Source: Porticoccus sp. (GTDB taxonomy: Bacteria; Pseudomonadota; Gammaproteobacteria; Pseudomonadales; Porticoccaceae). From it: a stretch of 44,442 bases of DNA. Positions 1-44,442 of this stretch are shown piece by piece (within the stretch, counting starts at the first letter, position 1; every line of letters starts with the position of its first letter). Below the pieces are notes generated by a model. That model was not told the origin of the DNA. It saw only the letters and a list, made by a program, of their open reading frames with translations, and did not search any database. The translations under genes were made by a program, and so were the position numbers. The DNA lies in contig JAGPWA010000026.1 in assembly GCA_018066715.1 (NCBI GenBank), positions 1 to 44,442 on the forward strand, in the 5' to 3' direction.

Positions 1-351
1 GCAACCAAAACAAATACCAAATAGCAGCATCAACTCATAAGACAACCATCCCTGCCAGACAGACACCAATAAGATGAGGCAGGGGATGCTATACAACATA
101 TATAAACGGAATAAATACAGACCTAAAGGACGGTTATCCGAAAATACGCCACCCAGCAGAATGAATAATAGCTGTGGCAGCATCAATGCCATCTGGGCGT
201 AACCTACCCGTTCTGCCGACTCGCCCAACACGCCTACTAGTAGCCAGGGGAATAAAACAATCTGCAACCCTTGAGCCAATGAGCTGGCACCCACACCCTC
301 TAGATAGAAACGGAAACTATCCTTTGGGCTATTCGTTGGTTTGCCAGACAT
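1..351 (-). CDS. MFS transporter, N-terminal part (cut by the window edge)
   Basis: This frame is missing from the ORF track because it is open at the window edge. Read on the minus strand it starts MSGKPTNSPKDSFRFYLEGV and continues with hydrophobic segments such as LQIVLFPWLLVGVLGE and MALMLPQLLFILLGGVFSDN. The pattern of helix, short loop with charged residues, then GGVFSDNRP resembles the first helices and the loop 2-3 region of major facilitator superfamily permeases. About 117 codons are visible; a complete member would have roughly 400. The ATG has a close GAGG, and an in-frame TAA lies nine codons upstream, so the start is well bounded. It lies downstream of ligA on the same strand with a 126-bp gap. 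The substrate cannot be told. The family call is an inference from hydrophobicity and motif resemblance. Confidence 0.65.
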   Translation of the reverse strand, partial: MSGKPTNSPKDSFRFYLEGVGASSLAQGLQIVLFPWLLVGVLGESAERVGYAQMALMLPQLLFILLGGVFSDNRPLGLYLFRLYMLYSIPCLILLVSVWQGWLSYELMLLFGICFGC

Positions 352-440
352 CACCTCAGAAAACCTACGACGCCTTTAGATGAGTCCATTACAAGCCTAA
401 GTAAATGGAAAAGCACAAAGAGATCATTGATTCTGTTTGA

Positions 441-464
441 TTGAACAGCACATTTTTTGTTCAA
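441..464 (-). repeat. Inverted repeat just downstream of ligA
   Basis: Perfect 7-bp arms TTGAACA and TGTTCAA flank a 10-nt loop, 13 nt beyond the ligA stop codon. There is no U-run after the stem in the ligA transcription direction. It could be a weak 3' end structure for ligA mRNA, but it is not a classical intrinsic terminator. Confidence 0.35.
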
Positions 465-477
465 ATACATGGGGCTC

Positions 478-3389
<2,912 letters not shown>

Positions 3390-3447
3390 CGTTTCTTAAA
3401 CCTATAAATGTTGAAGCATAGTTAAAATATTATTTAGTCGGACCTGG

Positions 3448-3477
3448 AAATAGGCAGCTTTTATTAGCTGGCTATTT
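3448..3477 (-). repeat. Stem-loop between smc and zipA
   Basis: Twelve-base arms AAATAGGCAGCT and AGCTGGCTATTT pair with a single mismatch around a 6-nt loop, starting six bases after the smc stop codon. No T-run follows on the minus strand, so it is more likely a message-stabilising or processing hairpin, or a leaky terminator, than a strong intrinsic terminator. The call rests on base pairing alone. Confidence 0.4.
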
Positions 3478-3483
3478 CATTAC

Positions 3484-6400
3484 CTAAGCTTCCGCCAATT
3501 CGACCGCCTGATTAACATCCACACTGACCAACCGTGACACACCCGGTTCGTACATAGTGACACCCATCAGTTGGTTGGCCATTTCCATAGCAATTTTGTT
3601 GTGGGAGATATAAACAAACTGCACCGTGGCTGACATCTCCTCTACCATCCGAGCATAGCGGGCCACGTTAGCATCATCCAATGGCGCATCAACCTCATCC
3701 AACATACAAAATGGTGCGGGATTGAGGTGAAAAATTGAAAACACCAAGGCAATCGCCGTCAATGCTTTCTCTCCCCCGGAGAGTAGATGAACCGTCGTAT
3801 TTTTCTTTCCAGGAGGCCTTGCCATAATAGTGACGCCGGTATCCAGAAGGTCTTCACCAGTCAATTCCAAGTAAGCATGCCCACCACCAAAGAGTTTAGG
3901 AAACAATTCCTGAAGCGAGACATTGATACGGTCAAACGTTTCCTTAAAGCGGGTACGAGTTTCCCGGTCAATCTTGCGAATAGCACTTTCAAGTGTTTCC
4001 AGCGCATCTTCTAGTTCAGCATTCTGGGCATCCAGATATGCCTTACGCTCAGACTCAACCTTATACTCATCAATTGCGGCCAAATTAATTGGCCCTAACC
4101 GCTGAATCCGGCTACCAATTCGCTCCAATGTCTGTTCCCATTGGGCAGAATCTGCATCCTCAGGAAGCGCTTCGAGCAGTGGTTCCAAATCAAAATTATG
4201 TTCGCTAATCTGCTCCTCGATCGTTTTACTACGAGTCGCCAAATCTTGCGCAACCAATCGCTGCTGCTCAAGTAAAGAACGCTGTTCTTGAATCTCTTGC
4301 TCAAGCTTATTCCGACGCTGTTCAACTGCCCGCATTTGATGCTCGACGTCTTCGACAGCACGGCGCGCATCAGCCAGTTCTTTTTCAACACCCAGTCTGA
4401 TCTCAAGTTGGCCTGCCAGCTGTTCTTTCAGCTCAAAGGTCGGGTCTTCATCTTGATTAAAGGACTCACGCAATTGTTCCCGGCGTTCCTGCAACCTCGC
4501 CACTTGAATCTCTAGCCGTCCAATACCCTCACGAACTGATTGCAACTGGGTACTCACTGACTTCTCTCGCATAGCCAACTCATGGCTGCGATCCCGATCA
4601 TGACGGGCGCTCTGTCGAGCTTGGTCTAGTGCAGCACGATAATCATCCCGCTGCTGTAACAAGACTTCACGGCGCTTAGTATCCTGCTCCATAACCTCAA
4701 TAGCACCGGATAGTAACTGGCGAGCTTCCGCCAAGTTTTCCTGTTCCTGCTGTTGTTGTTCTTTCGCCTCTGTTAATTCTTGTTCAGCACGCTCCCGGCG
4801 GGCAGCAAACTGTTCCACTTGCATCTGACCTGCACTGAGCTTGGAGCGAAGCTCTGCATATTGACGTTGCTGTTCAGCCACCTCGCTGCTGATAACTTCA
4901 CGCTGGGCTTCTAGATCACGGAGTTGTTTCTCACTGGTATTTTTTTGCTGCTCAAGTCCAGCAACCCGATCTCTACAGTCAGCCAGCTCCGTCTCTAACG
5001 CTTCAAGTTCCTGTCGCCGTTTTAGCACGCCAACGGTGGCATCCTGATCGCGGGCAACACGAAGCCAATTAGCCCCCATCCACAAACTATCTCGAGTGAC
5101 TACAGACTCACCGGCACCTAGATTTTCTCTCATCGCCAGTGCAGATTTCAAGTCGTCCACGGCATAAATACCACTGAGCATTACTGCCGCATATTCACCA
5201 TTAACTTTGTCTGATAGCTTGTTCGATAGCATTTCACCAGAAGCGCTACTGGCATCCAAGTCTAGCGCTTTATCCACCAGCACCAACTCGCCTTTTGCAA
5301 AGGTATCTAACTGACTACTGAGGTCATCGAGGTTATCCACGCAGACAGCCTGGAGATAGCTACCCAACACTGTTTCAACCGCGGTCTCCCAACCAGCTTC
5401 CACCTGCAGGGTTTCTGCCAGACGAGGCTGACTATTGAGTTGTTTGCTTTCAAGCCATTGCTGTTGGTCGCCTTCACCACTCAAAGCAGCCTGCTGCAGG
5501 GCATCTAAAGAAGCCTTACGACCAAGCATTGTCTGCATGCTCGTTCTAGACTCATCCAACTCTGTGTTAGCCCGTTGCCCTTGTTGTCGGGCACTGTCCA
5601 TTTGCTCGGTAATGGTGTCTAGATAGGATTTCTTGTCATCGGAAGCCAGTTCCACCTCAGCCAATTGCTCTTGTAATAGAGTAATATCTTCCTGTACTGA
5701 ACTGTCACTCAGGCCTTGGTGTTCACTCTGTATATTCTCAAGCCGCTCTGCGAGACGTCGTAAAACCTGCTCTAAGTGTTGAATACGCGATTGTTGAACT
5801 TCAGCTTGTTGGCGAGGTTCAGATGCCGTGTGATTGAAGTCATCCCATGATGCCTGCCAACTCTGCATGACCTCTTCGGCCTGCTGAAGGGCCGCCTGGG
5901 ACAACTCTTCTGCTGCAACCACTTTTTCCAGTTCAGGTGAGATTTCCTGCAATTCAGCATCCCAGCTCTGAGCCTTCTGGCGATCCACACGTAAATGCTC
6001 TTCAGACTCCACAAAGTTCCGTTCAGTTTGTGTCAGATCCTGCTGTAGCTCCTGAGCGCGATCTTGTACGTGCTGAATTGCCTGCTCAATACGAGCCACT
6101 TCAGCACCAATGGAATAATAACGCCCTTGAACCTCGTTAAATGTATCTCCATGCTCCGTGGATTCAGTACGATGCCGCTCCAATGCGGTATCACAACCGC
6201 TACGCTCCGTTACCAGCGCTTCTACCTTTAGTTCAAGCTCATTAATGGACTTTCGACGCTCTATTGACTGAGACTCGAGCCCACGCCAACGCAAAGCTTG
6301 TAGTTCCGCTTTACTCTGTCGTTCTTCCTTCTTCAGTTCAGCATATTTTTCCGCAGCCTGAGACTGACGTTCCAAGCGGTTTAACTGGCGCCCCAACTCC

Positions 6401-6996
6401 TCACGGATATCGGTTAGACGCTCCAGATTTTCCTTGGTCCGTCGCATCCGGCTTTCTGTTTCTCGGCGACGTTCCTTATATTTAGAAATGCCTGCAGCTT
6501 CTTCAATATAAACTCGCAGATCATCGGGTTTTGCCTCAATCAAACTTGAGATCATGCCCTGTTCAATGATGGCGTAACTACGTGGCCCCAGACCAGTGCC
6601 GAGAAAAATATCAGTGATATCACGACGGCGACATTTGTTGCCATTGAGGTAATAGTTGGACTGGCTATCTCTTGTGACCTTGCGCTTAATGGAGATTTCA
6701 CTCCACCCGGCATACTCCCCGCCAAGACTGCCGTCAGAATTGTCGAAGACCAGCTCAATGGAAGCTTGCCCAACCGGCTTGCGACCACCTGAACCATTGA
6801 AAATCACATCTGTCATCGACTCGCCACGCAGGTGCTTGGCGGAACTTTCACCCATCACCCACCGTACGGCATCAATAATATTGGATTTCCCACAGCCATT
6901 AGGTCCGACGACCGCACAAAGGTTACTGGGAAAAGTAACGGTGGTCGGGTCAACAAAAGACTTGAACCCCGCGAGTTTAATGCATTTTAGGCGCAT
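3484..6996 (-). CDS. smc: Chromosome segregation protein SMC
   Basis: Structural maintenance of chromosomes ATPase, which organises and helps segregate the nucleoid as a dimer, usually with ScpA/ScpB. The 1170-aa protein shows the N-terminal ATPase half with Walker A GPNGCGKSNIIDAVRWVMGE. A long coiled coil rich in Glu/Gln/Arg follows, then a hinge at roughly residues 510-630, a second coiled coil, and the C-terminal half with signature LLSGGEKALTAIAL and Walker B FCMLDEVDAPLDDAN. The length is typical of full-size SMC. It lies upstream of zipA and ligA with a 94-bp gap that holds a stem-loop. This is SMC, not MukB, consistent with lineages outside the Enterobacterales/Vibrio group. ScpA/ScpB are not in this window. 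Confidence 0.98.
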   Translation of the reverse strand: MRLKCIKLAGFKSFVDPTTVTFPSNLCAVVGPNGCGKSNIIDAVRWVMGESSAKHLRGESMTDVIFNGSGGRKPVGQASIELVFDNSDGSLGGEYAGWSEISIKRKVTRDSQSNYYLNGNKCRRRDITDIFLGTGLGPRSYAIIEQGMISSLIEAKPDDLRVYIEEAAGISKYKERRRETESRMRRTKENLERLTDIREELGRQLNRLERQSQAAEKYAELKKEERQSKAELQALRWRGLESQSIERRKSINELELKVEALVTERSGCDTALERHRTESTEHGDTFNEVQGRYYSIGAEVARIEQAIQHVQDRAQELQQDLTQTERNFVESEEHLRVDRQKAQSWDAELQEISPELEKVVAAEELSQAALQQAEEVMQSWQASWDDFNHTASEPRQQAEVQQSRIQHLEQVLRRLAERLENIQSEHQGLSDSSVQEDITLLQEQLAEVELASDDKKSYLDTITEQMDSARQQGQRANTELDESRTSMQTMLGRKASLDALQQAALSGEGDQQQWLESKQLNSQPRLAETLQVEAGWETAVETVLGSYLQAVCVDNLDDLSSQLDTFAKGELVLVDKALDLDASSASGEMLSNKLSDKVNGEYAAVMLSGIYAVDDLKSALAMRENLGAGESVVTRDSLWMGANWLRVARDQDATVGVLKRRQELEALETELADCRDRVAGLEQQKNTSEKQLRDLEAQREVISSEVAEQQRQYAELRSKLSAGQMQVEQFAARRERAEQELTEAKEQQQQEQENLAEARQLLSGAIEVMEQDTKRREVLLQQRDDYRAALDQARQSARHDRDRSHELAMREKSVSTQLQSVREGIGRLEIQVARLQERREQLRESFNQDEDPTFELKEQLAGQLEIRLGVEKELADARRAVEDVEHQMRAVEQRRNKLEQEIQEQRSLLEQQRLVAQDLATRSKTIEEQISEHNFDLEPLLEALPEDADSAQWEQTLERIGSRIQRLGPINLAAIDEYKVESERKAYLDAQNAELEDALETLESAIRKIDRETRTRFKETFDRINVSLQELFPKLFGGGHAYLELTGEDLLDTGVTIMARPPGKKNTTVHLLSGGEKALTAIALVFSIFHLNPAPFCMLDEVDAPLDDANVARYARMVEEMSATVQFVYISHNKIAMEMANQLMGVTMYEPGVSRLVSVDVNQAVELAEA

Positions 6997-7127
6997 TGAT
7001 TTCTCTTTGGTTTTGGCGTTCCGAGCAGAATTCTCATGACGATCATAAATGTATCAGCCGGGCTTTTTTACGCAAAGATAAAAAGGTGATTTTACACGGC
7101 TGGGCAGCAGCCACAAGCAACAGGAGA

Positions 7128-8324
7128 CTATAATTGACGGTCAATGACCACTGACACAATTTCCCCATGATCAGCTATTTTCAAAGCCCCGGTGGAGCCT
7201 TCCAAATCACCCTCAGCGGGTGTCGCCGACCCACTAACAGAGAGACGGGCAACAATTTCTACCGTCTCAACGGAAGAGAGCAATTTACCGCCGGGCATGG
7301 CCATTGTGTCATCCAGGGTCACTGTCGCAGGTAAATCTGCTGCCTGTAGTTTGGCCACTGCCAGCGGCATAGGCATAGGCATACCCTGCCATTCACGAGC
7401 ATACACATACACCACCATCTCAGGAGATATAGCCAATTCAGGTGAAATTGTTACCTGAACTTTCACAGAAGGTAGCGCTTCACCAAGTTGGCTGCGTGCA
7501 CGAGCAATACCAGACTGTAGAGCTTGAGCCTGTGGTGTATCGGGATGGATAGCACGCAAAGCTGTCTGCCAACTGACGATCGCTTGCTGATAATCACCCA
7601 ATTCAAAGGAACGAATACCCTGCAAGCCCTGAGCCGTCATGTTATTAGGATCCAATGCCAGAGCATTATCCAACACAACACCCGCACCACCCTCAAATTT
7701 ATTGCCGTCCCTAAAATAAACAGCTTGGGCATACTCAGCCAACAACTCTGCATCATTAGGGGTTACCCGGACTGCATTCTGATAAGCAACACTGGCCTGC
7801 TGAAAGTCACCATCCTCCATATGCAGTCGCGCCAGAATTAACAGATAATAAAGATTGTCTGTCTGGCTGAGTAAACGTCGAGAAATTTTATCCTTCAGCT
7901 GTTGCTTCAGTAGCAAATCATTTGTACTGGGGGATTGGCTAGCCCGCTTTTCCAATAATTGAGTAATGACGACATCATCACTGGCCCCCAACATTTGATA
8001 GAGGCTAAAAGCCAATAACGGCATCAGTAACAAGCCGGTCAGTAACAGCCAGACGCCAAGGTCTTTTGACACTTTTGACTGAGGACGCTGAGGTTCATCA
8101 ACGAGCAGAAGGCGCTGTTGCTCTGCCACCAAGTCACCATATTGAGTATCACTGAGATCACCATCAGCCAGCTGATTATCCAGTTCAGACAACCGCTCAT
8201 TGAATAACGCCACATTGGTACTCACGGGTATAGCAGATACCTGCTGAGAAGGTTTTCTCAACAGCGGGTAAATAATAAAACCTGCCGCCAGCAACACCAT
8301 GCAAGCCATGACTAGCCACATCAT
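7128..8324 (-). CDS. ccmI: Cytochrome c maturation protein CcmI (TPR heme-lyase subunit)
   Basis: Apocytochrome c chaperone of the System I heme-lyase complex with CcmF and CcmH. The 398-aa protein begins with a membrane helix (MWLVMACMVLLAAGFIIYPLL). A short cytoplasmic segment with the typical LFNERLSELDNQLADGDLS follows, then a second helix (WLLLTGLLLMPLLAFSLYQML) and TPR repeats from about residue 155 (LYYLLILARLHMEDGDFQQA ... AVRVTPNDAELLAEYAQAVY). A beta-rich periplasmic C-terminal domain ends the protein. It is the last gene of the ccm operon. Its ATG overlaps the ccmH stop by four bases (ATGA), and a second ATG follows at once. No convincing terminator was found in the 131 bp between it and smc. 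Confidence 0.93.
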   Translation of the reverse strand: MMWLVMACMVLLAAGFIIYPLLRKPSQQVSAIPVSTNVALFNERLSELDNQLADGDLSDTQYGDLVAEQQRLLLVDEPQRPQSKVSKDLGVWLLLTGLLLMPLLAFSLYQMLGASDDVVITQLLEKRASQSPSTNDLLLKQQLKDKISRRLLSQTDNLYYLLILARLHMEDGDFQQASVAYQNAVRVTPNDAELLAEYAQAVYFRDGNKFEGGAGVVLDNALALDPNNMTAQGLQGIRSFELGDYQQAIVSWQTALRAIHPDTPQAQALQSGIARARSQLGEALPSVKVQVTISPELAISPEMVVYVYAREWQGMPMPMPLAVAKLQAADLPATVTLDDTMAMPGGKLLSSVETVEIVARLSVSGSATPAEGDLEGSTGALKIADHGEIVSVVIDRQL

Positions 8325-8893
8325 TTTCTTTCACCAGTAGTGTGACTAGCATCAGAGTTATCACCCCTATGCTCCTCGTCACCCAAATACTTTTTGTCAC
8401 CCAAATGCTTTTTATCACCCAACAATTGGGCTAACCGAGCCTGCTCTTCCACTGCCAATCCAGCCTTATTATTGGTAAGGTCATCAGTGGCGCGCATCAT
8501 TTGTCGACGGCGCACACTGAAAATAATGGCTAATCCGCCCAGCAGTAAAACACCGGGGAAAAACCAGAGCATCATGGTGGTTTTCTTAACAGGAGGCCGA
8601 TACATCACAAACTCGCCATACCGAACCACCAAAAAATCGATAATTTCTTGATCGCTTTTGCCCTCTTTCAGCATACGGAAGATTTCTTCTCGCAAGTCTG
8701 CCGAAATAGGCGAATTTGAATCTGCCAGGTTCTGATTCTGGCATTTAGGACAGCGTAGTTCTGTCACCAACACATGGAACCTTTCCCGCATTTTCTCAGA
8801 GGAAAATTCTTTTACCTCTACAACAGATAATGCCGAGCTACTCATTACCAATAGCTGCAGAAAAATGATGTTTTTAAGTATGCTCTTGAGCAT
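8321..8893 (-). CDS. ccmH: Cytochrome c maturation protein CcmH (CycL/NrfF type)
   Basis: Membrane-anchored thiol oxidoreductase that reduces or holds the apocytochrome CXXCH cysteines for heme ligation by CcmF. It has an N-terminal signal or anchor (IIFLQLLVMSSSALSVV), the redox motif LRCPKCQNQNLADSNS, and a helical domain ending in the RYGEFVMYRPP motif. A second membrane helix (TMMLWFFPGVLLLGGLAIIFSV) and a cytoplasmic tail follow. At 190 aa it is somewhat longer than many CcmH/CycL proteins. The excess is a C-terminal tail carrying a hexapeptide repeat (LGDKKHLGDKKYLGDEEHRGD) encoded by an 18-bp tandem repeat. It directly abuts the upstream CMD-family gene (stop at 8894, start at 8893) and overlaps ccmI. 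Confidence 0.94.
   Translation of the reverse strand: MLKSILKNIIFLQLLVMSSSALSVVEVKEFSSEKMRERFHVLVTELRCPKCQNQNLADSNSPISADLREEIFRMLKEGKSDQEIIDFLVVRYGEFVMYRPPVKKTTMMLWFFPGVLLLGGLAIIFSVRRRQMMRATDDLTNNKAGLAVEEQARLAQLLGDKKHLGDKKYLGDEEHRGDNSDASHTTGERK
8361..8414 (-). repeat. 18-bp in-frame tandem repeat in the ccmH tail
   Basis: Three consecutive 18-bp units read TCACCCNNATNCTNNT.. on the plus strand. The two units at 8379-8396 and 8397-8414 differ at only two bases; the unit at 8361-8378 is more diverged, and a fourth partial copy begins at 8415. In protein they encode LGDKKH / LGDKKY / LGDEEH. The unit length is a multiple of three, so copy-number change by slippage would keep the frame. Confidence 0.8.
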
Positions 8894-9268
8894 CTAGCCT
8901 ATTTCCTCAAGTACTTCTTTGGCAGCGCGAAATGCTTCCTGAAGTGCCGGGGCACCGATATAAGGGCCAGTGTGCAGCAGTATTTCGCGGATTTCTTCCG
9001 GGGTACAGCCATTACGAATGGCGCCACGAATATGGCCTTTTAGCTCAGTAGGCGCTTTTAATGCAGCCAGAGTGGCGATAGTGATAATACTGCGAGTTTT
9101 TAGCGGAAGTGTCTCCCTCGCCCAAACGGAACCCCAGCAGTTTTCATTGATATAGTCCTGTACTGGTTGGGTAAACTCAGTGACGGCATCCATTGCTCGA
9201 TCTACAAACTCATCACCCATCACTTTGCGACGAACGTCCATACCCCGTTGGTAATCTTCCTTTGCCAT
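8894..9268 (-). CDS. Carboxymuconolactone decarboxylase (CMD) family protein inside the ccm operon
   Basis: The 124-aa alpha-helical protein matches the CMD/AhpD-like fold family. Evidence includes LPLKTRSIITIATLAALKAPTEL followed by HIRGAIRNGCTPEEIREILLHTGPYIGAPALQEAF, which is the PcaC-type signature. AhpD-type members carry a CXXC pair with a nearby histidine. Here only isolated cysteines are seen (ENCWG and NGCT), so the AhpD peroxidase site is absent and the protein resembles 4-carboxymuconolactone decarboxylase or an uncharacterised relative. It has a GAGG Shine-Dalgarno, starts 9 nt after ccmG and abuts ccmH, so it is almost certainly co-transcribed with the ccm genes. No other protocatechuate-pathway gene is nearby, so a decarboxylase role in beta-ketoadipate metabolism is not supported by context. 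The true function is unknown. Confidence 0.85.
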   Translation of the reverse strand: MAKEDYQRGMDVRRKVMGDEFVDRAMDAVTEFTQPVQDYINENCWGSVWARETLPLKTRSIITIATLAALKAPTELKGHIRGAIRNGCTPEEIREILLHTGPYIGAPALQEAFRAAKEVLEEIG

Positions 9269-9277
9269 GCTATTGCC

Positions 9278-9805
9278 TCATTGTTGAATTTGTTGCCATA
9301 CCGGCAAAAGATATTTTTTCCAAACCCGGTCATCAACCACACCCACATGCTTGTAACGGATGGTCCCGGTACTATCCACCACATAGGTTTCAGGCGCACC
9401 AAATACACCTAAATCCAACCCCATTCGGCCCGTGTCATCCACAATGCTTAGAGCATAAGGGTCACCCTTTACCTCAAGCCATTGACGGGCTGCCACAATG
9501 TCATCCTTGTAATTCAGACCGATAATCCTGATACCCTTTTCAGACAACTTGTTCAGGTAGGGATGTTCTACACGACAGGAAACACACCAGGTGGCCCAGA
9601 CATTCAGCAATGCAGGCTTACCCTGAAAAATTGTCTGATCTACCTGCTTATTTTCATCACTAAGCACGGCAAGAGAAAAGTCCGGGATCGGCCTATCGAT
9701 CAATGCGGAGGGCATAGCATTCGGATCACGCTCCAACCCATTGAACAGGAAAAGTGCCAGCACGATAAATACTATCAGTGGTAAAAAAAGCTTTAGTCTC
9801 GCCAC
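9278..9805 (-). CDS. ccmG: Thiol:disulfide interchange protein CcmG (DsbE)
   Basis: Periplasmic, membrane-tethered thioredoxin-fold protein that reduces the apocytochrome c/CcmH disulfide. The 175-aa sequence starts with a membrane anchor (LKLFLPLIVFIVLALFLFNGL). The substrate-specific insert IPDFSLAVL follows, then the active site NVWATWCVSCRVEHPYL and the thioredoxin cis-Pro region GVFGAPETYVVDSTG. The active-site dipeptide is Val-Ser (WCVSC). The gene follows ccmF with a 35-bp gap and precedes the CMD-family gene by 9 bp. Length and motifs are standard for DsbE/CcmG. Confidence 0.96.
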   Translation of the reverse strand: MARLKLFLPLIVFIVLALFLFNGLERDPNAMPSALIDRPIPDFSLAVLSDENKQVDQTIFQGKPALLNVWATWCVSCRVEHPYLNKLSEKGIRIIGLNYKDDIVAARQWLEVKGDPYALSIVDDTGRMGLDLGVFGAPETYVVDSTGTIRYKHVGVVDDRVWKKYLLPVWQQIQQ

Positions 9806-9840
9806 TTAATCATCCGCCTCTTGTTGTTAGGTGCCAGCTG

Positions 9841-11829
9841 TTAACCATCCGCTGCCAGACTCCCTTCTGCACGAGAAGAGACAACTTGTCGCCGATACCG
9901 TTTATCCAATACAGCAATCAAACCACCCATGGCAACCAACAGCGCACCGAGCCAAATCCAGCGTACAAATGGTTTTACATAGACCCGTATGGCCCAAGCA
10001 TCACCCTTGAGAGGTTCACCCAGTGCGACATACAGATCACGAAATAAACCATTGTCGATATCCGCTTCTGTCATGGTCTGGCCACTGGCCATATAACGAC
10101 GTTTTTCTGGCTTCAGTTCTGCCACGGAGTCACTATCCTTCGTCACCAGAATGAGCGCCTGCTCCGCTAGGTAGTTAGGGCCTTGCACCTGACGCATTCC
10201 CACAAACTCAAATTGATAACCAGCAACCAAAGCCTGTTCACCTGGTTCCATCCGAATATCTCGCTGAATACTGTAAATACTGGTTAACCCTGCACCGACG
10301 ATACAGACCGCTATCCCCATATGAGCCAAAATCATCCCGTAATAGCTACTTTTAAGACGTTGCAAACCACGCCAAAGAGAAGAAGAGTGCCGACTCTTTT
10401 GCCAGAGGTCAGTGAGAGTAACGGCAAAGACCCAAACAGCGACCGCGACTGTTACTCCAGCCATGACCTGATAACCGTCAACCTGATAAACCCGACCAAA
10501 CCACAAAGGCGACACTCCCCCTGCCAACAATGCGAGTATCAATGGGATGCTGAGGTTCTGTTTGAGATTGGCCATCGTATTACGCTTCCAACGCAACACC
10601 GAGCCCACAACCATCAGTACCGCTAGCAGAAGCATTAACGGTACAAAAAACAAATTGAAGTAAGGCGGGCCCACTGAGATTTTCCCCCAATCCATGACAT
10701 CGGCAATCAATGGATACAGTGTTCCCAGTAAAATGATAACCATCACACTGATCAGCAGGATATTATTAATCAGCAGGAACATTTCCCGCGACAACCCCAC
10801 AAAACGGGTGACACTTTTTACGGCAGGTCCTCGCAGAGCGTACAGCAATAATGACCCCCCGATCACAACGGCGAGAAAGGTGAGGATAAATACACCACGA
10901 GTAGGGTCTGCGGCAAAGGCATGTACTGACGTCAATACGCCAGAGCGAACTAAGAAAGTACCCAACAAACTTAGCGAAAAAGCAATAATGGCTAGAAGTA
11001 ATGTCCAGCTGCGAAACACACCCCTCTTTTCAGTGGCGGCCAAGGTATGAACCAGCGCCGTACCCACCAACCAAGGCATAAAGGAGGCATTTTCTACTGG
11101 ATCCCAGAACCACCAACCGCCCCAGCCTAATTCGTAGTATGCCCACCAACTTCCAAGTGCTATTCCCAGTGTGAGAAACACCCAAGCCACGTTTGTCCAG
11201 GGCCTCGTCCATCGCGCCCAGGCAGCATCCATCCGCCCCTCAATGAGGGCCGCAATGGCAAAAGAAAACGCCACAGAAAAGCCCACATAGCCCATGTAGA
11301 GCATTGGCGGGTGAAAAATCAATCCGATATCCTGAAGCAGTGGGTTCAGGTCCGCTCCTTCCATGGGATAAAATGGCAAGGTGCGGTCAAACGGGTTCGA
11401 TGTAAATAACAAAAATAGGTAGAAACCGACACTGATCACCCCCATCACACCCAGTACTCTTGCAACCAACTGCTCAGGCAGTGTGCGACTGAATAGAGCA
11501 ACGGCTAGGCTCCACAGCGCTAAAATGAGCACCCACAGTAACAACGACCCTTCATGGGCACCCCAAACAGCACTGACCTTGTAATGATCGGGTAACAATG
11601 TATTGGAGTTTGCCGCCACATAACGCACAGAAAAATCATCACCGATAAACAATGCTACCAAACAGCCGAAACTGAACATCACCATCAGGGTCTGCCCCAC
11701 GACTAAGGGCCTGGATGTGCTCATCCACAAACGGTTACCCACCGCCGCGCCCGCTTGGGGAATCACCGATTGAAGTAGCGCCAATATCAGCGCCAATATC
11801 AGCGAGAACTGCCCATATTCTGCAATCAT
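9841..11829 (-). CDS. ccmF: Heme lyase subunit CcmF
   Basis: Polytopic inner-membrane protein that transfers heme from holo-CcmE to apocytochrome c. The 662-aa length fits CcmF. The sequence holds many membrane helices, the heme-handling WWD motif (GWGGWWFWDPVENASFMPWL), a conserved histidine in HTLAATEKRG, and a large periplasmic domain near the C terminus before the last helix (WIWLGALLVAMGGLIAVLDK). The N terminus MIAEYGQFSLILALILALLQ carries a perfect 12-bp in-frame duplication (the LILA unit). It lies between ccmE and ccmG on the same strand. Confidence 0.97.
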   Translation of the reverse strand: MIAEYGQFSLILALILALLQSVIPQAGAAVGNRLWMSTSRPLVVGQTLMVMFSFGCLVALFIGDDFSVRYVAANSNTLLPDHYKVSAVWGAHEGSLLLWVLILALWSLAVALFSRTLPEQLVARVLGVMGVISVGFYLFLLFTSNPFDRTLPFYPMEGADLNPLLQDIGLIFHPPMLYMGYVGFSVAFSFAIAALIEGRMDAAWARWTRPWTNVAWVFLTLGIALGSWWAYYELGWGGWWFWDPVENASFMPWLVGTALVHTLAATEKRGVFRSWTLLLAIIAFSLSLLGTFLVRSGVLTSVHAFAADPTRGVFILTFLAVVIGGSLLLYALRGPAVKSVTRFVGLSREMFLLINNILLISVMVIILLGTLYPLIADVMDWGKISVGPPYFNLFFVPLMLLLAVLMVVGSVLRWKRNTMANLKQNLSIPLILALLAGGVSPLWFGRVYQVDGYQVMAGVTVAVAVWVFAVTLTDLWQKSRHSSSLWRGLQRLKSSYYGMILAHMGIAVCIVGAGLTSIYSIQRDIRMEPGEQALVAGYQFEFVGMRQVQGPNYLAEQALILVTKDSDSVAELKPEKRRYMASGQTMTEADIDNGLFRDLYVALGEPLKGDAWAIRVYVKPFVRWIWLGALLVAMGGLIAVLDKRYRRQVVSSRAEGSLAADG
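11777..11800 (-). repeat. 12-bp perfect tandem duplication in the ccmF start region
   Basis: Two identical copies of agcgccaatatc lie side by side, followed by four bases of a third copy. Within ccmF they add one LILA unit to the first membrane helix without changing frame. The repeat is seen directly in the sequence. Confidence 0.85.
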
Positions 11830-11880
11830 TTCTCGTTTATCCCATTCAAAATAATCATTGGGTTAACTGCCTTGATGGGA

Positions 11881-12372
11881 TCAGTAGTCATCAGCAGGAG
11901 TAGTGCTGTCAGTAGGTACACTGTTGTCAGCAGCATCAGCAGCTCGCTGGTGCGCGGCTTCCATGGCATCAGCCACCTCTGGCGGCGTGTAATTCTCATC
12001 ATGCTTCGCTAGCACCTCGGAAGCCATAAAAACGCCATTATTATCAAGCTCTCCCGTCGCCACGGCGGCTTCGCCCTCGGCAAATAAGTCGGGGAGAATA
12101 CCGGTGTAATGAACCTCCACATCGGCCTCACCGTCTGTAATCTGAAAGCGAGCAAACAGCGAATCATCAGCACGCTCCAAGCTACCATCAACAACCATGC
12201 CACCAGCACGAATATGAACACCCTCAGGAGCTTTTCCCGAAACAATATCAGAAGGGGCATAAAACAGATTAATATTTTCTCGCAAAGCATAACTTAAGAG
12301 CCCAACAGCTACTGAGGCCACAACAACAATAAAAATTACCATAAATAAACGCTGGCGACGGATTGGGTGCAT
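11881..12372 (-). CDS. ccmE: Heme chaperone CcmE
   Basis: Periplasmic OB-fold heme chaperone that receives heme from CcmC and passes it to CcmF. The 163-aa protein has an N-terminal membrane anchor (RLFMVIFIVVVASVAVGLLSYAL), the LFYAPSDI motif, the beta-barrel (VHIRAGGMVVDGSL ... ADVEVHYTGILPDLFAEGEA), and the covalent heme site LAKHDENYTPPEV with its histidine and nearby tyrosine. The C-terminal tail is acidic and low in complexity (AADAADNSVPTDSTTPADDY). It lies between ccmD and ccmF. Confidence 0.97.
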   Translation of the reverse strand: MHPIRRQRLFMVIFIVVVASVAVGLLSYALRENINLFYAPSDIVSGKAPEGVHIRAGGMVVDGSLERADDSLFARFQITDGEADVEVHYTGILPDLFAEGEAAVATGELDNNGVFMASEVLAKHDENYTPPEVADAMEAAHQRAADAADNSVPTDSTTPADDY

Positions 12373-12425
12373 AACTGTCTCTTTTTTTCATTTTACACTC
12401 CGAGGGGGTCTCCCAAGGGCGTCTA

Positions 12426-12638
12426 TTAAGGGGCGGTTTGAGCAGTATCAGAGTTTTTCTGACGAGCTGCTTCTCGACGTTGCTGCCTGATAACTTCCTG
12501 CACAAGCTTTCGTCTACGGAGTAATGGACTCACCACTAACCCTATCAGTACCAACAGAGAAATCAGGTAGGCTGCCCAGACATAAGTACCGTGGCCGCCC
12601 ATCTGAATAAAGTCACTCAGGCTTTCAAACTGGAACAT
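12426..12638 (-). CDS. ccmD: Heme exporter protein CcmD
   Basis: Small single-span membrane protein of the CcmABCD complex, needed to release holo-CcmE. The 70-aa sequence carries the typical FIQMGGHGTYVWAAYLIS start of the helix, continues with LLVLIGLVVSPLLRRRK, and ends in a basic cytoplasmic tail. Its ATG overlaps the ccmC stop by one base (TAATG), which points to translational coupling. Confidence 0.95.
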   Translation of the reverse strand: MFQFESLSDFIQMGGHGTYVWAAYLISLLVLIGLVVSPLLRRRKLVQEVIRQQRREAARQKNSDTAQTAP

Positions 12639-13405
12639 TAATTCTGTCCCTCCCTGATTTCAGATACAGGCGTCTCGAGCACCATGTCTTGTACCCAGCG
12701 AGTCCGACGCTCTCTATAGAGAATTTCTACCCGTGTATTGAGGATCAATGCCACGGCGTAAAAACAATAGAACCCCAAGATCATCACCAATAAAGGATGA
12801 AACATATCGGGGTGCATGGAGGGGGCTTCAGTCAATCTAATGGTGGCAGGCTGGTGCAACGTATACCACCAGTCCACTGACTTGTAGATAATGGGAATGT
12901 TCACCATACCAACTAATGAAAGCACAGCGCTGGCCTTGCTGGCCGCATCCTGGCTGGTATAGGAGTATTGCAAGGCAATCACCCCCAGATACAAAAAGAA
13001 CAGTACCAGCATGGAGGTTATTCGGGCATCCCACACCCAGTAGGTTCCCCAGGTGGGCTTACCCCAAATGGCACCCGTCACCAATGCGACGAAAGTTAGT
13101 ACTGCACCAATGGGTGCTGCTGACTTCATCACCATATCGGCCAGCTTCATTTTCCAAATCAGACCAACAGCACCCGAAATGGCCATCACATAGTAGCCCG
13201 CCAGGGCGAGAAAGGACGCCGGGACATGGATATAAATAATCCTAAAACTGTTGCCCTGCTTGGCGTCTTGCGGAGCAAAACCCAACCCCCATACCACACC
13301 GAGGCTTAACAGTATCGCAGCCAATACAGACAACCATGGTAGCCATTTACCACTGGTATTATAAAACCAGCGCGGCGACCCCAACCGATGAAACCATTGC
13401 CACAT
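12638..13405 (-). CDS. ccmC: Heme exporter protein CcmC
   Basis: Polytopic membrane protein that presents heme to CcmE. The 255-aa protein has six predicted membrane segments. It shows the IYIHVPASFLALAGYY region with a heme-ligand histidine and the tryptophan-rich WWD motif (WGKPTWGTYWVWDARITSML). The second conserved histidine lies in the periplasmic loop before the last helix (EAPSMHPDMFHPLLVMILGF). Length and motifs are normal. It follows ccmB with a 40-bp gap and overlaps ccmD by one base. Confidence 0.97.
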   Translation of the reverse strand: MWQWFHRLGSPRWFYNTSGKWLPWLSVLAAILLSLGVVWGLGFAPQDAKQGNSFRIIYIHVPASFLALAGYYVMAISGAVGLIWKMKLADMVMKSAAPIGAVLTFVALVTGAIWGKPTWGTYWVWDARITSMLVLFFLYLGVIALQYSYTSQDAASKASAVLSLVGMVNIPIIYKSVDWWYTLHQPATIRLTEAPSMHPDMFHPLLVMILGFYCFYAVALILNTRVEILYRERRTRWVQDMVLETPVSEIREGQN

Positions 13406-13445
13406 CTCTGTCTTAACCCTCGCTATTCAATAACATCGCAAACCA

Positions 13446-14117
13446 TTAACCATGCATGCTCACCCGCAGGGCACCCGCAGTAGCGAATGGGGAAATTAAT
13501 AGTGAAAAGGCCAGCAATGCGCCCATCACCGCCAACGGCCCATCAACAGGAAACCCATCAACTGCTCGCTGAACCGTACTGGCGCCAAAAATCAGTACTG
13601 GCATGTAGAGTGGCATCACAATCAGTGACAACAATAGCCCACCCTTCCTTAACGCAACGGTCAAACCTGCACCAATGGCACCAATCAAGCTCAGTACCGC
13701 TGTGCCCATCAACAGACTCAACACCAGAGGCAAATAACCCGCCGTTGGCAGGGACAACATCATACCTAAAACAGGCGCCAAAAGAGTTAAGGGAAGACCG
13801 GTAATTAGCCAATGTGCCAGCACTTTCGCTAACACCATCAGGTAAAGGGGTTGCGGTGTAATCAACAGCTGTTCCAATGTGCCATCACGGTAGTCACTTT
13901 GAAACAAACCCTCTACTGAAAGCAGTGAGGCCAAGAGTGCCATGACCCACAAAATACCCGGAGCAATCTCTGCCAACCGGCTGGCTTCTGGTGTTAAACC
14001 CAACGGTATCAATGTCACCACGATAAAGAAGAAAATCACCGGATTGGCAATCTCGCCCCTATGACGAAACGCCAACAGTAGATCCCGCTGGAGAATAGCT
14101 GAAAAACCACCACCCAT
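13446..14117 (-). CDS. ccmB: Heme exporter permease CcmB
   Basis: Membrane subunit of the CcmAB ABC unit, which powers release of heme-loaded CcmE from CcmC. The 223-aa protein has about six hydrophobic helices and the family start FSAILQRDLLLAFRHRGEIANPVIFFFIV. Further conserved segments are LEQLLITPQPLYLMVLAKVLAHW and the end of the last helix LLISPFATAGALRVSM. It lies two bases downstream of ccmA. Confidence 0.96.
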   Translation of the reverse strand: MGGGFSAILQRDLLLAFRHRGEIANPVIFFFIVVTLIPLGLTPEASRLAEIAPGILWVMALLASLLSVEGLFQSDYRDGTLEQLLITPQPLYLMVLAKVLAHWLITGLPLTLLAPVLGMMLSLPTAGYLPLVLSLLMGTAVLSLIGAIGAGLTVALRKGGLLLSLIVMPLYMPVLIFGASTVQRAVDGFPVDGPLAVMGALLAFSLLISPFATAGALRVSMHG

Positions 14118-14119
14118 AA

Positions 14120-14761
14120 TCAGCTCACCTCCGCCAACAAGGGCAGGGATAGTCGGCGAATACCGTCAATCCCTAAATCCTGATGAGTAGACAGTATGAC
14201 CACACCGCCCTTCTTCACATGATCCTTCAATAATACTTCGAGCTGGGCGACACCCTGCTTATCAATGGCGGTAAAAGGTTCGTCCAACACCCATAAAGGC
14301 GCCTCGGTAATGAGCAACCGGGCCAATGCAGCACGACGTTGCTGGCCGGCAGACAATGTAAAACAGGGTACATCTTCATAGCCACGCAGCCCCATACTGG
14401 CCAACACCTCTTCATTACTTAACAGGCTATTATTGGCATTGAGGCGACGCCACCACTGCAAGTTTTCTTCAGGTGAAAGAGATTGTTTAAGCCCGGGCAA
14501 GTGCCCTAAAAACAGTAAGTTCTGGAGATAATCTTGGCGATGCTGAGAGATATCCTTACCACGCCAAAACAATGTCCCAGAAGTGGGGTTTAATGCCGTT
14601 GAAATAATGCGTAATAAGGTGGTTTTACCACAACCATTAGGCCCTTCCACCTGGAGAATATCACCCGGTTCAAGTGCCACGCTGATCCCAGAAAACAACA
14701 GCCTATCGTCCCGCTCAAAGGCGAGAGACTTTAATGAAAAAATGGCTGCTTGTGACGACAA
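14120..14761 (-). CDS. ccmA: Cytochrome c biogenesis ATP-binding protein CcmA
   Basis: ABC ATPase partner of CcmB. Motifs in order are Walker A EGPNGCGKTTLLRI, Q-loop region NLLFLGHLPGLK, signature CFTLSAGQQRRAALARLL, Walker B LWVLDEPFTAID and the H-loop VILSTHQDL. At 213 aa it is standard. The start looks like a TTG codon: upstream the frame meets TAA after ten sense codons, with no ATG or GTG between. The region just before the start forms a hairpin (CGGCCT / AGGCCG) that covers the only AGG-rich ribosome-binding candidate. It is the first gene of the ccm operon. Confidence 0.95.
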   Translation of the reverse strand: MSSQAAIFSLKSLAFERDDRLLFSGISVALEPGDILQVEGPNGCGKTTLLRIISTALNPTSGTLFWRGKDISQHRQDYLQNLLFLGHLPGLKQSLSPEENLQWWRRLNANNSLLSNEEVLASMGLRGYEDVPCFTLSAGQQRRAALARLLITEAPLWVLDEPFTAIDKQGVAQLEVLLKDHVKKGGVVILSTHQDLGIDGIRRLSLPLLAEVS

Positions 14762-14770
14762 TGGATAATC

Positions 14771-14789
14771 CGGCCTGTAACAAAGGCCG
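14771..14789 (-). promoter_or_regulatory. Hairpin covering the ccmA ribosome-binding region
   Basis: Six-base arms CGGCCT and AGGCCG flank a 7-nt loop, about 9 nt upstream of the ccmA TTG start. The right arm plus the following GGA is the only purine-rich segment that could serve as Shine-Dalgarno. Structure formation could therefore limit initiation on the first ccm gene. No T-run follows, so it is not an intrinsic terminator. Confidence 0.35.
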
Positions 14790-14873
14790 TATTATGCCAA
14801 AAACTTAAGGGAATAAGAGAAAAGATAACGGGATTAGCATCAAACAAAATGCAAATAGCTTGGGTAGTCGACG

Positions 14874-15053
14874 TCAATCCAGATCGAAATCATAATCCTG
14901 GATGCTTTTTTGCAAACGCCTCTCTTCGAGCTGGTCTTCCAACCGGCGTCGTACGTCAGAGTAAACTATGCTCTCAACCTCTTTAAGATTCGGCTCTTGA
15001 GCCTCATCTTCAAGATCAAAGTCTTCATTTTCTAGTGCTTTTTTTCCACTCAT
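14874..15053 (-). CDS. PA3496-like small acidic protein
   Basis: A small, highly charged protein of 59 aa when started at the ATG MSGKKALENEDFDLEDE. The ORF track starts nine codons earlier, but this ATG has a strong GGAGGAG seven bases upstream. The C-terminal half contains SDVRRRLEDQLEERRLQKSIQDYDFD, which resembles the RR-x-ED-LEERRL motif of the Pseudomonas PA3496 family (putative envelope integrity). No signal peptide or membrane segment is visible. It precedes ccmA by 112 bp on the same strand and has its own promoter candidate. The family assignment is from memory of the motif and the function is not established. Confidence 0.7.
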   Translation of the reverse strand: MSGKKALENEDFDLEDEAQEPNLKEVESIVYSDVRRRLEDQLEERRLQKSIQDYDFDLD

Positions 15054-15084
15054 ACCGAAACTCCTCCATCTCGATACCAACTAC

Positions 15085-15099
15085 GTCAGCGACGCTGAC
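15085..15099. promoter_or_regulatory. Palindrome GTCAGCGACGCTGAC, possible operator
   Basis: Seven-base perfect arms GTCAGCG and CGCTGAC surround a single central base. With one central base it cannot form a normal RNA hairpin of full length, so a DNA site for a dimeric regulator is more natural. It sits just downstream of the expected transcription start of the PA3496-like gene, where a repressor would block it. The binding protein is unknown. Confidence 0.4.
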
Positions 15100-15121
15100 A
15101 ACCACACAACTTGTTTCGCGA

Positions 15122-15150
15122 AAAATAGGCTTAAAATGAGGAGCCGTCAA
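15122..15150 (-). promoter_or_regulatory. Sigma-70-type promoter candidate for the PA3496-like gene
   Basis: On the minus strand TTGACG (-35, five of six matches) is followed after 17 bp by TATTTT (-10, four of six). The spacing is optimal, and the 69-bp distance to the ATG is reasonable. It could also drive the ccm operon by read-through. Confidence 0.5.
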
Positions 15151-15310
15151 GAAATATAAACTCTATTATTTCATATAGTTAAACTTTGATCCTAGGTTAC
15201 ACCACAATAACCGAACCCCCATCCTCATAGACAACGTAGACAAGAAGCCAAATCTGGTCTATCAATACCAACCCAACCCGTTAAAACCTCTCAAAATAAT
15301 GACTCATAAA

Positions 15311-15337
15311 AGCCATAATAACAGCCATATTATGGCT
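15311..15337 (+). terminator. Leader hairpin with CTTTTCT tail (terminator or attenuator-like)
   Basis: Arms AGCCATAAT and ATTATGGCT pair perfectly over nine bases with a 9-nt loop, followed by CTTTTCT on the plus strand. The loop contains a second AGCCAT that can pair instead with the same ATGGCT, giving a shorter competing hairpin. On the minus strand the element is also followed by TTTTATG. It lies about 75 bp upstream of the sensory operon, so it may insulate that operon, attenuate it, or act as a DNA dyad. Confidence 0.45.
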
Positions 15338-15411
15338 CTTTTCTAAGCCAGCCTAGAGAACAACATAACCTATGATGCGATTTGAATACCATTGAACCCG
15401 AAAGAGAAACT

Positions 15412-16686
15412 ATGGAAAACCTATATAGGAGCTTCGCGAAAATAGCGGTACTCGCCTATCTAAGCATATTACCTATGCAGGCAATGACGATGGACCTCAA
15501 TGAAATCATTCCTAGCCTATACGGTGGCGATGGCGTCACCTTGTGGGATACCCATAGCACGGCATTTACACAGGCGAGTCTGGAAGACTTACAGGGGCTA
15601 TCTGAGACACTGTCCGACTTTTCTCAACCATCGCTCTCATCAATCGTCGGCCTGACCTTTGAGTTCGACCCCATCCTGGATGAGTTTGTCCCAACAACTA
15701 CTACACAGAGCTTGGGCTCCTCTCTGACAGAGCGCCCCCAAACCGTAGGTAAAGGCGTGTTTACTTTTAGTATTGCCTATGGCCATACCAAATTTTCCGA
15801 GCTCGACGGCCACAGTTTAGACAGCCTTACCCTTGACTTAGGGCATTCAGATCCGCCGCCTGGCGCACTTACCTGCTTGGCCCCTGGGTTTCCAAATCCA
15901 CCACCAGATAATTGCTACAGCTTTTTAGATGATGTGGCACGCTTAACCTTGAAGCTAGACATTACACAACAGTTTATTAACCTGTCGACGAGTTATGGTT
16001 TGACTGAAAATGTTGATATCGGGTTTCACATCCCAATAATACACACTAAAGTTAGCGCCTCTTCTGTAGCGTCCATCGTTAACGATCCCTCTATTATCTA
16101 TTCGCCCCTTGGTGGTAACGGTTCTTTGCATGGTTTCGACCCCATCAATGGAGACGACCCTGTCTCTTCTGCTTCGGGGAGTCATACTGGTATGGGTGAT
16201 TTTTTTATCCATGCAAAACATCATTTCTACGACAGCGATAAGCTGAACTTGGGATCACTTTTTCAAGTTCGATTACCCACAGGTGATGAAGATAACTTGC
16301 AAGGTATTGAAGACGTGGGTGGTAAAGCGATGTTGCTTGCTGATGCGACATTTCCTCTTAATAACGGCAGTCTCACGCCTTACCTAAATGCTGGCATTGC
16401 GGTGAATACCAGTAATTCAGGACAAGATAAATTGATGTATAATGTAGGGCTGGAGTACGACGTAATTTTTGGCGAACATCACACCTCTGCATCTATCGAT
16501 TTCATGGGCAGGAATACCATCACAAACAAGAGCGACAGTGGCGAAGATATATATGATCTTGGCCTGGGCATAAAGTATGCGCTAACCAAACGTGGTTCTG
16601 TTTATGCCAATATCATCTTGCCCATTAATGATTCCGGGCTACGTCCAGATGTGACGTATATTTTTGGTTTTACTTGGACCAAATAA
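15412..16686 (+). CDS. Outer-membrane beta-barrel protein, Phenol_MetA_deg/COG4313-like
   Basis: The 424-aa protein starts at ATG MENLYRSFAKIAVLAYLSIL. The track begins ten codons earlier at a TTG, but AAAGAGAAACT favours the ATG. A signal peptide ending around PMQAMT is followed by a segment of low similarity to anything I recognise. From about residue 110 alternating amphipathic beta-strands appear (FTFSIAYGHTKFSEL, FINLSTSYGLTENVDIGFHIPII, GMGDFFIHAKHHFYDSDKLNLG). These, with FQVRLPTGDEDN, match the style of the Phenol_MetA_deg 'transporter' family. That family is thought to form outer-membrane channels, sometimes near aromatic degradation genes. The protein ends IFGFTWTK, without the classical C-terminal Phe. 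It is the first gene of a tight three-gene operon. Substrate unknown. Confidence 0.7.
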   Translation: MENLYRSFAKIAVLAYLSILPMQAMTMDLNEIIPSLYGGDGVTLWDTHSTAFTQASLEDLQGLSETLSDFSQPSLSSIVGLTFEFDPILDEFVPTTTTQSLGSSLTERPQTVGKGVFTFSIAYGHTKFSELDGHSLDSLTLDLGHSDPPPGALTCLAPGFPNPPPDNCYSFLDDVARLTLKLDITQQFINLSTSYGLTENVDIGFHIPIIHTKVSASSVASIVNDPSIIYSPLGGNGSLHGFDPINGDDPVSSASGSHTGMGDFFIHAKHHFYDSDKLNLGSLFQVRLPTGDEDNLQGIEDVGGKAMLLADATFPLNNGSLTPYLNAGIAVNTSNSGQDKLMYNVGLEYDVIFGEHHTSASIDFMGRNTITNKSDSGEDIYDLGLGIKYALTKRGSVYANIILPINDSGLRPDVTYIFGFTWTK

Positions 16687-16690
16687 ATTC

Positions 16691-17635
16691 ATGAATCAGT
16701 TTGCCACCTTACTTTGCATAGCTATGCTCACCCTGGCTACCATAGGCTCCTCGCCAGTCCAGGCAGAGGTGAATACGCACACCTTATATATTATAAAAAC
16801 CAAATCACTGCCCGCAATCAATCAAGTCATCTCGTCAATCAAGAACGTTAATTCGCATAACATTATTATTAAAGAGTTTGATCTTGATGGGAAAAAAGAA
16901 CGTAGCAACACCATCGTTGAATCCATTCAATCGCAAATAACTGACCCTGCTAATGCGACAGTCATGACCCTGGGAACACCAGCAACACAACTTGCTATAG
17001 ATCAACTGAACAGCATTAATATCATCTACACGATGACCGACAGCGTAAAGCTAAGCCTGTCCTCCCATAAAAACATCTACGAGGTATCAGACAAACCTGA
17101 TATTGCTCAGCAATTGCATATTCTGGAGAAATTTCTACCCGGAGTAAAAAAAGTTGGCCTCATTGCTGAAAAAAAATATATGAGCAACATGAAAGTTGAA
17201 ATAAACGAGGCCAAAAACGCATCAAACCTTCATGTTCTACTCAAGACCATAACAACACCCAAAGAAGTGCCCTCGGTGTTTAGGGAACTTCTTCCAGAAG
17301 TAGATGCCTTTATTTTTATTCAGGACCCCATCGTCATTAATAGTATGTCCTACAAATACCTGGTTACCACAGCACTTGAAAACAATAAACCGACTTTAGT
17401 TTATTCAAATTATCTAGTGAAAGCTGGATTCTTGGGTGCCTACCTCCCAACACCGGAATACATTGCCAAACAAACAATAACGTTAGTTGGTGAGTTTCTT
17501 CATAAAAAACCGATGGCAGCGGAACAAGTACATGATGAACAGCAGCTAACACTACACATCAATAAAAAAACGCTCCAAATACTCAACATCCAGATACCAG
17601 AAGCCCTATCAAACATAACGACACTGGATAATTAG
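16691..17635 (+). CDS. Periplasmic substrate-binding protein, ABC_sub_bind (COG2984) family
   Basis: A 314-aa exported protein, started at [23 protein letters not shown], four bases after the previous stop; the track start at 16664 is a TTG inside the upstream gene. The signal peptide ends near SPVQA. The mature part shows the two-lobe pattern of ABC_sub_bind proteins: [18 protein letters not shown], then [45 protein letters not shown] and [25 protein letters not shown]. Known relatives bind small ligands such as aromatic amino acids. No ABC permease or ATPase gene is adjacent. Instead a hybrid kinase starts four bases downstream, so a ligand-sensing role feeding the kinase is inferred. The gene is visibly rich in A/T and Lys/Asn/Ile codons compared with the ccm genes. 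Confidence 0.8.
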
Positions 17636-17639
17636 ACCA

Positions 17640-19733
17640 ATGAATGCACTGACGAAATATAGAATTATTTCTAGATGTAACAGCTTAAAAGTTAAAAGCA
17701 TTGCATTTCTAGTTGTATTGGTATTTTTTGTTACCCTTACATTAACCTGGTTATCACTCAGTAAAATGTACAGTGTAATGCATGAAGAACTCGACAAGCG
17801 CGGGTTTTCTGAAGCCAGCACTCTTGCCCTGGACAGTTATTACGGTCTACTGATGGAAGACCACAACATTCTGGACCAACAGATTAAAAACCGAATAAAC
17901 CGACATGATATCGCCTCTGTTCATATCGTTAATCAGTCGGGAATCCTTATTGCCTCCAGCGACAATAAACATCTGAACAGCAAGTTTCAGGATTTATTTA
18001 TAGAAAGCGCCATCTCCAAAGGGAGTAATTACACCAAAGAAACTTACGACCAAGGAAGAAGCCCAAAAAACAGTCCTCACAACAACAAAATACAGCCTAC
18101 CAAAGATTTATATTACTATTATTCACCCGTGCTGCTCAACAAGAGCACCCATGCAGATATACAGCATTTTGAAGGTGATTTTCTCGATAATGACACAGGG
18201 TCAGAATCGATGATGGTAGGCTGGATCAGAGTGGGGATTTCACTGAGCAATCTGCACTCAACATTCAATAGTTTATTGTTTTTTTCTATTGTCATTTCAT
18301 TCCTAGTATCCATTGTCACTATTGGCATCTCTTATATCATCATCAATAAAACGCTAAAGCCTTTAGAGGAGATATCAAAATCTACTCGTTCGCTGGCAGA
18401 AGGAAATTTTTCCGAGGCCCAAGAAATACGCATCACCTCACATGATGAAATTGGCTCGCTATCCGCCACGTTCAATTTAATGATCAGAAAACTGCAGGCC
18501 TACAGTCTCCAGGTAACACAACGGACAAGGCAATTAAATAAAGCAAAACAAATTGCTGAATCAGCAAATATGGCAAAGAGTGACTTCCTCACCAATATGT
18601 CTCATGAATTACGTACGCCATTAAATTCTATTATTGGTTATTCTGAAATGTTACTCAGCAGACGTCCTGGGGAGCTGAATGAAAAACAAATACGCTTTGT
18701 TAATAATATTTCGAGTAGTGGTGACCATTTGCTGGATTTGGTTAATGATATTCTTGACATCTCAAAAATTGAAGCAGGAAAAGATGGCCTTAACTTAAGC
18801 AAAGTATCCATTACAGCGCTTGCAGAACAAGTCAAACACACACTATCCCCCCTTACCCAAGACAATAAGATTGATTTTAAAATCGATCCAGCCGAACAAG
18901 ATATCGTTATTGACGCAGACCAAACGAAGCTCACACAAATACTATTAAACTTATTACGCAACGCGATTAAATTCACCAATAAAAATGGGAAAGTAACCCT
19001 ATCAACCCAATATATCCAACTCAATGATTACATTAAACATGATACAAATGATGCTAAAGGCATACTAATCTGTATTCAAGACAGTGGACTGGGCATCAAA
19101 CCTGAACACCAAACTCTTGTTTTCAACAAATTTGAACAAATCGATTCTTCCTTATCCAGAGCCCAGGAAGGAACAGGATTGGGACTACCCCTGACAAAAA
19201 CATTAGTAGAAATGCACAGGGGTGTGATCTGGGTAGAAAGTGACGGCATCCCAGGCAAGGGCTGCAAGTTTTGTTTTGTCTTGCCCATATCGCAAGATGA
19301 GCCTGAAGACGCTGGTACTAAGAGCCACATGATGCTCCCCGGCATTCATCAAACCCAGGCTGACACCCCTCCATCAGATGACAACATTCTTGTGATTGAA
19401 GATGACTTTCTTCTATGGGAATATTTAGCCACCGTACTCAATGACGCGGGCTATTTCGCGAAATTCTCAGCCAGTGCTAACGAAGGCATCAAAAAAGCAC
19501 GAGAAATACAGCCAATGGCTATATTGCTCGATATCAAGCTTCCAGATAAAAGTGGTTTTGATGTTATAAAAATTCTGAAATCTCACGGGGACACTAAAAA
19601 CATTCCAATCATTATCATTTCGTCAATTGATAAAAACTATAATCAGTCAAATGGCTATATTGACTGGCTGACCAAACCAATTGACACGAAACGCTTGGTT
19701 CAATCCCTCCATCAACTGGCAGGAAACGATTGA
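17640..19733 (+). CDS. Hybrid sensor histidine kinase (periplasmic sensor-HAMP-HisKA-HATPase-REC)
   Basis: A 697-aa membrane kinase. Helices lie at about 20-42 and 213-236, bracketing a periplasmic domain of about 170 residues. HAMP follows at about 237-290 ([17 protein letters not shown]). The HisKA H-box [16 protein letters not shown] has the phosphorylated His at about 322. The ATPase shows N-box [12 protein letters not shown]1 DSGLGI and G2 GTGLGL. A C-terminal receiver has LVIEDD, acceptor Asp near 631 ([12 protein letters not shown]) and the conserved Lys near 679. All catalytic residues are present. It starts four bases after the binding-protein gene, so the pair is probably translated together and the binding protein is a likely sensory partner. 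The receiver needs an HPt partner, and a REC-HPt gene lies convergently downstream. The ligand is unknown. Confidence 0.93.
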
Positions 19734-19741
19734 GTTATCTA

Positions 19742-19786
19742 ATGACCTGCACCACCCAACCAACTTAAAGATGTTGATGACCTGCA
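19742..19786. repeat. Pair of 10-bp direct repeats between the convergent kinase and REC-HPt genes
   Basis: ATGACCTGCA occurs at 19742-19751 and again at 19777-19786, a 35-bp period, inside the 69-bp convergent gap. No hairpin terminator is visible in the gap. The meaning is unknown and it may be chance. Confidence 0.3.
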
Positions 19787-19802
19787 TGATTAATCCAGTT
19801 TT

Positions 19803-20606
19803 CTAACTTTTCTCACAGCAGCGTCTTTCATAATTTTTCAATGCAGGGACCGCAGAGGCAAATTCTTTCTCTAAGCGAGAAACCAACAGTGGAATAGATA
19901 GCTCCCCTTTCTCCAAGTGCCAATACTCAAGGTCATGACAGGTTTGAGCCACGTTGTTAATGCCGAGATTAGCACTACTTGATTTCAACGTATGTGCAGA
20001 AAATATAAGCTTGTTGATATCATCATTATCAGCAGCACAACGGATCTCTTCCAGGAAATGCTCTGCCTGATCAAAATAAGCCTTTATCAACTGCTTTATG
20101 ATCGCTGGATCGCTGCAAACACTTTCAATCACCTGAAAATCGATGTCCGCTGAAGCACTATTCTCTGAAATCTCACTAACCCTATCGTCATCCGCCAACA
20201 ACACTGTGGGTAGTTTTTCCATCGCAAGCCATTTTTCCAGCAACCCCTGTAACTGGTCAAATTTAAATGGCTTGCTTAAATAGTCATCCATGCCTACTTC
20301 AAGGCATTTATTTTTATCACCCATAACGGCATTTGCAGTTAATGCAATGATCGGTACACGTCGGCCAGTAGACGATTCACCCTCAATTCTACGGATCTCT
20401 TGTGTTGCCTGAAAACCATCCATGCCAGCCATATGGCAATCCATTAAAATCAGAGAAACATCGTCTTTTTTGAATTTCTCTACTGCCACCGCACCATCTT
20501 CGGCGACGATATATTCGTAATCCATTTCTTCAAGCATGTAGCAAACAAGCTCAAGATTCATCTGATTATCTTCTACAACTAAAACCTGCCGTGGCTTGCT
20601 CATCAT
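19803..20606 (-). CDS. REC-HPt phosphorelay protein
   Basis: A 267-aa cytoplasmic protein. The N-terminal receiver domain (VLVVEDNQMNLELVCYMLEE) has acceptor D56 in LILMDCHMAGMDG, Thr near 90 (IIALTANAVMG) and Lys near 112 (YLSKPF). A linker of about 35 residues leads to a C-terminal HPt domain with the phosphorylated histidine near 205 in FSAHTLKSSSANLG. It has no DNA-binding, GGDEF/EAL or other output domain, so it can only pass phosphate on or act as a sink. It faces the hybrid kinase, whose receiver could hand phosphate to this HPt. The two adjacent ATGs lack a clear Shine-Dalgarno. The stop of a possible 26-codon leader peptide overlaps the first ATG (TAATGATG), suggesting coupled translation. 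Confidence 0.9.
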   Translation of the reverse strand: MMSKPRQVLVVEDNQMNLELVCYMLEEMDYEYIVAEDGAVAVEKFKKDDVSLILMDCHMAGMDGFQATQEIRRIEGESSTGRRVPIIALTANAVMGDKNKCLEVGMDDYLSKPFKFDQLQGLLEKWLAMEKLPTVLLADDDRVSEISENSASADIDFQVIESVCSDPAIIKQLIKAYFDQAEHFLEEIRCAADNDDINKLIFSAHTLKSSSANLGINNVAQTCHDLEYWHLEKGELSIPLLVSRLEKEFASAVPALKNYERRCCEKS

Positions 20607-20686
20607 TAGAGCGCGCCAACAGTTTGATTTTGATTGTTACTTTTCAAAATACGTCCTTTTTTACCCTGTCTGGCATGTTGACCCAT
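20606..20686 (-). CDS. Possible 26-aa leader peptide upstream of the REC-HPt gene
   Basis: In the minus-strand leader an ATG opens a frame MGQHARQGKKGRILKSNNQN and ends TAA, overlapping the REC-HPt start as TAATG. A perfect TATAAT lies 13 bp upstream of this ATG, so the expected message would begin only a few bases before it (near-leaderless). An internal TTG start with an AAGGA upstream is an alternative. The peptide is basic and matches no family I know. The evidence is the position and stop-start overlap only. Confidence 0.25.
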   Translation of the reverse strand: MGQHARQGKKGRILKSNNQNQTVGAL

Positions 20687-20699
20687 TTTAGGAATAAAT

Positions 20700-20705
20700 A
20701 TTATA
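20700..20705 (-). promoter_or_regulatory. Perfect TATAAT -10 element upstream of the REC-HPt gene
   Basis: TATAAT on the minus strand, about 94 bp upstream of the REC-HPt ATG. The -35 region at 17-18 bp spacing (TCCTGT/TTCCTG) is a poor match, so this may be an activator-dependent promoter or a chance match. Confidence 0.35.
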
Positions 20706-20737
20706 GGTGTACTCACAAATTTACAGGAAGCAAAATG

Positions 20738-21394
20738 TCACACATCAGCCATACATTGTTTAAATTCAGCGAAATCTGACAGTACCACAAGGTCCTCTGG
20801 GCGATCAATATCGGGGAGTGCTGACAGCTCTTTCCACCGCCAACTAAGATTATTCAATCTTTTGCGAGTCACTTCCATCACCTCCCCTGAACCCCAGGGA
20901 ACCCCTGTAAACAATTTCAGGTCTAAACGATTCAATCCTACCAACACATACCCTCCATCCGTGGCCGGGCCAAACACGGCAGGAACATCATCAAGAGCCG
21001 CCAATGCTTGCGTAATATACTCACCATCAATCGCCGGGCAGTCACTGCCAATAATGATGACTCGACTATATTGCTTTAGCCTATCAGCAAAGGCATTGGC
21101 CATTCGCTCGCCGAGATCAGAGCCTTGCTGCTCGACCAACGGAACACCAGCACCCTCGACTAATTGATGAAAAAAATCATGTTCAGCACTGCACCATAAT
21201 TCCAGGTTCGAAACGGCAGATGCCTGATGAAGACGGAACTGATAATCCACCAGTGCGCAATGTAATTGCAGACTCCCGGTTTCCCCCAATGCAGGCTCAA
21301 GCCGTGTTTTTACCCGTCCCGGCAGGGGGGCTTTTGCAAATTGAAGCAAACAACTATCAGGGTACTGTACAGTCATTCTGGATAGCTCTGTCAT
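20738..21394 (-). CDS. TIGR04282-type glycosyltransferase (DUF2064, arsenosugar-associated)
   Basis: A 218-aa GT-A-like nucleotidyl/glycosyl transferase of the COG3222 group. Family signatures are CLLQFAKAPLPGRVKTRL at the N terminus, SDLGERMANAF, the acidic metal-binding IIIGSDCPAID, and FGPATDGGYVLVGLN followed by VPWGSGEVMEVTRKRL. A downstream methionine (MTVQYPDS, at 21376) is a plausible alternative start; neither has a strong Shine-Dalgarno. It is the last gene in a row with a TIGR04283-type glycosyltransferase and arsS, 27 bp after the former. That neighbourhood is the usual arsenosugar-associated set. The substrate is inferred from context, not from any residue. Confidence 0.85.
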   Translation of the reverse strand: MTELSRMTVQYPDSCLLQFAKAPLPGRVKTRLEPALGETGSLQLHCALVDYQFRLHQASAVSNLELWCSAEHDFFHQLVEGAGVPLVEQQGSDLGERMANAFADRLKQYSRVIIIGSDCPAIDGEYITQALAALDDVPAVFGPATDGGYVLVGLNRLDLKLFTGVPWGSGEVMEVTRKRLNNLSWRWKELSALPDIDRPEDLVVLSDFAEFKQCMADV

Positions 21395-21421
21395 TATGGG
21401 TATGTGATTTCAAGGAGGTCA

Positions 21422-22108
21422 TTATGAGTAATACTGCCGGGCCAAATGTTGTGGAGAGACACCTAAAAAATAGGCAAGGCGTAGACGCCACATCTGCAAA
21501 ACTGTCCGGAGAATACCTCGTTGCTCCCACCGACGACTCGAGGTGGTGACAACGCCCCGCTGAAATGAGGGCTGACTAACCTTTTTCAGGCGACGACAAA
21601 ACTCAACGTCCTCCATCAAGGGAATATTGGCAAAACCATTGAGCGATTCAAATAATGTACGGCGAACAAACAGTGCCTGGTCACCCGTGCCAATACCGAA
21701 CATTTGTGAACGAATATTCATCCCACGCTCGATCACTCGAAACAGCCATGCTGAACCGCTCAACTTAACAGGGAAAAAACCCCAATTCAGACCGTCCAAC
21801 CAGGCCGTTGAGAAATCAGAGGGTAGCTCGGTATCAGCATGCAGAAACAACAGGTATTCACCACGGGCATATCCCGCCCCAGCATTCATTTGTTGTGCGC
21901 GGCCTCGTTCACTATGCACTACTTGGTCAGCATACAACGCTGCCAACTCACAGGTATGGTCTGAACTCCCACCATCAGCAACAATGACTTCAACACCCAG
22001 ACCCCGAATACTTATGTCACGAAGTCGTTGTAACTTTTTAAGGCAAAGACCTATTTCTGTCTCTTCGTTAAGTGACGGAATGATAATGCTGAGAAATACA
22101 GTCATCAT
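21422..22108 (-). CDS. TIGR04283-type family 2 glycosyltransferase (arsenosugar-associated)
   Basis: GT2-fold transferase of about 228 aa. The N-terminal nucleotide-binding segment is FLSIIIPSLNEETEIGLCLKKL, followed by VIVADGGSSDHTCELAA and the metal-binding region YLLFLHADTELP. The acceptor region is GTGDQALFVRRTLFESLNGF, then PLMEDVEFCRRLKK. The track start at 22129 would overlap arsS by 22 bases. The two tandem ATGs at the arsS stop (TAATGATG) are better starts, and this entry uses the first. Direct stop-start overlap with arsS supports one transcript and one pathway. Confidence 0.87.
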   Translation of the reverse strand: MMTVFLSIIIPSLNEETEIGLCLKKLQRLRDISIRGLGVEVIVADGGSSDHTCELAALYADQVVHSERGRAQQMNAGAGYARGEYLLFLHADTELPSDFSTAWLDGLNWGFFPVKLSGSAWLFRVIERGMNIRSQMFGIGTGDQALFVRRTLFESLNGFANIPLMEDVEFCRRLKKVSQPSFQRGVVTTSSRRWEQRGILRTVLQMWRLRLAYFLGVSPQHLARQYYS

Positions 22109-23106
22109 TAATCCAAGGCACCGCCACAACTACTACCCTGACCTGCGGTACAACCATAGCAATGGTCAGCAATAGCGATAGAATACCCGGCAACGTCCAT
22201 GGCAAGTAAGTCCCTTAAGTGACGCAGTCCATCGGAGACGATCATCTCATTCAACCCTGATGCTGACCCGACTACTGGCACTGACATGGGCGTTTCCAGC
22301 ATTTGATTAAAATCACAATCATATAGATTGCCAAGCCAGTCCACGCTCACGGTAGTCCGGCACATCACTGTGTCCAAATTCAATGCTAAAAAATTATCCT
22401 TCAGAAGTTGCATGTATTGTTCATACCCATTCTTGGCCAAAAGTACTGCACCAAAACGACTAATAGGCATATTGGTTATCGTAAATAACTGGTTAAAGGC
22501 TAAGCCGTGATCCTCGCTGAGCCGCAGCTTATACTCCGCCTCCAATTTCTGTTGGTCTGGTGGTAAAAAAGCGCCATTGGGGTTATAAACCAGATTCAAC
22601 GGCAGTGTTTTATCGACCCCATAACCAATTTCATTGAGTATTTTCAGTGCATCAATGCTTTGTTCAAAAACACCCTTGCCCCGCTGCTCTGTTACATTCT
22701 GTTCTGAAAAACAGGGCAGCGAAGCAACTACGGTGACCTTATGGTCAGCAAGAAACTGAGCTAAATCCTGATATCCCGGCTCCAGTAAAATGGTTAGGTT
22801 ACAGCGGTCAATCACTTCAACCCCCAACTTACTGGCTTCTGAAACCAGATAACGAAAGTGAGGGTTCATCTCTGGAGCACCGCCGGTAAGATCCAACGTC
22901 TTCACGTTCTTCTCTCTTAAGACCTCAAGGACTAGCTCTATGGTCGCCATATCCATCAATTCGGTACGACTAGGACCAGCATTCACGTGGCAGTGGGTAC
23001 AACTGAGATTGCAGAGATAGCCTAAATTGACCTGTAAGGTCGTCAGTGCTGTTCTTTGCAAGGGGGGAAAGTCTGTATTCAATAACAAGGGACGAGTATC
23101 GCGCAT
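22108..23106 (-). CDS. arsS: Arsenosugar biosynthesis radical SAM protein ArsS
   Basis: A 332-aa radical SAM enzyme. The [4Fe-4S]-binding CX3CX2C motif is at residues 32-39 (LGYLCNLSCTHCH), with LDLTGGAPEMNPHFRYL as the SAM-binding GG region. A cysteine-rich C terminus reads DHCYGCTAGQGSSCGGALD. This layout is that of the radical SAM/Cys-rich TIGR04167 family, to which ArsS belongs. ArsS is described as joining the adenosyl group of SAM to methylated arsenic to make arsenosugar precursors. The C-terminal motif uses cysteine only, with no in-frame TGA, so this is not the selenoprotein form. No arsM methyltransferase is visible in this window. The ATG has no good Shine-Dalgarno (GAATCCCCCC precedes it). 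Confidence 0.9.
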   Translation of the reverse strand: MRDTRPLLLNTDFPPLQRTALTTLQVNLGYLCNLSCTHCHVNAGPSRTELMDMATIELVLEVLREKNVKTLDLTGGAPEMNPHFRYLVSEASKLGVEVIDRCNLTILLEPGYQDLAQFLADHKVTVVASLPCFSEQNVTEQRGKGVFEQSIDALKILNEIGYGVDKTLPLNLVYNPNGAFLPPDQQKLEAEYKLRLSEDHGLAFNQLFTITNMPISRFGAVLLAKNGYEQYMQLLKDNFLALNLDTVMCRTTVSVDWLGNLYDCDFNQMLETPMSVPVVGSASGLNEMIVSDGLRHLRDLLAMDVAGYSIAIADHCYGCTAGQGSSCGGALD

Positions 23107-23232
23107 GGGGGGATTCTGCCAGAATATCTTTTCAATGTGACCAACTGGCCAAGAAAAAGTTTAGTGTTGCACTCGCACAATCGTCGATTAAAGTGACATT
23201 ATTCTTACCAATGACTCTCTAACAGGTAACTC

Positions 23233-23997
23233 ATGGCCAAAAAGCACTATCAGTCCGTGGTGGTATTAACTGGTGCAGGCATTTCGGCTGAATCAGGCAT
23301 CCGCACATTTCGAGCAAGTGATGGACTCTGGGAGGATCATCATATTGAGGATGTGGCATCCCCTGAAGGGTTTGCAAGAGATCCGGACAGGGTTCACCGT
23401 TTTTACAATCAGCGACGTGACCAGCTTCTCAGTCAAAGTATAGAGCCTAACCCTGCTCATTTTTCCCTAGCAGATTTTGAGCTGAAATTTTCTGAGAACT
23501 TTTCTAGGGACTTTTCTAGGGACTTGTCTAGGGACTTGTCTAAGAGCTACACACTGATCACCCAGAATATTGATGACCTGCATGAGCGGGCCGGCTCAAG
23601 TAGCCCATTACATATGCACGGTGAATTATTAAAAATTCGTTGCAGTCAATCTGGCCGTATCTTTGAGTGCAGAGACAACACCACGCCCTTGTCAAAGTGC
23701 CCCTGCTGTGGAATGTCAGGGAACCTGCGGCCTCATGTTGTATGGTTTGGCGAAATGCCCCTCTACATGAATGAAATTTATCAGGCCCTGAACAGCTGTG
23801 ATCTATTTATCGCCATTGGCACTTCCGGCAATGTTTATCCAGCCGCTGGCTTTTTTGAAACCGCCAAAATGGCGGGAGCCCACACTGTGGAGTTAAATCT
23901 TGAGCCCTCAATCAATGGTTCGCAATTTGCTGAACAGCACTATGGCCCAGCCTCTGAGGTGATCCCTCACTACGTCAAGGCCCTCCTTGCTGGATAA
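23233..23997 (+). CDS. Sirtuin-type NAD+-dependent protein deacylase (CobB-like)
   Basis: A 254-aa class III sirtuin. It removes acyl groups from lysines using NAD+. NAD-binding [14 protein letters not shown] is followed by [12 protein letters not shown], the catalytic His near 129 in LHMHGELL, and the zinc-binding set [11 protein letters not shown] ... KCPCCG. Later come VVWFGEMP, the [13 protein letters not shown] segment and ELNLEPS. Tyr58 and Arg61 in FYNQRR fit the Y-x-x-R pair linked to desuccinylase/deglutarylase activity. Residues 89-104 ([17 protein letters not shown]) are a four-unit insertion encoded by a 12-bp tandem repeat, just before the TQNID core strand. It is divergent from arsS. 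AGGTAACTC precedes the ATG. Confidence 0.93.
23497..23544 (+). repeat. 12-bp tandem repeat, four units, inside the sirtuin gene
   Basis: Units are aacttttctagg, gacttttctagg, gacttgtctagg and gacttgtctaag. They are in frame and encode [16 protein letters not shown]. Neighbouring units differ by one base, which fits stepwise slippage duplication. Confidence 0.9.
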
Positions 23998-24015
23998 CGT
24001 TGAGGTTGGACTGAA

Positions 24016-25083
24016 TTACTTCCAGTCCGCTTCATCATCTGCGGTTGCTTCCCAATCGTGATCTGTTTCTTTTACTGCATAGAGAAGACAATCACTGATG
24101 GCGATATCTGGGTTAGTCGTCGCCATAAATAACTTGAGTGTTGTTCGAGGATAAAGCTTACCCCCCTCTTCAACAAAGAGGTCATCAATAACATCTTCAC
24201 CCCGCTCATCTAATGCCCTGAGCACGCGAATACCACGCGGCCCCAGCCAAGCCAATGCGGTGTCTGGCCTAACGACACCAAAGTTACGCCGATCTATGTG
24301 ATCAGGGAGGGTAATATCCATATTTAGCCGCGGCTCATGGTCATAACACAGCTGCCCCCCTTCATTTAGTTCTAGGCGCACTGGGTGATGGTAAATATCC
24401 ATCTCCTCCAAGGCGACCGAGGTATACAACTGAGGTCTAGTAATAAAGCGTGTCAGGCCCTGATAGGCAACTTCATCGGATTGCACTTGCATAGAACCAC
24501 CACACTCCACCGTGAGCACAGGGCAACCCAAATCAGAAACCTCCATCAAGGCACCAAGACGATGACCTGTAATAATTAACCGATGGGTAAACAGTGTTGC
24601 CAAATCGAGGTAGCGCGTATGGGGCTCCACGCAAACAGTAAATGCTGGCCCTTCCCCAGAGGTGTTGTGTATATCAATAACGGCTTCTGGGTGCGCTTCT
24701 CGAATAATCTCAAGAAGTGCTTTCGCCACAGCACCCTGACAGCCCTCAAAGGGAGGTGTAAACAGGCGGTTCATATCCTGCTGACCCGGCAAAAACCGAT
24801 GTGAAAATAGAGGCTCAGCCAACGCTGCATCAACGTACACCACTGCCAGCAGCAGGGTCACCTCTGGTTGGCAGCCTAAACGTAACAGCTGGTGAATAGC
24901 CTTTAATCCAGAGGGTTCATTGCCGTGTAATAGCGTCACCATCACCCGACAACGAGAATTATCTCGACCATTGAGATGAATAATCGTCGGTCCGCCCAAC
25001 TCGGCTAAAAAAGCCGGTACTGTGGAAGCAATTTGCTCAGGTGTGGGGTTGTACCAATGACGGAACACCGTATCTTGTAACAT
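24016..25083 (-). CDS. Succinylglutamate desuccinylase/aspartoacylase-family metallohydrolase
   Basis: A zinc carboxypeptidase-fold (M14-like AstE/AspA) hydrolase of 355 aa. Zinc and catalytic residues are seen in MVTLLHGNEPSGLKAI (His and Glu) and AVIDIHNTSGEGPAF (His), with LTVECGGSMQ carrying a likely catalytic Glu. The family cleaves N-acyl amino acids or amides. The track starts at TTG one codon upstream; the ATG MLQDTVFRHW has GGAGG nine bases before it and is preferred. It lies about 20 bp downstream of a GCS2-family ligase on the same strand, so an amide-bond-making and amide-bond-cleaving pair is inferred. The exact substrate is unknown. Confidence 0.85.
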   Translation of the reverse strand: MLQDTVFRHWYNPTPEQIASTVPAFLAELGGPTIIHLNGRDNSRCRVMVTLLHGNEPSGLKAIHQLLRLGCQPEVTLLLAVVYVDAALAEPLFSHRFLPGQQDMNRLFTPPFEGCQGAVAKALLEIIREAHPEAVIDIHNTSGEGPAFTVCVEPHTRYLDLATLFTHRLIITGHRLGALMEVSDLGCPVLTVECGGSMQVQSDEVAYQGLTRFITRPQLYTSVALEEMDIYHHPVRLELNEGGQLCYDHEPRLNMDITLPDHIDRRNFGVVRPDTALAWLGPRGIRVLRALDERGEDVIDDLFVEEGGKLYPRTTLKLFMATTNPDIAISDCLLYAVKETDHDWEATADDEADWK

Positions 25084-25104
25084 CAAACGGAACCTCCGAA
25101 CTTG

Positions 25105-26592
25105 TTAAATATCACTCCATTCCGAGACAGGGGTATTGGAAATAGAGCGTTCTCCGTAAGCAGCCACTAGCTGCCGACAGGCCTCCATCCTGCTGAGTGA
25201 ACCAGATAGTAATTTAGAGTATTGGGTCATCTGCCATATTGCACCAGTACGACCATTACTTAATCGATCGTCGATCACAGTCAGCAATCGTTGAGACTCG
25301 AGGTAATCAACCCCTATTTTTTCTAATCCCTGAGCGGCTACGGGCAATAGCTGACGCACTATCTCAACCAACGGCCTTTCCTGTAATCCATTTTGGGTGA
25401 GATCTGGCCACAAAATTTTTGCCTCTATACCAAACTGTGAGGCTCGATAAAAATTGTATTCCGCATAGGGAAATGGAAGTGCTGACAGCAAGGGAGCGAC
25501 CTGATCAACCAGCCCTTCAGCCAGACCAATTAACAGTGCTGAATTTGCGGCCATATCTATGGGTGTTGGCCCAGCGGGTAAGGCACGCATTTCAATCCTG
25601 AGATGCGCATCACCTTCAGGGTCATAAATAGGTCTATTCCACGACCAGATGGTGCCATCGTGAAGGCAGAGCTCCTCCAAGCGAGGAATACCTCCCTGCT
25701 CAACGACCTTAACGGGATCTTCATCTGTTCGAAGCGGAATCATCGGACGATATAACTGCACCATTTCCCGAAATAACGCCATAGGGTCATCATTCAACCA
25801 GCCATGACCGAAGCTGACTCTTGCAGGATCCTGCCATTCATAACCTACCGTACCTCGGCCATCAATAGATTGCTTAAATAATGGCACCCGGGTTTCATGC
25901 CACAAGCGGTGTCCTAATAACAGCGGTGAATTGGCAGCCAAACCGAGTACCAGTGGTGTGACCAGTTGTATGCAGTTCCAGAGTGACGTGAAACGGCTCG
26001 GTTCCACCCGATAATGAAGCTGAAAAGAGGTGCAGGCCCCTTCCATCGTCACATCACTCTGAACCAGATGAATGGCATCCTCCCCATCAATATTGATACC
26101 ACAGGACTGATCACGCATTTGATGGAGCACGTTAGCAAGCGCATGATATCTAGGTTCGTCCGTCATTGCGCTTTCACCAAAATCATCTCTGCGCAGGGTG
26201 GGCAGAATACCAATGGGCAATACAGACCCACCCTCCTTCTCAGTTAAAATCTGAAGTCGGCGCAATGCATCAAGCATTTGCTGCTCAAGGTTGGAAAAAG
26301 GTTTACCGGTGGCACTCACTGGGCTGAGGTTGTACTCAAGGTTGTAACGATTCAATTCTAGGGTCAGCTGAGGATCATCAAACTGTTTTTGGATAGCCAC
26401 ATTTTCGGGAAGAGGTCGCCCCTGGCTATCTAGGAGATAAAGCTCTAATTCAGCACCGATACTGGTTTCGCCACAGCCGAACCCAGGCCTTTCAAGAAGC
26501 AACTCAAGCGCACTCAAACACCGATGTAGTTTGTGCCCAAATGCATTAAAGTCACGTTGGCTAAAACTGGTCTTGTTGATCGCCCGTCCCAT
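25105..26592 (-). CDS. Glutamate-cysteine ligase-family (GCS2/COG2170-like) protein
   Basis: A 495-aa ATP-grasp-like carboxylate-amine ligase of the GCS2 family. Motifs include the N-terminal substrate and metal site TSIGAELELYLLDSQGRPLP, LELNRYNLEYNLSPV, SDVTMEGACTSFQLHYRV, and the C-terminal RIEMRALPAGPTPIDM. These are like bacterial YbdK/EgtA-type ligases that attach an amine to a glutamate-like gamma-carboxylate. At 495 aa it is longer than YbdK (about 370 aa). It forms a pair with the aspartoacylase-like hydrolase downstream. Whether it makes gamma-glutamylcysteine or another gamma-glutamyl product cannot be told. AGGGAGTGAG precedes the ATG, and two 12-13-bp direct repeats lie 60-90 bp upstream. 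Confidence 0.85.
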   Translation of the reverse strand: MGRAINKTSFSQRDFNAFGHKLHRCLSALELLLERPGFGCGETSIGAELELYLLDSQGRPLPENVAIQKQFDDPQLTLELNRYNLEYNLSPVSATGKPFSNLEQQMLDALRRLQILTEKEGGSVLPIGILPTLRRDDFGESAMTDEPRYHALANVLHQMRDQSCGINIDGEDAIHLVQSDVTMEGACTSFQLHYRVEPSRFTSLWNCIQLVTPLVLGLAANSPLLLGHRLWHETRVPLFKQSIDGRGTVGYEWQDPARVSFGHGWLNDDPMALFREMVQLYRPMIPLRTDEDPVKVVEQGGIPRLEELCLHDGTIWSWNRPIYDPEGDAHLRIEMRALPAGPTPIDMAANSALLIGLAEGLVDQVAPLLSALPFPYAEYNFYRASQFGIEAKILWPDLTQNGLQERPLVEIVRQLLPVAAQGLEKIGVDYLESQRLLTVIDDRLSNGRTGAIWQMTQYSKLLSGSLSRMEACRQLVAAYGERSISNTPVSEWSDI

Positions 26593-26650
26593 CTCACTCC
26601 CTTTTTTATGGGGGAATTCACCCGATGTGAAACAGCTTGGTCACGTTACA

Positions 26651-26681
26651 TTACAGTTTAGCTCATGATTTACATTTAGCT
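26651..26681. repeat. Direct repeats TTACA(G)TTTAGCT upstream of the GCS2-family gene
   Basis: TTACAGTTTAGCT at 26651-26663 and TTACATTTAGCT at 26670-26681 differ only by one inserted base and lie 19 bp apart start to start. The segment also contains a 7-bp inverted repeat (TTTAGCT / AGCTAAA). It sits where an operator for the GCS2-family gene would be expected. Confidence 0.35.
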
Positions 26682-26707
26682 AAAATAGCCATCCAACGGC
26701 ATGTCTC

Positions 26708-28246
26708 TTATTGTTCAACCTCAGCTGAACACAAGGACCCCTTAGCCACTGAGGGGTTCAGGCTTTCCAGTGTCTTGGACCGTCCAGATGTGGTCACAAT
26801 TCTGGCGTGAGATCGTTTTAGTTGTCGAGGCTCCAGCACGCCACAGGAATGCGCAATCATCCCAACATCATAGGTCATATTAAAAACATAATTAGCCACC
26901 CGCTCTGACTTTAATGCCGGATTCAAGCCACGTTGCAGCTTCGGGTCATGTGTCGCCACACCGGTAGGGCAAGTATTTTTATTGCACTGCATCGCCTGAA
27001 TACAGCCCAAGGAAAACATAAACCCACGAGCACTGACCACAAAATCTGCACCCGCACACAGCGCCCAAGCCACACCAGAAGGAACAATCATTTTTCCAGA
27101 GGCGATCACTTTTATTCTCTCTCGCAGTCCATAGCCACGGAGAACATCTACCACCTCGGGTAAGCTCTCACCAATCGGCAGCCCCATAAAATCGAGCAAT
27201 GGCTTGGGCGCTGCACCAGAACCGCCTTCAGCTCCATCTATGGTAATAAAATCTGGGGCCGACTCTATTCCTCGCTCTAGAATCAAACGAAATAAATCTT
27301 CTAACCAGTCTGTATCACCAATGACACTTTTAAACCCAACTGGCTTCCCGGTAATGTCTCGCACCCTGGCAATCATATTCAACAGGCTTTCGGCATCGAC
27401 AATCTCCGAGTGACGATTAGGGCTTATGGCATCTTTACCCACTTCAATGGCACGGATAGCGGCAATTTCATCTGTCACCTTGGCGCCGGGTAAAATCCCC
27501 CCCTTACCCGGTTTGGCTCCCTGACTTAGCTTGATCTCAAACATTCTGACTTCAGGGTGTGCTGCAATCTCACGCAAACGCTCTTCACTGAGGTTACCAT
27601 TCCCGTCACAAACACCGAACTTGGCCGTGCCAACCTGAAAAACAATGTCACACCCTCCCTCCAAGTGATAGGGAGATAACCCGCCTTCACCCGTGTTTAA
27701 CCAGCAACCGGCCTTTGCCGCTCCACGAGATAGCGCTTGAACAGCAGGCTTTGATAACGCGCCATAACTCATTCCTGATATGTTGAGTAGGGACGCTGTT
27801 GTATAAGGCTGTTCACAATAAGGGCCTATCGTTATCGGACTGGGGGCCACCGCATCTTCACCCCGGGTGGGGTAGGCGCAATTCACAAAAAAGATTGAGC
27901 CCGCGGGTCGTAAGTCACGCGTTGAACCAAAGGCCAGAGTACGATCAATATCTTTGGCTGCCCTGTATACCCAAGAGCGTTCCGAGCGATTAAAGGGTAA
28001 TTCCTCACGATCCATGGCAAAAAAGTACTGCCGAAAAAATTCACCCATATGTTCGAACAAATAACGGAAACGACCTATCACGGGGTAATTTCGACGAACA
28101 GCTTGTTGAGTTTGAGTGACATCGAGAATATAGAGAACGATCACCAAAATGACGACTAACCCCAACAATACAACAAGTAATGCCGCGAAGAAGTTGAGAA
28201 TGGTGTACACCCAGCTGGAGGAGATTGTTTCCATCATGTAGCCCAT
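26708..28246 (-). CDS. Membrane-anchored FMN-binding glutamate-synthase-domain protein
   Basis: A 512-aa protein with an N-terminal membrane helix (FFAALLVVLLGLVVILVIVLYIL). An FMN-binding TIM barrel follows that is homologous to the central domain of glutamate synthase: NISGMSYGALSKPAVQAL, MFEIKLSQGAKPGKGGILPG, TIDGAEGGSGAAP, VIASGKMIVPSGVAWAL. Near the C terminus CIQAMQCNKNTC fits the C-X5-C-X4-C 3Fe-4S motif of glutamate synthase. The glutaminase domain and the GltD subunit are absent, so ammonia-from-glutamine chemistry is not expected. COG0069 stand-alone members are poorly characterised. It lies upstream of the GCS2-family and hydrolase genes on the same strand, with a 115-bp gap. Confidence 0.88.
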   Translation of the reverse strand: MGYMMETISSSWVYTILNFFAALLVVLLGLVVILVIVLYILDVTQTQQAVRRNYPVIGRFRYLFEHMGEFFRQYFFAMDREELPFNRSERSWVYRAAKDIDRTLAFGSTRDLRPAGSIFFVNCAYPTRGEDAVAPSPITIGPYCEQPYTTASLLNISGMSYGALSKPAVQALSRGAAKAGCWLNTGEGGLSPYHLEGGCDIVFQVGTAKFGVCDGNGNLSEERLREIAAHPEVRMFEIKLSQGAKPGKGGILPGAKVTDEIAAIRAIEVGKDAISPNRHSEIVDAESLLNMIARVRDITGKPVGFKSVIGDTDWLEDLFRLILERGIESAPDFITIDGAEGGSGAAPKPLLDFMGLPIGESLPEVVDVLRGYGLRERIKVIASGKMIVPSGVAWALCAGADFVVSARGFMFSLGCIQAMQCNKNTCPTGVATHDPKLQRGLNPALKSERVANYVFNMTYDVGMIAHSCGVLEPRQLKRSHARIVTTSGRSKTLESLNPSVAKGSLCSAEVEQ

Positions 28247-28401
28247 TATTCTCTTATGGTAGCAACCAAAATATATGTCTATGGATCAGACGATGTTCAT
28301 CATATTAGGTAGATACAACGTACCATCCAATTGATCTAAGCAGTAGTGTATCTTAATAAAACTCGGCATAATCTCGGCTTACTTCTGTTGCCCCAAAGAG
28401 T

Positions 28402-28938
28402 ATGCCAAAAAAGATTCTACGACGGTGGTTACCTGACCCCCATAAAATTGTTGAAAGCCGTGCTATTCGGTGGATGGGGCCCTTAATAAAGGACCCAAAC
28501 CTGTTTCATATTAACAGGGCCTCCATCTCGGCCTCCTTATTTATCGGTCTGTTTTGTGCCTTCCTGCCCATTCCAGGACAAACCATTGTCGCTGCCGCAC
28601 TGGCACTCTTGTTCCGAACCAATCTGCCCGTTGCTATGGCGCTGATCTGGGTCAGCAACCCACTCACCTTCCCTCCTATATTTTTATTCAGCTACCGGGT
28701 TGGTATCTGGCTACTCGATCAGACAGTTACGCCAATCAATATAGAGCTCAGCTGGGATTGGGCTGTTGCCCAAGGTAGCGCTATTTGGCTCCCCTTATTA
28801 ACAGGCAGTTTATTCTGTGGCTTGATCAGTGGTGCTATAGGCTATGTAGTCATCCACCGCCTGTGGCGCTGGAAAGTGATCAAAAACTGGGAAGCACGCA
28901 ACAAGGCACGTGAAAAAAAATCTTCAGAGGAAAGCTAA
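28402..28938 (+). CDS. DUF2062 membrane protein
   Basis: A 178-aa inner-membrane protein of the DUF2062 family. The start MPKKILRRWLPDPHKIVESR is followed by SASLFIGLFCAFLPIPGQTI, ALALLFRTNLPVAMALIWVSNPLTFPPIFLFSYRVGIWLL, a short loop, and a C-terminal helix. The F-lP-iPgQ and N-P-T/L-F-P-P motifs are hallmarks of the family. The function is unknown. It is transcribed convergently to lolE with a 24-bp gap and no visible terminator, and divergently from the FMN protein gene. Confidence 0.85.
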   Translation: MPKKILRRWLPDPHKIVESRAIRWMGPLIKDPNLFHINRASISASLFIGLFCAFLPIPGQTIVAAALALLFRTNLPVAMALIWVSNPLTFPPIFLFSYRVGIWLLDQTVTPINIELSWDWAVAQGSAIWLPLLTGSLFCGLISGAIGYVVIHRLWRWKVIKNWEARNKAREKKSSEES

Positions 28939-28962
28939 ACCCTATACTTCATCTCTACTATT

Positions 28963-30201
28963 CTATTCATAACGCAACACTTCTGCGGGCCGAGTTCGAG
29001 CTGCACGCAACGCAGGGTATAGGGTCGCAAGAAAATTTAATCCGAGCGCCACAGCAACAATCAATAGCACATCACTCCACACCAGCGCGGATGGCAAATA
29101 ATCTATCGGATAAACGTCTGAACTAAGAAAATGAAAACCCAGCAGCGATTCAATACCACTCACTATGGCGGACACCTTCCACGCACAGCTGATGCCAATG
29201 ATGGCACCCAAAAGTGAGCCCACAGCACCAATAAGAAACCCCTGAGTCAGAAACACAGTAACAATCTCACTATTGGTTGCACCTAAAGTCTTCAGGATAG
29301 CAATGGCAGACCGCTTATCAAGCACGGTCATCATCAGCATCGAAATAACATTAAAGACAGCAATACCTATAATCAAAAAAACCAGCAAGGAAACCATGTT
29401 CCGAGACATTCTGATGGCCTGATACAGGTTTCCGTGAGTTTGAATCCAATCGGAGAAACGATACCCTGGCGCTAACACTCGGAGAAGATCAAATCCTGTT
29501 TGACGTACCTGAAAAATATCATTCAACTTAACCTGAATACCCTGGGGCCGAGTGCCAGTACCTCTCAAGGCCCCCACTACGTCAAGTTGAGCCAACGCGA
29601 GATGCTGGTCGATGGTGGTATGTGTTTCAAAAATCCCGCCAACAGTAAAGGCACTAATGGTAGGTGCAAGCTGACGGTTTTTCTGCACCCCTGCACGAGG
29701 CACCAGCAGGGTGACTCGATCACCCACTGAGACCATCAATTTATCGGCCACACCTTTTGCCAACAGCAGTGTCTTCTCACTCCCCTGTAAGCTAGTCAAT
29801 AACTCGGGAAGTACAAACTGACCAATAAACTCACCACTGAGGGCTCCATCAATCCCTAACACTTCCACTGGCCGTGTTTTTCCACGACTGGTCAGCATTC
29901 CTTCGACTTGATTGAAGGGCATTGTGGCACGCACATTTTCCTGAGTCTCCAACACCTCCATAAGAGCAGGAACATCTTCAATCCCACCATCTTTGAACAG
30001 CCTGACATGCGGAACCGCACCAAGAATTCGGGCTTCCATCTCGTGATCAAACCCGTTCATTACCGACATCACAACGATCAACAGTGCCACACCGAGCACA
30101 AGCCCAAGAATAGCCAATAGAGAAATAAAGGAGACCAACCGGTTACGACTACCCGACGTGAAATTCCTCAGGCCAACATAAAGCGGAAATGGCTTAAACA
30201 C
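28963..30201 (-). CDS. lolE: Lipoprotein-releasing ABC permease LolE
   Basis: Membrane subunit of LolCDE, which extracts outer-membrane lipoproteins from the inner membrane and passes them to LolA. The 412-aa protein has four membrane segments. The first follows RNRLVSFISLLAILGLVLGVALLIVVMSVMNGFDHEME; the FtsX-type C-terminal core includes AILKTLGATNSEIVTVFLTQG and the final LYPALRAARTRPAEVLRYE. A large periplasmic domain lies between helices 1 and 2. It is called LolE because it is the third gene, after lolC and lolD. The two permeases are clear paralogues. Confidence 0.93.
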   Translation of the reverse strand: MFKPFPLYVGLRNFTSGSRNRLVSFISLLAILGLVLGVALLIVVMSVMNGFDHEMEARILGAVPHVRLFKDGGIEDVPALMEVLETQENVRATMPFNQVEGMLTSRGKTRPVEVLGIDGALSGEFIGQFVLPELLTSLQGSEKTLLLAKGVADKLMVSVGDRVTLLVPRAGVQKNRQLAPTISAFTVGGIFETHTTIDQHLALAQLDVVGALRGTGTRPQGIQVKLNDIFQVRQTGFDLLRVLAPGYRFSDWIQTHGNLYQAIRMSRNMVSLLVFLIIGIAVFNVISMLMMTVLDKRSAIAILKTLGATNSEIVTVFLTQGFLIGAVGSLLGAIIGISCAWKVSAIVSGIESLLGFHFLSSDVYPIDYLPSALVWSDVLLIVAVALGLNFLATLYPALRAARTRPAEVLRYE

Positions 30202-30206
30202 TAGGG

Positions 30207-30938
30207 CTACCCACTATGGCTATCTGTATTCACAGATTCAACGGATGCCGTCACGTCGACTAGCGTGCCATTCTCAAGAGACAGAATACATTCCATTTGA
30301 GAGGCCACATGACGATCATGTGTCACTACAACAAAGCTAATACCCAGCTCACGATTCAATTTCAACAACAGAGCTAGCACGGTTTCTGCTGTGGTTGGAT
30401 CAAGGTTACCGGTAGGTTCATCCATTAATACACAGGAGGGCTGGGTAACTAATGCTCTGGCAATCGCCACTCTCTGGCGCTCCCCTCCGGAGAGTTCAGA
30501 TGGCTTGTGACCACAGCGGTGCCCCAAGCCCACTTGGGTAAGAACTTCAGTGGCCCGGGCTCGAGCTTCCGACACAGAGACTTTACCAATCAACAATGGC
30601 ATAGCCACATTTTCCAGAGCACTAAACTCAGCCAATAAATGGTGGAACTGATAGACAAAGCCCAAATGTTTATTGCGGAGACGAGCGCGCCCCGATTCCT
30701 TAATCGGTGCCAAGTCAGTACCCATCACCGCTACGGAACCATCCGTAGGGTCATCCAGGCCTCCCAACAAATTCAACAGGGTAGTTTTACCTGAACCTGA
30801 AGCACCAACAATGGCCACTCGCTCCCCTGAGCGAATGCTGAGGGAAATATCGCTGATGACAGCGATCTGATCAGCACCCTGAATGTAGTATTTTGATAGC
30901 CCGCTACACTGCAACACACATTCTCTATCAGTGGTCAT
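30207..30938 (-). CDS. lolD: Lipoprotein-releasing ATPase LolD
   Basis: ABC ATPase that powers LolCE. Walker A is GASGSGKTTLLNLLG, the LolD Q-loop region is LGFVYQFHHLLAEFSALENV, the signature is LSGGERQRVAIARAL, and Walker B with catalytic Glu is CVLMDEPTGNLD. The track start at 31004 lies deep inside lolC. The ATG at 30938 (MTTDRECVLQCSGLSKYY) overlaps the lolC stop by 11 bases, the expected arrangement for coupled translation, and gives 243 aa. lolE follows five bases after its stop. Confidence 0.95.
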   Translation of the reverse strand: MTTDRECVLQCSGLSKYYIQGADQIAVISDISLSIRSGERVAIVGASGSGKTTLLNLLGGLDDPTDGSVAVMGTDLAPIKESGRARLRNKHLGFVYQFHHLLAEFSALENVAMPLLIGKVSVSEARARATEVLTQVGLGHRCGHKPSELSGGERQRVAIARALVTQPSCVLMDEPTGNLDPTTAETVLALLLKLNRELGISFVVVTHDRHVASQMECILSLENGTLVDVTASVESVNTDSHSG

Positions 30939-32172
30939 AACGCAATGCCTCCGCGGGTAATACCTGACCAGCACGCCTGGCGGGATATAACGTGGCGAGC
31001 ACACTTAACACTAAACCGAGACAACAAATTATTATCACATCCTGCCACAACAGCTTTGATGGTAGCTGGCTGATAAAATATATATTTGGATCAAATACTT
31101 GAAAACCCATCAACTGCTCCAACCAGCTAACAATATCACCCATAAAAAAAGCCAGCAGACAGCCTAGTACCGCACCGACAATCACTCCAAGAAAACCAAT
31201 GACACTACCCTGAACAATAAAAATACCTGACACCGTGTTCGCTCCGGCACCCAGAGTGCGCAATACAGCAATGTCTCGACGCTTGTCGGCAACCATCAAT
31301 ACCAGGCTAGCAATTATATTAAATGCTGCCACAGCGATAATGGCTGCTAGCAGTACGCCGACCACCTTCTTTTCCATTTTTATCGCCTGGAACAGATTAC
31401 TCATCTCTGATGTCCAGGTTTTTACTACATAGCCCTCACCCACTTTTTGTTCAAGTATCTCAGCAACAATATCTACCGAAAATGGATCAGCTACTCGCAG
31501 CTTCACACCCGTCACTTTATTGCTAAGACGAAAAAGTTTCTGTGCGTCCTGGTAGTGAATAAATGCCAAACCAGTATCCACCTGAGCACCTACCTGAAAG
31601 ACGCCCATCACACGAAAACGTTTATACCGAGGAAAGATACCTGCAGGCGTCACGTTGAGTTCAGGCGTCGACAGAATAACAGAGTCACCATTGATCACAC
31701 CAAGGGAGCGAGCCAGTAGGTTACCCAACACAATGCCATATTCACCCGGCTGTAAATAGGCCAGTTGGCCAACCAGCATATACTGGCTAATGGGACTAAC
31801 ATCGCCGTCCAGCGCCGGATCAATACCCTGTATCAATGCCCCTTGGCTAAGCCCTGATGATGATAATAGACCATAGCCTTCAACAAACGGGGCGTAGGCT
31901 TCCACATACTCCACATCAAGAGTCTTAAGGCCCAGCTTGGGCCAATCTAAAACCCCCTCATCACTCATCACGCTGGCGTGAGGCACGACATTAAGAATTC
32001 TTTTTTTGATCTCGTGATCAAAACCATTCATCACGGACAAGACAACAATTAACGCCATAATACCCAGCGCCATTGCAATAAAGGACAACAGAGAGACAAA
32101 AGACACGAAACCGTTGCGTCGCTTGCTGCGTATATAGCGTAATCCGATAAAAAGGGGCAGGTTGGTATTCAT
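30928..32172 (-). CDS. lolC: Lipoprotein-releasing ABC permease LolC
   Basis: First gene of the lolCDE operon. The 414-aa protein begins MNTNLPLFIGLRYIRSKRRN, then VSLLSFIAMALGIMALIVVLSVMNGFDHEIKKRIL. A periplasmic domain follows, then the FtsX core DIAVLRTLGAGANTVSGIFIVQG and the ending LYPARRAGQVLPAEALRYD. The periplasmic half includes YLQPGEYGIVLGNLLARSLGV. It is paralogous to lolE and is assigned as LolC by position. No good Shine-Dalgarno precedes the ATG; an out-of-frame ATG ten bases upstream is not preferred. Confidence 0.93.
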   Translation of the reverse strand: MNTNLPLFIGLRYIRSKRRNGFVSFVSLLSFIAMALGIMALIVVLSVMNGFDHEIKKRILNVVPHASVMSDEGVLDWPKLGLKTLDVEYVEAYAPFVEGYGLLSSSGLSQGALIQGIDPALDGDVSPISQYMLVGQLAYLQPGEYGIVLGNLLARSLGVINGDSVILSTPELNVTPAGIFPRYKRFRVMGVFQVGAQVDTGLAFIHYQDAQKLFRLSNKVTGVKLRVADPFSVDIVAEILEQKVGEGYVVKTWTSEMSNLFQAIKMEKKVVGVLLAAIIAVAAFNIIASLVLMVADKRRDIAVLRTLGAGANTVSGIFIVQGSVIGFLGVIVGAVLGCLLAFFMGDIVSWLEQLMGFQVFDPNIYFISQLPSKLLWQDVIIICCLGLVLSVLATLYPARRAGQVLPAEALRYDH

Positions 32173-32285
32173 TGCAACGCATTAAAACGGAATCCCGAAG
32201 GGCAAACAAGCGGGCATTTATGTGATTGATTACCTGTTTATTAGCAATCCTATTATTTTACAGTTTCACTTACTATGTTTTGACT

Positions 32286-32294
32286 TGCTATAAT
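32286..32294 (+). promoter_or_regulatory. Extended -10 promoter candidate
   Basis: TGCTATAAT is a perfect extended -10 (TGnTATAAT), 43 bp upstream of the small exported-protein gene. The -35 region is weak, as is usual for extended -10 promoters. Confidence 0.6.
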
Positions 32295-32337
32295 CAGAGC
32301 ACACACTGCGCATGACAGGTCATAAGGGATCCAAATC

Positions 32338-32628
32338 ATGAACAAGTATTTATTACCCTTCAGTATTTTTTGCTGCTTATCGATGCCACTGGCAGCCGAA
32401 GTTATCATTGTTCCTGTTGGCCAGCAGGCGGCTGAAAAACAGAGTGTAGAGCGCCCAACTACAGGCATTACAAAAGATCAGGTACAGAACCGTTTTGGTG
32501 ATCCTCAGGAATGGAATGATCCCGTCGGAGATCCGCCTATCTCATCGTGGGAATACCCCGACTTCGTCGTTTTTTTTGAGTACGACCATGTACTTCACTC
32601 TGTTCTAAAACGTAACGATAAAGAGTAA
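32338..32628 (+). CDS. Small exported protein with BamE/SmpA-like motif
   Basis: A 96-aa protein with a signal peptide (MNKYLLPFSIFCCLSMPLAA). No lipobox is evident at the cleavage site, although cysteines occur in the hydrophobic core. The mature part contains GITKDQVQNRFGDPQEWNDP followed by ISSWEYPDFVVFFEYDHVLHSVL. This is the helix-turn plus beta-hairpin pattern seen in SmpA/OmlA (BamE)-type domains. A similar small protein is, to my recollection, next to sthA in pseudomonads. AAGGGAT precedes the ATG. It faces sthA convergently across a shared terminator. The function is unknown; periplasmic location is inferred. Confidence 0.75.
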   Translation: MNKYLLPFSIFCCLSMPLAAEVIIVPVGQQAAEKQSVERPTTGITKDQVQNRFGDPQEWNDPVGDPPISSWEYPDFVVFFEYDHVLHSVLKRNDKE

Positions 32629-32654
32629 AGCCTCGAAAGGCGTCTAAGTGACAT

Positions 32655-32692
32655 AAAAAAGCCAGAGTGCTGTGAGGCATTCTGGCTTTTTT
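32655..32692. terminator. Bidirectional intrinsic terminator
   Basis: Stem AGCCAGAGTGC / GCATTCTGGCT with one G-U pair and a short loop, preceded by AAAAAA and followed by TTTTTT. It serves both the plus-strand small exported protein gene and the minus-strand sthA gene, which end on either side. Confidence 0.9.
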
Positions 32693-32728
32693 GTAGCTAT
32701 AGGGAACTAAGCTGACAGCTTGGGCGTT

Positions 32729-34147
32729 CTATACAACCAATTTTCTGGATTCCCGATTCAATCTGTTAATACCATTAATTGCAGCAAGACGGTATGCCTC
32801 GGCCATCGTTGGATAATTAAAGGTTGTACGAATAAAGTATTCTATCGTATTGGCTTCGCCAGTCTGATTCATAATCGCCTGACCGATATGAATGATCTCC
32901 GCAGCTTCAGCGCCAAAACAATGAACACCAAGAAGTTCCAGTGTCTCCTGATGAAATAGAATCTTCAGAACACCGACCTCCTCACCGGATATCTGGGCTC
33001 TGGCAATATTTTTGAAGTAGGCCCGACCAATTTCATAGGGCACCTGTTGTTCAGTAAGCTCCGACTCAGTTTTCCCTACATAACTAATTTCAGGAATAGT
33101 GTAGATTCCAGTTGCCACATCATCTACGTGGTAAATCTTGGACAAGCCACACATATGTGCCGCTGCAGATCGCCCTTGGTCATAGGCAGCACCAGCCAAT
33201 GCAGGCCAACCAACAACATCACCCGCTGCATAGATATTTTCTACTGAGGTTTGATAGTTATCATTAATGGTGACTTGTCCACGACGATCCACCTCCAGCC
33301 CTATCTCTTCAAGACCCATATTGCTGGTATTACCACTACGACCATTACAAAACAGTAGCGCCTCTGCGTGAACTCGCTTCCCCGATTTCAGCTCCATAGT
33401 AACGCCGTTATCACGAGTTTCGATCTGAGCATATTCTTCTTTGTGACGCACCGTAACGTTTAGGTCACGCAGGTGGTAGCTAAGAGCATCCGAAATTTCA
33501 TCATCCAGAAATGACAACAATCCATCCCGAGTATTAACCAGATCAACCCTGGTATCTAAACCAGCAAAAATTGAGGCATATTCACACCCAATAACACCGG
33601 CACCATAAATAATAATATTGCGAGGCGTTCTGTCCAGATTAAGAATAGAGTCACTATCAAAAATCCAGGGGTGGTCAAAGTCTACGTCTTCTGGATGATA
33701 GGGACTTGAGCCGGTGGCAATCAAGAAATGACGGCCTTCCATTGTATCGAAAGTACCATCAGGCTTAGTCAGTTTTAAATGAGTCGGGTCGATAAAGCTA
33801 GCACGCCCTACATGGAATTTAATTCGGTTTCTTGCATATTCACGAGTTCGCCCTTCAACCTGCTTATGAATCACCTGAGCAGCAGATTCCATGACTTCTG
33901 AAAAAGAGCACCAGCGGGGCTCACCCATGGTACGAAACATCGGCATAGTATTAAACTGAACCATCCGACGTACAGAGTGACGTAGTGCTTTAGAAGGAAT
34001 TGTTCCAAGGTGAGTACAGTTACCACCCACCATTTTTCGCTCGTCTACAATCGCTACAGACCAGCCCTGCTTCACCGCGGACATCGCGGCACCCTCACCA
34101 GCAGGACCACTGCCTACGATCACTAAGTCGTACTGAAAGTCAGCCAT
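32729..34147 (-). CDS. sthA: Soluble pyridine nucleotide transhydrogenase SthA
   Basis: FAD-dependent enzyme that moves hydride between NADPH and NAD+, balancing the nucleotide pools. Starting at the [22 protein letters not shown], which has GGAG eight bases upstream, it is 472 aa; the track start is 12 codons earlier. Motifs are the FAD GSGPAG loop, the NAD(P) loop [17 protein letters not shown], the FAD-ribityl site [14 protein letters not shown] and a C-terminal dimerisation domain. As in other SthA proteins the redox Cys pair is replaced ([16 protein letters not shown]), which separates it from lipoamide dehydrogenase. Confidence 0.96.
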
Positions 34148-34305
34148 CGATTTTACTCCGCATGCACTTGTGCTATTGCACAAAGTATCTAAATCGCGCC
34201 CATTGTGAACAACCTGATCCAGGATACAACGCCACTTTGGAGTTGTTTTTCAGTACTGACGCTGCATATCCCAAAACCGAATAGATTCTATAGTGCTAGA
34301 TTACG

Positions 34306-36183
34306 TTAATATTTTGACGCCACATCGGCGTCCTGGAGTAGCAACTCCTCATACGCCTGATATGCCTGACTAGCCCCGGTAGTCGCGACAGAAGAATCCA
34401 AAGCTCGCTGTTGCTGGGATCCAAGAGCACTATAGTCACCAGGCATTACTTTAACCAAAGAGATGAGCACAAAATCACCATTAGTAGCGATCAAACCATC
34501 AACAATGGGTGCTTCATCGGGCACCTGCATAGAAAAGACTTGCTGGCGCACCTTCTCATCCAAGTTGCCACCAAGCCGCTTAGTATCAAGACTCACCTGC
34601 CATTCCAAGCTCTCCGCCTTTGCGACGTCTTCAATAGTTTCTCCAGCACTAACCCGCTGCTTTAACTCTGTACCACGAGCAAGTAGCTGCTCTCTGGCAA
34701 ACTGTCCTTTTAAAGCCAACTCAATCTGTGGCTTTACTTCTTCAATAGACTTGAGGCGAGGAGCCATACGCTCACGAAGAGCTAATACTAAAAGATGATT
34801 ATCTGATAGCTCCAACACATCGCTGGCATAGCCTTCCTCTAACACGGTATCGCTAAAGGCCGCATTCACAAACTGTGGATTAGCGATAAGACCGATTCCA
34901 CCTGTTCGTCCAAATGGCGCTGACACTTTTAAGTCCAGGGCTGCCTGATCAGCAGTATCCTGTAGTGAATTGGCATTATAGGAAAGGTCTTTGAGTGTTT
35001 CTATGCGCTCAGGCATCAACTCCTGAGCTAATTGAAGCTCCAGTTCAGCACGAATTGAGGGTTCGAGCTTCTCTCGGCTTGGTACATCTGCAACTTTTTC
35101 TGCAATAAATTTGAGAATATGAACACCGGCATCGCTCTCCACAACATCCGACAGCTCACCCACAGAGAGGTTGTCCAATGCTAATTCAAGCGCATCAGGT
35201 AGGTCTCCTGTCTGTGTGAAACCGAGATCGCCCCCTTGCTCCGCCGTAATATAGTCTTCAGAAGACTCTTGAGCCAGTGCAGCAAAATCAGCACCACCTT
35301 TGAGTTTTTCCTGGATGGTCGAAATTTTGCTTAGGTGGCTACCATCATCCTGTTTTTCCAACAGAATATGTGCCACATGTCGAGATTGGCTGGACGCGGC
35401 TTCTGCCACTTTGGCTTGATAAAGGTCTTCTATCATCTCTTCATCAACAGAAACTTCTCCCGTTAAATCTGAGGGCTGTAATTCTATATATTCAACCACC
35501 AACTGTTCTTCCGTCATGAACCGCTCGGAATGACTGGTGTAGTACGCGTTGACGTCCTCTTCTGACACCTCTACTGAATCAAACATTGGTGCAGCTGGAA
35601 GTGTCAAATAGTAGAAATTACGAGTCTGTTCAGTCATACCCGCTAATAACGTCAGCTCTTGCTCGGTGGAAAAGCCCGTAACTGCTACGCCCTGGAGAAA
35701 TTGATTAAACAGCAATTCTGAACGAAGGAGTTTACTGTACGATGTTGGCGTAAAGCCCATCTGCCTCAAGGCAAAATCGTAACGATCAACATCGAATTTA
35801 CCATCCGCTTGAAACTCTGGCACATCCAATAACAAGTCATATATTGTTCGTTGAGCAACACCCATACCATGATCAATGGCGGTTTGCTCTACGACTTTCT
35901 TGCGAATCAGCTGCTGCATCACGGGTGCCCGCAGTTGCTCATCAGTGAGTAGAGCCGGGTCGATATTTTTGTAACGGCTGAGAAACTGTTGTCTCTGATT
36001 GTCTACCGCTTGCTGCAGACGAAACTCCGTAATTGTTTCACCATTGACATTGGCAGCTTCCTCAGTGGCACTGCCGCTGAGAAAAAGCGCATCTACACCA
36101 AATAAGGCAAATGGAATAATGATGATGGCAATTAATACACCCTTGGCCACACCATGAAGGTTGTCACGAAAGTCCTGCAGCAT
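34306..36183 (-). CDS. ppiD: Periplasmic folding chaperone PpiD (SurA N-domain, parvulin)
   Basis: A 625-aa inner-membrane-anchored folding factor that acts on proteins leaving the Sec translocon. The N terminus has a short cytoplasmic part and a membrane helix (VLIAIIIIPFALFGVDALFL). A SurA_N-like domain follows (FRLQQAVDNQRQQFLSRY), then a parvulin domain at about 255-370 (QSRHVAHILLEKQDDGSHLSK ... GGDLGFTQTGDLPDALE) and a C-terminal PpiC-like region. It lies downstream of hupB, the usual lon-hupB-ppiD order, but an intrinsic terminator separates it from hupB, so it probably has its own promoter. Confidence 0.94.
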   Translation of the reverse strand: MLQDFRDNLHGVAKGVLIAIIIIPFALFGVDALFLSGSATEEAANVNGETITEFRLQQAVDNQRQQFLSRYKNIDPALLTDEQLRAPVMQQLIRKKVVEQTAIDHGMGVAQRTIYDLLLDVPEFQADGKFDVDRYDFALRQMGFTPTSYSKLLRSELLFNQFLQGVAVTGFSTEQELTLLAGMTEQTRNFYYLTLPAAPMFDSVEVSEEDVNAYYTSHSERFMTEEQLVVEYIELQPSDLTGEVSVDEEMIEDLYQAKVAEAASSQSRHVAHILLEKQDDGSHLSKISTIQEKLKGGADFAALAQESSEDYITAEQGGDLGFTQTGDLPDALELALDNLSVGELSDVVESDAGVHILKFIAEKVADVPSREKLEPSIRAELELQLAQELMPERIETLKDLSYNANSLQDTADQAALDLKVSAPFGRTGGIGLIANPQFVNAAFSDTVLEEGYASDVLELSDNHLLVLALRERMAPRLKSIEEVKPQIELALKGQFAREQLLARGTELKQRVSAGETIEDVAKAESLEWQVSLDTKRLGGNLDEKVRQQVFSMQVPDEAPIVDGLIATNGDFVLISLVKVMPGDYSALGSQQQRALDSSVATTGASQAYQAYEELLLQDADVASKY

Positions 36184-36231
36184 AGAATTCTCTTGGCTTA
36201 GATATAGATAAAACGGTTTAAGTTGTTATAT

Positions 36232-36266
36232 AAAAAAAAGGCGCATCTGCGATGCGCCTTTTTTTT
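36232..36266 (-). terminator. Intrinsic terminator after hupB
   Basis: Perfect stem GGCGCATC / GATGCGCC with a 3-nt loop, flanked by eight A on one side and eight T on the other. On the minus strand it ends hupB transcription ahead of ppiD. The symmetry would let it work in both directions. Confidence 0.92.
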
Positions 36267-36298
36267 GTTTGAAAAGCTCAAACAAAAAGCACTGTCAC

Positions 36299-36571
36299 TT
36301 AATTAACAGCGTCTTTTAATGCTTTACCCGCTTTAAAGCTAGGTACATTAGCAGCTTTAATCTGGATTTCAGCACCAGTTTGTGGGTTACGACCGGCACG
36401 CGCAGCACGATGTTTTACCGAAAAGGTGCCGAAACCTACCAGAGACACTTGGTCACCATTGCTCAGCGCACTGGCTACTGCATCAACAGCTGCATCCAGA
36501 GCACGCCCAGCAGAGGCTTTTGACAGGTCGGCAGCATCAGCAATAGCATCAACGAGTTCAGATTTATTCAC
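36299..36571 (-). CDS. hupB: DNA-binding protein HU-beta
   Basis: A 90-aa histone-like nucleoid protein. [20 protein letters not shown] is the HU N terminus, [24 protein letters not shown] is the DNA-binding beta-arm signature, and [15 protein letters not shown] is the typical end. The start codon is GTG inside ATGTGAATAAA. The overlapping ATG is out of frame and is followed at once by TGA. AAGGGGA lies at a suitable distance. It has its own strong promoter right after the lon stop codon and a terminator behind it, so it is probably a monocistronic gene. Confidence 0.97.
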
Positions 36572-36670
36572 ATTAATCCCCTTTTATTATGTTTGATTAA
36601 GACTGTTCACCTGTAACACACAACTGAACAATACTTAACTTCAGTCAGCGGTATATGCGATGACCGGAAC

Positions 36671-36699
36671 TTTATACCAATCCCCAGAAACCCGGTCAA
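36671..36699 (-). promoter_or_regulatory. Sigma-70 promoter of hupB
   Basis: TTGACC, 17-bp spacer, TATAAA on the minus strand: five of six matches in each box with ideal spacing. It lies about 100 bp upstream of the hupB GTG and just after the lon stop. Confidence 0.75.
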
Positions 36700-36704
36700 G
36701 CAGT

Positions 36705-39116
36705 TTAGTGAGTATTTATGCGGGTTGTAGCCTCACCGGTTGTTTTCTTGCTCTCTGAGTCGACCTGTTTATATTCATCATCGGACAAAGGCTCCGGTTT
36801 ATGCTGCAGTGCAATCTCCAAAACCTCATCAATCCAACGTACTGGATGAATATCAAGGTCTGCTTTAATGTTCTCCGGTATCTCCTTGAGGTCCCTCTCA
36901 TTTTCATGAGGAATAATCACGGTACGAATGCCACCGCGATGGGCTGCCAGTAACTTTTCTTTCAGCCCGCCAATCTTTAATGCCTGCCCTCGGAGGGTAA
37001 TTTCTCCAGTCATTGCCACATCTGCACGCACGGGAATACCCGTCAGTACAGAAACGAAGGCTGTACACATGGCAATACCCGCACTGGGGCCATCTTTGGG
37101 TGTTGCACCTTCCGGCACATGGATATGCAAATCGATCGACTGGTGAAAATCACGACGAATGCCTAGTACCTGCGCGCGACTTCTCACAACAGTCAATGCT
37201 GCCTGAATAGACTCCTGCATCACATCGCCCAATGAACCAGTTTTCACCATTTGGCCTTTACCAGGAACGGCAGCGGACTCAATAGTCAGCAGCTCACCAC
37301 CCACCTGAGTCCATGCGAGCCCTGTTACCTGGCCGACCTGACTCTCTTCCTCTGCTCTACCGAAGTCGAACTTACGGACACCAAGCAAGTCTTCTAGCTC
37401 ATCCGGTGTCACATTGAACAATGCCTGAGCACCTTCCCGAACATGCTTTGTCACAACTTTTCGACAGATTTTAGCTAGTGCACGCTCAAGGCCACGAACA
37501 CCCGCCTCTCGAGTGTAGTAACGAATAACATCCTGCATCGCAGCCCCATCAACATCGAGCTCATCGACTTTGAGCCCATTGGCTTTGCGCTGTTTTGGTA
37601 GCAAATATTTGAGTGCAATATTTACCTTCTCATCCTCGGTATAACCGGGGATACGAATCACTTCCAGTCGATCCAGCAATGGACCCGGAATATTCATCGA
37701 GTTGGCAGTACAGATGAACATAACCTCGGAAAGATCGTAATCAACTTCGAGATAATGGTCATTAAAACGATTATTTTGCTCTGGATCGAGCACCTCCAGC
37801 ATAGCCGAAGCGGGGTCACCTCGGTGATCCACCCCCATTTTGTCAATTTCATCCAACAAAAACAGTGGGTTTTTCACTTCAGCCTTGGCTAACTTCTGAA
37901 TCACCTTTCCTGGTAACGAGCCTATGTAGGTACGACGGTGGCCACGAATTTCTGCTTCATCGCGCACTCCACCCAAAGACATCCGAACATACTTCCGGCC
38001 AGTAGCCTTGGCGATAGATTCACCCAGTGAGGTTTTACCCACACCCGGTGGGCCAACCAGACAAAGCACCGGTCCTTTAAGCTTTTTCACACGTTGCTGA
38101 ACCGCGAGAAACTCCAGAATACGTTCCTTTACCTCTTCAAGACCGTAGTGATCCTCGTTCAGTGTTTTCTCAGCACGCGCCAAATCATGTTTAACTCTGG
38201 AGCGTTTCTTCCACGGCACACCAACCATCCAGTCAATGTAACCACGTAGTACTGAAGCCTCGGCAGACATCGGAGACATCATCTTCAACTTATTTAACTC
38301 AGATTTAGATTTATCTAAAGCATACTTGGGCATACCCGCTTCATTAATCTTGGTTTCGAGTTGCTCTATGTCACTACCACCCTCTTCTGCCTCACCAAGC
38401 TCTTTTTGAATGGCCTTCATCTGTTCGTTGAGGTAGTACTCTTTCTGGCTTTTTTCCATTTGCTTTTTAACGCGGCCACGGATTCGCTGCTCCACTTCAA
38501 AAAGCTCAATTTCAGACTCCATCAGCGCCAATAAGTGTTCTAACCGAGGACTTAGTTCTGGGGTTTCCAGAATTTCCTGCTTCTGCTCAACACTCAGGGT
38601 CATATGCGTAGCTAAGGTATCTGCCAGACGGCTTAAATCGTCAATGCCAGCAACCGTACTCACCACTTCAGAAGGGATTTTCTTACTGAGATTTACATAC
38701 TGCTCGAACTGAGTTAGCGCTGACCGCATCAGGGCATCAGCTTCTACCCCAGATAGGCTCTCACTGGGCATCACATCATAATTACCCACAAAGTAGCCCA
38801 GCGAATCATCAATGGCATTAATCTTAACTCGATCAGCTCCCTCCACAAGTACCTTAACCGTACCGTCTGGCAGCTTGAGCATTTGCAAAACCGTTGACAG
38901 GGTTCCTACTCGATAAAGGTCATCAGCTTCTGGATCATCTTCAGCTGCCGACTTCTGAGCGACGAGTAGGATTTGTTTCTCCTCGACCATAGCCTCTTCC
39001 AAGGCAAGAATTGACTTCTCACGACCAACAAATAGAGGAATAACCATATGAGGATAAACCACCACATCGCGTAGTGGTAACATCGTTAACTCATTGTGCT
39101 CAGTGTTCTCTCCCAT
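36705..39116 (-). CDS. lon: ATP-dependent protease Lon
   Basis: An 803-aa cytoplasmic AAA+ serine protease that degrades misfolded and regulatory proteins. The N-terminal LAN domain is [24 protein letters not shown] coiled-coil region follows ([19 protein letters not shown]), then Walker [17 protein letters not shown] and Walker [14 protein letters not shown]. The proteolytic Ser-Lys dyad is in [15 protein letters not shown] and [14 protein letters not shown]. Length and motifs are standard. It is downstream of clpX but separated from it by an intrinsic terminator, and it has a sigma-32-like promoter in the gap, which suggests independent heat-shock control. Confidence 0.98.
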
Positions 39117-39162
39117 TCTCTAACCTCGTATGGAGAATTTTAATAGTTTAAGCTTACCGCAA

Positions 39163-39190
39163 ATATGGGGCCGTGACGGATAAAAACAAG
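39163..39190 (-). promoter_or_regulatory. Heat-shock (sigma-32) promoter candidate for lon
   Basis: On the minus strand CTTGTT is followed after 14 bp by CCCCATAT. The -10 box matches the RpoH consensus CCCCATnT exactly, and the -35 keeps CTTG. It is about 45 bp upstream of the lon ATG, and lon is a classical RpoH target. Confidence 0.7.
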
Positions 39191-39222
39191 TGACATATAT
39201 TCGATTATTTATCTGGACACAA

Positions 39223-39249
39223 TAAAAAAGGGCCCGATTGGGCCCTTTG
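39223..39249 (-). terminator. Intrinsic terminator after clpX
   Basis: Stem AAGGGCCC / GGGCCCTT with a 4-nt loop, followed on the minus strand by TTTTTTATT. It separates clpX from lon. Confidence 0.88.
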
Positions 39250-39265
39250 AGTTATGCATTATTTA

Positions 39266-40555
39266 TTATTCTTCACTGGCGGCTTTCTTCTGCTCAACAT
39301 TTTCGTAAACCATCATAGGTTCAGCCTCACCACGAATAACCGAACTATCGATCACTACCTTCCCAACATTATCCATGGAAGGGATGCTGTACATGGTATC
39401 TAGCAATACGTTTTCAATGATTGAACGAAGACCACGAGCACCCGTTTTCCGCTCAAGTGCTCTATCGGCAATTTCTTCCAGTGCATCCTGACGAATATCC
39501 AATTCAACCCCTTCCATCTCAAACAGCGTACCGTACTGCTTCACGAGAGAGTTTTTCGGCTCAATTAGAATATTGACCAATGCATCCCGGTCCAGCTCTT
39601 CCAAAGTAGCAATGACGGGCAAACGCCCCACAAACTCAGGAATAAGGACGTAGCGCACCAAATCTTCGGGTTCAAGATCAACCAGTGTCTGACCAATATT
39701 TTTGTCAGTTTCCTTACTTTTCACTTCGGCACTGAAACCAATGCCGCCCTTATCAGAGCGATCTTGAATCACTTTTTCCAGCCCTGAAAAAGCGCCACCA
39801 CAAATAAACAGGATATTAGAGGTGTCTACCTGTAGAAACTCTTGTTGGGGATGCTTACGACCACCTTGAGGAGGAACGGAGGCAACAGTACCCTCTATCA
39901 GCTTCAGCAGTGCTTGTTGAACGCCTTCGCCCGATACATCCCGAGTAATAGAAGGGTTGTCTGACTTGCGGGATATTTTGTCAATTTCATCCAGGTACAC
40001 AATGCCACGTTGTGCCTTTTCCACATCGTAGTCGCATTTCTGCAACAGCTTCTGAATGATATTCTCTACATCCTCGCCGACATAACCTGCTTCGGTAAGT
40101 GTTGTTGCATCTGCGATGGTAAAGGGGACATCCAATAGTCTCGCCAGCGTCTCCGCTAAGAGGGTTTTACCACTACCAGTGGGGCCGACCAACAGGATAT
40201 TACTTTTACCTAGTTCAATCTCACCGCCAATGTCTGAACCACTGCTTTGCAGCCGCTTGTAATGGTTGTAAACAGCGACAGATAGAATTTTTTTAGCACG
40301 CTCCTGACCAATAACGTATTGGCCAAGCGTGTCATTGATTTCAACTGGCTTGGGTAGGTTTTCGCTCGCTGACTCAGAGTCCGCTTCCTGAACTTCCTCA
40401 GAAATAATGTCGTTACATAGATCGACACATTCGTCACAGATAAACACAGAAGGGCCCGCAATCAGTTTGCGCACTTCATGCTGACTTTTTCCACAGAAAG
40501 AACAGTACAACAGCTTTCCGTCGTCTTCACCGCTTCCGTTTTTTTCGTCGCTCAT
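39266..40555 (-). CDS. clpX: ClpX ATPase subunit of ClpXP protease
   Basis: A 429-aa AAA+ unfoldase that feeds substrates to ClpP. The N-terminal zinc-binding domain has four cysteines (YCSFCGKSQ ... [10 protein letters not shown]). Walker A is [17 protein letters not shown], Walker B is [11 protein letters not shown], and sensor 2 is the GARGLR segment. A pore loop (AGYVGEDV) and an IGF-type ClpP-docking loop region ([10 protein letters not shown]) are visible. The IGF appears as GIGF. It is 102 bp downstream of clpP on the same strand. Confidence 0.98.
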
Positions 40556-40657
40556 AACTCTATCTCAACATCCTCACCCGGCAAAGGGCAGAATAAATTC
40601 TTAAAAATCAATAAACTACAATTTTTTATGTCTGTGTTTCTTAAAAGACTACCCATT

Positions 40658-41287
40658 CTAAGGACGCTTGTCCAGCACCTCATCAATCAATCCGTAAGCT
40701 TTGGATTGCTCTGCATCCATGAAATTATCGCGCTCAGTGTCCTCAGCAATCTTCTCTATCGGTTGGCCGGTATGATGGGCCAGACACTCATTGAGCCTCT
40801 CCCGTATCTTGAGAATTTCCTGAGCATGGATATGGATATCAGTAGCTTGCCCTTGAGCACCACCACTAGGCTGATGAATCATATTGCGAGAATTGGGCAA
40901 GCAATAGCGCTTACCTGGGGCGCCGGCTGCCAGAAGAAAAGCACCCATACTGGCTGCTTGACCAATACACATGGTACTCACATCAGGTTTGATAAATTGC
41001 ATGGTGTCATAGATAGACATACCTGCCGTCACAGAACCGCCAGGTGAGTTGATATACAAGTGAATATCTTTGTCCGGATTTTCGGATTCCAAGAACAATA
41101 ACTGGGCCACTACCAGATTAGCCATGTAATCCTCAACAGGGCCAACCAGAAAAATGACTCGCTCCTTTAAGAGGCGAGAGTAAATATCATAAGAGCGTTC
41201 ACCCCGGGCCGACTGCTCAACAACAATAGGGACCAAACCACCCGCATTTTGAACACCCGCACTGGGTGACGACAGATCAAAATTCAT
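40658..41287 (-). CDS. clpP: ClpP serine protease subunit
   Basis: A 209-aa serine peptidase forming the double-ring proteolytic chamber. The catalytic Ser lies in [15 protein letters not shown], the His in [16 protein letters not shown], and the Asp in the [10 protein letters not shown] region. The N-terminal stretch [20 protein letters not shown] is probably processed, as is usual for ClpP. It follows tig with a 243-bp gap that holds a long stem-loop and a promoter candidate. It precedes clpX. Confidence 0.98.
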
Positions 41288-41320
41288 AGTAACTCACTCG
41301 AAAAAACCACGTATCGGTGC

Positions 41321-41348
41321 ATTGTAACCGGGCCTCAAGATAAGGCAA
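41321..41348 (-). promoter_or_regulatory. Promoter candidate for clpP
   Basis: TTGCCT, 16-bp spacer, TACAAT on the minus strand, about 35 bp upstream of the clpP ATG. The -10 has five of six matches and the -35 four of six. No sigma-32 element was recognised in this gap. Confidence 0.4.
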
Positions 41349-41476
41349 GCCAGGCATTGCCTAGCAATAGGAAACACAACGACCTAAGGAGGGTGCACAA
41401 CTAAAATTGATTAAAGCTATAAAACTCTGGATAACTGACTGACTATGTCAAAAAACCTTATCCATTGTCGCTCTCC

Positions 41477-41512
41477 ATATACTCCTGAGCCAATTTAAAC
41501 TCAGGAATATAT
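41477..41512 (-). repeat. Thirteen-base-arm stem-loop after tig
   Basis: ATATACTCCTGAG and CTCAGGAATATAT pair with one mismatch around a 10-nt loop. In minus-strand RNA the odd pair is a G-U wobble, in plus-strand RNA an A-C clash, which favours a role in the tig transcript. It starts about 19 bp beyond the tig stop codon and lacks a U-run. It may be a processing or stability hairpin. Confidence 0.5.
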
Positions 41513-41530
41513 GAAAAAGCCTGGGGAGCA

Positions 41531-42862
41531 TTAGCCTTCGGCAGCTAACTGTTCTGGGTCAGGGGTAACGGCTGTTTGATAATCAACATGATCTTCAGTA
41601 ACCACTGCCAGGGACAATACATGGTCAATAACTTGATCCTGCAGAACAGACGTTTCCATTCCTTTCAGTAAGTCCTGATTACCGTAGTAATGATTCATCA
41701 CTTCTTCTGATTGGGCATAAGTAGACGCGATTTCTTCAATATGGCCACGAACTTTATCTGAATCAACCTTAATCTCATTCGCCTTGATGATTTCATTCAC
41801 CACCAAGCCTACAGCTGCACGACGCTTGGCCTGATCCATAAACATCTCATCAGGCAACATGGAGGCATCAAATTCACTTTCACCACCACTAGTGAGCTTC
41901 TGGTGCATCTGATTCTTCAAGCTAGTAATTTCGTTTGCGAGAAAGGCCTGGGGAATATCCAGATCACTGTGTAATGCAAACAACTGCTCCATTACACGGC
42001 TCTTGGTTTTTCCTTGAAGTGCGTTTTTCAAATCGCGCTCCATATTCTCACTTACAGCAGTACGGAATGCCGCTTCATCACCGGACTCAAGGCCATAGTG
42101 CGCAAAAAACTCTTCATTGAGTTCTGGCAATTCTGGTTCTTTTACCGCCTTCAATTTAATCGTAAACTCGACAGCTACCCCGCGTAACTCTTCCGCATGG
42201 TAGTTCTCGGGGAAAGTCAGAGGAACCACTTTTTCCTCACCAATAGACATCCCAGCAACGGCCTCTTCAAAACCTTCAATCGCCTTGCCAGAGCCAAGTG
42301 TAAGAGGGAAATCTTCAGATGAGCCACCCTCAAATTCTTCGCCATCTCTCCTACCAACAAAATCGATAAGAGCTTCATCACGTTCAGTCGCTGGTCGGTC
42401 AACCTCAACCCATGTGGCATGCTGCATCCGCAAAGCGTCAACCATGATGTCAACATCACTGTCACTCACTTCAGAAACAGGTTTAACGATCTCGACCTTG
42501 GACAGATCTACCAACTGAACTTCAGGTAACACCTCAAAAGTAGCAATAAACTCCAAATCTTGGCCCGGTTCAGCCTTGCTTGGTTCAATCACTGGCTGGC
42601 CAGCAGGTACGATCTCTTCTTGGGCAATAGCCTCAAAGAAAGCCTCTCTCACCACATCTCCAATCACTTCCTGGCGAATACCTGCACCAAAACGCTGATT
42701 CACAACGCTCAATGGCACCTTGCCCTTACGAAAGCCGTCTATGCGAACAGTTTTACTCGCCTTATCTAGGCGCTCACGCACTTGGCTTTCAATACGCTCT
42801 GCTGGTACCCCGATGGTCAGCTTACGTTCTAGGCCGGAAGTCGTTTCAATGGAAACCTGCAT
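41531..42862 (-). CDS. tig: Trigger factor (ribosome-associated chaperone and PPIase)
   Basis: A 443-aa chaperone that meets nascent chains at the ribosome exit. The N-terminal ribosome-binding domain carries the signature GFRKGKVPLSVVNQRFG. The central FKBP-like domain is DEALIDFVGRRDGEEFEGGSSEDFPLTLGSGKAIEGFEEAV, and the C-terminal chaperone arms follow. AGAGGA precedes the ATG. tRNA-Leu lies 37 bp upstream on the same strand and may share the transcript. The order tig-clpP-clpX-lon is the common one. Confidence 0.97.
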   Translation of the reverse strand: MQVSIETTSGLERKLTIGVPAERIESQVRERLDKASKTVRIDGFRKGKVPLSVVNQRFGAGIRQEVIGDVVREAFFEAIAQEEIVPAGQPVIEPSKAEPGQDLEFIATFEVLPEVQLVDLSKVEIVKPVSEVSDSDVDIMVDALRMQHATWVEVDRPATERDEALIDFVGRRDGEEFEGGSSEDFPLTLGSGKAIEGFEEAVAGMSIGEEKVVPLTFPENYHAEELRGVAVEFTIKLKAVKEPELPELNEEFFAHYGLESGDEAAFRTAVSENMERDLKNALQGKTKSRVMEQLFALHSDLDIPQAFLANEITSLKNQMHQKLTSGGESEFDASMLPDEMFMDQAKRRAAVGLVVNEIIKANEIKVDSDKVRGHIEEIASTYAQSEEVMNHYYGNQDLLKGMETSVLQDQVIDHVLSLAVVTEDHVDYQTAVTPDPEQLAAEG

Positions 42863-42899
42863 GATTTTCCTCTAAATAGTTACTTGCTTATTAATTAAT

Positions 42900-42984
42900 T
42901 GGTGCGGACGGAGAGACTTGAACTCTCACACTTCTCAGTACCAGAACCTAAATCTGGCGCGTCTACCAATTCCGCCACGTCCGC
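42900..42984 (-). tRNA. leuW: tRNA-Leu (anticodon UAG)
   Basis: An 85-nt cloverleaf on the minus strand. The acceptor stem is GCGGACG / CGTCCGC. The anticodon arm CCAGA TTTAGGT TCTGG gives anticodon TAG, and the T-arm is GAGAG TTCAAGT CTCTC. There is a long variable arm as expected for leucine, and the terminal A plus CCA are encoded. The body is very similar to E. coli leuW. Confidence 0.97.
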
Positions 42985-43120
42985 AGAATGTCGAGTATCA
43001 ACTAGGTAGCGACAGGAGGTCGCCCTCGACAAGGGGTGGGGATTCTGCCACAGCGGGCACCCCTGATCAACAAAATAAATAGAGAGATTAGCAGAGGCTA
43101 TTATTAGCCTTCACCGGCGA

Positions 43121-44442
43121 TCAAACAGGGCTTGCAAGTAACAGCACAGCTTCCCGGTTTGATGTGTTCGTCACATAGGTATTGAGACGCTCTGCGGGCA
43201 ACAGAACGGCGGCCTCTTCAGCCAAGGCAATACCATGACAGTCAACCTCTGCATCAACCACTAACAGCAACCCATAACGTTGGGTTTGTGGCAACAAATA
43301 GCGAGCTGAAGGAGACAACGTCAGGCGTAACACACGAAAATCATCAAAGCTGACCACTTCCTCCAACTTATAGTCAGTCTCTGTTTCCAAAGGTGCTAAC
43401 GCAGGTAGTGAAGGCGCCTCAAGCGACATCATCGCGATAGCCTTTTCTGTATCCCAGTGCGTCTGGGTCAACACTTTCTGCGCAAAAGAAAGAATCATTC
43501 TTTCATAGACTGGCGTCTGAAACTCCACAGTACGCACACCGTGTTGTAATGAATGAGGTGTCAAAAGAGGCACCTGAACTACATCCCCTACTCGCAGCGG
43601 TAATAGTGCGCTGAAGCGATTCATCTGCTCTCGAAGGTTGGCCTCCTGCTGCCGGAGAGCCTCTGGCAATTGGCTCATCCAGGATTTAACAACCTCGGCT
43701 GAAACAGGTGTATCTAAACCCACCCCCTCAGACTGTCGACACGAATCCAACAGACTATCGACTTCCCGCCGCACCACTTCGTAGTGTTGGACTGAGTTCT
43801 GATAAGCCGTCTTGAAAGCATCATCAGAGGGATATTCAGCCCTACATTTAGGATTAAACCCAAAACGAATCGCCCCAACACCTTCTGGCCAAGCACCCTT
43901 ATCGATGTGGGTCACCACATAAACTTCACGTTTCTCCTCATGAAGTTCAAAATACAAGTCGCCATATACCGCCTCTGGAAGAGGATCCAATATCTTCAAC
44001 AAGTTAATTTTTTGCTCGCAGTTAGCAGTAAAACGGCGAGGCGCAACAGATAACACCCAGGAAAGAGGCGCGCTGAAAAACCCATCCGTTACTCGAGAAA
44101 CCCCTCTTTCCTCAATACCTGTGTACCAAATTTCCTGCCCCCAAGGTTTGTCAATACTTACAGTTTGCAGCAACAGAGGTTCGCCCAGGCTAAGCACTGG
44201 AAAACTATTTAATTGGGCAAAAGTACGAAACTCTTCCAGGCTTATATTTATGTCCTGTAATTGGCTATGCAATGACTGGCATGATTCTGCCACAGAGAAA
44301 TATAGTTGGCCGTCTATCTGACAGAAAACGGCTAGCAAGCGAATGCAGGGCGCACCCGGTAGATAATACTGGGAGTACTCATACTCCACGGCCAACACTT
44401 GATCCATTTCGCTGGCTTCTGCCAACCATACATCAAGTGCCG
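43121..44442 (-). CDS. Phosphomannose-isomerase-like cupin protein (5' end outside the window)
   Basis: The frame stays open to the right edge. The track start at 44425 is a TTG within it, and residues ALDVWLAEASEMDQ read through upstream, so the true start is probably beyond the window. About 440 residues are visible. SIDKPWGQEIWYTGIEERGV recalls the KPWGxE motif of class I mannose-6-phosphate isomerases. GDVVQVPLLTPHSLQHGVRTVEFQTPVYERM recalls their VP-GTPHsl-G---iEiQ-p--- cupin segment. The first 80 or so residues and the central helical part match nothing I recognise. It may be a sugar isomerase-related protein without confirmed activity. It lies upstream of the tRNA-Leu gene on the same strand. 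Confidence 0.55.
   Translation of the reverse strand, partial: ALDVWLAEASEMDQVLAVEYEYSQYYLPGAPCIRLLAVFCQIDGQLYFSVAESCQSLHSQLQDINISLEEFRTFAQLNSFPVLSLGEPLLLQTVSIDKPWGQEIWYTGIEERGVSRVTDGFFSAPLSWVLSVAPRRFTANCEQKINLLKILDPLPEAVYGDLYFELHEEKREVYVVTHIDKGAWPEGVGAIRFGFNPKCRAEYPSDDAFKTAYQNSVQHYEVVRREVDSLLDSCRQSEGVGLDTPVSAEVVKSWMSQLPEALRQQEANLREQMNRFSALLPLRVGDVVQVPLLTPHSLQHGVRTVEFQTPVYERMILSFAQKVLTQTHWDTEKAIAMMSLEAPSLPALAPLETETDYKLEEVVSFDDFRVLRLTLSPSARYLLPQTQRYGLLLVVDAEVDCHGIALAEEAAVLLPAERLNTYVTNTSNREAVLLLASPV

Follow-up and report, generated by a model that had tools for sequence, protein, structure and literature searches.

The four genes at 15.4-20.6 kb of the window (the whole 44,442-nucleotide stretch of Porticoccus sp. 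DNA that was analyzed) probably encode one phosphorelay sensor, dependent on a periplasmic substrate-binding protein (SBP) and acquired as a cassette. We assign this reading, which was derived from sequence comparisons, a probability of about 0.72.

Gene organization and domain architecture

Three genes of the plus strand encode an outer-membrane beta-barrel protein (15412-16686), a periplasmic SBP with a signal peptide (16691-17635) and a hybrid histidine kinase of 697 amino acids (17640-19733). Their coordinates leave 4 nucleotides between the members of each pair, as stated in the initial annotation of this DNA. A fourth gene, on the minus strand (19803-20606), is convergent to this operon and lies 69 nucleotides past the kinase stop codon; the Response_reg and Hpt domains of its product confirm that a REC-HPt protein faces the operon, as had been proposed.

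The barrel, presumed to be the channel through which the ligand enters, gave only sub-threshold porin matches of its own in Pfam and no Phenol_MetA_deg match above the cut-off. A homologue at the same gene position in another locus (L062, 35% identical) matches Phenol_MetA_deg with 29.5 bits (cut-off 22; 9.5e-7), so that the Phenol_MetA_deg-like label first given to the window protein is probably right by homology. Weak barrel matches elsewhere in the class (G651, G780, G656, G552 and others) have no adjoining SBP and were set aside as ordinary Phenol_MetA_deg-type barrels or cut contigs.

The SBP was matched to the Pfam family ABC_sub_bind (PF04392) at 5.7e-19 and 68.9 bits, above the curated cut-off of 25.9, and its AF2 model (pLDDT 89) shows a two-lobed SBP; score and fold together uphold the earlier description of an ABC_sub_bind periplasmic protein. 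The nearest structures in the PDB are CD0873 and the S. pneumoniae tryptophan-binding protein, the matching entries being 6hnj, 3lft and 3lkv. The solved PF04392 members are aromatic amino-acid binding proteins, whose structures hold tyrosine, phenylalanine or tryptophan (PMC6816091). The window SBP thus shares its family and fold with the aromatic amino-acid ABC importers (CD0873, TrpX, VC_1101), whereas the window set includes neither a permease nor an ATPase and the clade of the window SBP, which retains the GTPAT-type loop, has [IV]KT[KR][SA]xP in place of EHPALDA, a motif of the ligand lobe. Because of this replacement, the ligand may differ from those of the solved members.

In the kinase, Pfam identified HAMP, HisKA, HATPase_c and Response_reg domains and a weak sCache_4 match, and hydropathy peaks near residues 13-43 and 209-235, taken as its two membrane segments, flank a periplasmic part of about 165-170 residues; the hybrid architecture and the periplasmic domain of about 170 residues described before are both borne out. 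The H, N, G1 and G2 motifs are intact, and the phospho-sites are present, His322 in the HisKA-HATPase core (18573-19292, plus strand) and Asp631 in the REC domain (19386-19709, plus strand). The sCache_4-like sensor (residues 44-205; 17769-18254, plus strand) scored 24.1 bits when residues 1-310 were analyzed alone and 21.7 bits in the full protein, the cut-off being 22.1. Of 36 SBP-linked sensors, 21 have a periplasmic part that matches sCache_4, and a profile built from such sensors (A5) matches the periplasmic detector of GacS (5o7j; PMC5595915) with an E-value of 5.9e-10. Structures similar to the AF2 model of the kinase sensor (pLDDT 80) include the Cache/PAS domains of WalK, LapD-type proteins and CitA, with LuxQ far down the list. 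The LuxQ model scored 210 bits against the kinase (cut-off 1200) and covered residues 295-658 only, which correspond to the kinase core and part of REC. The comparison with LuxP-LuxQ drawn in the initial annotation is valid in principle but not for the detector, which is closer to sCache_4/GacS than to LuxQ.

The REC-HPt protein contains Response_reg (3.1e-26) and Hpt (5e-13) domains, with Asp56 and His205 in place. Its best NCBIfam model is BarA, matched over residues 667-884 (C-terminus), and its closest matches in relatives are REC-HPt segments within other hybrid kinases. The BarA equivalog model (cut-off 890 bits) gave 186 bits for the kinase and 128 bits for the REC-HPt protein. The likeness to GacS/BarA and GacA/UvrY systems lies in the kinase, which likewise has a sCache_4-type detector, HAMP, HisKA, HATPase and REC, and in the REC-HPt protein, which resembles the C-terminal part of BarA. 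In GacS/BarA, however, HK, REC and HPt form one protein, whereas the window system is split over two and has an SBP and a barrel as partners.

Association of PF04392 proteins with sensors

The genomic context supports the view that the PF04392 protein is part of a sensor and not of a transporter, as far as gene neighbourhoods can indicate this. In the genome of the window (96% complete), all three genes for PF04392 SBPs immediately precede a hybrid kinase gene, and no match was obtained to the BPD_transp_2 permease (PF02653) in a search that was positive in 12 of 14 control genomes. Among 61 PF04392 loci examined from the family of the window, the next same-strand gene after the SBP encodes a kinase or a GGDEF-EAL sensor in 59; in the remaining two, the kinase is split into two frames or the locus lies at a contig edge. 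A TonB receptor is located just upstream in about 53 of these loci, and a permease beside the SBP in none. The original remark that no ABC permease or ATPase accompanies the SBP is correct for the operon and is extended by the genome-wide and family-wide permease searches. The proposal made with it, that the SBP probably serves the kinase, gains support from the 59 linked loci, the three SBP-kinase pairs of the genome and the missing permease.

At class level, 50 SBPs taken from the top of the E-value list, and so not a random sample, were sorted by a script, which placed 30 beside a sensor and 11 beside a transporter, found 1 fused to GGDEF-EAL and left 8 with other neighbours. One scripted "transporter" (L210) is really an SBP-kinase pair with an unrelated upstream ATPase, which corrects the numbers to about 31 and about 10. 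Over 36 loci, SBP distances and sensor distances are correlated with r = 0.93, a value as high being reached in 0 of 2000 shuffles; this shows co-inheritance, which alone also explains the correlation, and is only suggestive of contact.

Other outputs were seen in the sampled loci. A single 937-aa protein (L226, 4030-6840) contains PF04392, PAS, GGDEF and EAL, i.e. an SBP fused to a c-di-GMP enzyme. In L222, L225 and L231, SBP-linked kinases are followed by REC-PAS-GGDEF-EAL, REC-GGDEF or GGDEF proteins, and some sister systems therefore have a linked c-di-GMP output.

Within the genome of the window, contig C103 carries a TonB receptor, an SBP and a 1496-residue kinase with three RECs, HPt, GGDEF and EAL, in the order HK/REC/REC/HPt/REC/GGDEF/EAL. 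A TPP-dependent acetolactate-synthase-like gene and two genes of 268-272 aa precede the TonB receptor there (L004, 1565-12594). The two small genes have no NCBIfam match; in many relatives, two genes of about 270 aa occupy the same place, and they might hint at the ligand. At C106 (L005, 5273-8907), a PF04392 SBP gene overlaps the following gene for a BarA-like HK-REC-HPt protein, the best BarA homologue of the genome (504 bits, below the equivalog cut-off of 890). Pairs of this type are preceded by a TonB receptor in most relatives.

Recurrence and insertion of the gene set

When 84,980 species genomes were searched with the barrel alignment, three loci were obtained (L159, L160 and L161), and a scan of the genome contigs with the single SBP sequence found no relative. 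In L159, from a Lysobacterales MAG, a barrel 58% identical to that of the window is followed after ~5 nucleotides by an SBP that is 49% identical over its first 187 residues and is there joined, through a deletion, to kinase residues 451-549 (60%) and, after a second gap, to REC residues 640-690 (61%). The convergent REC-HPt gene is intact, its product being 50% identical across the whole length with the histidine kept. Judged by its sequence, L159 is the same cassette with a decayed SBP/kinase centre. In L160 (a Pseudomonadales MAG), a barrel-SBP-kinase operon is divergent from a lone REC gene whose product is 45% identical to the REC of the REC-HPt protein; a REC is missing from this kinase, and an HPt from the separate REC protein. 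Frameshifts were noted in the L160 barrel (about 5434) and in the G2 box of its kinase (about 8130), reflecting either real decay or assembly error. In L161, which comes from Gammaproteobacteria bacterium 53_120_T64 and seems to be the same contig as L062, barrel and SBP are followed by a sensor-HAMP-PAS-GGDEF-EAL protein.

The expectation that these families would stand side by side in other genomes was thus realized: L159 and L160 combine the barrel and the SBP with a REC-HPt or REC protein, and L161 has barrel, SBP and sensor. On account of these arrangements, the convergent gene is unlikely to stand there by chance, and the output part of the system is exchangeable. The SBP-controlled c-di-GMP enzymes of the NspS-MbaA type offer a parallel to L161, which likewise pairs its barrel and SBP with a sensor-GGDEF-EAL protein and not with a kinase. 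Their SBP family and sensor domain differ from those of the window, however, and the output in the window is a kinase.

In all seven readable same-genus sites (L148-L152, L154 and L155), ccmA and the DUF2064 gene are adjacent and the block is absent; L153 was left out because its ccmA was missed by the coarse ORF caller. The gap between ccmA and the DUF2064 gene in the empty site of G016 is about 155 nucleotides. By blastn, positions 15123-15173 and 20751-21600 of the window align to G016 sequence only about 20 nucleotides apart, which defines an inserted block of ~5.56 kb (15174-20737, borders approximate). The block was either gained in the lineage of the window or lost repeatedly elsewhere, and gain is the preferred reading, since none of the same-genus genomes searched has the barrel and its 58%-identical counterpart lies in a Lysobacterales MAG. 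The barrel was also not found on the plasmids searched. No transposition mechanism is claimed, since no direct repeats were present within either flank and none were evident by eye across the junctions.

The impression of an A/T-rich block hinting at acquisition stood only in part. The block genes have a G+C content of 39.6-45.7%, compared with 48.4 +/- 1.6% for the remaining genes of the window (z -1.7 to -5.6). Neither their third-position G+C nor their synonymous codon choice departs from the range of the host, so that composition alone is weak evidence of acquisition. The empty site is the better evidence.

An open frame of ~58 codons (14880-15056, minus strand) lies between ccmA and the insertion. 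Several genomes of the genus, among them L149, L150 and L152, have similar sequence upstream of ccmA, but G016 lacks it.

Proposed mechanism, alternatives and known systems

In the proposed mechanism, a small solute would cross the outer membrane via the barrel and be bound in the periplasm by the PF04392 protein, as expected from its family. The loaded SBP would dock on the sCache_4-like domain and change the activity of the kinase, a step suggested by the tight linkage, the congruent divergence and the absent transporter. From the observed site His322, phosphate would pass to a REC Asp and then to His205 of the convergent REC-HPt protein, and the HPt would exchange it with an unlinked regulator, as donor or as drain. 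Since L160 keeps REC but not HPt, the system may be able to do without the HPt step. A UvrY/GacA-like protein on contig C119 (3.6e-72; 242 bits, cut-off 280) is the best candidate for this regulator, a tentative choice based on the BarA C-terminus match of the REC-HPt protein and on the presence of only four HPt domains in the genome (C103, C106, C75 and the window), the C94 and C107 proteins being left out as apparently Che-type by size and setting. The earlier statement that no output domain is encoded nearby thus holds locally but not genome-wide, given this regulator and the GGDEF/EAL outputs of sister loci.

Some observations count against the model. To our knowledge, the GacS/BarA sensors of E. 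coli and Pseudomonas function without such an SBP, and the L159 copy of the four genes is broken. The kinase might instead sense alone, directly or through the barrel, with the SBP acting as a scavenger or buffer of the ligand and not as a receptor subunit. Direct binding of acetate has been reported for E. coli BarA (PMC8639471), whose sensor domain is of the same class, and some neighbouring SBPs did not bind the sensor domain of their kinase (PMC11113362), which speaks against docking. Throughout the loci, however, the SBP-sensor pair stays constant while outputs (HK, GGDEF/EAL) and outer-membrane partners (barrel, TonB receptor) are swapped, which suggests that the pair is the functional core and makes sensing by the kinase alone improbable. 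It is less probable still that the SBP serves an ABC importer whose other components are encoded elsewhere, its adjacency to the kinase being incidental. Outside the family, in the order or class, PF04392 genes do stand together with genes for a BPD_transp_2 permease and an ATPase (L117, L118, L203, L204 and L206), and the aromatic amino-acid ligands of the solved members would suit an importer; the absence of a PF02653 permease from the genome, the position of all three SBPs beside hybrid kinases and the conservation of the SBP-sensor neighbourhood across the family leave this explanation strongly disfavoured.

Two further alternatives concern the distal part of the pathway. The REC-HPt protein may be an independent phosphorelay protein carried on the same DNA, as its opposite strand, the lack of a demonstrated shared promoter and its resemblance to segments of other hybrid kinases would allow. 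We consider this quite unlikely in view of the full-length orthologue at the same convergent place in L159, the related REC beside the L160 operon and the fact that the kinase itself has no HPt. There is a somewhat greater, though still minor, chance that the pathway ends at REC or REC-HPt, as a phosphate sink or through protein-protein contact, and not at a DNA-binding regulator. L160, with its REC-less kinase and lone REC, indicates that a REC-only terminus occurs in the clade, but the window and L159 keep an intact HPt histidine, which needs an upstream or downstream REC partner.

Like the kinase of the SBP-dependent phosphorelay proposed here, LuxQ and TorS are hybrid kinases needing an HPt. 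In LuxP-LuxQ, TorT-TorS and BctC-BctE, the gene of an SBP likewise adjoins that of a transmembrane kinase, and the SBP presumably contacts the periplasmic domain of this kinase; the principle is described in PMC9602780. The window system differs from them in its PF04392 SBP, its sCache_4-like sensor, an operon type that includes a barrel or TonB receptor, and a separate convergent REC-HPt gene. That SBPs activate sensor kinases is established, and the mechanism is described as widespread (PMC9602780, PMC11113362); for many of these kinases, the gene of the SBP is a direct neighbour (PMC11113362). The open-access literature searched yielded nothing on ABC_sub_bind with histidine kinases or on sCache_4 with substrate-binding proteins, which is not proof of novelty. 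We did not find described PF04392 as the SBP of a kinase, its pairing with sCache_4, or a barrel or TonB receptor as fixed partner; nor a constant input pair combined with changing outputs, the barrel-SBP-kinase/REC-HPt cassette, or a link to the GacS/BarA signal.

A wider and more speculative generalization, which we hold to be possible but would not yet favour, is that PF04392 SBPs are the missing ligand-presenting subunits of the large gammaproteobacterial sCache_4 (GacS/BarA-type) sensor class. Outer-membrane channel or TonB receptor, SBP and sensor would then form one trans-envelope chain with exchangeable outer-membrane part and output, of which the window cassette would be a laterally moved example. 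If this is true, the BarA-like global regulator of the window's family would take its signal through such a chain. The module provides an example of how the input pair of a sensor can be retained when outer-membrane channel and output are replaced, and if the SBP is the receptor, ligand screening would be simple, as SBPs are soluble and lend themselves to purification and direct testing. According to PMC7695008, the signal of GacS is still unknown, which lends interest to the wider pattern that includes the SBP before a BarA-like kinase: GacS-class detectors are here tightly paired with an outer-membrane channel and with an SBP whose family binds aromatic amino acids in its solved members. The SBP gene preceding the BarA homologue at C106 may likewise bear on the GacS/BarA signal.
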